DNA of 64,000 bases from Aminivibrio pyruvatiphilus. Its GTDB lineage: Bacteria; Synergistota; Synergistia; Synergistales; Aminobacteriaceae. The notes beneath the pieces were generated by a model. That model had not been told where the DNA came from, searched no databases, and was given only the letters and a program-made list of their open reading frames with translations. Positions 1-64,000 of this stretch are shown here, piece after piece. Both the position numbers and the translations under genes were made by a program. Position 1 is the stretch's first letter. Each line of letters begins with the position of its first letter. Where the stretch lies: contig NZ_SORI01000003.1 in assembly GCF_004366815.1 (NCBI RefSeq), forward strand, positions 124,001-188,000, given 5' to 3'.

Positions 1-1
1 C

Positions 2-172
2 ACGTCGGCATCGAAGATCATCACCGGGATTCTCGGCTGGGCCACCGTCGTTTCAACCGGCTCCATCGTGCTGGCCTTCGGCTTTTCCGTCTTCGTGGGT
101 ATTTTCTTCGGCTTCTATCCCGCCTGGAAGGCCTCCCTCCTCAACCCCATCGAAGCCCTGCGATACGAATAG
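2..172 (+). CDS. ABC transporter permease, FtsX/MacB-like, C-terminal fragment
   Basis: This is the last 56 residues of a protein that begins before the window. It holds one long hydrophobic segment followed by a short cytoplasmic tail of the form [15 protein letters not shown]. That ending is typical of FtsX-domain permeases of the MacB/LolC type, which work with an ATPase to move lipoproteins, drugs or peptides by mechanotransmission. The substrate cannot be told from this fragment. A strong hairpin follows 16 bases after the stop codon, so this is the last gene of its operon. Confidence 0.8.
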
Positions 173-187
173 GCGGTACCGAATCGA

Positions 188-221
188 AAGGAGCTCCCCT
201 CTCATCGGAGGGGAGCTCCTT
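188..221. terminator. Bidirectional intrinsic terminator between convergent genes
   Basis: A perfect 14-bp stem (188-201 with 208-221) with a 6-base loop lies between the permease and the convergent exported-protein gene. The arms start with AA and end with TT, so it could serve both strands, although neither side has a long T run. Confidence 0.75.
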
Positions 222-250
222 CGTCATGGCCGATCAGTTCCGCGGGCGGT

Positions 251-2005
251 CTACTTTTTCCGGCCCGCCGCGAGAAGGGCCAGCGGCGCGAGGAGCATCA
301 TCAGGGACGGAGCGAAGGATCCGCCGGCAGAGCACCCGCCGCTTCCCCCCGTATCGTACTGGACCCGTATGGGGCCGCTGAAGGCATTGAAGAGAAGCTC
401 TCCGTCTTCGAGGTACTGCAGAACGGCATAGGCGCCGTTTCCGTGGTTGGACCGGCCGAATAGGGTCTGGTGCACCGTCCTGCCCGTGTTCCAGTCGAGC
501 CCCGTTATTTCCCAGCCGTTCCCGGGGGTGAACCCGTTTACCAGCACCATCCCCGCAGACTGGCTGTGGACGGGAATCATGCTCGTGGAAGAGACGTCGG
601 GGCGTGCCCAGAGACTGGACCATTCGTCGTTTTCAGGGTTCCATTCAAAGCGCTCCACACCGTAGGATGTAGGGTAGGCGGGCCCCATGAGCGCGACCTG
701 GAGGATCTTGTTTTTCCCCGGCAGGTCGGGGTCCACCGTCCCGGGCAGGTTGTTCACCACGAAGGCCCCGTATCCCGAAACTACCACCGACTGCTCCGAC
801 TGTACCCATTCCGGAAGCTCCTCAAAACCGCACGTCACAGGGATCTGCCCCGCCAGCCGCTCCCCTCCGGCCGGGATCTCATCCCGCCAGAAGGCGAGAA
901 GATGCATCTGTTCAGCACCGTCGGTTATGACAACCAGCCTGTCCTCGTTTTCCCCAAAGCCCATCAGGGTCGGGGTGGAACCGGTGCCGTAGCCCATCTT
1001 TATCATGGGAGGAAGTACTGCGGAGCCTTCATAGGCGCACTGCCAGGCACCGTCATCGGGGCTGTCGGAAATCCCGCTTCCCGTCCAGACGAGTTTGCGC
1101 ATCATTCCTCCCACCTGGGGAAGAACCCCGGCGCTGGCAATGTATATTCCGCCGTCTTCGTCCACCGCAATGGAGTTGCTCACATATTCGTAATCGGCAA
1201 ACCGGTAGAAATGAACCGACGATAAATCAAGATTCCTGTCGATGACGGCCACGCCGTTGCTGAACGTGACTATCAGATGGCCGTCGTAGGCCATGGACAG
1301 GCCGAAAAGCCGGGTAATGGCAGGAAAACCAGAACCCTCTATAGCGGTAATGATATTCTCAAGAACGTAGCGTACCGCAATTCCTGCGGAGGGGTCGCCG
1401 GGGTCGGCAAGGGCAAAACCGTACAGGTTGTCGCCGAAATGGGTGTACAGCACATTTTCGTTGTCCACAACAGAGTACGAACCATTCCCGAACCTGTCCC
1501 CGTAATTATTTCCAAAAAGGTCCCCCAGGAACTGGTCCATCTCGTCGACATCCATCCCCTCGGCGGAGGACTCTCCGAACTCCCTGAATTTTTCGCCCGG
1601 AATGGCCGGAAGATCTCCCCCTGAAGCGTCTTCAAGGGCCTCAAACCTGGCGACTTCTTCCCATGCACCGTCCTTAATATTCACGTAGGCGACGCGGTCG
1701 GTCCCCACCGCCCACATGAAGTCAGGATCTGTGGATGCCAGGGTTATGATATTGACGGGGCCCCCATAGGAAACGGGCTTGCCGGCAAGATCCACGCGGA
1801 ATGCCCCCCGGGGAGGGCCGAAAGGAGTTGAATCGCTCTGGGACGAGTCAAAATGGGTGATTCCATATATTTCCGAAGAGAGAAAGGGATTCGGAGCCGG
1901 TTTGTTGAGCGATTCCGCCGGTCCCGGCAAAAGAAGAAAAAGGAACAACAAACCAACCGCCGCAGAAAGGAAAATCCCGCCTTTTTTTCCGGCAAAGCTG
2001 TTCAT
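251..2005 (-). CDS. Exported protein with Synergist-CTERM-like sorting tail
   Basis: The 584-aa product has an N-terminal signal peptide (basic start, then about 18 hydrophobic residues ending near GPAES). Its long extracytoplasmic body is rich in short beta-type repeats such as IAVDEDGGIYIAS, which suggests a beta-propeller-like fold. The C-terminus reads GGSGGCSAGG, then a hydrophobic stretch, then RKK. This Gly-Gly-Cys plus membrane segment plus basic end matches the Synergist-CTERM sorting signal, so the protein is probably processed and anchored at the surface. The start at 2005 is chosen because AGAGGAGG lies 7-8 bases upstream; a TTG 33 bases earlier has no such site. Its function is not recognised. 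The protein at 17277-20264 has the same tail. Confidence 0.75.
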   Translation of the reverse strand: MNSFAGKKGGIFLSAAVGLLFLFLLLPGPAESLNKPAPNPFLSSEIYGITHFDSSQSDSTPFGPPRGAFRVDLAGKPVSYGGPVNIITLASTDPDFMWAVGTDRVAYVNIKDGAWEEVARFEALEDASGGDLPAIPGEKFREFGESSAEGMDVDEMDQFLGDLFGNNYGDRFGNGSYSVVDNENVLYTHFGDNLYGFALADPGDPSAGIAVRYVLENIITAIEGSGFPAITRLFGLSMAYDGHLIVTFSNGVAVIDRNLDLSSVHFYRFADYEYVSNSIAVDEDGGIYIASAGVLPQVGGMMRKLVWTGSGISDSPDDGAWQCAYEGSAVLPPMIKMGYGTGSTPTLMGFGENEDRLVVITDGAEQMHLLAFWRDEIPAGGERLAGQIPVTCGFEELPEWVQSEQSVVVSGYGAFVVNNLPGTVDPDLPGKNKILQVALMGPAYPTSYGVERFEWNPENDEWSSLWARPDVSSTSMIPVHSQSAGMVLVNGFTPGNGWEITGLDWNTGRTVHQTLFGRSNHGNGAYAVLQYLEDGELLFNAFSGPIRVQYDTGGSGGCSAGGSFAPSLMMLLAPLALLAAGRKK

Positions 2006-2334
2006 CTTCCAGCCTCCTCTTGTGAAAATGCGGATCAAAGCAGTTCGTCCGATCGTCCCCTTGCACGCAGGAGTTTTTTCGTAATTTTTTGTATTATCAC
2101 CTCTTTTCGCCTAAACTGAATTGTAGCACTTCAGCCGTTGTTTTTTTATAATCTGCCGAAATTATCTAGGAAATTTTCTACCCGTTACGATAGGGCATGA
2201 TTCCGGCAGCGCTGATGATACGCCGCAGGAAGATTCCGGGCGCGGAAGCGGTTCCGTAAGGAAAAAGAAAGAAGGAGGTCTCTCTCCCGGAGCGGAGAGA
2301 GACCTCCTTCTATCAATCCATCGTGAATCGGACT
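2006..2334. other. Intergenic region, 329 bp
   Basis: This lies between two minus-strand genes. It holds the ribosome binding site and presumably the promoter of the exported protein at its left side, and the terminator at 2271-2310 at its right. A possible minus-strand -10 (TACAAT, at 2120-2125) has no convincing -35. No small gene or repeat was seen. Confidence 0.5.
2271..2310 (-). terminator. Intrinsic terminator of the diguanylate cyclase gene
   Basis: A perfect 17-bp stem (2271-2287 with 2294-2310) with a 6-base loop is followed on the minus strand by a T-rich tract (complement of gaaaaagaaa). It lies 24 bases after the stop of the gene at 2335-3480. Confidence 0.9.
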
Positions 2335-3480
2335 TCAGTTCCCGTGCCTTTTGGCCCGGTAGAGGGCGTCGTCCGCCCGGGAGAGCAGGTCGTCAAAATC
2401 GGGGTCCCCGAGGTTGAGCGCCGCGGTCCCGGCACTGATCCTCAGGGGAATTTTTCCCTCGTGCCATGGAAGAGGATGTTCGGCCACGGCGGACACGAGA
2501 CGCTCCTCCACCCCGAGGGCCATGATGTGGTTGGCCCCCGGCAGGAGAACGGCGAATTCGTCCCCGCCCAGGCGGCCTACCACGTCCTGGGGACGGACGC
2601 TTTCCCTGATGAGATCGGAGAGGTGCTGGAGCACCCTGTCACCCGCTGAGTGTCCGAAGGTGTCGTTGACCTTCTTGAAGCCGTCGGCGTCTATCATGAT
2701 CAGCGAGAGGGGCTCACCGGACCGGGCGGACCGGGCGATCTCCCGGAGGGCCAGGTCTGAAAAGGCCCTGCGGTTGAACAGCCCCGTGAGGGGGTCGGTG
2801 AGGGCGAGCTGCTCCAGGTGACGGTTGAACTGGCCGTTACAGAGCAGGAGGTAGGAAAAGTTGATGAGGACGAACCCCACGGCCGAGCCGGAGAAAAGAA
2901 GAGTCTGCCAGAGGTTGTTGTGCAGAAGGGCCGTTTTATACCCCCCGAAAAACAGGGTCCCGACCGCTCTTGCGACAAAAAGAAGGCTCACGAGCCAGAA
3001 GCTGCCGCTGGCCGTATTGCGCACCGACGTTCCGGAAACGGACCTGGACCGGAGGATCCTGATTCCGGAGAGCCCCATGAGGAAGGAAAAGGCGAGGGAC
3101 ATGACGATAACGCGTGTGGACAGGGAGGGAACGGCGGCGTAAAAAAACAGGTTCACCCCCGTCACTGCGGCAGCAACCGCAAAAGTGAACCAACGGTTGG
3201 TTACCTGCCCGTCGAAGAGGCGGAGGGCCTGGTAATACTCTCCCGCACCCCAGAGCATCAGGAAATTGGCCAGAAGCACCGAGGAGAAGGAGGTCAGCCA
3301 TATTCCCTGGAGTCCTGCTGCGAGAACTCCCGACATCAGGAACACCGCTCCTGCGCCCATGACATTCATGCTCCTCCGGAGGGTTCCGGAGTAGGATCTC
3401 GACGCGAAGACAAGCCCCGCACCGGTCAGCAGACCGTAAAGGAATGTGATGATAAAAACCGTCCGGACATCAAGGATCAC
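2335..3480 (-). CDS. Membrane diguanylate cyclase (GGDEF)
   Basis: The protein is 381 aa. Residues 1-215 hold about six or seven hydrophobic segments, a membrane sensor module with no family name I can give. A GGDEF domain follows (about 225-380) with DPLTGLFNRR, the active-site motif GRLGGDEFAVLLPG and an upstream RxxD inhibitory site (RPQD, five residues before the motif). It should therefore make cyclic di-GMP from two GTP and be product-inhibited. The start codon is GTG (complement of 3478-3480) with only a weak Shine-Dalgarno. The gene stands alone, with a strong terminator behind it. Confidence 0.9.
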   Translation of the reverse strand: MILDVRTVFIITFLYGLLTGAGLVFASRSYSGTLRRSMNVMGAGAVFLMSGVLAAGLQGIWLTSFSSVLLANFLMLWGAGEYYQALRLFDGQVTNRWFTFAVAAAVTGVNLFFYAAVPSLSTRVIVMSLAFSFLMGLSGIRILRSRSVSGTSVRNTASGSFWLVSLLFVARAVGTLFFGGYKTALLHNNLWQTLLFSGSAVGFVLINFSYLLLCNGQFNRHLEQLALTDPLTGLFNRRAFSDLALREIARSARSGEPLSLIMIDADGFKKVNDTFGHSAGDRVLQHLSDLIRESVRPQDVVGRLGGDEFAVLLPGANHIMALGVEERLVSAVAEHPLPWHEGKIPLRISAGTAALNLGDPDFDDLLSRADDALYRAKRHGN

Positions 3481-3644
3481 GGCGCAAAACGACCTTTCGG
3501 GAAGGAAGAGCGCTCTTTGGCTCTCCCCGGAATATTATGCACATAATACTCTGCACCGGTGAATCTTTTGGATTATATCATCTCTTTCCCGGGGTGCGGA
3601 AGGTCCGTGCCGTACCGGTCAGGCCGCTCAGCGAGGGGAACCGG

Positions 3645-4838
3645 TCACCCCGTTTTCTTCCGCCCGAAGGTCTCCGGCGTCAGGAGCGCCCCGACCAGCC
3701 CGGCCGCGGAAACGGCCAGGGGCAGAAGAAGGACGTGCCGCCAGGCATCTCCGGGTTCAAGCGCCGCAGCGCCTTCAAGAACCCTGCCCATGGAGGAGGT
3801 GAGCACCGCCACGGCAAGGAAGGCCACGGTGTTCATCACGGCGATGGACAGGCCCGTGTGCTCCGGGAGGTTCAGCTCCCTGGCCACGGACCACGGGATG
3901 ACCAGCGCTCCTGCAAAGAAACCCAGACCGCCGAGAAGGACGGCGAGCCCGGGGCGGGGGAAGGAACCTGGGAGATAGACAAGGAGCCCCCACAGGAAAA
4001 AATGGGCCAGGGCAAAGAGGCAAAGAGGCTTCTTTCTGCTCCGCCACAGGTCGGAAAGCTTTCCGGCGGCCACGGCGCCCGCCATGACGCCCCCCGCCAG
4101 AAGGGTCATGAGGGGCGCCCCGTCGATCCGGTGAACGGCCCTCAGGTAGGAGATTCCCCATGTGCCGGACAGGGCGAGGAAGCAGGCCTGGCTGGAGAGG
4201 TAGTTGAGAGTCACGGAATACATACCCGCCGAGGAGAACACGTTTCTGAGACCTTCCGCAAGGGCGGGGAAGGCAAAGGGCCGTCGTCCGCCCCGGGGGA
4301 GGATCAGGAAGCAAAGCAGGGAAAGCAGGAGGGAAACGCAGCCGAGCAGGACAAAGGACCATCTCCAGGTGAGGACGGCCACGAGCAGGGCCAGGGGCGC
4401 CTGGGCCGTCATGCCTCCCGCGTTGCCGATGAGGGACGTGATCCCCGAAAGGGTGGCGAAGCGCTCCTCCTCGAAGTTGTCCGCCAGGAACTTCATGGTG
4501 CAGACGAAGGCACCCGCAACACCGGCCCCCATGAGGACCCTCCCGGCAAAGAGCAGCGCGGGGCTGCCCGCCGAGGCGAAGAGAAGGGCTCCCGCTCCCG
4601 CGGCGGCCATCCCCCAGGCGGCGGTGAGCCTGGGTCCGGCGGTATCCGCCAGGATGCCCACGGGCACCTGCATCAGGGTATAGGCATAAAAGACCATGGA
4701 GGACATGAGGCCGAAGGTTCCGGCGGTCAGTCCGAATTCCCTTCCGAGAGGGGCGGCGAGCACCCCGGCGGAGAGACGGAGAACATAGGCCATGTGGAAA
4801 CATGCCGCCAGAAGCAGCCATCCCGTCCGTCGCGCCAA
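3645..4838 (-). CDS. MFS transporter, about 12 membrane segments
   Basis: This 397-aa integral membrane protein has about 12 hydrophobic segments and the MFS-type loop GILADTAGPR between segments 2 and 3. It is a proton-coupled uptake or efflux carrier of the major facilitator superfamily; the substrate is unknown. The likely start is TTG at 4838, preceded by AAGGGGGAAGGA, a good Shine-Dalgarno. It is divergent from the SUI1-like gene, and the shared upstream region contains the 12-bp palindrome TATTCTAGAATA (4875-4886), which could bind a regulator. Confidence 0.85.
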   Translation of the reverse strand: MARRTGWLLLAACFHMAYVLRLSAGVLAAPLGREFGLTAGTFGLMSSMVFYAYTLMQVPVGILADTAGPRLTAAWGMAAAGAGALLFASAGSPALLFAGRVLMGAGVAGAFVCTMKFLADNFEEERFATLSGITSLIGNAGGMTAQAPLALLVAVLTWRWSFVLLGCVSLLLSLLCFLILPRGGRRPFAFPALAEGLRNVFSSAGMYSVTLNYLSSQACFLALSGTWGISYLRAVHRIDGAPLMTLLAGGVMAGAVAAGKLSDLWRSRKKPLCLFALAHFFLWGLLVYLPGSFPRPGLAVLLGGLGFFAGALVIPWSVARELNLPEHTGLSIAVMNTVAFLAVAVLTSSMGRVLEGAAALEPGDAWRHVLLLPLAVSAAGLVGALLTPETFGRKKTG

Positions 4839-4940
4839 GATCCTTCCCCCTTTCCCTGTATATTTCAGAAGATCTATTCTAGAATATTTTCGGGAAAAGG
4901 GATACCTCCAACTACCCGGCCCGCAAAGGAGACGTGCGTC

Positions 4941-5339
4941 ATGGCAGGAAAAGGAAAAAAGGAGCGGATTTCAGTGGAGGCGGATGCTTCTCCCCTCGGG
5001 ATTTCCCTGGGGACCCTCCTGGGGAAAGAGACCCCTCCGGAGGAACCCCCTCCGGAAAAGGCACGCCCCGATGCCCCCCCTTCCTCCGGGGAAGGGAACC
5101 TGCCCGGCCGGGCCGTCCTTTCCAGGGAGACGAAGGGACGGGGAGGCAAGACCGTCACGCGCATTTCCTTTCGGGACGGGACTCCGCGGGACACGGCGGC
5201 ACTGTCGAAGAGCCTCCGCACGGCCATGGGCTGCGGGGGGACCGTGGAGGGAGACGACATCCTGCTCCAGGGAGACCAGGCGGACAGGGCCTCCGCATGG
5301 CTGTCAGCGAAGGGGGTCAGGACCCGGCGGGGAAACTGA
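4941..5339 (+). CDS. yciH: SUI1/eIF1 family translation factor (YciH-like)
   Basis: The 132-aa product has a proline-rich, variable N-terminal half and a C-terminal SUI1 domain. The domain shows KGRGGKTVTRI, then an LR..MGCGGTVEGD motif and a final LQGDQADRASAWL. Bacterial SUI1 proteins are homologues of eukaryotic eIF1 and are thought to act in start-site fidelity on the ribosome; their exact bacterial role is unsettled. The ATG at 4941 follows AAAGGAGA at 9 bases. It is longer than typical bacterial homologues (about 105-115 aa) because of the N-terminal extension. Confidence 0.85.
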   Translation: MAGKGKKERISVEADASPLGISLGTLLGKETPPEEPPPEKARPDAPPSSGEGNLPGRAVLSRETKGRGGKTVTRISFRDGTPRDTAALSKSLRTAMGCGGTVEGDDILLQGDQADRASAWLSAKGVRTRRGN

Positions 5340-5365
5340 ACCTCCGCCGGCGGGAAAAACCATAT

Positions 5366-5394
5366 TTGACTGAAGAGGGTCCACGGGCTACGAT
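5366..5394 (+). promoter_or_regulatory. Sigma-70-type promoter for eamA-korABC
   Basis: TTGACT (5366-5371), a 17-base spacer and TACGAT (5389-5394) lie 50 bases before the EamA start codon. Confidence 0.6.
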
Positions 5395-5443
5395 TGACCC
5401 GCTTCTTTGTTCCATACAATATCAGAAGGTGTTGACTCAACCC

Positions 5444-6352
5444 ATGGGTACCGACAAAAACCGCGCACAGGGAATGATCCTCGTTCTGTTGGCGAGCATG
5501 TGCTGGGGCACCACGGGGACGCTCCAGGAACTGGCCCCCCCGGGTACTCCCCCCCTCACGGTGGGCTCCGCCCGCATTGTCATATCAGCGATTCTCCTGC
5601 TGGTCTGGTGCGCCTGGCGGGACGGCGGTCTCGGCTTCCTCCGCCGGACATCCATCCCAGCCCTCCTGGTCAGCGTGGCGGGCCTCGTGGGGTTCCAGTT
5701 CTCCTTCTTCACCGCCCTCAAGCTGACGGGAGTTTCCGTGGGAACCATGATCGCCATCGGCGCCTCGCCCATGTTCGCCGGGGCCCTCGGCTCCTTCGTG
5801 CAGCGGGAGCCCCTCTCGGCCCGGTGGTTCCTCTCGACGCTGGTCGCCGTACTGGGGTGCACCCTGCTGGTTTTGGGCGGCTCCTCCGGTCCCATGGTCC
5901 TCGAACCCCGGGGGATAGCCCTCGCCTTCACCGCAGCCTTCTGCTACGCCTTCATGGGGCTTGGCTTCAAAATACAGGGGGCGCGGCTGAACGACACCCA
6001 GACCATCGCCGTGGCTTCCGGAGCGGCCAGCTTCATCGCCCTTCCCGTGCTTCTCATGCTGGACTCCTCGTGGATATTCAGCGGCGCCGGGTTTGCCGTG
6101 GCCTTCTCCCTGGGCTTCGCCACCATGGCCCTTCCCATGAGCCTCTTTTCCCTGGGGCTTCGAAAAATCTATCTCCGGGACGCCTACACCATTTCCCTCG
6201 CCGAACCCCTTACGGCCTGCGTTCTCTCCGCCCTCATCCTGGGAGAGCGGCTCACTCCGGTCTCCATGGGCGGGGCGGCCCTGATTCTCTGCGGCATCCT
6301 GCTGCTCCCCGTCAAAGAGGCGGCGAAGGAACCCGCGGAAGGGACGGCTTGA
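5444..6352 (+). CDS. EamA/DMT family transporter
   Basis: This 302-aa protein has ten hydrophobic segments in two tandem five-segment EamA halves; the first half begins SMCWGTTGTLQ. Members export or import amino acids and other metabolites; the substrate here cannot be read from sequence. The ATG at 5444 is preferred, but the Shine-Dalgarno (AGAAGG) is about 13 bases away, and in-frame GTG and TTG codons at 5429 and 5432 are alternatives. Only 26 bases separate it from korA, so it is probably co-transcribed with the 2-oxoacid oxidoreductase and may handle a related amino or keto acid. Confidence 0.85.
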   Translation: MGTDKNRAQGMILVLLASMCWGTTGTLQELAPPGTPPLTVGSARIVISAILLLVWCAWRDGGLGFLRRTSIPALLVSVAGLVGFQFSFFTALKLTGVSVGTMIAIGASPMFAGALGSFVQREPLSARWFLSTLVAVLGCTLLVLGGSSGPMVLEPRGIALAFTAAFCYAFMGLGFKIQGARLNDTQTIAVASGAASFIALPVLLMLDSSWIFSGAGFAVAFSLGFATMALPMSLFSLGLRKIYLRDAYTISLAEPLTACVLSALILGERLTPVSMGGAALILCGILLLPVKEAAKEPAEGTA

Positions 6353-6378
6353 GGAATTTCGACATGAAGGAGGACTCC

Positions 6379-7524
6379 ATGACCGGACTTCAATCCGTTT
6401 TCACGTCAGGCAACGAGGCCATCGCAGAAGGGGCGATTGCGGCGGGAGCTTCGTTTTTCGCCGGATACCCCATCACCCCGTCGTCCGAAATCGCCGAGAC
6501 TGCCGCCAGGCGGCTTCCCGAGACCGGGGGCATGTACGTCCAGATGGAGGACGAACTGTCGGGCATGGCCGCCATCGTGGGGGCATCCGTCTCCGGGGCG
6601 AGGGCCTTCACCGCCACCAGCGGCCCGGGCTTCTCCCTGATGCAGGAGAACCTCGGCATGGCCGTCATGGGGGAAATTCCCTGCGTGGTGGTGAACGTCC
6701 AGCGGTCGGGCCCCTCCACCGGCATGGCCACGAAACCCGCCCAGGGGGACGTGATGCAGGCCCGGTGGGGCACCCACGGGGACCACGGCATCATCACCCT
6801 GGCCCCGTCGTCGGTGCAGGACTGCTACGACTTCACGATCCGGGCCTTCTCCCTGGCCGGCCGGTTCCGCACACCGGTGATCCTGCTCGCCGACGCGGCG
6901 GTGGCCAAGCTGAAGGAGAACGTCCGCTTCCGCTCCCCCGCGCCTGAAGAGAGGGCCCCGCGGCCCCTGCCGGACTGCCCCCCCGAAGCCTACCGGCCCT
7001 TCGCCGTGGACCCGGAGGAGAAGGCCATCACGCCCCTTCCCCCCTTCGGGAGCGACTACATCTTCCGCATCACCGGCTCCATGCACGACGAAGCGGGAGG
7101 CCAGGGAGCCTCCCCGGCGAACGCCGACCGGGTGATCCGCCATCTTGCGGGCAAGATCGAAAAGAACCGGGACGTCATCGTCCGGGTCCGGCGCTTCTTC
7201 CTCGACGACGCTGACCTGGCCGTCATCTCCTTCGGATGCTCCGCAAGGTCAGCCCGGGCCGCCGTGAGGGAGGCCAGGAGGCAGGGCATTCCCGCGGGGC
7301 TCCTGGAACTCACCACCCTCTGGCCCTTCCCCGACGACGACGTGCGGGACGTGCTCTCACGGGTCAGGGGCGCCGTGGTGCCGGAGCTGAACCTCGGCCA
7401 GGCCGCGGGGGAAGTCCGGCGGCTCAACGATTTCGGCATTCCCGTGAGGGGGATCTGCCGGGTGGACGGCACCCTCATCCCCCCGGGGGACATCCTCTCC
7501 GCTCTCAGGGAGGCCCGGTCATGA
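6379..7524 (+). CDS. korA: 2-oxoacid:ferredoxin oxidoreductase, alpha subunit
   Basis: This 381-aa subunit of a KorA/VorB-type enzyme carries the hallmark GYPITPSSEI near residue 30 and a TSGPGFSLMQENLG stretch, which together form the pyrimidine-domain part of the thiamine diphosphate site. The enzyme oxidatively decarboxylates a 2-oxoacid to an acyl-CoA and reduces ferredoxin, a central energy step in amino acid fermenters. The ATG at 6379 is chosen because AGGAGG sits six bases before it; the ATG at 6364 has no such site. The stop overlaps the korB start (ATGA). No ferredoxin-like delta subunit gene is adjacent. The substrate (2-oxoglutarate, branched-chain or other) is not decided by sequence. 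Confidence 0.9.
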   Translation: MTGLQSVFTSGNEAIAEGAIAAGASFFAGYPITPSSEIAETAARRLPETGGMYVQMEDELSGMAAIVGASVSGARAFTATSGPGFSLMQENLGMAVMGEIPCVVVNVQRSGPSTGMATKPAQGDVMQARWGTHGDHGIITLAPSSVQDCYDFTIRAFSLAGRFRTPVILLADAAVAKLKENVRFRSPAPEERAPRPLPDCPPEAYRPFAVDPEEKAITPLPPFGSDYIFRITGSMHDEAGGQGASPANADRVIRHLAGKIEKNRDVIVRVRRFFLDDADLAVISFGCSARSARAAVREARRQGIPAGLLELTTLWPFPDDDVRDVLSRVRGAVVPELNLGQAAGEVRRLNDFGIPVRGICRVDGTLIPPGDILSALREARS

Positions 7525-8351
7525 CGGCCCGGAACTTCAGGGAATACCTCGCGGAAAACCGGCTGCCCACCATCTGGTGCCCCGGGTGCGGCAACGGCAT
7601 CGTCCTGAAGGCCATCGCCGGCGCCTTTGCCGACCTCGGGCTGGACCGGAGAAAGACTGCCGCCGTCTCGGGCATCGGCTGCTGGGGATGGGCGGACGAC
7701 TACCTGGCGGTGAACGCCTTCCACGGGACCCACGGGCGGGCTCTCGCCTTCGCCACGGGGATCAAGCTCGCCAACCCGGAACTCACCGTGGTGGTCCTCA
7801 TGGGCGACGGCGACGGCGCCACCATCGGGGGCAACCACCTGATCCACGCGGCCAGGAGGAACGTGGACCTCACGGCGGTGGTGGTGAACAACTACAACTA
7901 CGGCATGACGGGAGGACAGTACTCGGGCACCACCCCCCGGGGAAGCATTACCTCCACCTCGCCCCTGGGCCACGTGGAGGACCCCTTCGATCTCTGCGCC
8001 CTCACGGCCGCTGCGGGTGCTCCCTTCGTCGCCCGGGGATCGGTGTGCGGCGGAGAAAACCTCCGCGCCCTCATCCGCCGGGGCCTTGAGCACAGGGGGT
8101 TCTCCTTCGTGGAGGCGGCGTCCGTCTGCCCAACCCATTTCGGCAGGAGGAACGGCCTGCGGACGGCGGTGGAAGCCTTCTCGTGGCTCCGGGACCATTC
8201 CCTATCCCGGAAAAGGGCAGCCGGGCTGTCCGAAGAGGAACTTCACGGAAAGCAGGTCCTGGGCGTCTTCGCCGACCGGCAGTCCGAGGACTACGGCACC
8301 CGGTACCGGAAAGCGGCTGAAGCCCTCCGGGGAGAGGGGGAGTCGTCATGA
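7521..8351 (+). CDS. korB: 2-oxoacid:ferredoxin oxidoreductase, beta subunit
   Basis: The 276-aa beta subunit binds thiamine diphosphate and a [4Fe-4S] cluster. WCPGCGNG near the N-terminus supplies cluster cysteines, and GDGDGATIGGNH followed about 25 residues later by NYGMTGGQ gives the Mg/ThDP-binding motif. It overlaps korA and korC by four bases each, so the three subunits are translationally coupled. Confidence 0.92.
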   Translation: MTARNFREYLAENRLPTIWCPGCGNGIVLKAIAGAFADLGLDRRKTAAVSGIGCWGWADDYLAVNAFHGTHGRALAFATGIKLANPELTVVVLMGDGDGATIGGNHLIHAARRNVDLTAVVVNNYNYGMTGGQYSGTTPRGSITSTSPLGHVEDPFDLCALTAAAGAPFVARGSVCGGENLRALIRRGLEHRGFSFVEAASVCPTHFGRRNGLRTAVEAFSWLRDHSLSRKRAAGLSEEELHGKQVLGVFADRQSEDYGTRYRKAAEALRGEGESS

Positions 8352-8875
8352 ACGGAAAAACGGAAATCGTGCTCGCGGGCGTGGGAGGCCAGGGGCTCGT
8401 CACCATCGGGGGCATCCTCGGCGAGGCGGCGGTGCTGGAGGGACGGAACGCGTGCCTCTCGTCCTCCTACGGAACGGAAGCCCGGGGCACCTTCACGAAA
8501 TCGGACGTGATCATCAGCGGCGACGAGATCGACTTCATCGAGGCCGAGAACCCCGCCGCGGTCCTCTGCCTCGCCCAGGCCGCCTACGACCGGTACAGCC
8601 CCGTCCTCGGGCCGGAGGCGGTCCTGGTGTACGACAGCGACACGGTGTCCCCGTCGGGAAAGGGCGCGGCCCGGGAAAGGGGCTATTCCCTCTCGTCCCT
8701 CGCCGGACCGGGGACGGCCAACCTGGCGGCCCTGGGGCTCGTGGCCGCCCTGTCAGGCGCGGTCCGGGAGGAGTCAGTCGCGGTAGTCATCAGGAAAAAG
8801 ACGGCCTCCTCGTCGCCCCTCCGCAAGGGGAGCGAAGAGGCCTTCCGGAAAGGCTTCGCGGCAGCCTCGCTCTAG
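8348..8875 (+). CDS. korC: 2-oxoacid:ferredoxin oxidoreductase, gamma subunit
   Basis: The 175-aa gamma subunit has the N-terminal GVGGQGLVTIGGIL motif and SSYGTEARGT, both typical of KorC/PorC domains. It completes an alpha-beta-gamma enzyme in the order A-B-C. The ATG overlaps the korB stop. An imperfect inverted repeat (8899-8934) lies between it and the convergent HxlR gene. Confidence 0.92.
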   Translation: MNGKTEIVLAGVGGQGLVTIGGILGEAAVLEGRNACLSSSYGTEARGTFTKSDVIISGDEIDFIEAENPAAVLCLAQAAYDRYSPVLGPEAVLVYDSDTVSPSGKGAARERGYSLSSLAGPGTANLAALGLVAALSGAVREESVAVVIRKKTASSSPLRKGSEEAFRKGFAAASL

Positions 8876-8898
8876 ACAAAGAAAAAACCGCCGGCTTT

Positions 8899-8934
8899 CA
8901 GGGGGAAGGGAAGAATCAGTCTCCCTTCTCCCTG
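8899..8934. terminator. Inverted repeat between convergent korC and hxlR-type gene
   Basis: The arms 8899-8910 and 8923-8934 pair over about 11 bp, overlapping the end of the HxlR gene. On the minus strand a T-rich stretch (TTTTTTC) follows some bases later. It may end one or both operons, but the spacing is poor. Confidence 0.4.
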
Positions 8935-9284
8935 CCGTGAACGGGGATGCACTGACCGCAGAAGGAGCATTCCCCCCGGACCAGCCCGTCGTCCTCCAGC
9001 CCCCAGCGGCGGAGCTCCTTGAAGACGGAGAATATGCTCGTCCCCATGTCCGACAGGGAATATTCCACCCTCGGCGGCACCTCGGCGTAGACCGTCCGGA
9101 CGATCAGACCGTCCTCCTCCAGTTCCCGGAGCTGCTGGGTCAGTACCTTGGCGCTAACGGCCGGAATGGCCGCCCCCAGCTTCCCGTACCGCACCGCTCC
9201 CTGGGACAGTTCCTTCAGGATCAGCAGCTTCCACTTCCCGTTGATCAGCGACAGGGTTGACTCGATGGGGCATTTCCCGCCCAT
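8916..9284 (-). CDS. HxlR family winged-helix transcriptional regulator
   Basis: The 122-aa protein has the HxlR/DUF24 layout: an N-terminal KCPIE cysteine (often redox- or electrophile-sensing), a winged helix with INGKWKLLIL and RELEEDGLI, and Cys-x-x-Cys (CSFCGQC) near the C-terminus, which is unusual and could bind metal or act in redox sensing. The ATG at 9284 follows AAGGAGG at six bases. It is divergent from the GNAT gene, and an imperfect dyad (GTATG at 9333, CATAC at 9352) in the shared region may be its operator. Confidence 0.88.
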   Translation of the reverse strand: MGGKCPIESTLSLINGKWKLLILKELSQGAVRYGKLGAAIPAVSAKVLTQQLRELEEDGLIVRTVYAEVPPRVEYSLSDMGTSIFSVFKELRRWGLEDDGLVRGECSFCGQCIPVHGREKGD

Positions 9285-9436
9285 GGCACGCCTCCTTGTT
9301 TCCCTGCAGGAACATTGCTTTCCTCCAGGTAGGTATGGTTACAAAAAAGTGCATACTTGCGAAAAGAAAGGGGCGCTTTTACAGTAGCAAATACGGCGCC
9401 GGAAGACAATCAGTTTTTTGCGGGGGAGGAAGGGTC

Positions 9437-9973
9437 ATGAAGAACATCACCATCGAAATCCTCGAGGAAGAGGACATTGAACAGTGCAGGGAACTGTGCG
9501 ACGAGCTGATGGCTTTCCAGAAGTCGAAGGCCTTTATGGAGCCGGAGCGGTTCGACGGCATGAACTTCGAGACGAGGATGAAAAAAAGCTGGGAGAGCGC
9601 CCTTGATAAACACGCCGCCATCGCAAAAGACGGGGCGATTCCCGTGGGGTACGTCTTCTCCACCGTGGAGTCGGCGGAGGGGATGAAGAACTCGTCCTTC
9701 AGGCTCCTGCCGGACACGGCCGGCTATCCGGAACGGATCGGGTGCCTCAGCAACCTCTACATACGGGACGGCTACCGGGGTTCGGGCCTGGGGTCCCGAC
9801 TCTTCGCCATCTCCATGGAGTGGCTGGAGAGCTTTCCGTACATGGAACTGATCTATATCTTCATCTCCAACGGGAACGACGAGGCCATGGATTTCTACCT
9901 GAAACACGGGTTTTCCTACAGCCACGACGTGCTCGGCGGGTTCATCCAGGCGGTGAGCAAAAGGGTCAAATGA
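9437..9973 (+). CDS. GNAT family N-acetyltransferase
   Basis: The 178-aa product has a GNAT fold with the acetyl-CoA binding loop IRDGYRGSGLGSRL (motif A) and a C-terminal NDEAMDFYLKHGF motif. It should transfer an acetyl group from acetyl-CoA to an amine; the acceptor is unknown. The ATG at 9437 follows GGAGGAAGG. Its position opposite an HxlR regulator suggests joint control. Confidence 0.85.
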   Translation: MKNITIEILEEEDIEQCRELCDELMAFQKSKAFMEPERFDGMNFETRMKKSWESALDKHAAIAKDGAIPVGYVFSTVESAEGMKNSSFRLLPDTAGYPERIGCLSNLYIRDGYRGSGLGSRLFAISMEWLESFPYMELIYIFISNGNDEAMDFYLKHGFSYSHDVLGGFIQAVSKRVK

Positions 9974-9990
9974 GTCCTGAAAACCAACTG

Positions 9991-10200
9991 CAGATCCTTC
10001 GCTCCGCTCAGGATGACAAAAAAGCCCCCTGTCATCCTGAGGAGCGCAGCGACGAAGGATCTCGGGTTTGATTCAAAAGTTCCCAAGTACGAGATTCTCC
10101 CCCTCCGGGGATGCTTCCTCCGCTTCGCTCAGGATGCTCCGCGACCGCGATCGGGCTTCGCCCTTCGGAATGACTTTAGGGCTTCGCTCGGATTGACGGC
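9991..10200. repeat. REP-like palindromic element
   Basis: GATCCTTCGCTCCGCTCAGG...GACA at 9991 pairs with its inverted form ending CGAAGGATCT near 10068. A second, decayed unit with the same words (CTTCGCTCAGGATG, TTCGGAATGAC) runs to about 10200. Related words recur at 62906-63085. The layout resembles REP/BIME-type mobile palindromes; no transposase is nearby. Confidence 0.7.
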
Positions 10201-10207
10201 GGCAGAC

Positions 10208-10927
10208 TCAGAATTGCGACAGGCTCATCCGGGGCTGTGAAGCGCACAGGATCTCCCGGCGGAAGGTCCCGCCGCAGAAGCGCCCCACCAGTTCCTCAAG
10301 TTCGCCGCAGATCGTCTCCACTTCACTTCTCTCCACGGGCGGCAGGCCGTCCACGTTGAACTCGATGGACTTCGTCTCCGGCAGGGTGAGGGTGTGGTTC
10401 GCCTGGCGCCAGCTCCAGCGCCTCGTAAGCACCTTTTTTCCCTCGGTGAAGATGAACTCGCCGGGGAAGGGATGCTCTTCCTCCGTTTCGCCGAAGGGGA
10501 CGAACACCTCGTCCCCCGTGGCCGCCAGGAGGGCGATGTCCTCCGTCACCTCGTCCAGGGAATGGCCCCCAGTGGGGACGAGATGGCGCAGGGACAGCAC
10601 GTTGCCGATGTCCACCAGGGCGTTGATGGAGGGCAGCTCCTGCCCCTTCGCGACCCGCCGGGCCATGGCCTCGATGGAGGACCGGAATTCCGCGGGCTTC
10701 ACGCCCGTCTTCCGAAAGGCCTCCCGCCAGGAGGCGATGCGGGGGTGCTCCGCAGGGTTGCCTGACCCGAGGGTTTCCCTCAGGGAAGCCTCGGCCTCCC
10801 GCAGCAGGGCGGTCAGTTCGTCCGTGGAAGGGCCGTTCCGCACGTCCCGGGCAACCACCACGCCCCGGACATAGTCCGGAAAGACAGAGAACACTTCGTC
10901 CGCTATGGTGTAAAAAATCTCCTTCAT
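10208..10927 (-). CDS. B3/B4 tRNA-binding domain protein
   Basis: The 239-aa protein corresponds to the B3/B4 domain of phenylalanyl-tRNA synthetase beta chain as a stand-alone unit, with FRKTGVKPAEFRSSIEAM and VDIGNVLSLRHLVPTGGHSLD as the recognisable core. Free B3/B4 proteins are suspected editing or trans-acting factors; their biochemical role is not established. The ATG at 10927 is used because GGAGG lies about eight bases before it. It follows the AbgB-like gene by 16 bases and is probably co-transcribed. Confidence 0.85.
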   Translation of the reverse strand: MKEIFYTIADEVFSVFPDYVRGVVVARDVRNGPSTDELTALLREAEASLRETLGSGNPAEHPRIASWREAFRKTGVKPAEFRSSIEAMARRVAKGQELPSINALVDIGNVLSLRHLVPTGGHSLDEVTEDIALLAATGDEVFVPFGETEEEHPFPGEFIFTEGKKVLTRRWSWRQANHTLTLPETKSIEFNVDGLPPVERSEVETICGELEELVGRFCGGTFRREILCASQPRMSLSQF

Positions 10928-10943
10928 AAAAAAGCCTCCGTCC

Positions 10944-12392
10944 CTATCTGCCTGAATTGAGAGGCTTGGGATGGACATTGTCGGGGATGGCGCAGCGGTA
11001 GCTGTCGCCGTCCAGCCGGAGGCGGAGCTCCTCCTTCGCCCGTTCGATCAGGGGCGGGTCGTCCAGGAGGTCGGCGGCGGCAGCGGCAAGCACCTTGCCC
11101 GCGTGGAGCATCCCCTTGTGGGAGAGAGACACCCCTCCCGACGAGGTGATCTGCCAGGAATGGCCGGGAGTGTGGTTCGGCCAGGTGGCCACCCAGACCT
11201 GCCCCGTGGGCACGTTCCAGCTCACGTCCCCCACGTCGGTGGAGCCGGGCAGGACGAATTCGCTCTGCCCGTAGGGAAGGACCTCGTCGGCGAGAGGCCT
11301 CTCCCGGAGCCGCCGGGCTGCTTCCTTCCCGGCCTTTCCGCCGGGGGCGGAATACTGGTCGAGGTCCTGGCTCCGCTCCGACGGGGCGATCCCCTCGAAG
11401 ATCTTCCGGGCGAACTCCCGGTCCTCCTCCGAATAGGCCGGCACCCCGAGTTCGGTGAAGTTCCTGTAGAGAACCTCCTCGAGAACACTGTTCTGGACCA
11501 CGTTGGCGCAGGCCTTGATGAAGACGGTCTCCAGTTCCGTTCCCGTCATGAGGGCGGCGCCCCTGGCGATATCGTTCACCCGCTCGTAGATTTCCTGTAC
11601 CTGGGGCGTCCGGGGAGCCCGCAGGAGGTAGAGCACTTCCGCCTTCGGCTGCACCACGTTGGGGGAAAACCCGCCGGAGTCCGTGATGGCGTAGTGCATC
11701 CGGGCCTCGGGGATCACATGCTCCCGGAGGTAGTTCACCCCGATGTTCATCAGCTCCACGGCATCCAGGGCGCTCCGCCCGAGATGGGGACAGGCCGCCG
11801 CGTGGGCGCTCACTCCCCGGAAGCGGTAGGCCACCTGGAAGTTCGCCAGGGAACTGAAGGGAAAGACGGCGTTCACCGACCCGGGATGCCACGTCAGCGC
11901 CGCGTCCACGTCGTCGAAAATCCCCGCCCTGGCCATGAAGGCCTTTCCCGAGCCGCCCTCCTCGCCGGGACAGCCGTAGTACCTGACCGTACCGCTCTTT
12001 CCCGAGGCTTTCAGGTAATCCCGGAAGGCCACCGCCGCCGCCAGGGCTCCGGCGCCGAGGTTGTTGTGGCCGCAGCCGTGGCCGTTGCCTCCCGGAACGA
12101 GGGGATCCTTTACCGTGGCCCCGTCACGCTGGCTGAGCCCGGAGAGGGCGTCGTACTCTCCGAGAAAGGCGATCACGGGGCTTCCCTGCCCCCAGGAACC
12201 GCAGAAGGCCGTTTCCAGCCCCGCCACGGGACGCTCCACGGCAAAGCCTTCCGCCTCCAGGGCTTCGCACAGGGCGTCCGCCGACTTGAACTCCACGAAG
12301 GCAGTTTCGGCGTATTCCCATACCTTCCTGTCCACGGCGATGAAACAGTCCCGTTTCTCTTCGATGATTCGTCCGAGGTCCTCTTTCCGCAT
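10944..12392 (-). CDS. M20 amidohydrolase, AbgB-like
   Basis: The 482-aa product matches the length and motifs of p-aminobenzoyl-glutamate hydrolase subunit B, an M20 peptidase. It has FLGEYDALSGLSQ, GNGHGCGHNNLGAG (metal ligands), the catalytic PGEEGGSGK, and HPGSVNAV. Such enzymes cleave an amide bond to an amino acid. No AbgA partner is adjacent, so the substrate may differ. Two consecutive ATG codons occur; the second (12392) sits five bases from AGGAGG and is preferred over the one at 12395. It lies just downstream of the chemoreceptor gene. Confidence 0.88.
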   Translation of the reverse strand: MRKEDLGRIIEEKRDCFIAVDRKVWEYAETAFVEFKSADALCEALEAEGFAVERPVAGLETAFCGSWGQGSPVIAFLGEYDALSGLSQRDGATVKDPLVPGGNGHGCGHNNLGAGALAAAVAFRDYLKASGKSGTVRYYGCPGEEGGSGKAFMARAGIFDDVDAALTWHPGSVNAVFPFSSLANFQVAYRFRGVSAHAAACPHLGRSALDAVELMNIGVNYLREHVIPEARMHYAITDSGGFSPNVVQPKAEVLYLLRAPRTPQVQEIYERVNDIARGAALMTGTELETVFIKACANVVQNSVLEEVLYRNFTELGVPAYSEEDREFARKIFEGIAPSERSQDLDQYSAPGGKAGKEAARRLRERPLADEVLPYGQSEFVLPGSTDVGDVSWNVPTGQVWVATWPNHTPGHSWQITSSGGVSLSHKGMLHAGKVLAAAAADLLDDPPLIERAKEELRLRLDGDSYRCAIPDNVHPKPLNSGR

Positions 12393-12402
12393 CATGTCCT
12401 CC

Positions 12403-14766
12403 TCAAGTACGGGTCTTTTTCAGCAGCGTTTCAAGTCCCCTGATCACCGATCGGGAACTGTTTTCCAGCCTGGCGAACATCTGTTCCGCCGTCTTCCGGT
12501 CGCCCCTGGCGAAGGCCTCGGCGGCCTTCCGGGCAGCCTCGTGGACCTCCTTGTGGGGGTCGTCCATGGTCCTGTAGGCCGGGTCGTTTTTGAAGGGGTT
12601 GTCAGGGGAAAAATACCATTTTCCAAGGCGGCATTCCGTGTGGGTGTTCACATCCTCGGGCTTCACCTTGTCCAGCCCCTGGAGCATATTGCTTATACGC
12701 ACCTTCCAGAGGAGGTGGTCCGACTTTGCTTTCTTTATCAGTTCCGCGTCGGGAAGCTTCAGTCCTGTGGCGGACTGTACCCGGAAGACCTTTACAGCAT
12801 CGTTCAGCCTGGTCGCCATGGCGGTGAGCTCCTGGGTGCCCGCGCCGATGGTCTCCATGGAGGCCGTGGTCTCTTCCGTGGCGGCAGCCACCTGTTCCGC
12901 CCGGTCGGCGGTACTTTTTATCACGTCGTTCATGGACGCGATGAGGGCTATGATCTTCTCGGAACTCGCCACTTCCTCGTCGGTGATGGAAACGATCCCG
13001 CTGACCGCATGCTCCGTGCTTTCAGTGGCGGACAGGATATCGTCCAGGGCCTTCCCGGCGCCGTTGACCACGGATACGCCCCGGTCCACCTCGGACCGGC
13101 TGCCCCGGATTCCCTCCACCGCCGCCGTCGTATTTTCCGCGATCTTCTGCACGAGCTGGGCCACCTCGGCCGCCCCCTTGTTCGACTGCTCGGCCAGGAT
13201 CCGCACCTCGTCGGCCACCACGGCAAACCCCCTGCCGGCCTCACCCGCCCGGGCCGCTTCGATGGCGGCGTTCAGGGCAAGGAGGTTCGTCTGCCGTGCG
13301 ATGCCCGTGATGGTATCCGTGATGGTGGTGATCTGCCGGGAATAGTCGTTCAGGGTATCCATGCGGCCTTCAGTCTCTTCGGTGAGGGCCTTGATCCTGT
13401 CCATGGCCTCCACCGCATGGAGGACAGTGTCCCGGCCCTTCCGGGCGGTCTCCAGGGTGACGGTCGAGCTGTCCAGGGCATCCTTGCCCTTCTGCTGGGC
13501 CATCTGGATCAGGGAAGAAAGTTCGAGGAGCACCTGGTTCGTCTCGAGGGAAGATGAGCTGCCCTTCTCCGCCAGCCCGGACACCTCGGCGATGTTTACC
13601 GCCACGTCCTGAGCGGTGTGGGACACCTCCGACGCCGAGGCGGAAATCTCCTCCGATGCGGCCGCCAGCTCTTCCGAAGCCTTCCGGACCCGCTCCACCG
13701 TGTCGGACTGCCTTTGAACCATCTGGTTGAAGGTGGCGGTAAGCTCCGATATTTCATCGTCGGCGCCGATCTCGCCGTAGACCGTGAGGTCCCCGGATCC
13801 GGCCGCCGCCATGAGCCCTCTCAGACCCTGGAGCGGACGGGCAAGGGAGCGGGCAAAAAACCAGCCCGCCAGCAGCACGACAGCAAGCGCACCGATGGTC
13901 GTCCCGGCGATGGCTTTCCCGTTCGAAAGCAGGGCCGCGGCGGCCCCTTCCCTGGAAAGGGACACGGAGATCAGGCCGATGACCGTTCCCTTTGCTCCCA
14001 TGAGAGGAGCGAAGGACGTGACGTGCGAGGCTCCGAGGAAGGGATCCGTCCCGAGGACAGGGGATGAGAGATCCTTCAGCAGGCTTTCCGCTTCAGGAAC
14101 CGCTCCGAGGAGGCGCTTCCCGTCCTCTCCCTGAAGAGTGGATGCCACCCGCTCCGTCCCGAGGAAGAGGGAAACTTCTCCGCGGAACATGGCCTTCGCC
14201 TGGTCCACCATGGAGTTCTGGCTTGCCACGTACCCCGCCGACACCGCCCCCAGCAGCGCGCCGCCGGAATCCCTGACGGGAGCCCCCGCCCGCACCGAGA
14301 GCTTTACGACCCGGCCCTCCTCGATGCCGACGAAGGCGTTTCCGTCAAGGGCCTGCCGGATGTTCTCCTGGTTGGAGATAGAATCGTCGGGGCCGGGAAC
14401 GACGTCGGGCTGGTGGGCCCGGATGAGGGTCTTCCCCCTGGGATCCGTGACTACAAGGTACTCCAGTTCACCGTTCTTCATCAGGTCCACGGTCACCTTC
14501 CGCAGGCCGTCGAACTCGCCCTTTTTCATTGCATCGGCCAGCAGGGGGTTGGAAGCGACATTCTTCACATGGGCCAGGGCCTGTGTTTTATAGTTCTCCA
14601 GCAGGCGGGCCACATTCGCCGCATCAGCCAGTGCATTGCGCTCCATGTCGGACTCGAAACTCCTTCCGGTCACCCAGATGCCCGCAGCGGCCACCACCAC
14701 GATGGAAAATAGAGACAGCCCCCCCAGGAACAGCATCATCTTCGCTCTCAGGCTTTTCACTCTCAT
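12403..14766 (-). CDS. Methyl-accepting chemotaxis protein with CZB domain
   Basis: The 787-aa receptor has a first membrane segment (about residues 12-33), a large periplasmic Cache-like sensor, a second membrane segment near 300, a HAMP domain, the conserved signalling tip ([20 protein letters not shown]), and a C-terminal CZB zinc-binding domain ([25 protein letters not shown] supply His and Cys ligands). CZB domains sense zinc or hypochlorous acid in cytosolic chemoreceptors. Having both a periplasmic sensor and CZB suggests two inputs. The second ATG (14766) has better spacing from GGGAG than the first (14772). No C-terminal methyltransferase-tethering pentapeptide is visible. Confidence 0.92.
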
Positions 14767-14772
14767 GCACAT

Positions 14773-14968
14773 CTCTCCCTATTCACAGGAATAATGATCT
14801 TCGACATTTGATTCTACCTTCCCTTTCGTCCCTTTTCTCCGGAACCCTCTTCCGGCAGAGCGATTTTTCTCAGTTCCGCAGTTCTTCTCTTTTGAAAACT
14901 TCTTCTTTCCTATGGTATCATCCCCCCTAAGCGGACACCAGTCTGCGGAGAAAAAGGAGATGATGGCC
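14773..14968. other. Divergent intergenic region, chemoreceptor and M20 gene
   Basis: This 196-bp AT-richer stretch holds the promoter of the M20 gene (14892-14921) and the upstream region of the chemoreceptor gene. No other feature was seen. Confidence 0.5.
14892..14921 (+). promoter_or_regulatory. Sigma-70-type promoter for the M20 gene
   Basis: TTGAAA (14892-14897), an 18-base spacer and TATCAT (14916-14921) lie 48 bases before the start at 14969. Confidence 0.5.
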
Positions 14969-16144
14969 ATGTTCGACGTAAAGAAGAAAGCGCAGGAAAT
15001 GAACGACCGGATCATCCAGTGGAGGCGCACTCTCCACGCCACCCCGGAAATAGGCTTCAACACCCCCGTCACTGAGAAATTCATCGTCGACGAACTCGAA
15101 AAAATAGGCGTGGACGAAATCCGCCATGGAAACGGCATGCGGGGAATCGTGGCCCTCATCAAGGGAGGCAGGCCGGGAAAGGTACTCGGCATCCGGGCAG
15201 ATTACGATGCCCTCAACATGACCGAGGACACGGGGCTTCCCTTCGCCGCCACCAACGGCAACATGCACGCCTGCGGCCATGACGCCCATGCCGCCATACT
15301 CCTGGGCACGGCGAAGCTCCTCACGGAGTGCAGGGACGAGCTCCAGGGCACCATAAAGCTTCTCTTCCAGCCCTCCGAGGAGGACGGGAAGGGCGCCCCC
15401 GCCATGATCGAGGACGGCGTGTTCGAGAATCCCGCCATGGACGGGATCATCGGCCTCCACACGGGGAACCTCTGGAAGGGCTTCATGCCCGGCGAGGCGG
15501 GATACCGCTTCGGCGCCCTCATGGCCGCCGCCGACTGGTTCACCGTCACCTTCGAGGGCAAGGGCGGCCACGGAGCCACCCCCCATCTTACCGTGGACCC
15601 CGTCGCCATGGCCTGCCAGGCGGTCAACCTGCTCCAGCTCGTGGTCAGCCGTGAGACGAGCCCCCTGGATTCCGCCGTCGTTACGGTGGGCACCATCCAG
15701 GGCGGCACCATGCCCAACATCATCGCCCCGAGCTGCACCATCAGCGGCACCATCCGCTCCCTCTCGCCCGAGACGAGGAAAAACCTCGAGACACGGCTGA
15801 AGGGCATCTGCACCGACGTGGCGGAGGCCCTCCGGGGCAAGGCGTCCGTCTCCTTCAGGTACGGGCCTCCCCCCCTCATCAACGACCGCGGGATGACGGA
15901 GAAAATGAAGGCCGCCATGGAAGACATCCTGGGGACAGAGGCGGTACACGAGGTGGAAGAACCCACCATGGGCGGAGAGGACATGGCCTTCTTCCAGGAA
16001 AAAGTGCCGGGCTCCTTCTTCTTCCTGCCCGCGAATTACGGCGATGAGCGGGACTACCCCCACCACCACCCCAAGTTCAACCTGAACGAAAGCGTCTTCT
16101 GGATCGGCCCGGCAGTCATGGCGAAGTACGCCCTCACCTGGTAG
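14969..16144 (+). CDS. M20D amidohydrolase / N-acyl-amino acid hydrolase
   Basis: The 391-aa enzyme is a full-length M20D peptidase: RRTLHATPEIGF at the start, IRADYDALNM, the metal-binding NMHACGHDAH, catalytic FQPSEEDGKGA, the dimerisation-domain GKGGHGATPHL, and a C-terminal TMGGEDMAFF. It hydrolyses N-acyl amino acids (hippurate or N-acetyl type) to free amino acids, fitting an amino acid fermenter. Three nearby ATGs occur; 14969 has the best distance (about nine bases) to AAGGAG. It is six bases upstream of the PLP enzyme gene, so the two may act in sequence. Confidence 0.92.
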   Translation: MFDVKKKAQEMNDRIIQWRRTLHATPEIGFNTPVTEKFIVDELEKIGVDEIRHGNGMRGIVALIKGGRPGKVLGIRADYDALNMTEDTGLPFAATNGNMHACGHDAHAAILLGTAKLLTECRDELQGTIKLLFQPSEEDGKGAPAMIEDGVFENPAMDGIIGLHTGNLWKGFMPGEAGYRFGALMAAADWFTVTFEGKGGHGATPHLTVDPVAMACQAVNLLQLVVSRETSPLDSAVVTVGTIQGGTMPNIIAPSCTISGTIRSLSPETRKNLETRLKGICTDVAEALRGKASVSFRYGPPPLINDRGMTEKMKAAMEDILGTEAVHEVEEPTMGGEDMAFFQEKVPGSFFFLPANYGDERDYPHHHPKFNLNESVFWIGPAVMAKYALTW

Positions 16145-16149
16145 TAGCC

Positions 16150-17082
16150 ATGGCGCTGCACCGGGAAACCCCGCTCCTGGAATCCGTCCCCCTGGGCGCC
16201 GCCTCGGGGCGGAGGGTGTTTTTGAAAATGGAGAACATGCAGCCCGCCGGATCCTTCAAGCTGCGGGGGATCGGGCGGGTCTGCGAGGAAGCCGCCCGCG
16301 CCGGGGCGACGCGGTTCATCTCCCCCTCGGGAGGCAACGCCGGCTACGCCGCCGCCTGGGCCGGAAGGGAACTTGGCGTATGCACCACCGTCATCGTCCC
16401 GGTGACCACTTCGGAAGAAGCGAAGAACGCCATCGCCGCCCTCGGGGCTGAGGTGCTCGTCTCCGGGGAGAGCTGGAAGGAGTCCAACGAACTTGCCCTG
16501 AAGATGGCCGGGGAGGATCCGAAATCGAAATACATCCATGCCTTCGACGACCCCGTCATGTGGGACGGCCATGGAACCCTCATGGACGAGGCGGCGAAGC
16601 AGGGGCCGAAGCCCGGCGCGGTCGTACTCTCCGTGGGAGGGGGCGGCCTGCTCTGCGGCGTGGTCGCCGGAATGGACCGCAACGGATGGGGCGATGTGCC
16701 GGTGCTCGCCTGCGAAACCGAGGGAGCGGCATCCTTCGCCGCCGCCGTGGCGGCAGGGGAGATCGTGGAACTGGAGGGCATATCCTCCGTGGCCACCTCT
16801 CTGGGGGCGAGGGCAGTGGCCCCCCACGCCCTCGAAATCTGCCGGGACCACAGGATCATACCTTATGTCGTACCCGATGAAGCGGCCGTCTCTGCCTGCG
16901 GGCGGTTCCTCGACGACCACCGGGTCCTCGTGGAGCCAGCCTGCGGTGTCTCCCTTTCCGCCATCTACGACAATACGCCCCTCCTCGGAGACGCCGGCAC
17001 CGTCCTCGTGGTGGTCTGCGGAGGCATCGGGATCAGCGCGGCCAAGCTCAGGGACCTGGAGGCCCGGTTCGGCCTTTCCTGA
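16150..17082 (+). CDS. PLP-dependent serine/threonine dehydratase-like enzyme
   Basis: The 310-aa fold-type II PLP enzyme has SFKLRGIGR, where the lysine binds PLP, SPSGGNAGYAAAW for the phosphate/carboxylate loop, and the glycine loop SVGGGGLLCG. The short length and the SGGNAG asparagine loop resemble catabolic L-serine/L-threonine dehydratases of the mammalian SDH type, which release a 2-oxoacid and ammonia. The product would feed ferredoxin oxidoreductases. It is probably co-transcribed with the M20 hydrolase upstream. The precise amino acid is not proven. Confidence 0.85.
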   Translation: MALHRETPLLESVPLGAASGRRVFLKMENMQPAGSFKLRGIGRVCEEAARAGATRFISPSGGNAGYAAAWAGRELGVCTTVIVPVTTSEEAKNAIAALGAEVLVSGESWKESNELALKMAGEDPKSKYIHAFDDPVMWDGHGTLMDEAAKQGPKPGAVVLSVGGGGLLCGVVAGMDRNGWGDVPVLACETEGAASFAAAVAAGEIVELEGISSVATSLGARAVAPHALEICRDHRIIPYVVPDEAAVSACGRFLDDHRVLVEPACGVSLSAIYDNTPLLGDAGTVLVVVCGGIGISAAKLRDLEARFGLS

Positions 17083-17108
17083 GAGTTCCAATACCAGTCC
17101 TCTAACGG

Positions 17109-17150
17109 CGGGGTTTTCTCCGGAACACCGGGGAGACCCCGCTTTTTTTT
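17109..17150 (+). terminator. Intrinsic terminator, copy 1 of a 40-nt exact repeat
   Basis: GCGGGGTTTTCTCCGG folds with CCGGGGAGACCCCGC around AACA, followed by eight T. Bases 17110-17149 are identical to 20301-20340. Confidence 0.92.
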
Positions 17151-17276
17151 GTTTTTAGAATTCATCCGGCCTGAAAATATTTCAAAATTTGGATTTTTAT
17201 AATATTATGATACCCGGTGAATTTCCATCTCTGTTTTCCGTGGTACGCCTCAATTTTGTTCAAGGAGGGGAATTCA

Positions 17277-20264
17277 GTGAATACAGAAGGAAAAACCGGC
17301 CCTCCCCAGTTGTCTGCACCGGCGGTAATGTTCTGCCTGCTGCTTTTCTTCCTTGCCTCACCCCTCTCCCTGCCGTCCTGCGCCGTGCCCCGGGACGGGC
17401 GCCAGTACCGCATCCTGGGGGACATCACCGTCGAGGCGGACAGCATCGTGCAATCCGGCCCGAACTATGTTGCGGCAGGGAACATCACGCTGGCAGTCAA
17501 CCGGGCCGAACCTGTCCTTTCCGTCGGCGATCCGCCGGGCGGAGCGGCATCTCTCTACTTCGACCCCGGAGGCATCCGACTCTGGACGGAGAGCCCGGTC
17601 CTGCTCGGAGCACTGGGCATGAGGCGTCACTCCCAATCGACGCCGAAACTCTGGAACCTCTACCGGGGAAACATCCGCATCGACAGCACAACGACCGATC
17701 CCGTCACGGAGGCTGTTCAGATAACGGTCAGCGGCGGTGAATCCACGTTCGATCCGCTCTTCGGCCTTCCTTTCGCCTATGTGGATGATCCTCCCGTATT
17801 CTCTGTAACGAAAAACTCCGTCGCACTTCCCGATGTGCAGGGAAGCATTCCGGCCCTCGGCCTGCCCTTCCCCGTCCAGCAGGGGATGATCCTCTCCAGG
17901 GAAGGCTCCTCCATGCCGCCCCTCCACTTCAACACCCTCAGTGCCCCTCTGTCGACGATCAGCGTCAGGAAATACGGCTGGCCCATTCCCGACTTCACGG
18001 TGGACATCGACTTTCTTCAGCTTGATTTTGAAATGTCCGGTTTCATCACTATTCCCGGCCAGATCGAGACATTTTCCGGAGGAAAGGGCGAAGGAGGCCT
18101 GGGTTTCGCCTTCGGCTTCAAACTTGATCCTTTCTGCATCAACACCATCGGCGGTTCCCTGGAACTCACCGAATCACATCTCTGCATCCTTCCTATGACC
18201 CAGTACAACCCCGTCGCCGCAGAATGGAACGCTCTCGGGTTTAAAATAAGCGACATCTGCGATCCCTCAAAGCTCAGCATCCAGGGGAATATAGGATTCC
18301 ACCTCGTGGACATCGCGTACGCCCTCGACAAATTCGCCGCGGTCACGGGGCTCAACCTTCTCGAAGGCAACGTGGCCTTCACGCTGGCTCCGGCAGGCGG
18401 AGCCGCATTCTCCGGCGATGTTGCGCTGCTCCACTACCTCCCTCTCGGCGACGCGAGGATCTCCATAGGATGGGGGCACCCCGGGCTCTCCCTGGAGGGT
18501 AATGTTTACTGGTGGGGCGGTCTTTTTCACGGTGTCCATAAGGGATCGCTCTCCTATCTGAACGAAAAAATCGAGCAGACATTCATAACGGAGGGAAGGA
18601 TCGAAATCCCGGGAAACATACCCCTGATCGGGGGATATCAGTTCGCGAACGTCAGCGCGGAAGGGCTGCTTCGAGGTTCTCAGTCCGGAATAGAAAAAGC
18701 GTGGCTGGGGGCCCGGGTCTCCTTTCACGTGGTATTTTTCGACTACAGTGTTTCTGTGGGAATCGATTTCACAAATCCAGCCCATCCGGCATTCTATGTA
18801 AACGGCATCCGCGTTCCGTTCAGCGTATCAGCGGCAGCCACGGAAGAAATTACCCGGCAGACAGTCCTGCTCGACGAGACGGTCCCCTTCGCGTATTTCG
18901 TTGTCCGGAGCGAAAAAGGAATACCCAGGGCCAACCTCATTTTTCCGGACGGCACGGAACATCCGTGGGAAACGACGCCGACCTTCGGCCCGGGAGAGAA
19001 TCCTCCTTCAGCCCCCGTATGCCGCAGAGAAAACCATGCCATCAGTGAGAGCTATTTCCTCGTCGGTCAGCCTTCACCAGGCAGGTACTCCCTTGAGATA
19101 GAAAACGCTCAGGAACTTGGAACGTTCGATATTCAGCTCATCCTTCCGGACAACCCGCCGGAAGTTGCCTTCACGGGACTGCGGGAGGCAATAACCTGGA
19201 ACGGACCCCCCCTCCCCGTAGAATGGACCGTGAGCGACGATTTCCACCCGTCGCCGAAGGTATCCCTGTATTACGGCACAAAAGAGGACGGTTCGGACAT
19301 GCGGCTTCTCTCGAACGATCCTGAAGACAGCGGAATTTACCACTGGGATATCGGGGCGATGCACATCCCCACGGGAACATACAGACTCTTTGCCGCCGCC
19401 TCCGATGAAAACAACCCCCGAACCATCATCCGGAGCGCCGGCACCGTGACGGTCCGCCATCCGGACGCCCCGCCGGCTCCTGTCCTTGCCCCCGCCGATG
19501 TCTCTCCCGGCGACGGATTCGTGGAACTACTGTGGAATCCCGTGGAAGGAGCGCGGGAGTACATCGTGGAACTCCACGACGACCGGAACGGGGTCGCGGA
19601 AATCCATCGTGTGAGGAGCGTCCTCTTCTCGGACAGGGACCCGGTATCGGGCCGGCATTCAGCCGTTATCGAGGGACTGCGCAACGGCAAGATGTACGGC
19701 ATTTCGCTCATCGCGCGAAATGAAGGAGGTATCGAGAGCCTGCGCGGTAATACCGTCAATTTCCTTCCGAACGGCCCCTTTGGGACTTCCGGCAATCCGG
19801 ACCTCCTTTTCGACGGAAGCGGAACGATCCTTACCCAGGGTGACAACGGAGTATGTGCCGTTACCGCCGTAATACGAAACGCAGGAGAATTTCCGAGCGC
19901 GGAAGGATCCGTCGCTATCCATCCCGGAACACTGACCCACGGGACGCTGTTTCAATCCGTTCCGCTTCCCCCCATCGAACCCGGCGGCACAGCCACCGTC
20001 CGCTGCGAATTCCCCCTGTCCAGGCTTGCGCAGGCACCTGTCTTCAACGGGAAAAAGGCAGTGTTTCTCTGCCTCGGAGATGTTTTTCCCGCAGAACTGA
20101 ACCGGTCAAACAACGTGATCGTCAGGTACCTTCCCGCAGAAACGGGCGGAAGCGGCGGATGCGTCCTGTTTTCTGATACCGGCATCTTCCATGGTCTGCT
20201 GTTGTTTCTGCCCCTTTGCCTGCTTACCGGGATAAAGTGCGGAAACCGAAAAAAGCGAGGATAG
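17277..20264 (+). CDS. Large exported protein with FN3-like and CARDB-like domains and sorting tail
   Basis: The 995-aa protein has an N-terminal hydrophobic signal ending near SLPSC; the cysteine could be a lipobox but LPSC is not ideal. The first about 600 residues are unrecognised beta-rich sequence. Then follow an Ig-like segment (NPPEVAF to VTVRHP), a fibronectin-III-like domain (PPAPVLAPADVSPGDGFVEL onward) and a CARDB-like domain (PDLLFDGSG to NNVIVRYLP). The end has GGSGGC, a hydrophobic segment and NRKKRG, the same sorting pattern as the protein at 251-2005. GTG at 17277 is chosen since AAGGAGGGG lies six bases upstream. It stands alone between two identical terminators. Probably a surface adhesion or scaffold protein; this is inference. 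Confidence 0.75.
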   Translation: MNTEGKTGPPQLSAPAVMFCLLLFFLASPLSLPSCAVPRDGRQYRILGDITVEADSIVQSGPNYVAAGNITLAVNRAEPVLSVGDPPGGAASLYFDPGGIRLWTESPVLLGALGMRRHSQSTPKLWNLYRGNIRIDSTTTDPVTEAVQITVSGGESTFDPLFGLPFAYVDDPPVFSVTKNSVALPDVQGSIPALGLPFPVQQGMILSREGSSMPPLHFNTLSAPLSTISVRKYGWPIPDFTVDIDFLQLDFEMSGFITIPGQIETFSGGKGEGGLGFAFGFKLDPFCINTIGGSLELTESHLCILPMTQYNPVAAEWNALGFKISDICDPSKLSIQGNIGFHLVDIAYALDKFAAVTGLNLLEGNVAFTLAPAGGAAFSGDVALLHYLPLGDARISIGWGHPGLSLEGNVYWWGGLFHGVHKGSLSYLNEKIEQTFITEGRIEIPGNIPLIGGYQFANVSAEGLLRGSQSGIEKAWLGARVSFHVVFFDYSVSVGIDFTNPAHPAFYVNGIRVPFSVSAAATEEITRQTVLLDETVPFAYFVVRSEKGIPRANLIFPDGTEHPWETTPTFGPGENPPSAPVCRRENHAISESYFLVGQPSPGRYSLEIENAQELGTFDIQLILPDNPPEVAFTGLREAITWNGPPLPVEWTVSDDFHPSPKVSLYYGTKEDGSDMRLLSNDPEDSGIYHWDIGAMHIPTGTYRLFAAASDENNPRTIIRSAGTVTVRHPDAPPAPVLAPADVSPGDGFVELLWNPVEGAREYIVELHDDRNGVAEIHRVRSVLFSDRDPVSGRHSAVIEGLRNGKMYGISLIARNEGGIESLRGNTVNFLPNGPFGTSGNPDLLFDGSGTILTQGDNGVCAVTAVIRNAGEFPSAEGSVAIHPGTLTHGTLFQSVPLPPIEPGGTATVRCEFPLSRLAQAPVFNGKKAVFLCLGDVFPAELNRSNNVIVRYLPAETGGSGGCVLFSDTGIFHGLLLFLPLCLLTGIKCGNRKKRG

Positions 20265-20300
20265 GCTTGATAACTGGCAGAACAAACATCACGTCACCAC

Positions 20301-20340
20301 GGGGTTTTCTCCGGAACACCGGGGAGACCCCGCTTTTTTT
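20301..20340 (+). terminator. Intrinsic terminator, copy 2 of a 40-nt exact repeat
   Basis: Same 40 bases as 17110-17149, ending in seven T. It follows the 995-aa protein gene by 36 bases. Confidence 0.92.
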
Positions 20341-20479
20341 GAACATCCCTTCATAAAACCATTCTTCATAATTCAGCATACAACAGAATTAAAACGCATA
20401 AACGGGCAAAAAGGAGACTCCCTCTTCGCACAGTGAAGCTTTTGACCCGGAAAACACCCTTCATAACCATCCTGCACCT

Positions 20480-20509
20480 TTGACAATCCTGTCGAATGAA
20501 TCGTATGGT
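20480..20509 (+). promoter_or_regulatory. Sigma-70-type promoter for aqpZ
   Basis: TTGACA (20480-20485), an 18-base spacer and TATGGT (20504-20509) lie 58 bases upstream of the aquaporin start. Confidence 0.55.
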
Positions 20510-20567
20510 TCTATAATAATTTTTAATATCAAAATCACCATCAGGCACTACCAAAGGAGATGGGAAA

Positions 20568-21257
20568 ATGAACAGGTACGGAGCGGAATTTTTCGGCACC
20601 TTCTGGCTCGTTCTCGGAGGATGCGGCAGCGCAGTGCTCGCGGCGGCCTTCCCGAACGTGGGAATCGGCCTTCTCGGCGTCTCCCTGGCCTTCGGTCTTA
20701 CGGTGGTGACCATGGCCTACGCCATCGGCCATATTTCCGGCTGCCACCTCAACCCGGCGGTCTCCATCGGCCTCTGGGCCGGCGGCCGCTTTCCCGCGTC
20801 CCAGGTCATCCCCTACATCGTCGCCCAGGTCCTCGGGGCAGTGGCGGCAGGAGCGGTCCTCTTCTTCATCGCAAGCGGGAAGACCGGTTTTGACGTGACA
20901 GCAGGTTTTGCCACCAACGGCTACGGCGAGCATTCTCCGGGAGGCTACTCCATGATGGCCGCCCTCGTCACCGAAGTGGTGATGACCATGATGTTCCTCA
21001 TCATCATCCTCGGCGCCACCGACAAGCGGGCCCCCCAGGGATTCGCGCCCCTGGCCATCGGACTCGCCCTGACCCTGATCCACCTCATCAGCATCCCCGT
21101 GACCAATACCTCCGTGAACCCTGCCCGGAGCACCGGTGTGGCGGTCTTCCAGGGAGGATGGGCCATTTCCGAGCTGTGGCTCTTCTGGGCCGCCCCCATC
21201 GCCGGAGCGATCCTCGGGGCCATCGTCTACCGCATGATCAGCCAGGAAAATTCCTGA
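20568..21257 (+). CDS. aqpZ: Aquaporin Z, water channel
   Basis: The 229-aa MIP-family channel has six membrane segments and both half-helix motifs: GCHLNPAVS and [12 protein letters not shown]. The expected AqpZ selectivity-filter residues are visible: Phe in EFFGTF, His in LIHLISIPV, Thr in the second loop and Arg in NPARS. It lacks the D-loop insert of glycerol facilitators, so water is the likely substrate. The ATG at 20568 follows AAGGAG at about eight bases. A strong bidirectional terminator follows. Confidence 0.95.
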
Positions 21258-21280
21258 CGAAGGCCGAAGGATACAGGAAC

Positions 21281-21321
21281 AAAAACGGCACTCCCGGCCT
21301 TTGGCCGGGGGTGCCGTTTTT
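21281..21321. terminator. Bidirectional intrinsic terminator
   Basis: AAAAACGGCACTCCCGGCC pairs with GGCCGGGGGTGCCGTTTTT around TTT. A runs on one side and T runs on the other serve aqpZ and the convergent EAL gene. Confidence 0.92.
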
Positions 21322-21378
21322 ACGCTCTTTCTTCTCTATATAGAGTTGCGCGTCCGGGCCACAGAGACGCGCGGATGA

Positions 21379-23043
21379 TCAGCCGTTCATTGCTCTGCTG
21401 AAAAACCAGCCGCGGAAATCTTCTTCGGAAAGGGGCGGTGAAACACCGTATCCCTGGGCGATGTCGCAGCCCATCTCCCGGAGCATCTCAAAGGTCTCCT
21501 CCGACTCGACCCCCTCCACCACCACCTCCATCCCCAAGGCGTGGGCGAGGCGAACCGCAGCGTCGATAATGTGCCGGGCCCCGTCGTCCGAGCGGAGATT
21601 CCGGACAAAAGACTGGTCCACCTTGATCACCGTGGCCGGGAAACGGGAAAGATACTGCAGGGAGGAGTATCCCGTGCCGAAATCGTCTATGGATATGACC
21701 ACCCGTACGTCGGAAAAGCGCTTCAGCAGTTCGATTGCCTGCTGCGGATCCTCCATGATGGCGCTTTCGGTTATTTCCAGCTCGAGGCTTTCTCCGTCAA
21801 GGCCCCTTCGGGTGAGGGCTTCGAGAATCATCTCGCCGAACCGGGGTGACGTGAGATCCCTGGCCGACACGTTCACAGCGAGCGAGAGGATGATCCCCTC
21901 CTCCCTCCACCGGACAACCTGGTCCAGGGCCGCATTAACCACCCACTCCGTGAGAGCGTTCATCAGGTTGCTCTTCTCCGCCTGGGGGACAAAAGAGCCC
22001 GGGTACACCAGCCCCCGGACGGGGTGCATCCACCGCAGCAGGGATTCCGCCCCCACCACACGGCCGTCTCCCATGGAAACTTTCGGTTGGTAGTGAAGAA
22101 GCAGCTCCCCCTTCTCCATGGCGCCCTTCAGTGCCCCGAGCATCTCCAGGTTTTCCGCGATGGTTCCGTCAAGCTCACTGTCATAGAGCAGGCTTTCCTC
22201 TCCCTTTCGTCCCGCGGTATGGGCGGCGATATCCGCCTTCCGGAGCACGGAGTGGCCGTCCTCACCGTTTTTCTCGAGCATTACGCAGCCTGTGACCGCC
22301 TCCACGTGAAGGGACATGTCCGGCAGAACGAAAGGTTCCTTCATGGCCGCAGAGATCCGGTCCATCTCTTCTCTGGCTTCATCCGGTCCTCTGCAGGGCA
22401 GGATGACCGACAGCTCCCTGGGCTGAGGGCTGAAAACGGGGGTCCCGTGCGGGAAGAGCGACAGGAGCCGGTCGTGCATCTGCACCATTATCTCGTCGGA
22501 AATCCGGACTCCGAAAGTGGCCCCCACCTCCATGAGGTTTTCGGCAAAAACGGCGAAAAGGGCGGAAGAAGTCGTTCCAGCTACCCCGCCTTCCCTGCCG
22601 GATGCCTCGATGTATTCCATGAGAGCGACCCTGTTGGGAAGACGGGTGAAGGGGTCATGCCGGGCAAGCCATTCGTTCTCCCTGAGCTGGAGCCGGAGCA
22701 TTTCCACCGCAACCCCGTTGAACAGGCCGATCAGGGTAAACAGACCCGTCCGGTAGACCCAGTTCAGCAGAAGCTGGGGCTCGCCGGTGGCTGTTTCGAT
22801 GGGCATGAAGGGGCCGAGGACAACCCCGCCGGCCAGACCGGCAAGAACGCCCCCCCGGGCACCGAAAATGAACCCCGCCAGGAGAATGGGGATGTACATG
22901 GAATGGGAGTAAACGTACTTGATACCCCCCGTTGCAAGGACAAGGACGTAAACTCCGAGGTTCAGGGCGGCGAGAAACAGTATCATGAGTGCTGTGTTCC
23001 TGAAGTGCCTTTCAAGCCAGCGGAAAAATGCGGACAGAGACAT
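21379..23043 (-). CDS. c-di-GMP phosphodiesterase (EAL) with degenerate GGDEF and membrane sensor
   Basis: The 554-aa protein starts with about four hydrophobic segments (to about residue 115), then a GGDEF domain that keeps its DPFTRLPNR start but has QPREL where GGDEF should be, so it cannot make c-di-GMP. The EAL domain looks active: GAESLLRW (ESL for EAL), [34 protein letters not shown] and VVEGVES provide the metal and catalytic residues. It should cleave c-di-GMP to pGpG. ATG at 23043 follows AGGAGGTGA at about eight bases; the upstream in-frame start has no such site. It stands alone. Confidence 0.88.
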   Translation of the reverse strand: MSLSAFFRWLERHFRNTALMILFLAALNLGVYVLVLATGGIKYVYSHSMYIPILLAGFIFGARGGVLAGLAGGVVLGPFMPIETATGEPQLLLNWVYRTGLFTLIGLFNGVAVEMLRLQLRENEWLARHDPFTRLPNRVALMEYIEASGREGGVAGTTSSALFAVFAENLMEVGATFGVRISDEIMVQMHDRLLSLFPHGTPVFSPQPRELSVILPCRGPDEAREEMDRISAAMKEPFVLPDMSLHVEAVTGCVMLEKNGEDGHSVLRKADIAAHTAGRKGEESLLYDSELDGTIAENLEMLGALKGAMEKGELLLHYQPKVSMGDGRVVGAESLLRWMHPVRGLVYPGSFVPQAEKSNLMNALTEWVVNAALDQVVRWREEGIILSLAVNVSARDLTSPRFGEMILEALTRRGLDGESLELEITESAIMEDPQQAIELLKRFSDVRVVISIDDFGTGYSSLQYLSRFPATVIKVDQSFVRNLRSDDGARHIIDAAVRLAHALGMEVVVEGVESEETFEMLREMGCDIAQGYGVSPPLSEEDFRGWFFSRAMNG

Positions 23044-23205
23044 GATGCCGGTCACCTCCTCCTTCGGGAAGCCAGGACACACCTAAAACGACACAAAAAT
23101 TCTGTCAAATCACAAGAGCATACTATCATCAAGAATGGGTTTGGAGAAGAGGATAGGAAGGACCGTTTCGGGGCACTTTTTCCAAAGGGAACGGATTCCG
23201 GAAAA

Positions 23206-23242
23206 AAGGGATGAGCCCGGCGGAGTTCCGGGCTCATCCCTT
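23206..23242 (-). terminator. Intrinsic terminator of the molybdenum hydroxylase operon
   Basis: A perfect 15-bp stem (23206-23220 with 23228-23242), loop of seven, is followed on the minus strand by T residues (complement of gaaaaaa). It ends the operon that runs from 30512 down to 23300. Confidence 0.9.
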
Positions 23243-23299
23243 CACTGCAGCCGGGCAGCGAACGCCGTTTTGCAGGAGTGCGTTTTTTCGGGAAATCCG

Positions 23300-23494
23300 C
23301 TACTTGTCCTCCAGTATGGTCTCGACTTCGGCCATCCGCCCCCTGGCCAGGCTTTCCGGAATGAACACCTGCCCGCACGACGGGCACCGGAGCACCTCCG
23401 TGCGGAAGGCGTGGCACAAGTAGCTGAACTGTGTCGGGGCCGGCACCATTTCCACTCCGCATGTACCGCACACGAGTTTTGTTTTTTCTTCCAT
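23300..23494 (-). CDS. Small zinc-ribbon/redox protein, DVU_1557-like
   Basis: A 64-aa protein with CGTCG and CPSCG pairs forming a zinc-ribbon-like or rubredoxin-like fold. Its size and position beside a dicluster flavoprotein and a molybdenum hydroxylase match the DVU_1557 family of redox proteins. It probably carries electrons or a metal in the hydroxylase pathway; no direct function is known. It starts six bases after the flavoprotein stop and is the last gene before the terminator. Confidence 0.75.
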   Translation of the reverse strand: MEEKTKLVCGTCGVEMVPAPTQFSYLCHAFRTEVLRCPSCGQVFIPESLARGRMAEVETILEDK

Positions 23495-23500
23495 GACCCA

Positions 23501-25768
23501 TCACTCCAGCTCGATCTTCATTCTGTGCGCATAGGTGTTGAAAAGGACGTATCCTTCGGGAGACGGGGCGTACTCCACCCACTGGGTCATGTAGCCTATC
23601 TCCCCGTACCCGAGGTAATGCCCCGTGGCGGGGTCCAGCACCCTGCGTCCGCTCGCTTCGCACTGTTCGATAACGGCCAGGGCGTCCTCCTCGAGGAGGC
23701 GGTCCCCGTTCATTTTTTCCCGCACGTCCGGCGGGATGGTCAACACGTTTCGGCTGTCCATGGAATCCTCTTTTCTCCGGTCTTCCAGCTCAGGCCAGTA
23801 CAGTCTCGCCAGGTCCTCCTTCAGCTTTTCCCGCCGCCTCCTTCGCTCGTCGAATGTCGGAGCCCCGGCGGACTCTCCGTTCAGGCCGAAAAAGACGTCC
23901 AGGATATGGCGGACCGGCTTCCCCGCCTGAAGAAAGACATCCCGGCAGTTGGAGCAGTAGACGATATAGGGATGATCCCCGTCGTTGCTCCTCTTTTCCG
24001 CCAGCCAGCGGGAGTATTTCGGAGCGGCAATGCCGATCTGCCCCCCGTAGGAGCAGCACTGGGCCATCCTGCCCTCGTAGGAAAGAGCGGCAAGGCCGAA
24101 GCCCGCGTCCCGAAGAAGTGACCGCACCGCCTGCTGTGACGCTTTCCTGTTCCTTGCGGCACAGGGGTCGAAGACGGAGACCACCGTTCCATCTCCCCGC
24201 TCCGGGGACTGGTGTCCCGCCACGGCGAGAACGTCGTACAGCAGGACGCAGTCGATTTCGGGCAGATAGCGGCTGAACATCTCCAGGCAGGTCGGGCATG
24301 CAAGGATCATCCGGGGACAGCCGGCCTGCCGCCAGTTTTCCAGAAGACCGTCGCAGACCTTCCGGAACAGGGCCATGTCCCCTGCCCACAGGGCGGGGGC
24401 GCCGCAGCAGCCGATGGTGAGCCCCGTTCCCGGCTCCAGGCCGAGCAGAAAACGGAATGATTCCGAAACATGCCTCGGGTCGGACGCGCCGAGCTGGCAT
24501 CCCGGAAAGAAGAGGGAAGTGCATTTCTCCCCGGAAGGGGGAGGAGCCGAAAGAAAAGCCCGGCTGCTGTTCGCGAACTCCATGTCCCGCAACCAGAACT
24601 CGTGAAAAGCCCAGGGCATCGCTCCTTTTTCATGCATGGCCTGGTGCCCTGCCCGGAGGAATTCCCCCATGTCGATGTTCTCCGGGCAGACCTCGCCGCA
24701 GAGCCCGCACTGGTTGCAGGTCGCGATGAGCCGGGTCGCCACCGTTCCGTCGCCGTCGAGGGTGCCCGGGGTGACGGTGATCTGGACCTCCTCGGCAATG
24801 CGTCCGGGAAACTTTTTAAAATAGCTCATCAGGCCGCAGTGGCGGATGCATGCGTCGCAGCGGCACCGGATGCACCGCGAGGCTTCAGCGGCAGCCTCCT
24901 CTTTGGAGTACTCTTCACCTGAGGCAGGGAGGACGGCATGGGTGAAAACGATCGCCCCCGGTGCCAGGCGCATCCTCGTGGGGGTGTTTTTTTTCGCGCT
25001 GCGCATTTCCCCTGTTTTCAGAAAGTCCTCTATACACAGGGAGGCCTTCAGCCCCTGGTTCAGAGCTTCCATGAGGGTCGCCCCCGTGAGGGAACCGCCG
25101 AGAAAGACCCCCGGAAGGCCGGTCGCCAGAGGAACACCTTCATCGCCGCCCGCTTGCCGTTCCAGGCCGAAGCTGTCCCCACCTCTTCCGGTGGCGATAT
25201 AGACCCCGTCGTACTTTTCCAGCAGAGGGGCGAGTCCGGAGACCTGATGATCGAGGAAGAGGCCGTATTCCTCATTCGCAAACTGCAGCCGGATATCTTC
25301 GAGGAAAACGGCACTGTCGAGGGCGTCCCACAGGGCCCCCCCGATGCGGCCGCTCCGTTCGTACACATCAACGCCGTATTTTTTGTTCGCCAGGCGCAGA
25401 GCACAGGCAAGACCGCTGATCCCCGCCCCTATCACGGCGATCCTGCCCTGCTTCGGGGGCAGGTTGTAGCTGTTCGGGCCTGTGTTTGCAGCATAGGCGA
25501 GGGCGGCCTTTTCGAGCAGGTTCAGCGAGATGGGAGCGTCCATGCGGCCCCTGGGGCAGACGTTCCTGCAGGGCTGGTCGCACAGGGCGGCGACGATGGC
25601 AGGGAAACCCACCGTGTTGGAGAAAAGGCGAAAGGCGGAACTGAAGGCGCCCCGCTGCATCCGGCCGATGAATTCCCTGACGTCCAGCCGGAACGGGCAG
25701 GCCGAAGCGCAGAAAGGGTCTTCCTTCTCCAGGCAGCGGTCCTTGATATCCCGGATTCTTTTTTCCAT
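23501..25768 (-). CDS. Pyridine nucleotide-disulfide oxidoreductase / dicluster-binding protein
   Basis: The 755-aa protein is modular. The N-terminal cysteines (CASACP, CDQPCRNVCP) are Fer4_20-like. A FAD-binding Rossmann fold follows (AVIGAGISGLACA). Two [4Fe-4S] motifs come next (CIRCRCDACIRHCG and CNQCGLCGEVCP), then HdrB/GlpC-type CCG domains (GCCGAPALW, CCSYGGQ). It should pass electrons between a nicotinamide or disulfide and the molybdenum enzyme. Its neighbours match the DVU_1558 neighbourhood (dicluster flavoprotein beside small redox protein and Mop-type enzyme). It starts ten bases after the radical SAM gene. Confidence 0.85.
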   Translation of the reverse strand: MEKRIRDIKDRCLEKEDPFCASACPFRLDVREFIGRMQRGAFSSAFRLFSNTVGFPAIVAALCDQPCRNVCPRGRMDAPISLNLLEKAALAYAANTGPNSYNLPPKQGRIAVIGAGISGLACALRLANKKYGVDVYERSGRIGGALWDALDSAVFLEDIRLQFANEEYGLFLDHQVSGLAPLLEKYDGVYIATGRGGDSFGLERQAGGDEGVPLATGLPGVFLGGSLTGATLMEALNQGLKASLCIEDFLKTGEMRSAKKNTPTRMRLAPGAIVFTHAVLPASGEEYSKEEAAAEASRCIRCRCDACIRHCGLMSYFKKFPGRIAEEVQITVTPGTLDGDGTVATRLIATCNQCGLCGEVCPENIDMGEFLRAGHQAMHEKGAMPWAFHEFWLRDMEFANSSRAFLSAPPPSGEKCTSLFFPGCQLGASDPRHVSESFRFLLGLEPGTGLTIGCCGAPALWAGDMALFRKVCDGLLENWRQAGCPRMILACPTCLEMFSRYLPEIDCVLLYDVLAVAGHQSPERGDGTVVSVFDPCAARNRKASQQAVRSLLRDAGFGLAALSYEGRMAQCCSYGGQIGIAAPKYSRWLAEKRSNDGDHPYIVYCSNCRDVFLQAGKPVRHILDVFFGLNGESAGAPTFDERRRRREKLKEDLARLYWPELEDRRKEDSMDSRNVLTIPPDVREKMNGDRLLEEDALAVIEQCEASGRRVLDPATGHYLGYGEIGYMTQWVEYAPSPEGYVLFNTYAHRMKIELE

Positions 25769-25778
25769 GGTGACCTCG

Positions 25779-27089
25779 TCACCCCTGGGCCGTCAGGTAA
25801 TAGGAGCAGAAGGGAACGAAACGGCCGTCGTCAAAAACATGGAGACTGCACCTGCGCAGACGCTCCAGGTCCATGTTGCCCGCATCCTGGAACGCCATGG
25901 CGGTCAGCGTGAAGCTGTACCTCCGGGCAAACCGGAGAAAACCGTCGAAAGATTTCAGGTCCGCTGCGCAGCAGCCCCTCTCCCCGTCGCCTCCATCCCG
26001 GGAAGCTGATTCCGGGGGTTCCGGCCGCTCCCATTTCGTGGCGATGAAGGACCGGTTCCGGTCCGCCGAAACGACCTTGCCGCAGCACTGCCCTCCCTCC
26101 CTGTGCAGCGGGTGCAGCCTGCCTTCGTTTGTGACCACGTAGTCGGCATGAAATCCGCACAGGGGGTGGTTGCAGCGGGACGGAAGAAGAGAGTCGCCCT
26201 GCACCAGATCCCCCGCCTGTTCTTCGATGGCGGCAAGCAGTTCGTCGAGAGTGAAGCGCCCGCTGTTCGACGGAATTTCCGGAATTCGTCCGAAATGGCT
26301 CACCGGCTGGAAATGGACGCCCCGTACCGCAGGAGCGCGGGAAACGGCGAAACGGATGATGTTGCCTATGTCCCCGGTGTTGATCCCCGGAACGAGGGTC
26401 GGGACGAGCACCACGCCCAGGTTGAACCGTGCGCAGTTGTCAATGGCCCGAAGTTTGACGCCGAGGAGGTCCCGTCCGCGAAGGGCCCTGTAGAAGGCGT
26501 CATCAGTGCCGTCGAATTGCAGAAAAACGAAGGAAAGGCCGGCATCGGCGAGCGTGCGGACGTACTCTTCATCTTCGGCGAGGCGCAGGCCGTTCGTATT
26601 GAGCTGCACATGGCTGCAGCCGGCTTCCCTGGCGGCCGAGACGAGCCGGGGCAGGTCGTCCCGGACGGTGGGTTCTCCGCCGCTGAGCTGCACGAGGGTT
26701 TTGCCCGGAACCGCGAGGGTCTGCAGGCGGCCGCGCAGGGTTTCGAAAGGAATATCCTCCCCTTCGCCTCCCTCGGCGAAGCAGAAGGTACATTTCAGGT
26801 TGCATCGTCTGGTCACTTCCAGAATGGTGCAGCAGGTGTCCTGTCTATGGTCGGGGCAGAGCCCGCAGGCGTGGGGGCACTGTTCGTTTTCCCCTTCCGC
26901 TATGGGAGCCTGGTCCCCTCTCCATTCCTCCAGGTCCCGCAGCCCCCGCCATATCACCGCCGAAAAATCGCCGTGGCTGGGGCATTTTTTTACCAGGTGC
27001 ACTTCCCTTCCCCGGGCGACATGAACCGCCGGTATTCTTTCCAGGCATACCGGGCACACGCTGTACGTCTGACGCAGAATTTTTTCCAT
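25779..27089 (-). CDS. trsS: Radical SAM protein, TrsS-like
   Basis: The 436-aa protein has an N-terminal cysteine-rich start (SVCPVCLERIP, later CPHACGLCPDHRQDTCC) and the radical SAM core CNLKCTFC, which binds a [4Fe-4S] cluster and S-adenosylmethionine, followed by SGGEPTVRDDLP. Position and layout match TrsS, a radical SAM (seleno)protein linked to molybdenum hydroxylase clusters; here no in-frame UGA is seen, so it is a cysteine form. Its reaction is not known. The start at 27089 follows GGAGG at about seven bases. A 10-bp hairpin (27194-27229) separates it from the hydroxylase gene. Confidence 0.8.
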   Translation of the reverse strand: MEKILRQTYSVCPVCLERIPAVHVARGREVHLVKKCPSHGDFSAVIWRGLRDLEEWRGDQAPIAEGENEQCPHACGLCPDHRQDTCCTILEVTRRCNLKCTFCFAEGGEGEDIPFETLRGRLQTLAVPGKTLVQLSGGEPTVRDDLPRLVSAAREAGCSHVQLNTNGLRLAEDEEYVRTLADAGLSFVFLQFDGTDDAFYRALRGRDLLGVKLRAIDNCARFNLGVVLVPTLVPGINTGDIGNIIRFAVSRAPAVRGVHFQPVSHFGRIPEIPSNSGRFTLDELLAAIEEQAGDLVQGDSLLPSRCNHPLCGFHADYVVTNEGRLHPLHREGGQCCGKVVSADRNRSFIATKWERPEPPESASRDGGDGERGCCAADLKSFDGFLRFARRYSFTLTAMAFQDAGNMDLERLRRCSLHVFDDGRFVPFCSYYLTAQG

Positions 27090-27193
27090 GAGCATCCTCC
27101 GAAAAAGGGCTTCTTCCGGCAATCGCCAGGATCCCGGCCAATGACTGCTCCGGGGAAATTCTACCATGTCCGCCCGGTGCGGCCGGAGGGAGA

Positions 27194-27229
27194 AACAGGG
27201 CGGAGGGATTGCACACCCGCCGCCCTGTT
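27194..27229 (-). terminator. Intercistronic hairpin between mop-like and trsS-like genes
   Basis: AACAGGGCGG (27194-27203) pairs with CCGCCCTGTT (27220-27229) across a 16-base loop. The following minus-strand bases are only TTTCTCCC, so it may attenuate rather than stop transcription. Confidence 0.5.
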
Positions 27230-27235
27230 GTGAGA

Positions 27236-30157
27236 TTAGAAGAACCGCTCAGCGGTTCCGCTTCCGAGAGGAACGAAGTAGTCTTCAGGTCCCGCCTGAA
27301 CGGGGTTGGCCTTGATGTTCTCCAGTTCCTCGTACAGATCCGAGCCAAGGAAATACTTCTTCGGGGGAGTGATCTTTCCGCCCGCGGCCAGGATATCGAT
27401 ACCGGCCTTGACCTTTTCCGGGGAGGCGGGCATCTCGTAGACGCGGACTCCGCAGGCGTTGTAAATACCGTTGAGCACGGCCATGTGCCCCGACGACTGG
27501 AAACCTTCCGAGGCACCGGAAGAACCGAAGGGACCGCTCTCGTCCGGGCGCTCGTAGTAGATGACCTCGAGTTCGTCGGGGATGGTTTCGGTGTAGGGCA
27601 CGCCGGAAGCCGCGATGTTTGTGTGTTTTTTGACGTCGTCGTAATTCTCGCCCAGGGCGAAGCCGATGGCATGGGATATGCCGCCGTAAGCCTGTCCGTT
27701 GACGGAGTCGATGTTCCCGACTTTCCCCACGTCGCTGACGCAGGTGAAGCGGAGCACCGTCGTTTTGCCCGTGGCCGTATCCACTTCGACCTCGGCCAGG
27801 TTCAGGCAGTAGGTGAAGGCTGGAGTGGGGTCGCCGATGCCGGTGTTGGGGTCAAGCCTGCAGAGCCCAGGCACCGACGTATTCGAGTAGGTGCCGAAGT
27901 ACTTCGTCTCCAGTCCCTCCGCTTTCATCTCGTCGTAGGTCCTGTAGGTGCCGTCCGGTTTCCGCATGGCAGAGATCAGCTTTTCAGCGGCGAGGATGGT
28001 GGCGTTGCCGCTCATGAAGTGGGTGCGGCTTGCGCCGGACATGCCCGAGTCCGGGCAGAGCCTGGTGTCGTTCTGCACCAGGCGAATCTGCTCCGGAGTC
28101 ACCCCGAGGGGCTTCAGGGCTTCGAGGGTGAGCATCAGGGAACCGATGTCGCCGCCCTGTCCCAGCTCCTGGTAGGTGTCGTACTTCGTGAAGGTGCCGT
28201 CGGGGTTCAGCTCGATGGCGACCGTAGCCTTGTCGGTACCGCCTTCCGTGACGTTGAAGCCGCCCCAGGAAAGTCCGACGCCGCGGCGCTTCTCACGAGT
28301 ATCGGCTTTTTTCGCTTCCCGGACGGCCCGCTCGTAGTGGGGGCGCATGATGTTCATCATCTCTTCCATGGGATACTGGCGGAAGGGGTAGCTGTTGATG
28401 TTGGTCTGGCCTTCCCGGGCAATGTTCCTCCACCGGAACTCGAAGGGGTCGATCCCCGCCTTCTCGGCAAGCATGTCCATCAGGGCTTCGCTCAGGGTGT
28501 AGGCCTGGGGGGATCCGTAGCTCCGGTACGCCGTGCCGAAGTTGTGGTTCGTGTTGGCGATCCGGGACAGCCCGGCCGCATGGGGCACATAGTAGGGGAA
28601 GAAGGCGAACCGGGGCTGCTTGGTGACGATATCGTCCCCGCCCCAGGAGTAGGCGCCGTGATCCATACCGAAATCAAATTCCACCGCGGTTATTCTGCCG
28701 TTCTCGTCGCAGGCAGCCCGTCCGTTGGAGTGGCAGGGGCAGCGCTTTCCCGAGAAGTGCTGGTGCTCCTCGTAGCTCATGGACAGGGAGACGGGGGATT
28801 TCATGACCACGGCGGCGGCTCCCGCAAGGCACAGGTCCCCGGCGTTCGTGGACCAGCCGAAACTTGCGCCGGTGGGATTCATGACAACCCGCAGCCTGTC
28901 CTTCGGAATGCCGATGGAGTTCCCGATGCGCCCGATGGAGGAGTAGATTCCCTGGGATTTGCACTGGAAGGTGAGGAAGCCGTCCTCGTCGAAATAGGCC
29001 TGCACGCTGTCCCCTTCTATGGTGAGATGCGGCTGGCGGGTGGAATAGAAGCTCCCCTCGACGCTGTACGGGGATGAGTCGATTATTCCGGCGACTTTCG
29101 ACGGTTCTTCAAGCCCTGCTCCCTTGAGGAGGGGCTGCATGCAGAAGATGTTCGGCGTATCCTCATGAATGCGCTCTGCATCCGGCATAACCGCCTCAAG
29201 AAAATTCAGGTACTCGGGAAGCTGTTCAATTTTCACTTTGACCTGTGCCGCGGCAGCCCGTGCCCGGTCCTTCGTGTCGGCCGCCACCAGGGCCACAACG
29301 TCGCCGTACCTGTATATCTTCTTTTCATTGAGTACTTCCCGGCTTGGGGCCATGACAGTTGTACGCTCGTGCATCTGGCCTTCCGCCATTATGTTCGTCC
29401 CGCCGGCGGCCTTGAGATCGGCGGCCAGGATGACTTTTTTGACGCCCGGCATCTTCTCAGCCTCGGAAATGTCGATCTCCAGAATCCTGGCATGATGGGC
29501 CGTCCGGGGCTGCACGACGGCAACATGGAGAGTGTCCGCGGGCATCTTCAGTTCCTGGTCGTCGCCGTAATCGGCAAGGCCGCAGACCTTTGCAAGAGCA
29601 GTAGGACGAACGACGGGCTTTCCGTAATATCCGTCCTCCGTCGAAAAGGACGGCCCGATCGCATCCATGGCCGCTTCGCCCCGGACGACTTTCGCCGCCT
29701 CCATGACCGCGTCGACGATCTGCTTGTATCCTGTGCAGCGGCAGACGTTCTTGTGTTTCTGGAACCACGCCCTCACTTCCTTGCGCGTCGGGTCAGCGTT
29801 TTCCAGGAGCAGTGCGTAGGAAGACACTATGAATCCCGGCGTGCAGAAGCCGCACTGGACGGCGCCCAATTTCATGAAGGCGACCTGCAGGGGGTGAAGG
29901 TTATTCGGGGTTCCGATCCCTTCCAGCGTAATGACCTCGCTGTATTCCGGCAGTTTCGCGATTTTCCGCGTGCAGGAGCGAATGAGCTGCCCGTCGAGAA
30001 TCACAGAGCAGGAACCGCAGACCCCCGTCCCGCAGCCGACCTTGACGCTGGTGAGCCCAAGGCGCCGCAGCACGTCCGCCAGGGAGTCCTTTGCAGGGTC
30101 ACAGATGAAAATCCTATTCGCGCCGTTGATCTTCAGCCACATCTTCCGAAAAGCCAC
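27236..30157 (-). CDS. Molybdenum hydroxylase, aldehyde oxidoreductase (Mop)/xanthine dehydrogenase family
   Basis: The 973-aa single-chain enzyme has an N-terminal plant-type [2Fe-2S] domain (VGCGTGVCGSC), a second [2Fe-2S] helical domain (CGFCTPGF and NVCRCTGYKQ), and a long molybdopterin-binding part with ELGQGGDIG and the likely catalytic glutamate in GASEGF near the C-terminus. There is no FAD domain, as in Mop of Desulfovibrio, so the dicluster flavoprotein may take its electrons. The substrate could be aldehyde, purine or another heterocycle. The GTG start at 30157 follows AGGAGGG at about eight bases. It lies 43 bases after ppnP. Confidence 0.88.
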   Translation of the reverse strand: MAFRKMWLKINGANRIFICDPAKDSLADVLRRLGLTSVKVGCGTGVCGSCSVILDGQLIRSCTRKIAKLPEYSEVITLEGIGTPNNLHPLQVAFMKLGAVQCGFCTPGFIVSSYALLLENADPTRKEVRAWFQKHKNVCRCTGYKQIVDAVMEAAKVVRGEAAMDAIGPSFSTEDGYYGKPVVRPTALAKVCGLADYGDDQELKMPADTLHVAVVQPRTAHHARILEIDISEAEKMPGVKKVILAADLKAAGGTNIMAEGQMHERTTVMAPSREVLNEKKIYRYGDVVALVAADTKDRARAAAAQVKVKIEQLPEYLNFLEAVMPDAERIHEDTPNIFCMQPLLKGAGLEEPSKVAGIIDSSPYSVEGSFYSTRQPHLTIEGDSVQAYFDEDGFLTFQCKSQGIYSSIGRIGNSIGIPKDRLRVVMNPTGASFGWSTNAGDLCLAGAAAVVMKSPVSLSMSYEEHQHFSGKRCPCHSNGRAACDENGRITAVEFDFGMDHGAYSWGGDDIVTKQPRFAFFPYYVPHAAGLSRIANTNHNFGTAYRSYGSPQAYTLSEALMDMLAEKAGIDPFEFRWRNIAREGQTNINSYPFRQYPMEEMMNIMRPHYERAVREAKKADTREKRRGVGLSWGGFNVTEGGTDKATVAIELNPDGTFTKYDTYQELGQGGDIGSLMLTLEALKPLGVTPEQIRLVQNDTRLCPDSGMSGASRTHFMSGNATILAAEKLISAMRKPDGTYRTYDEMKAEGLETKYFGTYSNTSVPGLCRLDPNTGIGDPTPAFTYCLNLAEVEVDTATGKTTVLRFTCVSDVGKVGNIDSVNGQAYGGISHAIGFALGENYDDVKKHTNIAASGVPYTETIPDELEVIYYERPDESGPFGSSGASEGFQSSGHMAVLNGIYNACGVRVYEMPASPEKVKAGIDILAAGGKITPPKKYFLGSDLYEELENIKANPVQAGPEDYFVPLGSGTAERFF

Positions 30158-30200
30158 AGCAGCACCCTCCTTCGATAAAGAAAATGTTTTTCAGCTATTC

Positions 30201-30512
30201 TCAGGAATAGCTGCAGACATACTCGGCAAGACTGTCGCAGCGGATTTCGAAGGAACCCCCCGCAGGCACCAGGAAGAATCCGCCCTCACTGTAGCCGATC
30301 CATTCCCGGCCGGAGGCGAGTTTCACCTCCACGGCGCCGTTGGTTATCTCCATCTTCTCGTTGGTCGAGGTGGAGAAGGAGTAGCTTCCGGGCAGCATGA
30401 TCCCCACGGTCTTTCTCTCGCCCTCGGACGTCCAGAAGGTTCTGCTGGTGACTTTTCCATCCTCGTAGATGTTTCCTTTCACAGCCATGTCCACCGCTTT
30501 GAACACATCCAT
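30201..30512 (-). CDS. ppnP: Pyrimidine/purine nucleoside phosphorylase
   Basis: The 103-aa cupin matches PpnP (old DUF1255): GIMLPGSYSFST, EKMEITNGAVEVKL, GYSEGGFFLVPAGGSFEI and a terminal YVCSY. PpnP splits nucleosides with phosphate to give free base and ribose 1-phosphate. The start at 30512 is set by AAAGGAG eight bases upstream. It opens the operon with the molybdenum hydroxylase, which raises the idea that the enzyme acts on a purine released here. A promoter lies 52-81 bases upstream. Confidence 0.88.
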   Translation of the reverse strand: MDVFKAVDMAVKGNIYEDGKVTSRTFWTSEGERKTVGIMLPGSYSFSTSTNEKMEITNGAVEVKLASGREWIGYSEGGFFLVPAGGSFEIRCDSLAEYVCSYS

Positions 30513-30563
30513 GGGAACCAGCTCCTTTTGATATTTTGACAAAATAGCTTTCTTTATTTTTAA

Positions 30564-30593
30564 GTATATAAAGAACTTATGGATTTATTCAAT
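30564..30593 (-). promoter_or_regulatory. Sigma-70-type promoter for the ppnP-molybdenum hydroxylase operon
   Basis: On the minus strand TTGAAT, 18 bases and TATACT precede ppnP. Confidence 0.55.
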
Positions 30594-30839
30594 ATTTTGA
30601 TAAGTTGCGGCCGATTCTTTTTATTTTTGGGTGATTTTGCTCTTTTTTGACAATGCGCTTTCCCTGAGGGAAAAGGTTGACCAAATAGACAGAATCTAAC
30701 CGCGGCAGCGGACGGGCACCCCGGTTCCGGAGCGCCGCTCAGGAAAGATGCAATCCTCGTGGAAAAAGCATCTTGTTGAATTAAAATATAGTTTGGATTG
30801 AATTTATTTTCCATTAATGTAATTGGATAAAGAATCCCC

Positions 30840-30868
30840 TTGACAAGGCGGACAAAAAGCTGTATCGT
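30840..30868 (+). promoter_or_regulatory. Sigma-70 promoter of the aro attenuator
   Basis: TTGACA (30840-30845), 17-base spacer, TATCGT (30863-30868). Transcription should start near 30875, about 28 bases before the leader ATG. Confidence 0.75.
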
Positions 30869-30902
30869 GCTCCCAAATTTCGGGGAAAGGAGAAGCAGAC
30901 CG

Positions 30903-31037
30903 ATGATTTCCAGGAAAAACGCAACCTTCGTGTTTGAATTCGCGTTTAGCTGCGACCAGGGATATTATTATTATCCCCTGGTCTGTCCTGTTCTGGAAAC
31001 CGATCGACGGCTTGCTTCTCAAAGCTTCGGGGGATAA
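30903..31037 (+). CDS. Phe/Tyr leader peptide of the aroACK attenuator
   Basis: A 44-aa ORF starts at ATG 30903 behind AAAGGAG. It contains four Phe codons in seven (TFVFEFAF, bases 30927-30947) and four consecutive Tyr codons (YYYY, 30963-30974). This is far more aromatic content than expected by chance and is exactly what a ribosome-stalling leader for an aromatic pathway needs. The Tyr codons sit inside a hairpin (30954-30983). The stop is TAA at 31035. Function is inferred from the layout; it is too short and too odd to be an ordinary gene. Confidence 0.88.
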   Translation: MISRKNATFVFEFAFSCDQGYYYYPLVCPVLETDRRLASQSFGG

Positions 31038-31135
31038 GGGGTCAGCAGCACAGGCACAACGACCGCCCCCCGAGGGGGGAAAAGAAAGAACAGCAAAGAC
31101 CGGATCCGGTTTCCAGCCGAGATCCGGTCTTTTTT
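30993..31135 (+). promoter_or_regulatory. aro attenuator: antiterminator and terminator
   Basis: The terminator stem is AGACCGGATC (31097-31106) with GATCCGGTCT (31121-31130), then T residues to 31135. The leader segment CTGGAAACCGATC (30993-31005) pairs with GATCCGGTTTCCAG (31103-31116), giving at least 10 continuous bp and up to 13 with one bulge, and removing part of the terminator 5' arm. It begins 18 bases after the Tyr codons, so a ribosome stalled there leaves it free. Low charged Tyr- or Phe-tRNA would then allow aroACK transcription. Confidence 0.85.
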
Positions 31136-31169
31136 ATTTTCACACCACACGAAAAGGGGCGTGCAGGCA

Positions 31170-32456
31170 ATGAAGAGAATCCATCCGGCGAAAAAGATTA
31201 CGGGAACAGTCACTCTCCCGGGCGACAAGTCCATATCCCACAGAGCGGCGCTGCTCGGGGCGGTCTCGGTGGACGGAGTCACGGTGCACAACTTCTCCGA
31301 CGGGGCGGACTGCGCGTCCACCCTCTCCTGTCTCGAAAAAACCGGAGCGGATATCCGCAGAAAGGGAACGACCCTCTCCGTCTCCGCTCCTTCGGGCCTG
31401 GCCTCTCCCTCATCGGCTCTGGACGCCGGAAACTCCGGAACGACGGCCAGGACACTCTGCGGCCTCCTGGCGGGAAAACCTGGCGTCAGGGCCACCATTA
31501 CGGGGGATGCCAGTCTGTCGAAACGGCCCATGCTCCGCATCGTGAAGCCCCTCCAGTCCGTGGGAGCCGCCATCGACGGTCCCGAAGGCGGAGCCTCCCT
31601 CCCCCTGGAAGTATCCGGAAAACGTCTCCGGGGAGCCACTCACGTCCTCGAAACGGCAAGCGCACAGGTCAAGACCGCCCTCCTCCTGGCGGGCCTCTCC
31701 TCGGAGGAGCCCACCACCGTTATCGAACCCCTCGCCTCCAGGGACCACACGGAGCGGATGCTCGCCCACCTCGGAATCCCCCTCTACATCGACGGACACT
31801 CCATCACCATGGCACCCTCAAAACCCCTCAGAGGCGGGGAATGGACCATCCCCGGCGACTTCTCCTCCGCCGCCTTCTGGATCGTTGCGGCCGCCGTCCT
31901 TCCCGATTCGTCCATCTCCCTTCCCGGCGTGGGGCTGAACCCCACCCGGACAGGCCTTCTCCGGGTTCTCGAGCGCATGGGGCTGGCCTTCTCCGTGGAG
32001 CGGTCGGGACTCTGGGGTGGCGAGCCCGCCGGCACCATCACCGTCCATTCCAGCAGACTCCGGGCGACGGAAGTTTCAGGCGCCGAGATCCCCCAGCTCA
32101 TCGACGAACTCCCGATCCTCGCCGTGGCGGCGGCCCTTGCGGAGGGCACCACGGAGATCCGGGACGCCATGGAGCTCCGCTTCAAGGAGAGCGACCGGAT
32201 CGTGGCTGTGGCCAAAGGACTCTCGGCCCTGGGAGCGAAGGTGACGGAGCTCGAGGATGGATGGAGGATCACCGGACCGTCCAGGCTCTCCGGCGGAAGG
32301 GTCTCCGCCTCGGGGGACCACCGGGTGGCCATGGCCCTCGCCGTAGCGGCCCTCGCCGCCGACGGCCCCGTGGACATCGAGGACCCGGAGTGCGCGGCCA
32401 TCTCCTACCCCGGATTCTTCTCCACCCTTGACCGGCTTACCGGGGGGTGCAGCTGA
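31170..32456 (+). CDS. aroA: 3-phosphoshikimate 1-carboxyvinyltransferase (EPSP synthase)
   Basis: The 428-aa enzyme joins shikimate 3-phosphate and phosphoenolpyruvate in the shikimate pathway. Family motifs are GDKSISHRAALLGA, LDAGNSGTTARTLCGLLAG, and RFKESDRI. The ATG at 31170 is used because AAAAGGGGC is about ten bases upstream; a GTG at 31161 is too close to it. It is the first structural gene after the Phe/Tyr attenuator and lies three bases from aroC. Confidence 0.95.
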   Translation: MKRIHPAKKITGTVTLPGDKSISHRAALLGAVSVDGVTVHNFSDGADCASTLSCLEKTGADIRRKGTTLSVSAPSGLASPSSALDAGNSGTTARTLCGLLAGKPGVRATITGDASLSKRPMLRIVKPLQSVGAAIDGPEGGASLPLEVSGKRLRGATHVLETASAQVKTALLLAGLSSEEPTTVIEPLASRDHTERMLAHLGIPLYIDGHSITMAPSKPLRGGEWTIPGDFSSAAFWIVAAAVLPDSSISLPGVGLNPTRTGLLRVLERMGLAFSVERSGLWGGEPAGTITVHSSRLRATEVSGAEIPQLIDELPILAVAAALAEGTTEIRDAMELRFKESDRIVAVAKGLSALGAKVTELEDGWRITGPSRLSGGRVSASGDHRVAMALAVAALAADGPVDIEDPECAAISYPGFFSTLDRLTGGCS

Positions 32457-32458
32457 AC

Positions 32459-33643
32459 ATGGCCTGGAGATTCCTCACCAGCGGAGAGTCCCACGGCAGG
32501 GGGCTTCTCGTGGTAGTGGACGGGCTTCCCGCAGGGCTTTCCATCTCCCGGGACGACCTCACCGGCGTCATGGCCCGGCGGAGGCGCGGATTCGGCAGGG
32601 GTGGCAGAAAGAACGTGGAGCGGGATGAACTCACTCTCTGGGGAGGGATCCGGAACGGTCTCACCACGGGCGGCCCCGTGGGAATCTCCATCGATAACGC
32701 GGAATGGGAGCACTGGGACGGTGTGATGAACCCCTGGAGCATCTCCCCCGCCGCAGACAGGGAAAAGGCCGTAACGGCACCCAGGCCTGGCCACGCCGAT
32801 CTCCCCGGCAGCATCAAGTTCGGCGTGGAGAACATGCGCAACATCCTGGAGCGGGCCAGCGCCCGCACCACCGCCCCCCGAACCCTCGCCGGGGCGCTGG
32901 CGGCCCTCGTCCTGAAGGAGCTCGGCGTCACCGTCCGCAGCGCCGTGGAATCCATCGGCGGCGTGGCGGCGGCCCTTCCGGCGGGAGACGATGAATGGCA
33001 GCGGGCCGCCCTCTCGGAACTCGGCGTCGCCCGGGAGGAGGACGAGCCCGCACTGAAGGCCCGCATCACCGCCGCAGCGGAAGAGGAAACCAGCCTCGGG
33101 GGAACCTTCGTGGTCTCCGTCACCGGCCTTCCGGCAGGCATAGGCTCCTTCACCGAATGGGACGGCAGGCTGGACGGACGCCTCGCCGGAGCCCTCATGG
33201 CCATCCCCGCAGTCAAGGGAGTGGAAGTCGGCGACGGGTTCCGCAGCGCCGGTCTCCCCGGGCGGGATGTCCACGACCCCATTTTCGTGGAGGACGGGCA
33301 GTGGACCAGGAAAACGAACCACGCGGGGGGCATCGAAGGCGGCATGAGCACCGGGCAGGAAATTTTCATCCGGGCGGCCATGAAGCCCATCCCCACCATG
33401 AGAAAGGGGCTCCTCTCCTTTGACACGGTCTCCGGAAAACCCTCGGCAGCCCACAGCGAGCGGAGCGACGTATGCGCAGTCCCGGCGGCCTGCGTGGTGG
33501 CCGAGGCCATGACGGCATGGATCGTGGGGTCCATGGCGGCGGAGCAGTTCGGAAGCGACCGGATGCAGGACCTGAAGGAACGGTTCGAGGCTTACAGAAA
33601 ACACGCTGAAAGGTGGAATCTCCATGAGTGCATGCCTTCATGA
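32459..33643 (+). CDS. aroC: Chorismate synthase
   Basis: The 394-aa enzyme converts EPSP to chorismate with reduced FMN. Signature segments are LTSGESHGRGL at the N-terminus, GHADLPGSIKFG, RASARTTAPRTLAGA and MRKGLLSFDTVS. The ATG at 32459 is preferred over GTG 32447, since the family starts shortly before the GESHG motif. It overlaps the aroK start by 20 bases. Confidence 0.95.
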   Translation: MAWRFLTSGESHGRGLLVVVDGLPAGLSISRDDLTGVMARRRRGFGRGGRKNVERDELTLWGGIRNGLTTGGPVGISIDNAEWEHWDGVMNPWSISPAADREKAVTAPRPGHADLPGSIKFGVENMRNILERASARTTAPRTLAGALAALVLKELGVTVRSAVESIGGVAAALPAGDDEWQRAALSELGVAREEDEPALKARITAAAEEETSLGGTFVVSVTGLPAGIGSFTEWDGRLDGRLAGALMAIPAVKGVEVGDGFRSAGLPGRDVHDPIFVEDGQWTRKTNHAGGIEGGMSTGQEIFIRAAMKPIPTMRKGLLSFDTVSGKPSAAHSERSDVCAVPAACVVAEAMTAWIVGSMAAEQFGSDRMQDLKERFEAYRKHAERWNLHECMPS

Positions 33644-34295
33644 CACAAGACGGGACAATATTTTCATCGGCGGGTTCATGTGCTCGGGAAAAACGAGCGT
33701 GGGAAGCGAACTCGCCCGGAGGCTCGGATGGACCTTCACCGACACCGACAGGGCGATCGAGGAACGGGCGGGGATGACCGTGCCGGAAATCTTCTCCATC
33801 CTGGGCGAACCCGCCTTCCGGAGGTACGAATTCGCCGCCGTGGCCGGCGCTCTCGAGGGAAGCCGCCAGGTGGTCTCCCTCGGAGGGGGCGCCCTGGTGA
33901 ACGAGGAACTCAGGGGCATGGTCCTCTCCAGGGCAAAGCTCGTCATCCTGGACGTCCGGCCTGAAACGGTGCTCTCCAGGGCCGAGAAACAGAAAGGAGC
34001 CCGCCCCCTCCTGGACGGAGGAAACGTCAGGGCCCTCATGATCAGGCGCCGGCCTGCCTACGCCCACTGCCACATCAGGGTGGCCACCGACGAGTTCCCC
34101 GTTTCGTCGGTGACCGACAAGATTCTGGAAGACCTCTACGGAACGGCGGCTGTGCTGTGGTCCGTGGAATCGCCCTTCCCCGGAATCACCGGCAGGGATA
34201 GGAGCCCAGCAGCCGCAGGAAGGCCGTCCTCTCCCTCATGGTATCGAGAGCCTTCCGTACCGGCTCATCCTCAAGGAACCCTTCCACGTCGATGA
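33624..34295 (+). CDS. aroK: Shikimate kinase with extended C-terminus
   Basis: The 223-aa protein has the P-loop GFMCSGKTSVG, FTDTDRAIEE (shikimate-binding Asp), and SLGGGALV. It phosphorylates shikimate using ATP. The family is usually about 170 aa; the last 50 residues are low-complexity and are read through DNA that is antisense to the end of pheA, so the tail is probably unstructured. There is no aroB or aroD nearby. The start lies within the end of aroC. Confidence 0.9.
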   Translation: MSACLHDTRRDNIFIGGFMCSGKTSVGSELARRLGWTFTDTDRAIEERAGMTVPEIFSILGEPAFRRYEFAAVAGALEGSRQVVSLGGGALVNEELRGMVLSRAKLVILDVRPETVLSRAEKQKGARPLLDGGNVRALMIRRRPAYAHCHIRVATDEFPVSSVTDKILEDLYGTAAVLWSVESPFPGITGRDRSPAAAGRPSSPSWYREPSVPAHPQGTLPRR

Positions 34296-35253
34296 AGAAA
34301 TAATACTCGAAGGGGCTCCCCGAGAGTGGCCTGGACTGGATGTGGGTCAGGTTCAGGCTGTTTTCGTAGAGGGGCTCCAGGGCGTAGAACAATCGTCCCG
34401 GCTTGTGCTCCACGTTGAACAGGAACGAGGTCTTGTTCCGCTCCCCCCTCCGGGGCGTACCCCGCCCCACCACCCAGAAACGGGTCCTGTTGCTTCCCCG
34501 GTCCTGGATTTTTTCAGCGAGGATATTGAGTCCGCACCGCTCCGCTGCAAGGGCGCTGCAGACGGCTGCCCGCTCGGGCCGTCCGGCGCATGCCGCCGCA
34601 GCCGCACTCGTGCTGGCCACGGGCACCTGCTCCACCCGGGGCAGGTTCGACCGGAGCCATTCCCTGCACTGGCCCAGGGCCTGGGGGTGGGAAAGAACCT
34701 CCCGGATGTCCTCCCGGGCTGTCCCCTCCGAAGCGAGGACGTGGTCAACCTTAATAGAAACTTCATTATGTATCACTATATCCTTCGCCGCCGAAGCAAA
34801 GGCGTCCATGGTAGGGAGAACCGTTCCCTCCAGCGAGTTTTCCGCCGGAAGAACGCCCCAGTCGGCCAGGCCCTTGTCCACCGCGGAAAAGACGTCGGGG
34901 AAGGAGGCGCACGGCACGGTATCCACTGTCCCGCCGAAGGCCGCGAACACTCCCTCGTGGGAGAAAGACCCCTCCGGCCCGAGGAAGGCCGCCTTCGGAC
35001 GGTGCTGCACTCCCCGGCACAGGGAGATTAATTCCCGGTAAATTCTGGTCACCGCCTCCGGGTCCAGGTCGGGGCACGCGAGGAGCACCCTCTCGATAAC
35101 CTGGTTTTCCCTGACGGGATCGTACACGGGAGCGCCCCCCTTGGCCCTGCCGATCTCCCTGGCGGTCTCCGCCCTCTCGGCGATGAGCCCGGCGATCTGC
35201 CTGTCCAGAGTGTCGATCTTCTCCCGGAAATGCTGCAGCTTCTCCTTGTCCAT
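34186..35253 (-). CDS. pheA: Bifunctional chorismate mutase / prephenate dehydratase
   Basis: The 355-aa fusion has an AroQ chorismate mutase (residues 1-85, with REKIDTLDRQI and REIGRAKGG), a prephenate dehydratase domain (AFLGPEGSFSHEG, and the catalytic TRF in NRTRFWVVG) and a C-terminal ACT domain with IQSRPL and FFIDVEG that binds Phe for feedback. It makes phenylpyruvate from chorismate. The gene is convergent with aroK and their ends overlap by 110 bases. GGAGGGAG lies seven bases before the ATG. No leader attenuator was seen before it. Confidence 0.95.
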   Translation of the reverse strand: MDKEKLQHFREKIDTLDRQIAGLIAERAETAREIGRAKGGAPVYDPVRENQVIERVLLACPDLDPEAVTRIYRELISLCRGVQHRPKAAFLGPEGSFSHEGVFAAFGGTVDTVPCASFPDVFSAVDKGLADWGVLPAENSLEGTVLPTMDAFASAAKDIVIHNEVSIKVDHVLASEGTAREDIREVLSHPQALGQCREWLRSNLPRVEQVPVASTSAAAAACAGRPERAAVCSALAAERCGLNILAEKIQDRGSNRTRFWVVGRGTPRRGERNKTSFLFNVEHKPGRLFYALEPLYENSLNLTHIQSRPLSGSPFEYYFFIDVEGFLEDEPVRKALDTMRERTAFLRLLGSYPCR

Positions 35254-35307
35254 GGGAACTCCCTCCAGCCCTTATATTTTTCGAATTTTCTTTTATTTTC
35301 CGGTCTC

Positions 35308-35336
35308 TTGACAGCCCGGAGAAACCCCTGTAGGAT
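35308..35336 (+). promoter_or_regulatory. Sigma-70 promoter of the ilv attenuator
   Basis: TTGACA (35308-35313), 17-base spacer, TAGGAT (35331-35336). It starts inside the region upstream of pheA on the other strand. Confidence 0.75.
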
Positions 35337-35428
35337 TACCCACAATTTCCGGAGGCTCACCCATTAATTTAAGCACAGCGTCCGGAAACATGGTACCACA
35401 CAACGAAGAAGCGAAGGAGGGAGTTCCG

Positions 35429-35536
35429 GTGAAGAAAATGACCCGTACCGTGTGTTCGGCCAGTGCCGTTTCCGTAATTATCGCCGTCATTATTATTCGC
35501 TGCGGGGCCCCTCCCGGAGCGCTTCTCGTCGTGTAG
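35429..35536 (+). CDS. Branched-chain leader peptide of the ilvNCB attenuator
   Basis: A 35-aa ORF starts with GTG 35429, behind GAAGGAGG. It reads VSVIIAVIII in the middle, with three consecutive Ile codons (35489-35497), and ends LLVV. That is a high density of Ile, Val and Leu directly before a branched-chain biosynthesis operon. Function is inferred from position and from the antiterminator behind it. Confidence 0.88.
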   Translation: MKKMTRTVCSASAVSVIIAVIIIRCGAPPGALLVV

Positions 35537-35592
35537 CCGGACGAAAGCACTTCCGAGGGACCCCCGCACACTCAGCGGGGGTCCCTTTTTTT
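35502..35592 (+). promoter_or_regulatory. ilv attenuator: antiterminator and terminator
   Basis: The terminator is GGGACCCCCGC (35557-35567) with GCGGGGGTCCC (35575-35585), a perfect 11-bp stem, then seven T. Bases 35502-35524 in the leader pair in several blocks with 35545-35567: GCGGGG:CCCCGC, CCCTC:GAGGG, GGA:TCC and GCTT:AAGC, which removes the 5' arm. The block begins four bases after the last Ile codon, so stalling at Ile leaves it free. Confidence 0.85.
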
Positions 35593-35627
35593 ATCCCCGC
35601 ATTTTTCACGAAGGAGGAGAGAGGCGC

Positions 35628-36101
35628 ATGGAACGGACCATAGGCGTAGTGACGGAGGAAGGACGAGGGGTTTTTTCCCGCATTTCGGGGCTCATGGAGC
35701 GCAGGGGATTCCAGGTCCGGGGCGTGACCGCCGGGGCGACCCAGCGCCCGGGAATGGCCCGGTACACCCTGGTGATCGGCGGGGATGAACGGCAGGCGGG
35801 CCAGGCCGTGCGCCAGATCCGGAAGATGGTGGAGACCGTGACGGTGGAGGATCTGAGCGCCGGCGGGTGCGTGGAGCGGTGCATGATGCTCCTGAAGTTC
35901 GCTCCGTCGCCGGAGGAGCGGGAGGCCCTTTTCGAGGTCATGAAGGGCTACCCTCATTCGGTGTCGGAGGACCGCGGCTCATCCCTCATCTTCGAGATGA
36001 TGGGCCCCGGCGTCCTGCTGGACGACTGCCTTGAAAACGTGCGGGGCCTCGGCCTCGTGGAATCGGTGAAAAGCGGCCCCCTGGCCCTTGGAACGAACTG
36101 A
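35628..36101 (+). CDS. ilvN: Acetolactate synthase regulatory subunit
   Basis: The 157-aa protein has an N-terminal ACT domain ([20 protein letters not shown] and a following beta strand) and an IlvN-type C-terminal half. It binds valine and modulates the catalytic subunit IlvB. The start at 35628 follows GGAGGAG. It is first in ilvNCB, whereas the catalytic gene usually comes first. It ends 40 bases before ilvC. Confidence 0.88.
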
Positions 36102-36141
36102 CGGAAACACACATACTCATTACGCGAAGGAGCTGAAAAAG

Positions 36142-37152
36142 ATGGCAACAGTACTGTACGACAGGGATGCGAACATGAAGGTTCTCGAGGGGAAAACGGT
36201 GGCCGTGCTCGGGTACGGAAGCCAGGGACACGCCCATGCCCAGAATCTCCGCGACAGCGGAGTCTCCGTGGTGGTGGGGCTTCACGAAGGCAGCAGATCC
36301 CGGGCGGCGGCCGAACGGGACGGCTTTGCGGTCCATTCAGTGGACGACGCCGTGAAAAACGCCGACGTGGTCATGTTCCTCATGCCGGACCATGTCCAGG
36401 GCACCGTCTACCGCACGTCGGTGGCCCCGAACCTGAAGAAGGGCGCAGCCCTGGCCTTCGCTCACGGCTTCTCCGTCCACTTCAGCCAGGTGGAACCCCC
36501 GAAGGACAACGACGTCTTCATGGTGGCCCCCAAGGGTCCCGGCCATCTCGTCCGGCGCATGTACACCGACGGTCGGGGCGTTCCCTGCCTTCTCGCCGTG
36601 GAACAGGACGCTTCAGGACACGCCCGGGAACTGGGACTGGCCTACGCCTGCGCCCTCGGCGGCGGCAGGGCCGGTGTTCTCTGCACCACCTTCGCCGAGG
36701 AGACGGAGACCGACCTTTTCGGCGAACAGGCCGTGCTGTGCGGTGGCATTACCGAACTCATCAAGGCGGGGTTCGACACCCTCGTGGAGGCCGGATACCA
36801 GCCCGAAATCGCCTATTTTGAATGCCTCAACGAAATGAAGCTCATCGTGGACCTCATGTACGAGGGCGGCATGGGCTGGATGCGCTACTCCGTCAGCGAC
36901 ACCGCCAAGTACGGCGACCTCACCGCCGGCAAAAAGGTCATCGACGGCAGGGTCAGGGAGACCATGAAGACTCTCCTTGCGGACGTAAAGGACGGCTCCT
37001 TCGCCAAGGACTGGATGCTCGAGAACCAGTGCGGCCGGCCCCGGATGAAAAAGTGGATGCAGCAGGAGAAGAGCCACCCCATCGAGGCGGTGGGCAAGGA
37101 ACTTCGGGCCATGATGCCCTGGATGGACGCCAAGTCGGCCCCCGACGCCTGA
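36142..37152 (+). CDS. ilvC: Ketol-acid reductoisomerase, class I
   Basis: The 336-aa enzyme converts acetolactate to dihydroxy-isovalerate with NADPH. It shows the Rossmann motif [30 protein letters not shown] and the metal-binding [16 protein letters not shown]. The ATG at 36142 is used because AAGGAGCTG lies nine bases upstream; an ATG 54 bases earlier has no such site. Confidence 0.96.
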
Positions 37153-37186
37153 TTTTTTTCGAGATACGGAGAGAGGAGAGAACGCC

Positions 37187-38860
37187 ATGAAGATGACGGG
37201 AGCCAGGATGGTGGTGGAAGCCCTTGCGATCGAGGGAGTGAAGTGCGTGTACGGCATACCGGGAGGGTCGGTCATCCCCCTCTACGACGCCCTTTACGAT
37301 GCCCCCTTCGCCCACATCCTCATGCGGCACGAACAGGCGGCGGCCCACGCCGCGGACGGGTACGCCCGCGCCTCGGGAAAGCCGGGGGTGTGCATCTGCA
37401 CCTCCGGCCCGGGGTTCACCAACATCCTCACCGGACTGGCGACCGCCTTCATGGATTCCGTTCCCCTCGTGGCAATTTCCGGACAGGTGGCCACCCATCT
37501 CATCGGCACCGACGCCTTCCAGGAGTCGGACACCTTCGGGAGCAGCCTGCCGGCAGTGAAGCACAGCTTCCTCGTCCGATCCGTTGAGGAGCTCCCGGCG
37601 GCGCTGAAGGGGGCCTTCGAGATCGCCGTCTCGGGCCGCCCCGGCCCCGTGCTCGTGGATCTGCCCGTGGACATCCAGAAGGCCCAGGGCGAGTTCGTCT
37701 ACCCTGAACATGCCCTTTTCGGCGAAGACCGTCTTAAGATGCAGACCGATCTGTCCAGGGCGGACGAGGCAGCCTCCCTCCTCAGAAACGCAGAGCGGCC
37801 GGTGATCCTCGCGGGGGGCGGCATCCTCTCCTCCGGGGCTTCCGGCTTCCTCCTCCGCCTGGCGGAGAAATGCGCCATTCCCGTGGCTACCACCCTCATG
37901 GGGAAAGGGGCCTTCCCCGAGGACCATCCCCTCTCCCTGGGCATGGCGGGCATGCACGGCACCCCCTGGGCCAACCTCGCCCTTTCGGAGGCGGACGTCC
38001 TCTTCGCGGTGGGCACCCGGTTCAGCGACCGCACCACCGGCAGGCTCGACTGCTTCGTCAAAGACGCCGCCGTCATCCACGGCGACATCGACGAGGCGGA
38101 GTTCGACAAGATCGTCCCGTGCCGGGTGCACCTCCTCGGCGACGCAAAGGCCATCCTCGGCACGGTCACGGAAGAGCTCGGGGAATGCCGCCGGGACGAG
38201 TGGGCGGCCGCGGTGGAACGGTGGAAGGAGGAATACCCTCTCTCCGACCCCGGTTCCGCGGACTTCATTCCCTCATCGGTCCTGGAGGCCGTCCGCAGGT
38301 CGGCGAAGGACCGGTGGCCCGTGGTGGCCGACGTGGGCCAGAACCAGATGTGGACCGCCCTGTTCTATAAAACGAACGAACCGGGAACCTTCCTCACCTC
38401 CGGGGGCCTCGGCACCATGGGATACGCCCTCCCGGCGGCCATGGGCGCCTCCCTGGCCAGAAACCGCACCCCCGTGCTCTGCTTCGCCGGAGACGGCGGA
38501 TTCCTGATGAACTGCCAGGAGCTCGAAACCTGCGCCCGGTACGGCATCCCCGTGAAGATCTTCGTCCTGAACAACGGGGCCCTCGGCATGGTCCGCCAGT
38601 GGCAGGAACTCTTCTGGAACGAACGGTACTCCGGCACCACGCCTCTTTCCCCCTGCCGGTTCGCCGCCCTGGCGGAAGCCCTGGGCGTGCCGGGGCACAC
38701 CTGCACGTCCATGGTCGAACTGGAAGGCCTGCTTCCGGACATGCTCGCAGCGCCCGGACCGGCCCTGGTTGACTGCCGCATCCCCAGGGAAGAGCTCATC
38801 CTCCCCATGGTCCCCGCGGGGGCGGCCCTGAAAGATTTTATCTACAAGGTGAAGGTGTAG
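37187..38860 (+). CDS. ilvB: Acetolactate synthase catalytic subunit
   Basis: The 557-aa ThDP enzyme condenses two pyruvates (or pyruvate plus 2-oxobutyrate). It has YGIPGGSVIPLYDAL, RHEQAAAHAADGYARASG with the catalytic glutamate, the FAD-binding middle domain, and the ThDP motif GDGGFLMNCQEL followed by NNGALGMVRQWQ. It is 35 bases after ilvC, and completes ilvN-ilvC-ilvB; ilvD, ilvE and leu genes are not in the window. It ends 14 bases before the stop of the convergent galM. Confidence 0.95.
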   Translation: MKMTGARMVVEALAIEGVKCVYGIPGGSVIPLYDALYDAPFAHILMRHEQAAAHAADGYARASGKPGVCICTSGPGFTNILTGLATAFMDSVPLVAISGQVATHLIGTDAFQESDTFGSSLPAVKHSFLVRSVEELPAALKGAFEIAVSGRPGPVLVDLPVDIQKAQGEFVYPEHALFGEDRLKMQTDLSRADEAASLLRNAERPVILAGGGILSSGASGFLLRLAEKCAIPVATTLMGKGAFPEDHPLSLGMAGMHGTPWANLALSEADVLFAVGTRFSDRTTGRLDCFVKDAAVIHGDIDEAEFDKIVPCRVHLLGDAKAILGTVTEELGECRRDEWAAAVERWKEEYPLSDPGSADFIPSSVLEAVRRSAKDRWPVVADVGQNQMWTALFYKTNEPGTFLTSGGLGTMGYALPAAMGASLARNRTPVLCFAGDGGFLMNCQELETCARYGIPVKIFVLNNGALGMVRQWQELFWNERYSGTTPLSPCRFAALAEALGVPGHTCTSMVELEGLLPDMLAAPGPALVDCRIPREELILPMVPAGAALKDFIYKVKV

Positions 38861-38873
38861 GTGTAGGGAAAGG

Positions 38874-39935
38874 CTATTCGGGAAGAAGGGAAAAACGCCA
38901 CTCCGACCGGGCGGTATATCGTTCTCCCTTCCGCAGTACAGGGAGAGGAAGACCCGGCAGGGCGGCGGCGTTGGGATACCACTGGGGTTCCAGGGCGAGG
39001 GCCAGTCCGGGCCTGCCCTGCCGTCCCCCCGAAAAAACCTGGTCCGGGGAAAGGGACCTTCCCCCGTAGAACACTACTGCCGGCTGGTCGGTGAAAAGCT
39101 CCATCCGCCGCCCGCTCGGCAGGTGGTCGAGGACGGCGCAGGGAACATCTGCCCCCCGGCCTTCGTCAGGGAGAAAGGGATGGTCGAACTTTTCGGCGGG
39201 AAGAGGCGCCCTGGGGGAGCGGAAATCAAAGGGCGTTCCTCCCACCGGCTCCGGGAGCCGGGGAAGGGAGTGCCCGTCCAGGGGCATGTACCGCCCGGCC
39301 CGGAGAAGCAGGCGGTGATCCTCCACCGAAACGGAAACCGGACCGCCGAGGTTGAAGTAGCCGTGAAAGGTGGGAGCGAAGAGGGTATCCTCCGACGACC
39401 ACGCCTCCCATTCCAGGGAAAGCCTTCCCCCGCCGTCCAGGGTGTAGACTGCCTTCACCGATAGCACCCCGGGAAACCCCCACTCCCCGGGGAGGGTGGA
39501 CAGGGAAAAGCGCACGCCGGCAATACGGCCGTCGCAGAAGGTCATGCCCTTCCAGACACTTTTGGAAAAGCCTGCGGAACCGCTGTGGAGGCACGTGGTT
39601 CCCTCGTTGGCCTCCAGGGACAGCACCTTTTCCCCGAGCGGCACCGACGCCCCGGCGACGCGCCCGGCCACGGGGCCGCAGAGGACGCCGCACCAGGAGC
39701 GATCATGCTCGTAATCCTTCAGGCCGTCAAACCCCAGGACCACATTTTCCGCCCGGCCCGACCTGTCCGGGATCTCGATGGAATGGACCGCCCCGCCGAA
39801 ATCGAGACACCGCACCGTAATGCCGCCGTTGGCCAGGGTGTGGAGAAACACCCTCTCCCCGCCCGCGGTGTTCCCGAAAAAGCCGGAGGCCACGCATGCC
39901 GCGCTACCGTGCAGTACGTCGCTTCGTATAGACAT
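38874..39935 (-). CDS. galM: Aldose 1-epimerase (mutarotase)
   Basis: The 353-aa galactose mutarotase-like protein has LDFGGAVHSIEIPDRSG, VLGFDGLKDYE, HSGSAGFSKSVWKG and a FHGYFNLGG active-site histidine segment. It converts alpha and beta anomers of hexoses or pentoses. Its start overlaps the permease end by 32 bases, so it belongs to the sugar transport operon and supports a sugar substrate for that transporter. Confidence 0.9.
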   Translation of the reverse strand: MSIRSDVLHGSAACVASGFFGNTAGGERVFLHTLANGGITVRCLDFGGAVHSIEIPDRSGRAENVVLGFDGLKDYEHDRSWCGVLCGPVAGRVAGASVPLGEKVLSLEANEGTTCLHSGSAGFSKSVWKGMTFCDGRIAGVRFSLSTLPGEWGFPGVLSVKAVYTLDGGGRLSLEWEAWSSEDTLFAPTFHGYFNLGGPVSVSVEDHRLLLRAGRYMPLDGHSLPRLPEPVGGTPFDFRSPRAPLPAEKFDHPFLPDEGRGADVPCAVLDHLPSGRRMELFTDQPAVVFYGGRSLSPDQVFSGGRQGRPGLALALEPQWYPNAAALPGLPLPVLRKGERYTARSEWRFSLLPE

Positions 39936-41069
39936 CGAAGGCCACCGCCCCGAGAAGCACCAGCCCCTTGACCACCTGCTGCCAGTCGATGGAGACGCCC
40001 ACGATGGACATGCCGTTGTTCAGGATGCCCATGATGAGCCCGCCGATGATGGCCCCGGCCACGGTTCCGATGCCCCCCGACGCCGAGGCGCCTCCGATGT
40101 AGCATGCGCCGATGGCGTCAAGCTCGAAGTTGGTGCCCGCCATGGGGGACGCAGCGTTCAGCCTGCCCATGAAAACCAGCCCCGCCACCGCCGCCAGGAG
40201 TCCCATATTGGCATAGACGAGGAAAAACACCCGGTTCGTGTCGATGCCGGAGAGCTTCGCCGCCTTTTCGTTCCCGCCGAAGGCGTAAACGTGCCGTCCG
40301 AAGACCGTCTTTCCCGTGATGAAGGAATAGATCAGCACCAGGGAGCCCAGGAGCACCAGCACCACCGGAAGGCCCCGGTGCCGTGCGAGCTGCCACGAAA
40401 ACGCCATGAGAACCGCTCCCATGGAGAGGATCTTCAGCGCCCACAAGGGGAAGGAAAGCACGTCGAAGCCGCAGGCCACCTTTTTCCGCCTGCTCCTCAG
40501 GTCGGCGAAGGCGAAGGCCAGGATGGCCGCCGCCACGACGGCGAGGGCCGTGTAGTTCAGGTCCGTACCCCCGAGGATGTCGGGAATGAAGGTGGAAATG
40601 GACTTCTGAAACGACTGGGGCATGGGGGCGATGGTCTGGCCCCTCAGCATGACCAGCGTCAGCCCCCGGAAGCAGAGCATTCCGGCCAGGGTGACGATAA
40701 AGGCCGGGATGCGGAAGTAGGCGATCCAGTACCCCTGCCAGCACCCTATGGCCACGCCCAGGAGCAGGGCAATGAGCACTGACGGCAGCACCGGCCACTT
40801 CCAGGTGACCATCATGGTGGCGGCCACGGCGCCGATGAAGGCCGCCACGGAGCCCACCGAGAGGTCGATGTTTCCCGTGAGGATGCACAGGAGCATGCCG
40901 ATGGCGAGGATGAGAATATAGCTGTTCTGCTGGATGATGTTGGTGATGTTCAGGGGCCGGAGCAGCACGCCCTCAGTCAGGTACTGGAAAAGGATAACGA
41001 TGAAGATGAGCGCCACCATCATGGCGTACTGGCGGATGTTCGCCATGAACATCTCTTTCATCTTCTCCA

Positions 41070-41070
<1 letters not shown>
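39904..41070 (-). CDS. Sugar ABC transporter permease (MmsB/GguB/XylH-like)
   Basis: The 388-aa membrane protein has about ten hydrophobic segments and the family segment LTGNIDLSVGSVAAF, typical of the BPD_transp_2 permeases for monosaccharides. AIGACYIGGASASGGIGTVAGA is the conserved coupling segment. The start at 41070 overlaps the ATPase stop (TGATG) and follows GGGAGGTGG at about six bases. It forms the pore with the ATPase and the ChvE-like protein. Confidence 0.92.
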
Positions 41071-42614
<1,544 letters not shown>

Positions 42615-42642
42615 AAGGTCAGCCCCCGTCTCCGGTGTTTTC

Positions 42643-42666
42643 GGGGGGCGGAACGGACCGCCCCCC
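42643..42666 (-). other. Intercistronic stem-loop between binding protein and ATPase genes
   Basis: GGGGGGCGG (42643-42651) pairs with CCGCCCCCC (42658-42666), loop of six. No T run follows on the minus strand, so it is likely to stabilise the upstream binding-protein mRNA, or cause partial termination. Confidence 0.65.
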
Positions 42667-42681
42667 TGCGGAAAGAAAGTG

Positions 42682-43728
42682 CTACTTCAGCTCTTCTTCC
42701 TTGTAGTAACCGGAATCGAGAAGCAGGGCTTTGTAATTGTTCACGTCGGCGAAGACCGGTTCGAGCAGGTAGGAGGGAACAACTTTCACGCCGTTGTCGT
42801 AGGTCTTGGTGTCGTTCACTTCGGGGGCCTTTCCCTGCATGATGTCGCCCACCATCTCCGCCACCTTGGCGGCGAGGGCACGGGTGTCCTTGAAGACCGA
42901 CATGGACTGCTTGCCGGCGATCATGTTCTTCACGTTGGCCCTGTCGCAGTCCTGGCCGGTGATGATAGGCCAGTCCTTGCCGGGAATGTAGCCGTTGTTG
43001 TCGAGGGAAGCGGCGACACCGTAAGCGAGTGAGTCGTTGGGGGAAAGCACTACGTGGAGCTTCTTGTCGGTGTAGGACTTGGAGATCAGGTTATCCATCC
43101 GGGCCTGGGCATCCTCGGACTTCCATCCCAGAATGGCGATCTGCTCCATCTTCGTCTGGCCGGACTGGCACACCAGCTTGCCGCTGTCGAGGTAGGGCTG
43201 CAGCACGCTCATGGCACCGCCGTTGAAGAAATAGGCGTTGTTGTCGTCGGGGGAACCGCCGAAGAACTCGATGTTGAAGGGCCCCTTGCCCTCCTTCAGA
43301 CCGAGCTTTTCCTCGATAAATTTTCCCTGGATGACGCCAACCTTGAAGTTGTCGAAGGTGGCGTAGTAGTCCACGTTGGGAGTCTGGCGGATCAGACGGT
43401 CGTAGGCGATGACGGGGATCTTGGCCGCCGCGGCGCTGGCCAGGACGTCGGAGAGGACGGTCCCGTCGATGGAGGCGATGATGAGGACCTTGCATCCCTT
43501 GGTGATCATGTTTTCAAGCTGGGAAATCTGGGTGCTCACGTTGTTCTCGGCATACTGAAGATCCACCTTGTATCCCTTTTCCTCGAGGATCTTCTTCATG
43601 TTCGCGCCGTCTTCGTTCCAGCGCTGGAGGGACTGGGTGGGCATGGCCACGCCCACGAGATCTGCTGCAAGTGCGGCGGAGGAGAAGACCAGGACAAGAG
43701 CGAAAAGAGCGAGAAGCACTTTCTTCAT
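42682..43728 (-). CDS. Sugar-binding protein, ChvE-like
   Basis: The 348-aa periplasmic binding protein has a signal peptide ([21 protein letters not shown]) and an ABC sugar-binding fold with [40 protein letters not shown] and [18 protein letters not shown]. The repertoire fits ChvE/XylF, which bind glucose, galactose, xylose or arabinose. The ATG at 43728 follows AAGGAG at 11 bases. It is first in the operon, followed by ATPase, permease and galM. Confidence 0.93.
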
Positions 43729-44161
43729 GACGATCCACACTCCTTCTTCAGCTTTCTTCAAGGGGCGCTGCCCCTTTTCATCCTCCCCGGGGGAGGCGCC
43801 TTCGTTCCGCATCCCCTTTCGGCAGGGGAGCCCTGTTGTCTGCAGCGGGAGCGGCATCATCTCCTCTTAAATGAAGATTCCCTGTTCCGTACCGGTTGCA
43901 AGGCGCGGGGGCAGAACTGTATTTGGAACAGGAATTTGCAGCTTTTTCCATTCTTGTTTGGAAGGTTCCGGGGGACAACTTTTCCTCTTATCATAATTGA
44001 TTGATTCAATAAATATATTATGAACGTAAATTTTATTTTGTCAAGACCGAATGTTCTTCTCCTACCGGTCTTCCCGGCACAACGTGCCGGGCATCCTTAC
44101 ATCAGGCCCGCCCCATGAAATACCTTCCGGGCTCCTCCCGGCCGCCAAAGCGTGAAGGCTC
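43729..44161. other. Upstream region of the sugar operon, 433 bp
   Basis: It holds the minus-strand promoter (44015-44044), a possible operator ATTGATTCAAT (44000-44010), a long untranslated leader of about 280 bases, and an 8-bp hairpin (44073-44091) behind the ATC-hydrolase-like gene. No gene was seen. Confidence 0.55.
44015..44044 (-). promoter_or_regulatory. Sigma-70 promoter of the sugar transport operon, with possible operator
   Basis: On the minus strand TTGACA, 18 bases, TAATAT. Just downstream of the -10 is an 11-bp odd palindrome, ATTGATTCAAT (44000-44010), where a repressor could block initiation. Confidence 0.65.
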
Positions 44162-44713
44162 TCAGGATTTCCAGACCTCACCCCGGGGGGTGATTTTCAT
44201 CAGGCAGACATCGTCGCCCATCTTCACGCTCTTCAGAAGCTCCACGTCCACCTCGCAGCCGAAGGCACACTCGAAAAGGACCTTGCTGTACCCCGTGGTG
44301 CACTGGCACCAGGTATCCGTCTCCAGCCTGTCCACATCTGCGAGCATGGGGCAGGGACAGAAAGGGAACTGCAGGTACAGCTCCCCGTCCACGCAGGAAA
44401 GGCCGGACTCTTTGGCCCCTTTGCCGGCGGCAAACTCCTCCATGCTGGACGAAGACGCCACAAGGCCTTTCGCGAACTCGATCCGCTCATCCATGCCATA
44501 CCCGCACTGGCAGCTTCTCCGGATCCGCTTCACCGTCTCCCGGTCGAACTCCCTCTCCAGCCGGGCCATGGTTCCCTTCACCCAGGCGGCGTTGTCCTCG
44601 GACACAGCTTCCCCGCTGTCTCCGAAAACGATCTTCTCCGCCGCCTCCTCGCCCCCGGCGGCCTTCACGGCCTCAAAAATGACCTGTTCCTGCAGTTTCC
44701 GAACATCAAACAT
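44162..44713 (-). CDS. Cys-rich protein, ATC-hydrolase-like / DUF6144-like
   Basis: The 183-aa protein has several cysteine clusters: RRSCQCGYG, FPFCPCPML, and WCQCTTGYSKVLFE followed by the GDDVCLMKI strand. The C-terminal pattern resembles the L-2-amino-thiazoline-4-carboxylate hydrolase family, whose members open a thiazoline ring to give S-carbamoyl-cysteine, but many relatives have other or unknown roles and the extra cysteines suggest metal binding. The ATG at 44713 is preferred over an in-frame upstream start. It stands alone between the sugar operon and the hsd genes. Confidence 0.55.
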   Translation of the reverse strand: MFDVRKLQEQVIFEAVKAAGGEEAAEKIVFGDSGEAVSEDNAAWVKGTMARLEREFDRETVKRIRRSCQCGYGMDERIEFAKGLVASSSSMEEFAAGKGAKESGLSCVDGELYLQFPFCPCPMLADVDRLETDTWCQCTTGYSKVLFECAFGCEVDVELLKSVKMGDDVCLMKITPRGEVWKS

Positions 44714-44767
44714 CTTTTCACCCCGAGTTCTCAAGATAAGGGAACCGTTTCTCCTTTTCCGGAACGC

Positions 44768-45943
44768 CTACAGCTCGCCCCGAAAGGCCTTGGCGAGCAG
44801 AGAAGAATAAAGAGTCTTAAAATCTTCCTTTAATCCGAGATTTTGTTGTTGTATTGTCTGACGACGATTCGCGATTTCCGAAAAACGCTTCTGCTCATTG
44901 TATTCCGGTACGGGAACAAGTATTTTTGCCAACTTGTTTAACCCTAACGTCCTGTTTCTTCCAGCAGATCCAGGCGATGCAGCTCTGATGTCTTCGATGC
45001 CACGATCACCAAGAAAATGATGGCAAAGAAATTCCGATGTTGCCCGGCCTTTCTTTGGAACATAGGTAATGAAACGGTGGGAACCCACTCGTCCATGATC
45101 TTCGGCCTTGGCTACAGCTATTGCCTTCTCCCAAGCAAAGACGTTATTGAAAACAAGATCACCTTCGTGAATAGCGTAGATCCGTTTATTGCCGATTTGT
45201 TTGCCACTTAACACTGGTTTTTTAAACGTACCTTTGCCAAAACTGCGAATACCCATTTCTTCATAACTTTTTTCCGGTTCAGTCTTTATTGAGCGGCGAA
45301 ACAGCGACGCAACCTCTTTGAGTGGCTTCCATACAACCCCTTCTAGCATACGGACATACAACGCGTGAAGAAATATGTCCAATTCTTCTTCGCGTTGAGC
45401 ACTAAGCTTCCGTACTTCTTCCATTCGGCGGGTCAGGTCTTCGATCCGTTGTACGATCCGATGCTGCTCGTGGATAGGAGGAACTGGGATTTGGCTATCC
45501 CGCAAAAAATCTACTGGAACTCGCTGTTGTCCGGCAGCACCATGCATGTTTTTCTTTGCCTGCTCGCGGAAATTTTTATCCCTCACGAAAAGGCGTAGCC
45601 ATTCCGAAGTTACCAAATTTCGAGGACGCAGGACATGGAATTCTGTGGTTCCAAAACCTACTCCATTAATAAGATTACGGGCAATAGCGGACTTCCCGTT
45701 TTCCATACAGGGTGTTATCTTGGCAAACACAACATCGCCTTCCGCAAAGTAGGTATAACCTTTTCGAACATCTCCTAAATTTTTAGATTCGGAGACATTC
45801 ATAGTCCCAGAAATCTCATCAACTCGCGCCATCGGCACGAAAGAAACAGGTGTGTCGTTAGCGAGTCCGGCAACTTCCGCTTTCTTGGGATTCAGAATAC
45901 AGATTTCATCGTCTCCGAGCTTTCGGAGGGGCCATTTACTCAT
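44768..45943 (-). CDS. hsdS: Type I restriction system specificity subunit
   Basis: The 391-aa HsdS has two target recognition domains (about 1-165 and 200-360), each ended by a helical spacer (IPVPPIHEQHRIVQRIEDL and ILVPVPEYNEQKRFSEIA). The two domains each read half of a bipartite DNA site for the R and M subunits. The gene is visibly richer in A and T than hsdM and hsdR, which suggests the specificity gene was swapped in from elsewhere. The start overlaps the hsdM stop (ATGA). Confidence 0.93.
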   Translation of the reverse strand: MSKWPLRKLGDDEICILNPKKAEVAGLANDTPVSFVPMARVDEISGTMNVSESKNLGDVRKGYTYFAEGDVVFAKITPCMENGKSAIARNLINGVGFGTTEFHVLRPRNLVTSEWLRLFVRDKNFREQAKKNMHGAAGQQRVPVDFLRDSQIPVPPIHEQHRIVQRIEDLTRRMEEVRKLSAQREEELDIFLHALYVRMLEGVVWKPLKEVASLFRRSIKTEPEKSYEEMGIRSFGKGTFKKPVLSGKQIGNKRIYAIHEGDLVFNNVFAWEKAIAVAKAEDHGRVGSHRFITYVPKKGRATSEFLCHHFLGDRGIEDIRAASPGSAGRNRTLGLNKLAKILVPVPEYNEQKRFSEIANRRQTIQQQNLGLKEDFKTLYSSLLAKAFRGEL

Positions 45944-47469
45944 TTCCCATTCCCTCCGGACAGCAGCTCCTGCATCTCGGCAATCAGTTCCAGAATCCGC
46001 TCCTCTTTCGCGGCGACCGAGGCCAGGATTTCCTCAGGCTCGGCGTACTCGACGGTCTCCGCCTCCATGAGGCCCAGGCCGGAAAGGGTCATGTTGTACC
46101 CGTTTTCGATGATCTTCCGTGCCGGTACCAGCCATGCGCGTCCTTCTTCGGTTTTCCGGTCCGGCCACATGGCCAGAAGGTCGGGAAAGTCGTTGCGGTA
46201 CTGGATGCCGAACTTGCGGGCCTTGGAGAGGGACGATCCGTCGCCGTCCACCTTGAAGAACCAGACGTTTTCGGTAGGCCTGCCGGTGTTTTTGAAGACG
46301 AAAAAGCAGGTGGGGTTGGGGGTGTAGGGCTCGAACATGCCCTTGGGCAGAATCACAACGGCCTGGAGGTCGAACTCCCTCAGAAGCCGTTCCTTCACGG
46401 TGATGTGGCTTCCCGTGTCGCCGAAGAGGATGCCGTTGGGAAATATGATCCCGGCGGTGCCGCCGGGGCGCAGGCTCCGCAGGGCATGGGCGAGGAAAAG
46501 AACGTACTTGTCGCCCTTCTCGACGCGCAGAGAGCGCTTGGCGTCGCCCCGCGAGCCGGAAAAGGGAGGATTTTCCAGAATGTAGTCGAACCGGATCTCG
46601 TCCCACCTGTCCTCTCCGCCGCAGATGGAGTCGCGCTGGACGATGGGGCACCGGTCGAAGCCGTGGAGCATGGCGTTCATGGCGGCCATGCGGAGTATGT
46701 CCTGGTCGCCGTCGAAGCCGAAAAACGCTCCGGTCTGGAGGAAGTCCCACTGGTCCCGGGTGAGCCTGTCGCCGATGCCGATCCTGCGGACCGCCCCGTC
46801 GGGGGACACTTTTTCGCTGACAAATTCCGGACTGGTGTTGGCGAGAAGGATGTGTTCGTAGGCGGCGATAAGGAATCCGCCGGAACCGCAGGCAGGATCG
46901 CATACGGTGCCGCCGATCTCCGGATCGACCATCCGGGTGATGACCCGGATCAGGTGCCGGGGGGTGCGGAACTGGGCCGCCTTCTTCTGCCCTCCCAGCT
47001 CGCTGGCCAGGTATTCAAAAAGGTCTCCCTTCACATCGGCATCCATGCCGAGGAAGGAGATGGGTGCGATGATGTCCACTGCGCGGCGCAGGGTGGCTCC
47101 GTTGGGTATGACGATGGAGGCGTTGCGGAAAATGGAGCGGGCTCCCTGGGAGAGTTCCGGGTGACGGGAGAGCAGCGGCAGGGTGTCCCGGAGGATGCGG
47201 AGCATGGCCTCGTTGTCCGGATTGGAGGTAAGCACGCTCCAGCGCAGGGGATCGAAGTCGAGATCCTCGCCGCCTTCCCGGAAGGTGCCGAAGAGAGTGC
47301 GATAGTTCCCGTTGAGGACCTCCTTCTGTTCGTGGTCCATTTCTTCCAGCATTTTCAGGAAGAGCAGGTAGGAGATCTGGGTGACGTAGGTGATGGGGTT
47401 GGTGACGTTGCTGTCCCACATTACTTTGCAGAGGGACTTGAGAGTGTTTTGAAGTTGTCCGTTGTCCAT
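45940..47469 (-). CDS. hsdM: Type I restriction system adenine methyltransferase
   Basis: The 509-aa N6-adenine methyltransferase has the SAM-binding ACGSGGFLIAAYEH, catalytic NPPF, and the helical N-terminal HsdM domain (KSLCKVMWDS). It methylates the host site to protect it. The start at 47469 follows GAGGA at about seven bases; the longer reading (47499) would overlap hsdR. It has ordinary high GC. Confidence 0.94.
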   Translation of the reverse strand: MDNGQLQNTLKSLCKVMWDSNVTNPITYVTQISYLLFLKMLEEMDHEQKEVLNGNYRTLFGTFREGGEDLDFDPLRWSVLTSNPDNEAMLRILRDTLPLLSRHPELSQGARSIFRNASIVIPNGATLRRAVDIIAPISFLGMDADVKGDLFEYLASELGGQKKAAQFRTPRHLIRVITRMVDPEIGGTVCDPACGSGGFLIAAYEHILLANTSPEFVSEKVSPDGAVRRIGIGDRLTRDQWDFLQTGAFFGFDGDQDILRMAAMNAMLHGFDRCPIVQRDSICGGEDRWDEIRFDYILENPPFSGSRGDAKRSLRVEKGDKYVLFLAHALRSLRPGGTAGIIFPNGILFGDTGSHITVKERLLREFDLQAVVILPKGMFEPYTPNPTCFFVFKNTGRPTENVWFFKVDGDGSSLSKARKFGIQYRNDFPDLLAMWPDRKTEEGRAWLVPARKIIENGYNMTLSGLGLMEAETVEYAEPEEILASVAAKEERILELIAEMQELLSGGNGK

Positions 47470-47488
47470 GTCCGATCCTCGCTTTGTA

Positions 47489-49831
47489 TTATCCTGCAAT
47501 CAGGGAGTTCAGTTCCTCCACCATTTCCTGAAGCTGTTCCCCTCCGAAGAGCTGCTCCATTCTGGTCCGCCCGCCCCAGAGGGTGAAGGGGGGCTGACTG
47601 AAAAGTTCCAGCGATATTGTATCCCCCGACAGAACCCGGGCCTTCAGCAGGCGAAGCATCCGGGCCTGGTCGGGATTGATGCTGCTCGAGTGTTCCGAAA
47701 CCCAGACATCGAAGGCCTTCTCGATGCGCTCTTCCCGGGTGAGAAAACGTCCGAGTCCCAGAGCTACCCTTACAAAGTCGGAAAGGGAGCCGGTGGGCTG
47801 CTCGAAAGCCCGGCGCAGGGTCTCTTCGTTGAAATAGTGCCGGGGGGAGTTGAGGCGTCCGGCGAGGTCTTCCCATTCATCATCGGTCAGTTCCTCCCCG
47901 CGGAAGATCTTTTCCACCGCCGGATCGGTCCGCCTGAGTTCCACCACCTTCTGTTCCCACTCATCCCGGTAGGCCGTGCGGTCCATGGCAAGCCCTTCCG
48001 GTCCGACGAGAATTATCTCCCGAGAGCGGATTTCGTCAACCAGGGAGCCTCCGCCGATGAGGGTAAAATTATCTTTTCGGCTCTTACCTCCGGGGGTGGC
48101 GGCCTCCGGCGGCAGATCACCGCTGTCAGGTTCACCTCCCTCGGCAACACGGGATCCCGGGGCGAAACCGACCTGCTTCGGCTTGCGGTATTCCCCGGCG
48201 GGATCGTTGAACCGCTTCGAGTTGCCGACAAAGTCGTAGATGATGAATTCCTCTTTGCCGATCTTCGGGCACAGGCGGCTGCCCCGCCCCCGCATCTGGG
48301 CGTATTTGATGTGTGATCCGGTAGGCCGGAGCATGACCAGGTTTTCAATATCCTTCTGGTCATAACCGGTGTCGAGCATGTCCACCGAAACGGCCACCAG
48401 GGGGAGCGGATCGTATTTGAACCGGTCGATAACAGGCCTTGGATTGCCGTTGTTGGTATAGCAGGTGATTTTTTCGGCGAACCTCTGGCGTACCTCGGAC
48501 GGGGAGCGGTTGATCCGGGCCGCGATACGGAGACAGTCTTCATCGGAAAGGAGTCTGTTGAAGAGGTATTCAAGAATCGAGGCCTGTTTTTCCGAAACCG
48601 CGAAGACGATGGTCTTGCGGGGCCTGATTTTTGCCCGTTCGGCGTCAGCGGTGAAATACTCCTGGATGATGGTGGTAAGCCGGTCCTCGGACTCGACGTC
48701 CCGCCCCCAGGAGCCGGGCTTGATCTCCTCACCCTCCCACTCGGCACCCTCAAAGGTGAGCACGCTTTCGGCGTTGTAGATCCGGTATTTGCTGAGGTAT
48801 CCGTCGTTTATGCCCCTCTGGATGCCGTATTCGAAGGTGGGCTGCCCCGTTTTTTCAGCAGCGTTCCAGCAGTCGAAGAAGATGTAGGTGTTGCGGATAA
48901 GGCGGCGCTCGTGATCGCTTATGAAGCAGAGTTCCCCGGGGTTCGGGGTGGCGGTGAGGCCGATATGAACGGCGTCAAAATGCCCCAAGGTGGCCCGGTG
49001 GGTATTGTAGATGGAGCGGTGGCATTCGTCGGTCACCACAAGGTCGAAGTATCCGTGGCCGAAACCGTTGCCTCCAAGCTGGGAGGAAATGGTGTCGAGG
49101 GTACCCACGACGATCTGCCCCTCCAGGCTGCGCTTGCCTCCATACAGGATGGTCGTGGGCCAGCCGCCCAGGTATTCGTCGAAGGTTTCCCGGGCCTGCT
49201 TGGCCAGCTCGATGCGGTCCGCCAGGAAGAGAACCCGGGAGATAACCGCCGCCTGAAGCCACCGTTTCATCAGCATGGCGATGGTCAGGGTTTTGCCTGT
49301 TCCGGTGGCCATCTCGAATAGCATCCGCCGGCGGCCGGAAATCAGGGCTTCATCGGCCTTTTTAAGACATTCGATCTGGTAGGGCCGGGCCTCTATTTCC
49401 TCGCCCCGGAAATGGAACCGGTAGGGCATCGGATGCAGCGAAAGACTCTGCCCGAGATCCCCCTTGCGGTGAATCCGGATGTTCGCCCGCCGCTCCAGGT
49501 CTGCCCGGCTTGGGAACCCCATTACCGGGCGGGCGTCACCGTCGGTGTAGTCCCAGAAATAGTGCTCCTGGCCGTTGCTCAGCATCACGAAGGGCGCCCG
49601 GAGCGACAGTGCATAAGTCCTGGCCTGCTCCTTGGCCGAGTAGGGATCGACGGTAAATCGCTTGGCTTCGAGGACGGCGAGGGGACGGCTCCGGGTATCC
49701 TTCAGAAGATAGTCGGCACGCCCATCGGCGGCGGCCTCTTCCGTGGAAACCTGTGCCTTGTCTGCAATATCCCAGCCTGCCTGCTCAAGCAGCCTGTCAA
49801 TCAATATTCGGGCATCGGCTTCTGTGGTCAT
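47489..49831 (-). CDS. hsdR: Type I restriction system endonuclease/helicase subunit
   Basis: The 780-aa protein has an N-terminal nuclease domain (VLEAKRFTVDPYS, the PD-ExK glutamate-x-lysine), helicase motif I ATGTGKT, motif II DECH and a C-terminal helicase half with DMLDTGYDQKD and GRGSR. It translocates and cuts unmethylated DNA. The order on the minus strand is hsdR-hsdM-hsdS, 20 bases between R and M. The start at 49831 is chosen from family alignment; the Shine-Dalgarno is weak. Confidence 0.93.
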   Translation of the reverse strand: MTTEADARILIDRLLEQAGWDIADKAQVSTEEAAADGRADYLLKDTRSRPLAVLEAKRFTVDPYSAKEQARTYALSLRAPFVMLSNGQEHYFWDYTDGDARPVMGFPSRADLERRANIRIHRKGDLGQSLSLHPMPYRFHFRGEEIEARPYQIECLKKADEALISGRRRMLFEMATGTGKTLTIAMLMKRWLQAAVISRVLFLADRIELAKQARETFDEYLGGWPTTILYGGKRSLEGQIVVGTLDTISSQLGGNGFGHGYFDLVVTDECHRSIYNTHRATLGHFDAVHIGLTATPNPGELCFISDHERRLIRNTYIFFDCWNAAEKTGQPTFEYGIQRGINDGYLSKYRIYNAESVLTFEGAEWEGEEIKPGSWGRDVESEDRLTTIIQEYFTADAERAKIRPRKTIVFAVSEKQASILEYLFNRLLSDEDCLRIAARINRSPSEVRQRFAEKITCYTNNGNPRPVIDRFKYDPLPLVAVSVDMLDTGYDQKDIENLVMLRPTGSHIKYAQMRGRGSRLCPKIGKEEFIIYDFVGNSKRFNDPAGEYRKPKQVGFAPGSRVAEGGEPDSGDLPPEAATPGGKSRKDNFTLIGGGSLVDEIRSREIILVGPEGLAMDRTAYRDEWEQKVVELRRTDPAVEKIFRGEELTDDEWEDLAGRLNSPRHYFNEETLRRAFEQPTGSLSDFVRVALGLGRFLTREERIEKAFDVWVSEHSSSINPDQARMLRLLKARVLSGDTISLELFSQPPFTLWGGRTRMEQLFGGEQLQEMVEELNSLIAG

Positions 49832-50160
49832 TTTTCCCCATTTCCACTCGGCTGTTTTTCCAGGCTGCAGGGACGCTGGAAAGCTCAAGGACACCGCAAT
49901 TACTCCACCGCCGGGCATTCCGGAAGAAGACGTCACTCAGTCTTTTTTTTCTTTTTCGGGTCAGCCACCTGTCTCTCACATATTGACTCGTCCACCCGAT
50001 AATATCAAATTCTATCAAGTATAACACCAAGAATCCGAACATTTCGTCAACCTTCTGTTATGAATGTCTACTGCCATTCTCGGATTTCCGGTTGACAGAA
50101 ACGGAGCGCTCCGTTACCATAATTTTATACAATATTACGCCGAAGCAGGGGGATCCGCCC
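49832..50160. other. Divergent intergenic region, hsdR and Met leader
   Basis: The left part is upstream of hsdR. The right part holds the Met leader promoter (50092-50120) with its spacer palindrome. A polypyrimidine run (TTTTTTTTCTTTTT near 49945) is present. No gene was seen. Confidence 0.5.
50092..50120 (+). promoter_or_regulatory. Sigma-70 promoter with palindrome in the spacer
   Basis: TTGACA (50092-50097), 17-base spacer, TACCAT (50115-50120). The whole 50101-50114 stretch ACGGAGCGCTCCGT is a perfect 14-bp palindrome lying between the -35 and -10, a likely operator. Confidence 0.7.
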
Positions 50161-50247
50161 ATGACATCGCACTTTAACGCCGCAGTGTTCAACGCTCTTT
50201 TCGTCATAATGATGCGCAGCGACCCTCCTGGAGCCGCAGGCGCCTGA
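50161..50247 (+). CDS. Met-rich leader peptide of an attenuator before an unknown gene
   Basis: A 28-aa ORF, ATG 50161 behind AGGGGGA. Its control codons are FVIMM (ATA ATG ATG at 50206-50214), immediately before RSDPPGAAGA and the stop. The end and the nucleotides behind it closely resemble the aspartokinase leader at 54891. Stalling at Met (perhaps Ile) is the only reading consistent with this layout; the amino acid sensed is inferred. Confidence 0.75.
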   Translation: MTSHFNAAVFNALFVIMMRSDPPGAAGA

Positions 50248-50309
50248 TTTTGCGTGCCTTTGAGCTTCAGCCGGGGGGCTTCGGAACATCGAAGGTCCCC
50301 GGCTTTTTT
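50221..50309 (+). promoter_or_regulatory. Met attenuator: antiterminator and terminator
   Basis: GACCCTCCTGGAG (50221-50233) pairs with CTTCAGCCGGGGGG..C (50265-50279), 12 pairs, one mismatch and a two-base bulge, removing the 5' arm of the terminator. The terminator is AGCCGGGG..CTTCG (50269-50283) with CGAAGG..CCCCGGCT (50290-50304), then six T. The antiterminator lies 12 bases after the first Met codon. Confidence 0.8.
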
Positions 50310-50341
50310 ATGACTGAAAAAACGACAGGGAGGGATTTTCC

Positions 50342-51598
50342 ATGCAGAATTTCGGATTCCAGATCGGCGAAGATACCGTCCGGCAGCTGAATGCCTTTCT
50401 TTCCGACCCGGGGAACGGGGCAATCGGCGACCTGAAAAGAGTCGTGGCCAAATACGGCTCGGTGAGCGAAATCAACGAACGGGCCCGGGAATCGGGAAAG
50501 GTGGAAAGCCTGGTCAAAAAGCTGGAGCGGATGAACTCGCCCTACGTGAAGGACCTCGAATGGCTCGCGGAGATCCGTGACGAGGGGAAGCTGGTCTCCC
50601 TGTCGGACTACCGGGCACGGGTCAATCCCGGCCGGCCTTCGTGGGACTACGACCATTCCAGGGCGGCGACCCTGGAGATCAGCGCCATGCAGTATTTCCC
50701 GTGGCTTCTCGCCGAGGTGCGGCAGTGCGTGGAAAAGGGGGAGGTGCTCCCCGGCAGGTTCATCCGGGTACGGAAGATGAAGGAGCAGGAAGCGGACGGA
50801 GGCGACCTTCCCGCCGTGCGTGCCGCCACGAAAATTCTTGGCGCCTCCTGCGTGGAAACCCTGGATACGAAGGGCGTGGACGGGTCGAACATCCACCTCG
50901 GCGGGCCCGAGACCATCACAGGCTACTTCGGCGGCATCGGCCAGCCCAACAGCCATCCTCTCCGGTGGGTGGAAGAAGCCCTGTACTACTACGTGAACTA
51001 CGGCGTGGACGAGGTGCTCAACATCAACCCCGGAACGGTGTTCCTGGGCTACCTGCTCTACCGCATGGGCGTGGACATCCGGTTCAAGATCTCCGTCTTC
51101 ATGGGGAACGACAACCCCTACGCCGTGCTCTGGACCCTGCTGGCAGCCCGGATGTTCGCCCGGGAGGACGGAAGCACCCCCCTGGCGGGCTTCAACCTGT
51201 CCAACTCCATCGACGACGCCCATCTGGCGAAATCCGCGGAGATCCGCAGATCCCTCGGCCTGGAGGACCAGGTGCGGATCGAACACCATATTACGGAGAC
51301 CTGGAAGAGCATCGTCCGCCAACCCTACAACCGCCGTGACGGACTTCTGGAGCTGGTGAAGACGGTACCCAACATTTCGGCGAAACACGAGGGAGGCAAC
51401 CCGGAGGACGAGCAGACCCTCGCCCATCCGTCGGATATCCTCGACTACTTCCGGGAGAAGAAGGAGATCGAGTCGTCCGGGGAGATGGACGCCCTGACCC
51501 GGAATTACCTGCTGAAGCACAAGGCGGTGAACGACACGGCGGCCGCCCTGACGAAGGCGGGACTGTCCTTCGTGGCGGCGGGAGCCCACAGACTCTAG
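50342..51598 (+). CDS. Unrecognised 418-aa protein under a Met-type attenuator
   Basis: I do not recognise this family. The 418-aa soluble protein has no signal peptide or membrane segment. Long helices at the N-terminus (about 1-100) are followed by a mixed alpha/beta region with SNIHLGGPETITGYFGG, GQPNSHPLRWVEEALYYYV, INPGTVFLG and FMGNDNPYAVLWTLLAARMF, which looks like a barrel of repeated beta-alpha units. It carries only one or two cysteines. It is the only gene between a Met-type attenuator and a terminator, so the layout links it to methionine or a neighbouring pathway. The start at 50342 follows AGGGAGGG. A terminator lies 18 bases behind the stop. Confidence 0.7.
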   Translation: MQNFGFQIGEDTVRQLNAFLSDPGNGAIGDLKRVVAKYGSVSEINERARESGKVESLVKKLERMNSPYVKDLEWLAEIRDEGKLVSLSDYRARVNPGRPSWDYDHSRAATLEISAMQYFPWLLAEVRQCVEKGEVLPGRFIRVRKMKEQEADGGDLPAVRAATKILGASCVETLDTKGVDGSNIHLGGPETITGYFGGIGQPNSHPLRWVEEALYYYVNYGVDEVLNINPGTVFLGYLLYRMGVDIRFKISVFMGNDNPYAVLWTLLAARMFAREDGSTPLAGFNLSNSIDDAHLAKSAEIRRSLGLEDQVRIEHHITETWKSIVRQPYNRRDGLLELVKTVPNISAKHEGGNPEDEQTLAHPSDILDYFREKKEIESSGEMDALTRNYLLKHKAVNDTAAALTKAGLSFVAAGAHRL

Positions 51599-51616
51599 AA
51601 ACCGACGGCTATTCGG

Positions 51617-51646
51617 GGGGGCGGCAGAGTCCGCCCCCTCTTTTTT
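51617..51646 (+). terminator. Intrinsic terminator of the 418-aa protein gene
   Basis: GGGGGCGG (51617-51624) with CCGCCCCC (51631-51638), loop CAGAGT, then CTTTTTT. A near-identical terminator ends the amidohydrolase gene (54528-54558). Confidence 0.9.
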
Positions 51647-51701
51647 CCCCTTCCCTGCTTCCGGCCTGTAAATCCTTTCTTTCCTTTTACAATGATCAGA
51701 A

Positions 51702-51730
51702 TTGACAGAATCAAATCGATTTTATATGAT
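51702..51730 (+). promoter_or_regulatory. Sigma-70 promoter of the symporter-amidohydrolase operon
   Basis: TTGACA (51702-51707), 17-base spacer, TATGAT (51725-51730). Transcription starts near 51737. Confidence 0.7.
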
Positions 51731-51877
51731 GCCTTCCGTCATATCCTGACAGCGATCTGTTCATCAGATGACCGGACGGGAGGGCGATACGACGAAGAAA
51801 AGCCTGGCACCACCTGCGGAACCATGTTGTGATTCTCACGGGAACTGTTTCGGACAACACGCCGGGAGGTGAAGCAC

Positions 51878-53263
51878 GTGCAGGTAACGTTCGCTTTTTA
51901 CTGCGTCATAGCCTATCTGCTGGTCATCACAGTCGTCGGAATTTATTACGGGAAAAAGGTCAAAACCCAGGAGGACTATTCCGTGGCGGGGCGGTCCCTT
52001 CCGACTCCCATCCTCATCGGAACCCTCATGGCTACCTGGATGGGAGCGGGAACGGTCCTCGGCGGACCCGCCGCAAGCGGATACCAGTACGGCCTCATGG
52101 CCGCCATCGCCTTTTCCATGGGGTCCCCGGTGGGCCAGTTCGTCCTCTCCTTCGTCGCGAAGAAGATCCGGCGGATGAACGCCCAGACGGTACCTGAAGT
52201 TATCGAGAAGGTCTACGGCAGCCTTGCCCGCGTCCTCGCCACAGTCATCATCATGCTCGCCTACATCGGGATCGTCGCCTACCAGTACAAGGGCGTGGGT
52301 CTCATCCTGAACTCCATACTCGGCGTTCCCGAGAACATCGGGACCCTCATCGCCTTCGGCGTCATCGTGGTGACCGCCCTTTTCGGAGGCCTCTACTCGG
52401 TGGCCTACACCGACTTTCTGAGCTGCTGCATGATGATGGCCGGCCTCTTCATCGGCGTGCCCATGGCGATCTCCATGGCCGGGGGCTGGAGCTGGGTGGC
52501 GGCGAACATCCCTCCGGGACATCTCGGATTCGGCTCCATTTCCTTCCCCCAGCTTCTCGGTTTCTTCTTCCCGGTGTTCTTCTACGTGATGGGCGACCAG
52601 AACATGTACCAGCGCTTCTTCGCGGCGAAGGATGAAAAAACGGCCATGCAGAGCGGCATCGGCTGGATGATCGGATGCACGGCCACCTACTTCTTCGTGG
52701 CCGCCGCCGCCATCGCCGCCCGGGCCCTCTATCCGAACATCAACGCGGCCCAGTCCTTCGTCCACCTGGCGACCCACGGGATGCCCACCATCATCGGGGG
52801 CATCTGCGTGGCGGCCATCACGGCCTTCATCGTGACCACGGCGAACTCGTTCCTTCTCTCCGTGGGAGTGAACATGAGCTGGGACGTCTACGCCCGCTTC
52901 GTCAATCCGGATGCGCCCACGGAGAAGAAGCTCTTCGTCTCCAGGGCCAGCGTGCTGGGCCTGGGCATACTGGCCTACGTGGTCATCCAGTATTACCCTG
53001 AACTCCTCATCCTCCAGCAGTACACCTACACCATGTACGGCGCCGCCATTACGCCGGCCCTTCTCGCTGCGGTCATGTTCCCCGAGAGGATCACCCCCCT
53101 GGGAGGGGTCGTCTCCATCTTCACCGGCGGAGCCGTCACCATCGCATGGGAAACCGCGAAAACCGCGGGCTGGGCCGTGGCGAAAACCTATCCGCCGGTG
53201 CTCATTGCGGCTCCCCTTGCCATACTGGCGCTGATCATTTTCAGGAAGAACGGGAAAAAGTAA
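51878..53263 (+). CDS. Sodium:solute symporter (SSS family)
   Basis: The 461-aa membrane protein has 12-13 hydrophobic segments. The N-terminal DYSVAGRSLPTPILIGTLMATWMGAGTV segment region and the middle GGLYSVAYTDFLS motif are SSS-family hallmarks; it imports an organic solute with sodium. The start is GTG 51878, with GGGAGG eight bases upstream; the GTG at 51869 overlaps that site. It lies 19 bases before the amidohydrolase gene, whose substrate it may take up. Confidence 0.9.
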   Translation: MQVTFAFYCVIAYLLVITVVGIYYGKKVKTQEDYSVAGRSLPTPILIGTLMATWMGAGTVLGGPAASGYQYGLMAAIAFSMGSPVGQFVLSFVAKKIRRMNAQTVPEVIEKVYGSLARVLATVIIMLAYIGIVAYQYKGVGLILNSILGVPENIGTLIAFGVIVVTALFGGLYSVAYTDFLSCCMMMAGLFIGVPMAISMAGGWSWVAANIPPGHLGFGSISFPQLLGFFFPVFFYVMGDQNMYQRFFAAKDEKTAMQSGIGWMIGCTATYFFVAAAAIAARALYPNINAAQSFVHLATHGMPTIIGGICVAAITAFIVTTANSFLLSVGVNMSWDVYARFVNPDAPTEKKLFVSRASVLGLGILAYVVIQYYPELLILQQYTYTMYGAAITPALLAAVMFPERITPLGGVVSIFTGGAVTIAWETAKTAGWAVAKTYPPVLIAAPLAILALIIFRKNGKK

Positions 53264-53282
53264 CCATAAGGAGGAAAAAGCA

Positions 53283-54506
53283 ATGAGCCTCATTCTTTTT
53301 ACCAACGCGACGCTTCTTGACTGTACGGGAAGCGACCCGGTTTTTCCTGCGTGGGTCGTTGCGGAGGACGGTGTCATTCGGGAAGTCGGGACTGGCTCCG
53401 CCCCGCACATCGCCGGAGCGGAAAAGACGGACTGCGGGGGAAAAACCCTGATGCCGGGCCTCATCGACGGGCACATGCACGCCTCGCTCTTCACCAACGA
53501 CCTGGGGGAGCTTCATCGGAAAATCCTTCCCTCGACGGCGTGCTTCAGGGCGGCAAAAATTCTCGAGGATACGCTCATGCAGGGCTTCACCACCGTCCGT
53601 GACGCCGGGGGCATCGATGCCGGCTTCCGGGAGGCCCAGAAGCAGGGGCTCATCACCGCCCCGAAAATGCAGGTATGCGGCCGGGCCATCTCCATGACCG
53701 GCGGCCATGCGGATCCCCGCCTTCCCACCGAGATAGCTCCTCCCGTCACTGTGGGAATGCTGGGCGTCATCGCCGACGGCGTGGACGAGGTGAGGAAGGC
53801 CGCCCGGGAACAGCTCCGCCTGGGGGCCGACTACATCAAGGTCATGGCCGGAGGGGGCTGCGCCAGCGCCGCCGACGAGCCCGACACGGTCCAGTACTCT
53901 CCCGAGGAGCTGGCAGCCATCGTCTATGAAGCGAAGGCCGCGGGCAAAACGGTGCTCACCCACAACTACTCCACCCGGAGCATGAAGATGTGCGCCGAGG
54001 CGGGAGTTCACAGCATCGAGCACGGCAACTACCTCGACAGGGAGACGGCCCGGATTCTCAGGGAACACGGATGCTGGCTTGTGCCCACCATGGCCACCTA
54101 CGAGATCATGGCCGCACGGGGGGAGGAGTTCGGCATCCCCTCCTACTTCCTCAGGAAGATGAAGGAAGTGCAGAAGCACTCGGAAAACGCCCTTGCCATC
54201 GCCTTCGAGGAGGGACTGAAGATCGGCTCGGGTTCCGACATGGTGGGCTCGGGACAGCCCTTCAAGGCCCTCGAGATCGAACTGAAGGCCCGGGTCATGG
54301 GCCCCATGAAGGCCATCCTCTGCACCACCCGGGACAACGCGGAACTTATGGGACTGTCCGACCGGGTGGGGACCATCGAGGCGGGCAAATGCGCCGACTT
54401 CATTCTCGTGGACGGAGACCCCCTGAAGGACGTCAGAATTTTCCAGAACAGGGAGAAGATCCTGGCCATCGTCCAGGACGGGAAATTCATCAAGAAAACA
54501 CTCTGA
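53283..54506 (+). CDS. Metal-dependent amidohydrolase, imidazolonepropionase/prolidase-like
   Basis: The 407-aa amidohydrolase has the metal ligands GHMHASLF, KVMAGGG (bridging Lys), LTHNYS, SIEHG and GSGSDM in order, and ends with the composite beta-domain GKCADFILVDGDP. It opens a cyclic amide or cleaves an Xaa-Pro/Arg dipeptide; close relatives act on both. It is 20 bases behind the symporter and shares its promoter, so the two probably import and process one substrate. AAGGAGG lies seven bases before the ATG. Confidence 0.88.
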   Translation: MSLILFTNATLLDCTGSDPVFPAWVVAEDGVIREVGTGSAPHIAGAEKTDCGGKTLMPGLIDGHMHASLFTNDLGELHRKILPSTACFRAAKILEDTLMQGFTTVRDAGGIDAGFREAQKQGLITAPKMQVCGRAISMTGGHADPRLPTEIAPPVTVGMLGVIADGVDEVRKAAREQLRLGADYIKVMAGGGCASAADEPDTVQYSPEELAAIVYEAKAAGKTVLTHNYSTRSMKMCAEAGVHSIEHGNYLDRETARILREHGCWLVPTMATYEIMAARGEEFGIPSYFLRKMKEVQKHSENALAIAFEEGLKIGSGSDMVGSGQPFKALEIELKARVMGPMKAILCTTRDNAELMGLSDRVGTIEAGKCADFILVDGDPLKDVRIFQNREKILAIVQDGKFIKKTL

Positions 54507-54527
54507 GGGCTGTTAGAAAGCGCTTCC

Positions 54528-54558
54528 GGGGGCGGCAGGATCCGCCCCCTCTTTTTTT
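54528..54558 (+). terminator. Intrinsic terminator of the amidohydrolase gene
   Basis: GGGGGCGG (54528-54535) with CCGCCCCC (54542-54549), loop CAGGAT, then CTTTTTTT. It closely matches the terminator at 51617-51646. Confidence 0.9.
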
Positions 54559-54599
54559 GCCGCAGTCCCGGGCAGAAAGACTGTCTCCCCGGCTTCCGC

Positions 54600-54768
54600 C
54601 GCCCAAATCCGAAGCTTTTGCTAGCAGAGGGAGTGTCGCTGGGCACAGCGCCCGGACCGAGAAACCGACAAGGATGTCGGTTTCAGGTGCAGTTGTCAAG
54701 GACGACAATCTGCACCGGCGGCCCAAGCGAGCACCGGTGACGCTCCCCGCTGCCTGCGGATTTGGGCG
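54600..54768. ncRNA. Folded multi-branch element of unknown type
   Basis: CGCCCAAATCCG (54600-54611) pairs perfectly with CGGATTTGGGCG (54757-54768) over 12 bp. Inside are CGCTG/CAGCG (54637-54650), GAAACCGACA/TGTCGGTTTC (54661-54684, loop AGGA), and GGTGCA..TTGTC/GACAA..TGCACC (54686-54716, loop AAGGAC). GGGAGTGTC and GACGCTCCC can form a further arm. This could be a structured RNA or a palindromic mobile remnant; there is no strong promoter in front. Confidence 0.45.
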
Positions 54769-54822
54769 CCGCAAATGCACTTGATTTTCTCTCTGCTTTG
54801 CTAAAAATGTGAAGTTTTCCCG

Positions 54823-54851
54823 TTGACAGGGGGCCTTTCGGGGCGTATCAT
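54823..54851 (+). promoter_or_regulatory. Sigma-70 promoter of the ak-hom attenuator
   Basis: TTGACA (54823-54828), 17-base spacer, TATCAT (54846-54851). It lies 39 bases before the leader start. Confidence 0.75.
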
Positions 54852-54890
54852 CCTTGTCAATTTCAGCCTGACCGGAAAGGAGACGCCGCC

Positions 54891-54980
54891 GTGAGCATGA
54901 AACCAGCAGTTCCGCATCATCCCGCAGCCTGTGCCATGACGATGACTAGCGGCGACCCTCCTGGAGAGGTCGGCGCCTGA
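54891..54980 (+). CDS. Met/Thr leader peptide of the ak-hom attenuator
   Basis: A 29-aa ORF with GTG 54891 (AAGGAG eight bases upstream). Control codons are ATG ACG ATG ACT (Met-Thr-Met-Thr, 54936-54947), then SGDPPGEVGA and the stop. Both amino acids are end products of the pathway encoded downstream. The downstream sequence is shared with the leader at 50161. Confidence 0.85.
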   Translation: MSMKPAVPHHPAACAMTMTSGDPPGEVGA

Positions 54981-55041
54981 TCCGTCGTGCACCGACAGCT
55001 TCAGCCGGGGGTCTTCGTACAGAAGGCCCCCGGCTTTTTTT
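54954..55041 (+). promoter_or_regulatory. ak-hom attenuator: antiterminator and terminator
   Basis: GACCCTCCTGGAG (54954-54966) pairs with CTTCAG..GGGGGTC (54999-55013): 13 pairs around a bulged CC. This takes away the terminator 5' arm. The terminator is AGCCGGGGGTCTTC (55003-55016) with GAAGGCCCCCGGCT (55022-55035), then T residues to 55041. The AGCTTCAGCCGGGGG words (54997-55011) are identical to 50263-50277. Confidence 0.85.
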
Positions 55042-55064
55042 ATTCTGCGAAAGGGGGAAAGCCC

Positions 55065-56264
55065 GTGTGGAACAAGGGAGAAGGCGTAGTGCTCAAGTTC
55101 GGGGGAACGTCGGTGGCGAACCCTGAAAGGATCAGGGCCGGGGCAGGCCGGATCGCCGATTTTTTCCGCTCGGGTCTCAGGGTGGCCGTGGTGGTGTCCG
55201 CCATGGGAAGCACCACCAACAGCCTGATCGCTCTCTCGGGTGAAACTTCGGGCGGGACGCCGGACAGAAGGGAGCTGGACCAGCTTCTTGCCACGGGGGA
55301 GCAGCAGTCGGCGGCCCTTATGGCCATGGAGCTCGGAAGGCAGGGATGCCCTGCGGTTTCCTTCACCGGCGCCCAGGCGGGATTTCTTGCCGAAGGCCCC
55401 TGGGGGGAGGGCCGCATCCTGTCCGTGAACCCGGTGCGGGTTGAGGAAGCCTGCGCTTCGGGACGGGTGGCCGTGGTGACGGGCTTCCAGGCGGCTACAG
55501 CCTCGGGTGACACCATCACCCTGGGGCGGGGTGGGTCGGACCTTTCGGCCATCGCCCTGGCGGGAGCCCTGGGAGCGGATTCATGCCGCATTTTCACCGA
55601 CGTGGACGGGGTATTCTCGGCGGATCCCCGGAAGGTCCCCGGGGCGTTGAGGATCGGGCGGATCTCCTGGGAGGAATGCCTCGAAATGACTTTCCTCGGG
55701 GCGAAGGTGATGCAGTCCCGGAGCATCGAGATGGCGGAACGGCTGGAGCTGCCCCTGTGGGTGGGCTCCGGCGAAGGGGAGGGAACGTGGATCATGGGAA
55801 GAACGGTGGATGAGGCATTTCGGGCGTGTGCTGTGGTGTCGGACGAAAATATCGCCCTTCTTTCAGCGGAGGGATGCGGGAACGGAGGCTGTGACGTGGC
55901 GGAGGAGTTTTTCCTGCGGGGCATCCATATTCTGGCCGCCGCGGAACGGGGGTGTCCCTTGTTTTACATCCGCCGGGAGCGGCTGGAGGAAGCGGCGGAG
56001 ATATGCCGTAGGATGTCGGGGAAATCTCCATCGGTGAACCCCGGTGCGGCGAGGGTCTCCGTGGTGGGGCCCGGGGCGGGAAACCACCCCGAGATCGGCA
56101 GGGCCATGCTGAAGGTCCTCGGCCGACTCGGCGCTCCGGCGCACCTTCTGACCTCTTCGGGGCTCTCCGTAAGCTGTTTTGTGGATGAAAAGGACGCGCA
56201 GCCCGCTCTCCGGGCCCTGCACGCAGAATTCATCGAAAAGAAAGGGGGATTTCAATGCGCGTAG
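55065..56264 (+). CDS. lysC: Aspartokinase
   Basis: The 399-aa enzyme phosphorylates aspartate, the first step to lysine, threonine and methionine. It shows the N-terminal KFGGTSVAN kinase motif, TGEQQSAALMAM, GRGGSDLSAIALA and FTDVDGVFSADPRKV, with C-terminal ACT domains for feedback (VVGPGAGNHP, SSGLSVSCFVDEKD). GTG 55065 is the start: AAGGGGG is eight bases upstream. It overlaps hom by ten bases. The window has no asd or thrB/thrC. Confidence 0.93.
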   Translation: MWNKGEGVVLKFGGTSVANPERIRAGAGRIADFFRSGLRVAVVVSAMGSTTNSLIALSGETSGGTPDRRELDQLLATGEQQSAALMAMELGRQGCPAVSFTGAQAGFLAEGPWGEGRILSVNPVRVEEACASGRVAVVTGFQAATASGDTITLGRGGSDLSAIALAGALGADSCRIFTDVDGVFSADPRKVPGALRIGRISWEECLEMTFLGAKVMQSRSIEMAERLELPLWVGSGEGEGTWIMGRTVDEAFRACAVVSDENIALLSAEGCGNGGCDVAEEFFLRGIHILAAAERGCPLFYIRRERLEEAAEICRRMSGKSPSVNPGAARVSVVGPGAGNHPEIGRAMLKVLGRLGAPAHLLTSSGLSVSCFVDEKDAQPALRALHAEFIEKKGGFQCA

Positions 56265-57322
56265 AAAAAGAATGGGGGCTGTGCTTCGTGGGGTTCGGCA
56301 ACGTAGGGCAGGGGCTGGCCCGGCTGCTGGTGAAAAAGGAGGAGGAACTCGCCTCCAGGTGGGGCTTTTCCTGCCGCACCCTGGCCGTGGTGGGAAAGAC
56401 AAAGGGCGCCCTGGTCCGTCCCGAAGGGATCGGCATGGCTGACCTGCTGGCCCGGGTCGGCAGGGGAGAACCCCTGGGCTCTGACTCCGTCTCCCCGGTG
56501 GAGGCGGCGCTGCTTCCGGGAGTGGACATGGTGATCGACGTGACCCCCACCAACCTCTCGGACGGAGAGCCGGGGCTGTCGCTCACCCGGGCCGCCCTGG
56601 AGGCGGGACGGCACGTGGTCACCTCGGACAAGGGGCCCGTCTCCCTGGCCTTCCCGGAACTGAAGAAACTGGCGGAAGCCCGGGGCTGCAGCTACCGCTT
56701 CGAGGGCGCGGTGATGAGCGGGACCCCCTCCCTCAACCTTGCCCTGGAATCCCTGGCGGGCTGCGATGTCCTGGAGGCCAAAGGAATAGTGAACGGCACC
56801 ACCAACTACATCCTCACCCGCATGGAGGACGGGCTCGAATACGGCGAGGCCCTCCGGGAAGCCATGGAGAAGGGGTATGCGGAGGCCGACCCGTCCGGGG
56901 ACGTGGACGGGTGGGATGCGGCCGTGAAGGCCCAGATACTTGCCGGGGTGGTGCTCGGATCTCCCCTTTCCCTTGCGTCGGTGGACCGCCGGGGGATCGC
57001 GGGGATCACGAAGAAGGACGTGGAGGACGCCCTGGCCCGGGGACACCGGATCAAGCTGGTGGCCAGGGCCTCCTGCAGCGGAGGAACCGTCCGTGCGTCG
57101 GTGGCGCCGGAAGAGATCCCTCTTTCCCATCCGCTGGCGGGAGTGACCGGTGCGACAAACGCCCTCACCTTCACCACCGACACCCTCGGCGACGTGACCA
57201 TCATCGGCCCGGGTGCGGGAAGGGAGGAGACGGGGCAGGCCCTCCTGTCGGACATGCTCGCCATCGCCGCGGGCGCGCGAAAGGAGGAGGAATGCCTAAT
57301 AAAACAAAGCCATTTCCATTGA
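56255..57322 (+). CDS. hom: Homoserine dehydrogenase, without ACT domain
   Basis: The 355-aa enzyme reduces aspartate semialdehyde to homoserine. It has the NAD(P)-binding GFGNVGQGLARLL, SDKGPVSLAFPEL, GIVNGTTNYILTRM and ADPSGDVDGWDAAVK. The family often has a C-terminal ACT domain; here it ends near residue 355 without one, so control may rest on the attenuator and aspartokinase. The ATG overlaps the aspartokinase stop. Confidence 0.93.
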   Translation: MRVEKEWGLCFVGFGNVGQGLARLLVKKEEELASRWGFSCRTLAVVGKTKGALVRPEGIGMADLLARVGRGEPLGSDSVSPVEAALLPGVDMVIDVTPTNLSDGEPGLSLTRAALEAGRHVVTSDKGPVSLAFPELKKLAEARGCSYRFEGAVMSGTPSLNLALESLAGCDVLEAKGIVNGTTNYILTRMEDGLEYGEALREAMEKGYAEADPSGDVDGWDAAVKAQILAGVVLGSPLSLASVDRRGIAGITKKDVEDALARGHRIKLVARASCSGGTVRASVAPEEIPLSHPLAGVTGATNALTFTTDTLGDVTIIGPGAGREETGQALLSDMLAIAAGARKEEECLIKQSHFH

Positions 57323-57346
57323 CTTCCTTTTTATTTTAAGTAAAAT
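57319..57346 (+). promoter_or_regulatory. Sigma-70 promoter very close to the lrp-like start
   Basis: TTGACT (57319-57324), 16-base spacer, TAAAAT (57341-57346). The ATG at 57355 starts only nine bases behind the -10, so the transcript may be leaderless. Confidence 0.65.
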
Positions 57347-57354
57347 AACGAATT

Positions 57355-57834
57355 ATGACGAATAAACAAATTACACTCGACGAAACGGACATCAGGCTGC
57401 TGAACGCCCTCTGGAACAGCGGCCGGGCAACCCTTGCCGAATTGGGGAAGGACTGCGGCCTGTCGGCCCCCGGAGTGGCGGACAGGCTCCGCAGGCTGGA
57501 GCGGAACGGGGTCATCCTGGGGTACGCCCCCCGGATCGGCCTCGCCGCCGCCGGATTCGGCCTGACGGCCTTCGTGGAGATTACCCTCGGGCATCCTTCC
57601 TTCAGGGAAGCGTTCCTTGACCTGGCGGCATCCCTTCCGGAAATTCGGGAATGCCACCACGTAACGGGCAGCTCCGACTACCTGCTGAAGGTGGTCTGCT
57701 CAGGCACAGCCCACCTGGAGGAGCTGATCTCCGAGAGGCTGAAGGGATGCCCCGGCGTGGCGGCCAGCAGGACGTCCGTGGTCCTGTCCACTCCCAAGGA
57801 CCGTCCCGACGCCCCTCTTCCTGACCGGCCATGA
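57355..57834 (+). CDS. Lrp/AsnC family regulator
   Basis: The 159-aa protein has an N-terminal helix-turn-helix (LDETDIRLLNALWNSGRA, LSAPGVADRLRRLE) and a C-terminal RAM/ACT-like ligand-binding domain (ECHHVTGSSDYLLKVV). Lrp proteins sense amino acids. It overlaps the LysE-like exporter by four bases, the usual arrangement of an amino acid exporter with its regulator. No Shine-Dalgarno is visible before the ATG. Confidence 0.9.
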   Translation: MTNKQITLDETDIRLLNALWNSGRATLAELGKDCGLSAPGVADRLRRLERNGVILGYAPRIGLAAAGFGLTAFVEITLGHPSFREAFLDLAASLPEIRECHHVTGSSDYLLKVVCSGTAHLEELISERLKGCPGVAASRTSVVLSTPKDRPDAPLPDRP

Positions 57835-58439
57835 CTGTTCCCGGCGACGTCCTGCTGTTCTTCCGGGGGGCCATACTGGGCTTTTCCATCGCGGCTCCCG
57901 TGGGCCCCATCGGCATCCTCTGCATCCGGCGCACCCTCGAGGGGGGCTTCCGCTCCGGTTTTCTTTCGGGTCTGGGCGCGGCGACCGCCGACGGTCTCTA
58001 TGGCCTGGCCGCGGCTCTCGGGCTTGCCGCCCTGTCGTCCTTTCTCCTGGAATGGAACGGGCCTCTCCGTACCGGAGGGGGGCTTTTCCTGCTGTATCTC
58101 GGCCTTCGGAGTCTCCTGGACCGCTCCGCTCCTCCCGCGGAAGGGCAGCATGCCCGGAGCGCCCCGGGAAAAGGCGACTATTTTTCCACCTTTTTCCTCA
58201 CCCTCACAAATCCCATGACCATCCTGAGCTTCTCGGCCATCTTCACCGGCCTTGGGCCGGTCCTGTCCCCCTGGGTGCTCGTGGCCGGGGTGTTCTCCGG
58301 CTCGGCCTCCTGGTGGCTCATCCTCTGCGGAACCGCCGACAGGCTGGGGACCATGATATCCCCGGCAGCTCTGCTGTGGATCCGCAGGGGATCCGGCATT
58401 CTTCTCGCTTCCTTCGGCCTGTCCGTTCTCCTTTTCTGA
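57831..58439 (+). CDS. LysE/RhtB family amino acid exporter
   Basis: The 202-aa protein has about six hydrophobic segments. The GFSIAAPVGPIGILCIRRTLEGG N-terminus region is the LysE motif, and LTLTNPMTILSF is a conserved middle segment. It exports an amino acid; which one is unclear, but position behind hom and an Lrp regulator suggests threonine, homoserine or lysine. Confidence 0.88.
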   Translation: MTVPGDVLLFFRGAILGFSIAAPVGPIGILCIRRTLEGGFRSGFLSGLGAATADGLYGLAAALGLAALSSFLLEWNGPLRTGGGLFLLYLGLRSLLDRSAPPAEGQHARSAPGKGDYFSTFFLTLTNPMTILSFSAIFTGLGPVLSPWVLVAGVFSGSASWWLILCGTADRLGTMISPAALLWIRRGSGILLASFGLSVLLF

Positions 58440-58580
58440 TACACCCCAGGTGATCCGGAAAGGGTTTTTTGCATTTTCCTCTTTTTTCCAGTGAACAAAA
58501 TGGACGAAAGTCTTTCCCTCACTCTTTTTCAAGGTATACTACTTTTAAATTGGCGATAAATTTACTTTTGAGAGGCCGCC

Positions 58581-61256
58581 ATGTCCTTGCGGAAAAAGGT
58601 GTTTCTGTACATCCTGGTCACCATTCTGTTCCTGATCCTGCTGATGAGCCTCACCTCCAACTTTCTGGCCATGAAGGCTTTTGAAGGCGTGGAGCGGCGG
58701 TTTTTCGAGCAGGATATGGCCCGCGTGCGCAGCAGGCTGGCCGAAGAGCTCCACATCGTCGGCAGATATGCCTTCGACTGGGGGGCCTGGGACAGCATGT
58801 ACTTGTTCATGGAGAGAAAGGAACCCTCCCGCTTCCAGGAAATGCTCGACCCCATGAGCCTCCGGGCTCTCGGTCTCGACATCCTCGCCGTGGTCGATAC
58901 GGACCTCTCGCCGGTCGTGGCCTACTCCGTCACCGAGACGGGGGGAGAGAAAAAGCTTTCCCCGGAAACCATCGCCGGTTTGAAGGCCCTGGCGCCGGAT
59001 CTTCTGAAAGCCGCTTCGGACGGCTACCTCAGGGACATCCTCTTGCTCGGGGATGATCTGTACCTGGCGGGAGTCAGCCCCATCCTCCTCACAAACCACA
59101 TGGGCCCTTCCAGGGGCTTTCTTCTCACTGGGTCGGCCCTGAAGAAAAAAATACCCGAGATCGCGGCGAGCCTGGGAACCGACTTTTCAGTCGTTCCGGC
59201 TCCCGGGGCCGCCCCCGCAGAGGGAAGTGTCGAGATAACGACCGATTCTTCAGGCATGGCGACGGTGCGGCAGCGCTGGCAGAAATTCCTGGACCAGGCG
59301 CCTCCCCTGGAAATACGGCTCACCGAACCGAGGGAAATCTACACCGAGGGACGGCGGGCGATTTTTCACTCCTACCTCTGGATTTTCCTGAGCGGGGGCG
59401 GCATCCTCTTGGTGGTCATGGTCCTGATGGATTCCCTCGTGCTGCGCCGGCTGGACAGCCTTCGCTCCGTTTCCGACAGGATCGTCAGCGGCGGAGGCAT
59501 CGGTATCCGGGTGCCCGTCTCGGGAGACGACGAAATCTCGGTCCTGTCGTCCTCCTTCAATACCCTCCTCGATACTCTCGAAAACCTCGTGGCCGAGATT
59601 CCCGACCCCCTGTTCATCTGCGATCCCGACGGCCGGATTCTCACGGCCAACAGGGAGGCCCACCGCGTCCTTGCTCTCGGGAAGCCGGGGGAACTCTCAG
59701 GCAAGGACGTCTCTTCGATCCTGAAGCCTGCGGAGAACCCGAAAGAAACGGGGGAGGATTCCAGGACCGGCGTTATATTCAGCAGCGCCGACATGTTCGA
59801 GGCGACCTTCGAACGACGGGACGGCACATGCCTTCCGGTGGAGATCAGGAGACAGGAGATCCGGTACGGAAAACGGACTCTCGTCCTCCTCCTCGCGCGG
59901 GACCTCACCGAGAGAAAAGGCTTTGAACAGCGCCTCGCCAGGAAGGCCTATTTCGACGACCTTACCGGTCTCCCGAACCGCTCCGCCTTCATCGAGGACC
60001 TGAACAGGGCCCTGAAGGGCGGGGAAGGTTCCGGAGAGGTTCTCTGTGCCGCCTCGCTCAACCTCGACCGGTTCAAGCTCGTCAACGAGCAGGTTGGGAA
60101 CGTCAACGGGGACAGGATCCTGCTTATCATCGGCCGAAGGCTCGAGGAGACCATAGGGGAGGACGCCCGGCTCTACCGCACGGGCGGGGACGAATTTTCC
60201 ATCCTGACCCCTCTGCCTGCTCCTCCGCGGCTCAGGGAGGAGGCCGAAAAACTCATGGACAGTATCCACAAGTCCGTGGGAGTTCCCTGCCCCGTGGGGA
60301 GCGACACCATATTCCCCAGTGTGAGCATCGGCGCCGTTCCGGACATTTCCCGGTGCACCTCCCCTTCGGATGTGATCAACCGCGCCCACCAGGCCCTGAA
60401 GGAGGCCAAGAGGGCCGGCCTGGGTTTCACCTCCTACCAGTACGGCGACAATGAAGACTCTGTTCCCGAGACGGTGAACATCCTCCGCCTGAGCGCCGAA
60501 ATGCACTCCGGGCTGGAGAAGGGAGAGTTCATCCCCTTCTACCAGCCCATCTACTCCGTCTCCGACGGCTCCATCGCCGGCTTTGAAACCCTTGCCCGCT
60601 GGATGCACCCTGCCAGGGGACTCCTTCCCCCGTCCGAATTCATTCCCATGGCGGAGCACACCGGTTTTGTGGGGAAAATCGACCTGAACATGATGGAGCA
60701 CGCCCTTGGAGCCTCAGAGGTGATGCGGAGGCTCACCCCCTCCGCCCCGCCCTTCTTCTCGTCCAACGGGTCTCCCCTTTTCTTCCGGATGCCCTACACC
60801 GAGGAGATCCTGGAGACCTTCCTGAACAGGACGGGAGCCGATCCGGCTCTCTTTACCCTGGAAGTCACCGAGAGCCTGCTGATCGAAAATCTCGGGGAGG
60901 TGTCCCGGAAGCTGCACCGGCTGAAGGAAATGGGAATCAGCATTGCCCTCGACGATTTCGGCACCGGCTACTCGTCCCTCCAGTACATCAACCAGCTCCC
61001 CTTCGACTACGTGAAGCTGGACAAATCCTTCGTCGCCAGGCTTTTCGACTCCGAGAAGGACATGCGCCTTCTCCGGACGATCATCAACATGGCCGGTGAA
61101 CTCAGGCTGGAGGTCATCGCCGAGGGTGTGGAAACCCGGGAACAGCTTGATTGGCTCACCGGGGCGGGGTGCGGGAAAGTGCAGGGGTACCTGTTTTCGA
61201 AGCCCGTTCCCTGGGAGAACGTGAAAAAAATGATGGGAGGTGAAGAAGGACTGTGA
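58581..61256 (+). CDS. CHASE4-HAMP-PAS-GGDEF-EAL c-di-GMP signalling protein
   Basis: The 891-aa protein has an N-terminal membrane segment, a CHASE4-like extracytoplasmic sensor (about 30-250, [13 protein letters not shown]), a second membrane segment near 270, HAMP, PAS ([18 protein letters not shown]), a GGDEF domain with intact TGGDEFSIL, and an EAL domain with [28 protein letters not shown] and KLDKSFV. Both domains may be active. The EAL segment [10 protein letters not shown] departs from the usual NxS pattern but keeps the Asn. The 5'-nucleotidase start overlaps its stop. Confidence 0.92.
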
Positions 61257-62899
61257 TGCGGTACGGAAAAATGATTCGTTTCCCTGCGCTCCTTCTTTCG
61301 GCGGCTCTCCTTCTTCTTCCCGCTCCTGCCCCGGCGGCGGGATCAACCGCTCGGGTACCCGTACTCTTTCTGGGGGATCTCCACAGCCAGATCCTGCCCG
61401 TCTCCCTGAAGGCGAACAAGACCACGGTCCTCTTCGGCGGGCTGGTCAACGGCGCATCTCTCCTGGCAAAGGAGCGGGCGGCGGAACCTTCTGCCCTCAT
61501 ACTCCAGGGAGGGGACGCCGTCTCGGGCATCATGTGGCTTCATTTTGCCGGGGAGCCCGAGTTCACCACCCTGGAAGCCGCAGGTGTACAGGCCTTCCTC
61601 CTGGGAAACCATGAGTTCAACTACGGCCCGGACCACCTGAAAAAGGGGCTGGGAAGGACGTCCATGTCCGCCCTGGCATCAAATCTGTATTTTGACGATC
61701 AGGATCTGGCGGAACGGGTTTCCAGATACGTGATCCTGGATTCGGCGAAGACGAAAGTGGGGGTCTTCGGCATCGCCTCCCCCAATCTCTTCGCCCAGGC
61801 GAGTCCGGGGCCGGGAGTGCACCTCAACCGGAACGTGGAAGCCGTCTCCGTCAAGATGGTCCAGGAACTCCGAGAAAAAGGAGCGGAAGTCGTCATCGCC
61901 CTCAGCCGGCTTTCCAGAAAAGAGAACAAACGCCTCGCGGAGTCGGTGGAAGGGATCCACGCCATTCTCGGGGGCTCGTCCCACGAAGAGACCCCGGAAC
62001 CTCTTTTCGTCCGGGGACCGAACGGATGGGAAACCCTTCTGGCGGAATCGGGCGCCTACGGAGCCTTCATCGGAAAACTGCTGCTCGACGTAAGGAACGG
62101 CCGGATCAGCAGGCAGGGGACGTCATGGAATCTCCTCCGGGTCACTCCCGAAGCCGGAAGCCATAAGGAAGTGGAGCGCATCGCCAGGACCTTCGAGGGC
62201 AGACTGAACGAAGCGCTGATTTCCACGGTGGGGATCTTCGAAAACAATGCCGACGGCAGGTCTCTCACGGTGAGGTCGGGAGAAAGCTCCCTTGGGAACT
62301 TCATCGCCGACGCCCTGCGGTGGCGGTTCAATACGCACATCGCCATGATCAATGGCGGAGGCGTCCGGGGAGACAGGATTTTCCCCGCGGGGAAGGTATC
62401 ATGGAAGACGCTGCTGGAGATACTCCCCTTCAACAACCCCATCCATGTCGTCTCCCTGAAGGGAACGCAGATCCGGCAGATCCTCGAACTGTCCGCCGGG
62501 GCCCTGAAAGGCGGACCGGACGACCAGTACGACCCGAACACCCGTCCCCACACCGGGGCGTTCCTCCAGCTCTCCGGCTTGCGGGTGGAATACTCTCTCC
62601 GGGGCATTCCTTCCCTCGTGGACGCAAACGGCGGACTGATCCGTTGGGGGAACCGGCTTCGGAGCGTGTCCGTCCTCAGCGGCGAAGAGTGGGTTCCCCT
62701 GGAGGACGACAGGGTATACACCGTGGCGGTGAATTCCTGGACCGCCGGGGGAGGCGACAGGCTCTTCGTCTTTGCGGAAGGAACGGCGGAAAAAACGGAC
62801 ATCAGGGACATCGACGCCGTGGCGGAATATCTCATGAGCAGGAAGGACACGCAGGTCCGCTTCGAAAAGGACGGGAGGATCACCATCAGCGATTTCTGA
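61256..62899 (+). CDS. 5'-nucleotidase / metallophosphoesterase, exported
   Basis: The 547-aa protein has a signal peptide (to APAPAA) and a metallophosphoesterase domain with FLGDLHSQI, LQGGDAV and LGNHEFNYG, followed by a 5_nucleotid_C domain (GNFIADALRW, GVRGD, VNSWTAGGGDR). It removes phosphate from extracytoplasmic nucleotides. ATG 61256 overlaps the TGA of the GGDEF-EAL gene; a GTG at 61253 is less likely. The usual conserved GH metal-ligand pair of the family is replaced by GGSSHEE in this protein, so a metal site may be changed. Confidence 0.88.
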   Translation: MRYGKMIRFPALLLSAALLLLPAPAPAAGSTARVPVLFLGDLHSQILPVSLKANKTTVLFGGLVNGASLLAKERAAEPSALILQGGDAVSGIMWLHFAGEPEFTTLEAAGVQAFLLGNHEFNYGPDHLKKGLGRTSMSALASNLYFDDQDLAERVSRYVILDSAKTKVGVFGIASPNLFAQASPGPGVHLNRNVEAVSVKMVQELREKGAEVVIALSRLSRKENKRLAESVEGIHAILGGSSHEETPEPLFVRGPNGWETLLAESGAYGAFIGKLLLDVRNGRISRQGTSWNLLRVTPEAGSHKEVERIARTFEGRLNEALISTVGIFENNADGRSLTVRSGESSLGNFIADALRWRFNTHIAMINGGGVRGDRIFPAGKVSWKTLLEILPFNNPIHVVSLKGTQIRQILELSAGALKGGPDDQYDPNTRPHTGAFLQLSGLRVEYSLRGIPSLVDANGGLIRWGNRLRSVSVLSGEEWVPLEDDRVYTVAVNSWTAGGGDRLFVFAEGTAEKTDIRDIDAVAEYLMSRKDTQVRFEKDGRITISDF

Positions 62900-62905
62900 G
62901 GAAAA

Positions 62906-63085
62906 ACAGGTCCTCCCTTCCGGGGATGCTTCGCGATCCGGCTTCGCCGTTGGGAATGACAAAACGCGAGATCCCTCGCATCCGCTCGGGATGACAAACC
63001 CCGAGTCGTCCTGAGCGAAAGCGAAGGACCTGGTTTTTGCTGGTGCAACCAGGTCCTTCGTTACTGTGCTCCTCAGTATGACAGC
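62906..63085. repeat. Second REP-like palindromic cluster with terminator
   Basis: The same words as at 9991-10200 recur (GGGATGCTTCGCGATC, GGGATGACA, CGTCCTGAGCGAAAGCGAAGGAC). Its right part makes a perfect 14-bp hairpin, CGAAGGACCTGGTT (63022-63035) with AACCAGGTCCTTCG (63047-63060), which sits between the nucleotidase and the convergent gamma-glutamyltransferase and may end both. Confidence 0.65.
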
Positions 63086-63101
63086 GTTTCCGCTTCCGGT
63101 C

Positions 63102-64000
63102 CTACCAGACCGCCGCGCAGCCGTCGGTCCGCGACTCCGTCGCGCCGCCCAGGGTTCCCTCGGGCGTCCGCCAGATGATCTCTCCCCTGCCGAAAGAATT
63201 GGACTCCAGCTCGAACTTCATGGCGTGTCCCCTCCGGGCGAGGCTCTGGGCTATGGCCGGCGAGAAACCGGGCTCCACGGAAACGTTCATGCCGCCCATC
63301 CACTGCCACCGGGGGGCGTCCAGGGCCTGCTGGGGGTTCATCTCGAAGTCCACGGTGTTCATCACCACCTGGACGTGCCCCTGGGGCTGCATGAAGCCGC
63401 CCATGACGCCGAAGGGACCCACGGGAACGCCGTCCTTCGTGAGGAACGCCGGGATGATGGTGTTGTAGGGGCGCTTTCCCGGCTCGAGCATGTTGGGGTG
63501 TCCCTTCTGCAGGGAGAAGCAGTGTCCCCGGTTGTTCAGGGCGATGCCCGTCTCCGGGATGACCACGCCCGAACCGAAACCCATGTAGTTGCTCTGGATG
63601 TAGGAGATCATGTTTCCCTCGCCGTCGGCGGCGCAGAGGTAGACTGTGCCTCCGGGCATGGGATTTCCGGCCTTCCTGTCCTCAGCCTCCTCGCCCAGCA
63701 GTGCCCTCCTGGCGTCGGCATAGGCATCGTCAAGAAGCTCCTTCACAGGAACGGCGGCGAAGCGGGTGTCCGCCACGTACCGGTGGGCATCTGCGAACCC
63801 CATCTTGATGGCCTCGATCTGCCGGTGCACCGTGAGGGGGTCGTCGTGGGACGAAAACCGGAAGCCCCTGAGGATGGAGAGGGCGATAAGGGCCACGATG
63901 CCCTGCCCGTTGGGGGGAATTTCCCAGACGTCGTATCCCCTGTAGTTCACGCTGATGGGCTCCACCCACTCGGGGCGGAAGGATCCCAGGTCGCCGGCCG
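63102..64000 (-). CDS. ggt: Gamma-glutamyltransferase, C-terminal part, 5' end off the window
   Basis: About 299 residues of a longer protein; the start lies beyond 64000. They hold the small-subunit motifs: NPMPGGTVYLCAADGEGN, where the Thr is the autoprocessing nucleophile, SYIQSNYMGFGSGVVIP, NNRGHCFS, and FGVMGGFMQPQGH. The segment before it (FRPEWVEPISVNYRGYDVW) is the end of the large subunit. The enzyme removes or transfers gamma-glutamyl groups, for example from glutathione. The signal peptide cannot be seen. Confidence 0.9.
   Translation of the reverse strand, partial: AGDLGSFRPEWVEPISVNYRGYDVWEIPPNGQGIVALIALSILRGFRFSSHDDPLTVHRQIEAIKMGFADAHRYVADTRFAAVPVKELLDDAYADARRALLGEEAEDRKAGNPMPGGTVYLCAADGEGNMISYIQSNYMGFGSGVVIPETGIALNNRGHCFSLQKGHPNMLEPGKRPYNTIIPAFLTKDGVPVGPFGVMGGFMQPQGHVQVVMNTVDFEMNPQQALDAPRWQWMGGMNVSVEPGFSPAIAQSLARRGHAMKFELESNSFGRGEIIWRTPEGTLGGATESRTDGCAAVW

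Follow-up and report, generated by a model that had tools for sequence, protein, structure and literature searches.

A predicted ribosome-mediated attenuator upstream of ilvNCB in Aminivibrio pyruvatiphilus very probably belongs to a homologous attenuator family spread through the Synergistota

In a 64,000-nucleotide stretch of the Aminivibrio pyruvatiphilus genome (contig NZ_SORI01000003.1, positions 124,001 to 188,000; hereafter the window, numbered from its first letter), the ilvN-ilvC-ilvB genes are preceded by an element that is very probably a ribosome-mediated transcription attenuator, and a member of a homologous attenuator family spread through the Synergistota. The anatomy of the element, the mutual exclusion of its folds, the coevolution of its strands, the distribution of the family and the match between codon run and downstream gene were all obtained by computation. 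Such a mechanism belongs to a classical type, and the novelty lies in a shared, re-codable body across a phylum.

A pattern scan upstream of ilvN identified one sigma-70-like promoter (TTGACA-17-TAGGAT, 35308-35336; 0.3 expected in shuffles), and by eye a TTGACA-type site is present at the equivalent place in relatives. The promoter is followed by a strong Shine-Dalgarno sequence, AAGGAGG (35414-35420), and by a predicted leader peptide ORF of 35 codons (35429-35536; GTG start at 35429, TAG stop) that translates as VKKMTRTVCSASAVSVIIAVIIIRCGAPPGALLVV and stop. A purine-rich Shine-Dalgarno sequence precedes most leaders of the family. The control codons V S V I I A V I I I (35468-35497) occupy the position at which other members carry their own cognate codons. 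An intrinsic terminator, assigned from folding and covariation, covers 35555-35592 with a 13-pair stem (35555-35567 with 35575-35587) and a T run. It is followed by ilvN (acetolactate synthase small subunit, 35628-36101), ilvC (ketol-acid reductoisomerase, 36142-37152) and ilvB (acetolactate synthase large subunit, 37187-38860), all identified by NCBIfam and, like every element of the leader, located on the forward strand. The initial annotation had placed a branched-chain attenuator before these three genes, and we found all sequence-level features of a leader-peptide attenuator there: a leader ORF with ribosome-binding site, a cognate codon run, an intrinsic terminator and an antiterminator that excludes it.

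The gene upstream of the ilv leader is a divergent chorismate mutase/prephenate dehydratase (pheA). The 12-mer GGAGGGAGTTCC occurs at 35255-35266 on the reverse strand and at 35416-35427 on the forward strand, an inverted repeat that spans the intergenic region, and forms the ribosome-binding region of both the divergent prephenate dehydratase gene and the ilv leader. A block reading ATGGTACCACAC (ATGGTATCACAC in some relatives) lies between promoter and leader at about 35389-35400 and is kept in the genus and nearby genera.

The fold of the whole ilv leader is better than that of 200 out of 200 dinucleotide shuffles (z -3.54). Folding of the two states separately yielded each of them: an antiterminator of 24 pairs at -36.4 kcal/mol in the segment 35498-35567 (equalled by 10 of 1000 dinucleotide shuffles), and the 13-pair terminator at 35555-35587, followed by the T run, at -28.6 kcal/mol. 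The 5' strand of the antiterminator (35502-35530, from folding and coevolution) lies within the leader ORF, and its 3' strand (35540-35567, from folding) covers the entire 5' arm of the terminator, 35555-35567, making the two structures mutually exclusive. This agrees with the initial annotation, which had the antiterminator take in nearly all of that arm. Its four pairing blocks were reproduced exactly (35502-35507 with 35562-35567, 35509-35513 with 35555-35559, 35516-35519 with 35550-35553 and 35521-35524 with 35545-35548), amounting to 19 pairs for a claimed 18 or so. Two elements are additional to it: a fifth antiterminator block of 5 pairs (35526-35530 with 35540-35544) and a 1:2 (pause/protector) hairpin at 35498-35521, which pairs 35498-35501 with 35518-35521 and 35503-35506 with 35513-35516 and is supported by folding and coevolution. 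Of the Ile, Val and Leu codons originally put forward, the Val/Ile run at 35468-35497 is retained as the sensing part, and the Leu codons at 35522-35527 were rejected as sensors. These Leu codons lie within antiterminator strand 2, as do the last two Val codons, past the start of the hairpin, so that a stall there would favour termination.

To place a ribosome on these folds we assumed, from general knowledge, that about 12 nucleotides are shielded past the stalled codon. A simulated stall on the last Ile codon leaves antiterminator blocks two to five free, with -24.5 kcal/mol before the terminator 3' arm is made, and a simulated ribosome on the stop codon leaves the terminator alone (-29.2). 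For the complete transcript with no ribosome, the terminator state reaches -53.1 versus -38.7 kcal/mol and is favoured in every complete-transcript fold tested. Since equilibrium favours the terminator state, antitermination must be kinetic.

From this layout we infer the start site, translation of the ilv leader, pausing, stalling, termination and an amino-acid response. RNA polymerase would make the 1:2 hairpin, and probably pause, while a ribosome reads the leader. With charged Ile-tRNA (and Val-tRNA) at hand, the ribosome would reach the UAG at 35534 and occupy strand 2, the terminator at 35555-35587 would form and transcription would end near 35590. When Ile- or Val-tRNA is scarce, the ribosome would stall on the Val/Ile codons adjoining strand 1 and open the 1:2 hairpin, leaving strand 2 free; the 24-pair antiterminator would then capture the terminator 5' arm ahead of synthesis of the 3' arm, allowing transcription of ilvNCB. 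In other members the same body with an altered codon run would sense Leu, Met, Thr or aromatic amino acids upstream of the matching genes.

Relatives of IlvN are present in 37 of 59 genomes and in 55 of 81 family genomes. The body [AC]GC[TC]GCGGG (or TTCGCGGGTC) together with a terminator was found at no fewer than 25 of 31 ilvN loci (L001-L031), a lower bound because identical sequences were listed once. By eye, no leader was seen at L035, L036, L039-L041, L044 and L046, which belong to one genus and where ilvN directly follows an ilvB-like reading frame. A scan for the exact body across the whole genome_contigs collection returned 22 stretches, 21 of them in Synergistota records (three named genera were lineage-checked). 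The remaining stretch, in Cyanobium (L062), was dismissed as a chance match, with neither leader nor terminator and an E value of 0.07 against the covariance model R1 described below.

In another of these stretches, from a metagenome-assembled genome of Acetomicrobium hydrogeniformans (L047), the same body carries a different codon run, the leader ending in VSFFFSFFFSCGSPPGALDAI and stop. The best solved relatives of the protein encoded next are cyclohexadienyl dehydratases (E 1e-64 to 6e-57), enzymes of the phenylalanine pathway. Because of this altered run on the same body, we built R1 from 31 bodies, with the control codons excluded and the terminator stem as the only structure given. In the Synergistota R1 matched 149 of 185 genomes at E<=0.1 and, by a hand count, 112 of 185 at E<=1e-5; the matches at E<=1e-5 span 11 out of 12 families, including one from outside the order. 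Among 98 cyanobacterial genomes there were none at E<=1e-5 and 14 at E<=0.1, the best with E 7.1e-4. The ilv member of the window, which belongs to the training set, scores 76.2 bits (E 3.7e-15), and the best match in this control phylum 29.3 bits. We examined the context of 145 R1 matches in 71 genomes. A leader ORF with a Shine-Dalgarno sequence is present at 129 of these and was not found at the other 16; in 124 of the 129 leaders the stop codon falls 10-12 codons past the start of the body. Frame and stop distance are nearly fixed.

The pairing strands of the family coevolve. In alignment A2 (119 matches, giving 105 distinct full-length rows once partial rows, opposite-strand rows and one N-containing row were dropped), antiterminator strand A reaches -32.84 kcal/mol with its cognate strand B versus -25.35 kcal/mol with the strands B of others, a result reached in 0 of 20,000 permutations. 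The same count, 0 of 20,000, was obtained for the two arms of the terminator and again for the strands of the 1:2 hairpin. The negative controls gave 5480 of 20,000 (strand A with the terminator 3' arm) and 1555 of 20,000 (reversed strand A). When pairs were counted in fixed columns, the terminator had 254 double-changed cells versus 53.0 in shuffles and the antiterminator 95 versus 39.7, with only 81% of its cells paired. In 98 of 500 shuffles at least as many antiterminator pairs were double-changed, so covariation of the antiterminator is less clean than that of the terminator, in part because members shift register. A further candidate, pairing of the 45 nucleotides upstream of the body with strand A, was rejected for want of coevolution (17,903 of 20,000); the same stretch with strand B gave a weak signal (140 of 20,000).

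These data bear on a rival explanation, in which 35555-35592 is a plain terminator that keeps upstream transcription from running into ilvN, and the leader ORF arose by chance. Terminators are common, and the predicted leader is known here from sequence alone, which is what such an explanation would have in its favour. However, pheA is divergent, so there is no same-strand pheA transcript to stop, and the Shine-Dalgarno sequence, ORF, Val/Ile run and antiterminator of the ilv leader are conserved through the phylum, with strands that coevolve beyond every permutation. We consider a plain terminator highly improbable.

Whether the matches form one family is a separate question. Bodies are 62% identical between the same gene in different genomes, 47% between different genes in one genome and 50% when both differ, a pattern that fits old paralogues inherited vertically rather than recent swaps. 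With identity across classes at only about 50%, homology between them rests on the shared 5' block, the frame and the architecture, and is least certain for the aromatic group. It could be argued that the ilv attenuator is real and the other matches are look-alikes that evolved independently, GC-rich leaders, terminators and antiterminators forcing the same layout, so that there is no homologous family. The low identity between classes (about 0.47-0.50) speaks for this, as does the GGCCGGG...CCCGGCC stem shared by Synergistota terminators, with matches to the stem alone reaching 25-32 bits. But the 36-nucleotide 5' block outscores its own shuffles (p<=0.01) in 13 of 15 Leu, 18 of 18 Met and 5 of 5 Thr/Lys members, and in only 4 of 8 aromatic ones, scores that are inflated because the matches were pre-selected by R1. 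The lack of cyanobacterial matches at E<=1e-5 and the nearly fixed frame and stop distance also count against independent origins, which we regard as unlikely.

The codon run follows the identity of the downstream gene. Downstream proteins were clustered by BLASTP and representatives of the groups identified; leaving out transporters, microproteins and unknowns, 84 of the 145 matches had an identifiable gene, in 13 groups, 78 of them with a leader and 6 without. The dominant codon class was as expected in 73 of the 78 leaders, and 12 of the 13 gene groups matched, an outcome that 3 of 100,000 label permutations reached. This test is independent of how the matches were selected, because R1 never saw the codon run. 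The exceptions are five leaders, three of them Met/Thr leaders before hom or lysC that were called Met instead of Thr. The classes comprise Ile/Val (ilv), Leu (leuA, leuC), Met (metQ, metN, O-acetylhomoserine sulfhydrylase), Thr/Met (hom, lysC) and Phe/Tyr (cyclohexadienyl dehydratase, paaK). Examples are the leaders of leuA (...SSLCLLL/GCRFPPG), metQ (...FTMMMCG/NGGSPPG), O-acetylhomoserine sulfhydrylase (...AMSMMMCM/DCGSSPG), homoserine dehydrogenase (...NVTTTTTMT/TCVDPPG), aspartokinase (...CAMTM/TSGDPPG), paaK (...CFFEYYYA/SEGP) and panB (...SFDVVVVVDVL/SCRVLPG). The panB member (L134; G041 contig C4, 107906-107999) has Val and Asp codons, which suggests that pantothenate synthesis may be tied to the supply of Val, perhaps also of Asp. 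Members with Phe/Tyr codons (CFFEYYY; L150 and L159 in genomes G007 and G033) precede relatives of phenylacetate-CoA ligase, suggesting that in those species the ligase may serve aromatic amino-acid synthesis from aryl acids.

The leaders also allow one to ask whether the conserved C-terminal peptide (RCGxPPG...) might be a ligand-sensing arrest peptide, to which the codon runs would be secondary. PPG is a slow motif for ribosomes, and almost all members have the block in the same reading frame. Yet PPG occurs in only 40 of 129 leaders, while 33 have PG but not PPG and 56 have neither; the peptides diverge (GCRFPPGTPAA, SSGSPEVAGA, SRGSRPRPIGA) while the pairing is kept, so the constraint looks to be at the level of RNA, and the codon runs track the gene. 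We judge an arrest peptide very unlikely.

Two further members lie in the window, on the forward strand. One has a leader with Met/Thr codons (MSMKPAVPHHPAACAMTMTSGDPPGEVGA and stop, 54891-54980) before an aspartokinase-homoserine dehydrogenase gene and matches R1 at 54945-55043 (44.7 bits, E 1.2e-8). The other has the leader MTSHFNAAVFNALFVIMMRSDPPGAAGA and stop (50161-50247) and matches at 50215-50311 (34.6 bits, E 3.3e-6). It precedes an uncharacterised protein of 418 residues (50342-51598) for which no Pfam, NCBIfam or PDB-sequence relative was found; this putative attenuator has the codon run ...VIMMR, and genes for a sodium:solute symporter and an amidohydrolase come after that of the protein. 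Besides the ilv member, the genome has members before leuA, a MetQ-family gene, the aspartokinase-homoserine dehydrogenase gene, a microprotein gene on contig C28 and the gene of the 418-residue protein. Two weak matches in the same genome (C22:8139 and C6:684) look like plain terminators.

Members with branched-chain codons also precede a short ORF of about 45-80 residues that ends in [FYW]RGPFEG[YFIVL]R and stop. This arrangement occurs at L130 (A. pyruvatiphilus C28, about 7000-7810), L137, L139, L144, L154, L160, L170, L171 and L178, and further at L182, L189, L191, L198, L203, L206, L214, L217 and L245. The C28 copy has the motif twice. That copy has no match in Pfam, and five copies compared with NCBIfam gave nothing meaningful. 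A strict pattern found the microprotein in 7 of 185 genomes, an undercount, since the pattern is too narrow and missed the C28 copy itself. The microprotein is possibly made when Ile, Val or Leu is short.

Leader-peptide attenuators are usually seen as repeated one-off inventions without shared sequence. Their repeated emergence has been posed as a hypothesis in a paper (PMC2965389) according to which such systems were as of 2010 known only in Proteobacteria and Actinobacteria, with a his case from Firmicutes added. A broader account, which we offer tentatively and think rather doubtful as a whole, is that an ancestral Synergistota attenuator duplicated early and was re-coded for Ile/Val, Leu, Met, Thr, Phe/Tyr and pantothenate genes, transporters and the microprotein family, as a functional counterpart of the T-box beside real T-boxes, and that the enterobacterial ilvGMEDA attenuator shares this ancestor, through deep inheritance or transfer. 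A homologous family in which the sensor differs by its codon run alone would provide a natural series relating codon run, hairpin spacing and stop position to amino-acid specificity. It would also allow function prediction for neighbouring uncharacterised genes in a poorly studied phylum and would turn the origin of the textbook ilv attenuator into a testable question.

A search of the open-licence literature brought up no account of an attenuator in the Synergistota that serves ilv genes or several amino acids. Passages of related papers describe actinobacterial ilvB leaders, in which, as here, a branched-chain leader peptide precedes acetolactate synthase genes (PMC1262725, PMC11857589, PMC10272879; a likeness at the level of description); control of his genes by HisR in Synergistes, a different system (PMC9413887); and ilvB/ilvD motifs from Leptospira and Veillonella only (PMC8632094). 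The closest likeness is to the enterobacterial ilvGMEDA attenuator (ilvL of E. coli MG1655, NC_000913.3). Like the ilv leader, ilvL has a run of Val/Ile codons with TGCGGGGC only a few codons further on, the two leaders reading ...VVVIIIPPCGAALGRGKA versus ...VIIAVIIIRCGAPPGALLVV. The dot-bracket of the 1:2 hairpin is identical (3 pairs, 1x1, 4 pairs, 6-nucleotide loop), antiterminator and terminator share a common GACCCCCGCAC arm, and the folds of ilvL rank alike in energy (-38.5 for the complete one, -27.7 for that reaching to the 5' arm). Among seven amino-acid attenuators of E. coli, ilvL is the sole one to match R1 across the body and in register, weakly, at 16.6 bits (E 0.015 over 78 kb including a 50-kb control); thrL, leuL, trpL, hisL, ivbL and pheL gave no body match, and pheL matched in its terminator part only (9.8 bits). 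In contrast, the downstream genes and their order differ, and the middle helix in E. coli is unrelated. Taken together the likeness is a hint, suggestive only, of common descent.

The leader-peptide attenuators of Proteobacteria (thr, leu, his, trp, phe, ilvBN) belong to the same mechanism class as the ilv leader, whereas in the Synergistota one body serves several amino acids. In this respect the family resembles the T-box, which likewise combines one conserved RNA body and a swapped specifier with many amino-acid genes. A T-box or other riboswitch could in principle control ilvNCB itself, given that the phylum does have T-boxes (in 133 of 185 genomes at E<=1e-3 and in 47 above the family cut-off). 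However, no Rfam family, the T-box model (RF00230) included, reached its cut-off in the 64-kb window, there was no T-box among the weak matches to 35250-35640, and we give this explanation next to no weight. In a T-box, tRNA is read directly at a single specifier codon, unlike in the Synergistota attenuator family, whose reader would be a ribosome on a translated codon run. The two systems coexist, both being present in the same genomes.

Follow-up and report, generated by a model that had tools for sequence, protein, structure and literature searches.

A conserved gene with no recognised function, here called X, lies behind a leader with the anatomy of a transcription attenuator, and to judge from its control codons this leader very probably responds to methionine in vivo. 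The helices of the leader covary, leaders of the same class carry codons that match the downstream gene across the phylum Synergistota, X falls in the Met group, and X is linked to the genes for homoserine dehydrogenase (hom) and aspartokinase (ask). X probably fills a gap in methionine synthesis, because the same switch, with matching codons, precedes known amino acid genes phylum-wide. The explanation that we favour as a whole, and consider probable, is a Met attenuator with X as a methionine-branch enzyme, most likely a substitute for MetY. Bacteria usually sense methionine through a SAM riboswitch, a T-box or MetJ. Leaders of the present kind provide a working pathway index for genes of no known function, since within one phylum the peptide codons name the amino acid; here, the leader ties a conserved and unnamed family to methionine synthesis in organisms that lack some or all of the known late methionine genes. 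The window is the whole stretch of DNA analysed, 64 000 nucleotides of Aminivibrio pyruvatiphilus (contig 3, 124001-188000, of a 3.35 Mb genome), and its coordinates are used throughout.

The leader and gene X

The transcription unit of X comprises the following features.

50092-50120, + strand: sigma-70-like promoter, TTGACA, 17 nt, TACCAT (read directly)
50161-50247, + strand: leader peptide open reading frame (ORF) of 28 codons, MTSHFNAAVFNALFVIMMRSDPPGAAGA, then stop; same architecture in relatives
50206-50214, + strand: control codons ATA ATG ATG (AMMM in most relatives)
50221-50233, + strand: antiterminator 5' arm, GACCCTCCTGGAG, 13 nt, within the leader ORF
50265-50279, + strand: antiterminator 3' arm, CTTCAGCCGGGGGGC, overlapping the terminator 5' arm
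50270-50309, + strand: intrinsic terminator, GCCGGGGGGCTTCG ... CGAAGGTCCCCGGC, then TTTTTT
50327-50333, + strand: Shine-Dalgarno-like AGGGAGG of gene X (read directly)
50342-51598, + strand: gene X, 418 amino acids, unrecognised conserved family with an all-alpha N-terminal part and a TIM barrel
51615-51645, + strand: intrinsic terminator 3' of X (read directly)

The initial annotation had described a Met-type leader (FVIMM) in front of an antiterminator that pairs with the terminator, with the unknown protein as the only gene behind it, and each of these elements is in place. The peptide ends in VIMM-RSDPPGAAGA and carries two Met codons and one Ile, where most relatives have three Met. The unit is monocistronic, because the second terminator at 51615-51645 closes it. 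By sequence reading, a TTGACA-N17-TAnnAT promoter likewise lies 5' of the leaders in relatives. A perfect 16-nt palindrome, AACGGAGCGCTCCGTT, sits between the -35 and -10 elements of the X promoter (50100-50115) and is not conserved in relatives. Type I restriction-modification genes adjoin the locus on the minus strand (44768-49936; hsdR identified by HMM, hsdM and hsdS by eye).

Three further leaders of the same class occur in this genome, two of them within the window.

54891-54980, + strand: ask-hom leader peptide ORF, VSMKPAVPHHPAACAMTMTSGDPPGEVGA, then stop; control codons at 54936-54947
54954-55034, + strand: antiterminator and terminator of the ask-hom leader, same class as the X leader
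55065-56264, + strand: ask, behind the Met/Thr leader (AA_kinase and ACT domains, TIGR00657)
56255-57322, + strand: hom (by HMM)
35429-35592, + strand: third attenuator of the class, with the Ile/Val leader MKKMTRTVCSASAVSVIIAVIIIRCGAPPGALLVV, then stop, before ilvN-ilvC-ilvB (match to the covariance model R1 described below, E 2e-6)

The ask leader ORF begins at GTG 54891 and its peptide ends in CAMTMTSGDPPGEVGA. Both this ORF and that of X are short, have a ribosome-binding site, are conserved in relatives and are putatively translated. The sharing of a 13-base antiterminator and a 15-base sequence between the two leaders, claimed at the outset, was borne out: the 13-nt GACCCTCCTGGAG stands at 50221-50233 and again at 54954-54966, and the 15-nt AGCTTCAGCCGGGGG is common to both. 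The Ile/Val attenuator and its ilvN-ilvC-ilvB genes, read at the level of peptide and genes, span 35429-38860 and serve as an internal control. An exact motif search of the genome returned the X and ask leaders only, and the covariance model additionally recovered the ilv site and a metQ-metN site (C6:23197-23304) with the Met leader MTGSIRNGFCALFTMMMCGNGGSPPGRVGG. The metH gene of this genome has no leader of the class.

RNA pairing and the proposed mechanism

The antiterminator is formed by pairing of GACCCTC-CTGGAG with CTTCAG-CC-GGGGGxC. The 3' partner in the X leader, CTTCAG-CC-GGGGGGC, doubles as the 5' arm of a strong terminator, whose terminal TTTTTT is at 50309. Antiterminator and terminator alike are complete in the ask leader, with 13 of 13 pairs, and reach 12 of 13 in the X leader, leaving one mismatch in each helix of the latter. 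Because of these mismatches and the change from Met to Ile, control by the X leader may be weaker. Both leader RNAs are more stable than all 200 of their shuffled versions (z -3.1 for X, -5.1 for ask). When 12 leaders of relatives, located before X, ask or hom, are aligned, the antiterminator pairs are present in 96.8% of cells and the terminator pairs in 97.4%, falling to 38-68% and 39-65%, respectively, when the arms are slid by one to three columns. Three pairs in the terminator and one in the antiterminator have changed on both sides among these 12 leaders. The minimum-energy fold without the 3' terminator arm is the antiterminator (-31.7 and -33.3 kcal/mol), and with a ribosome placed at the stop codon the constrained fold is the terminator. 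The common arm, the covariation and the constrained folds agree that the two structures are mutually exclusive.

Searches of Rfam, which covers known leaders, SAM riboswitches and T-boxes, gave no match at the gathering threshold in the window, only a chance-level match to the X leader at a low threshold, and no relevant riboswitch, T-box or leader at 29 homologue loci. In a Tindallia metagenome-assembled genome, a tandem glycine riboswitch lies closely downstream of an X homologue (L026:6324-6517).

On this anatomy, the X leader (50161-50312) would act as a transcription attenuator that depends on the ribosome and senses the level of charged tRNA-Met. At low methionyl-tRNA, the ribosome would stall on the (ATA)ATG-ATG codons; its downstream edge would reach the first bases of the antiterminator arm, leaving CCCUCCUGGAG free to pair with CUUCAGCCGGGGG. 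The pairing of CCUCCUGGAG with CUUCAGCCGGGGG would then block the terminator, and RNA polymerase would continue into X. When methionine is ample, the ribosome would run to the stop codon, TGA 50245, and cover part of CUGGAG in the antiterminator arm; with that arm masked the terminator would form and X would be off. Alteration of CCTCCTGG would be expected to lock the leader in the off state.

One RNA core with exchangeable codons in Synergistota

The covariance model R1, built from the 12 aligned leaders, has matches in 75 of the 188 Synergistota genomes; of these sites, 80 were examined for their leader peptide and downstream gene; the identities of hom, panB, metQ, metN, metY and ilvN were confirmed by HMM. 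Behind leaders with Met runs, the gene is metN, metQ or metY in 25 cases and of the ilv type in none; behind leaders with Ile/Leu/Val runs, it is of the ilv type in 23 cases and a met gene in none (Fisher 3e-14; eight of the 23 were assigned through a small ORF that follows branched-chain amino acid (BCAA) leaders, and without them the count is 15 to 0). An MTMT leader precedes ask and hom, a TTMMCTT leader an X-ask operon (g27), and a Thr-rich TTTTTMTTC leader with one Met a hom-X operon (g2). The same core thus bears different control codons according to the downstream gene, and therefore represents one core with exchangeable codons in use across the phylum. That the Met codons are a mere by-product of a conserved RNA element is accordingly very improbable: the core beside them is indeed strongly conserved, but in front of other genes its codons at that place are Ile/Leu/Val, Thr or aromatic.

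A leader of the class precedes X in 19 genomes from six genera and four families. The peptides before X homologues vary except at the control position and in the tail (MTRISQPLLSAVLNAMMMRSDPPGAGGA, MPKVTRLISVLFAMMMRSDPPEAGGA, MGFSRFIRASSPVSAFFGMMMCSDPPGA, MNEARVISKIEIRYGMMMRGDPPEA and MINAKMTDPVSTLACAMMMTGGDPPEAVGA). The Met codons, whose conservation the initial reading had made a point to check, number at least two in 13 of the 15 such peptides examined; Met runs occur in g1, g8, g18, g25 and g27, and the leaders of genomes G103 and G018 have a single Met codon. In genome G110 (locus L261), an internal in-frame deletion has cut X to a remnant of 77 amino acids, with the leader intact and ask behind it.

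Other variants were seen in passing. Trp-run (WWWR) leaders of similar anatomy precede a trpB-like gene in Synergistota (L012:875-1006 and L015:70-205). Leaders with Phe/Tyr/Trp runs occur at L222, L253, L238 and L245, and two of them stand before a sodium:solute symporter, which probably serves aromatic amino acid uptake. A small ORF of about 56-86 amino acids with the repeated C-terminal motif WRGPFEG(F/L/Y) lies directly behind BCAA-type attenuators in at least eight Synergistota genomes (L231:1241-1498 on the minus strand, L223, L228, L230, L233, L258, L265, L268 and L273) and matches nothing in Pfam or NCBIfam.

Genomic context of X and the methionine pathway

The proposal that X has a role in methionine synthesis or a related pathway gains support from Met codon conservation, the matching of codons to genes, linkage to hom and ask, and near-exclusion with MetY. 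The Met regulon, the hom/ask neighbours and the MetY exclusion are three lines that point to the methionine branch, and on these comparative grounds we infer that X quite likely acts there, downstream of ask and hom. The homologues do lie beside genes of the pathway, a point that the initial reading had proposed to check: in g2 X follows hom, in g27 it precedes ask, and in a Thermoplasmatales genome 3 nt separate it from the hom gene behind it. Similar leaders, the alternative check, are present in the 19 Synergistota genomes and absent outside the phylum, where no X locus has a leader of the class. There X often adjoins panB, in at least 16 loci; the two genes are directly adjacent in Firmicutes, Desulfobacterota and Chloroflexi, and overlap by a few bases in L038 and L039. 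These panB neighbours do not fit the explanation that we favour.

MetY (O-acetylhomoserine sulfhydrylase; TIGR01326, PF01053) occupies the same slot behind Met leaders in other Synergistota, in a pattern nearly complementary to that of leader and X. Of 47 genomes with X, 12 have a protein above the TIGR01326 cut-off, against 103 of 141 without X (Fisher 1e-8, phylogeny ignored). Only one of the 19 genomes with a leader before X has MetY, and that genome is 8% contaminated; conversely, of the 12 genomes with the leader before metY, one has X. Genus g26 includes three genomes (G103-G105) that have the leader, X and an aminotransferase behind X, without MetY, and a fourth (G106) that has kept the leader and the aminotransferase, has lost X from between them and has metY elsewhere. 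Among the twelve genomes with both X and MetY, 11 show no leader match before X; from this coexistence, mostly without a leader, it follows that X either serves a different purpose or cannot simply stand in for MetY.

The statement that no met gene is seen is right for the window and wrong for the genome, which has metH and metF (C13) and metQ/metN (C6) as well as ask and hom. No strong PF01053 protein (MetB/MetC/MetY), HcyBio or MetE was found in it, and thus the step from homoserine to homocysteine is unaccounted for. X would most readily fill this gap, by converting an intermediate at the homoserine level to homocysteine, or straight to methionine; that it replaces the MetY step is a tentative suggestion, and the reaction is putative. 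HcyBio (PF01837) was absent from all 26 genomes tested for it, and MetE (PF01717) from the genomes tested. Four genomes with X that are 99-100% complete (G001, G004, G006 and G007) have no MetH, MetF, MetE or strong PF01053 protein, which implies a shorter route from X to methionine or the presence of a further enzyme; if X made only homocysteine, the final step to methionine would also be missing there. In the 2.0 of 2.43 Mb of G007 that were searched, thrB, hom, ask and panB are present, MetA, a MetX signature, MetB, MetY and MetF were not found, and the match to MetH is weak and partial.

The X protein family

As the initial annotation had it, X is unrecognised: its sequence matches nothing in Pfam or NCBIfam and nothing significantly in the PDB, its profile has no PDB match, 59 homologues gave nothing notable in Pfam, and a PHROGs search returned none. 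Nor does it match the sequences of PF01053 (MetY), PF02219 (methylene-tetrahydrofolate reductase, MTHFR), PF01717 (MetE, MesA-D) or PF01837 (HcyBio). The family is nonetheless conserved, with 398 X-related stretches in GTDB species genomes and about 60% identity among Synergistota, Desulfobacterota, Chloroflexi, Firmicutes and Thermoplasmata. No copy was found in the phages searched, and among plasmids there is one, from Polaromonas, annotated 'hypothetical protein' and with uninformative neighbours.

The structure prediction suggested at the outset was run with AlphaFold2 and gave a model with a pLDDT of 90, in which helices extend to residue ~95 and are followed by an eight-stranded barrel. 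One segment, residues 176-197, is poorly modelled and overlaps the highly conserved TKGxDGSNxHLGGPETITGYFGG. Foldseek searches with the model found generic barrel similarity (best E 3e-3, TM ~0.3), with many MTHFR entries. X is thus predicted to consist of a helical domain and a TIM barrel, with no closer fold assignment. Neither an invariant cysteine nor a catalytic motif can be recognised in X, and hhalign gave a probability of 0.1% against MTHFR and no signal against PanB, the alignment and profiles being shallow in these comparisons. It is conceivable, though rather doubtful, that X represents a hitherto unrecognised TIM-barrel enzyme family, widespread in anaerobic bacteria and archaea, that starts from an intermediate at the homoserine level and makes homocysteine, or methionine in one go, with no need of MetX/MetA or MetY, and that in Synergistota was placed under the Met attenuator or swapped there for MetY.

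Other roles for X

A position on the one-carbon or pantothenate side, in the supply or use of methylene-tetrahydrofolate (methylene-THF) or as an alternative methylene-THF reductase, would make Met control a response to methyl-group demand and would also account for the panB neighbours. The weak Foldseek matches do include many MTHFR entries, but at an E of only 3e-3 and a TM of ~0.3, and the hhalign comparison with MTHFR mentioned above speaks against kinship. Six of the 12 good X-containing genomes in family f1 have no MetF; these six also lack MetH and MetE, however, so that methyl-THF would have no known use in them, and on the same ground we rejected replacement of MetF as the main reading of X. 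Since this role would also leave the linkage to hom and ask unaccounted for, we regard it as improbable.

We give a similarly low probability to X serving the homoserine/aspartate-semialdehyde node in general, for threonine and methionine together. The hom-X operon behind a Thr-rich leader (g2), the X-ask operon behind TTMMCTT (g27) and the X-hom pair of the Thermoplasmatales genome would suit such a role. X's own leaders in g1, g8, g18 and g25 are nevertheless mainly Met and have no Thr runs; ask in the g1 and g8 genomes carries MTMT, unlike the X leaders, and metY and metNQ bear the same Met type as X. It is also unlikely that X salvages or processes an imported methionine precursor rather than taking part in de novo synthesis. 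Uptake by metNIQ is under the same Met leaders, and there are complete genomes with X but without any of the known late methionine genes tested; among the loci examined, however, no transporter shares an operon with X, which sits with ask or hom. The methionine branch remains our preferred placement of X.

Comparison with known attenuators

Ribosome-mediated attenuators combine control codons in a leader peptide, mutually exclusive antiterminator and terminator structures, and a downstream gene for the amino acid that is sensed (PMC9413887). By this description, the X leader has all the features of such an attenuator that can be tested in sequence. It resembles the enterobacterial thr, ilv, leu, his and trp attenuators in its control-codon peptide, exclusive hairpins and matching downstream gene. 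It differs from them in that it is predicted to sense Met, in that the peptide-coding ORF contains the antiterminator arm, and in that one conserved core, with no Rfam match, is reused for Met, Thr and BCAA within one phylum. Leader-peptide attenuators of Actinobacteria and Firmicutes (ilvBNC, his), described by comparative genomics, follow the same principle (PMC1262725, PMC11857589, PMC9413887); they concern other phyla and other amino acids. A search restricted to open papers found no Met-codon attenuator and no attenuation in Synergistota. Control of methionine genes by leader-peptide attenuation, with a phylum-wide RNA core absent from Rfam, thus appears to be undescribed in the open literature searched.

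The proposed function of X likewise has precedents from which it departs. MetY is a PLP-dependent PF01053 enzyme, whereas X is an unrelated predicted TIM-barrel protein without a PF01053 match. DUF39/HcyBio (PF01837) provides a route to homocysteine in anaerobes that does not involve MetY (PMC5764234); homoserine plays no part in that pathway, while the linkage of X is to hom.
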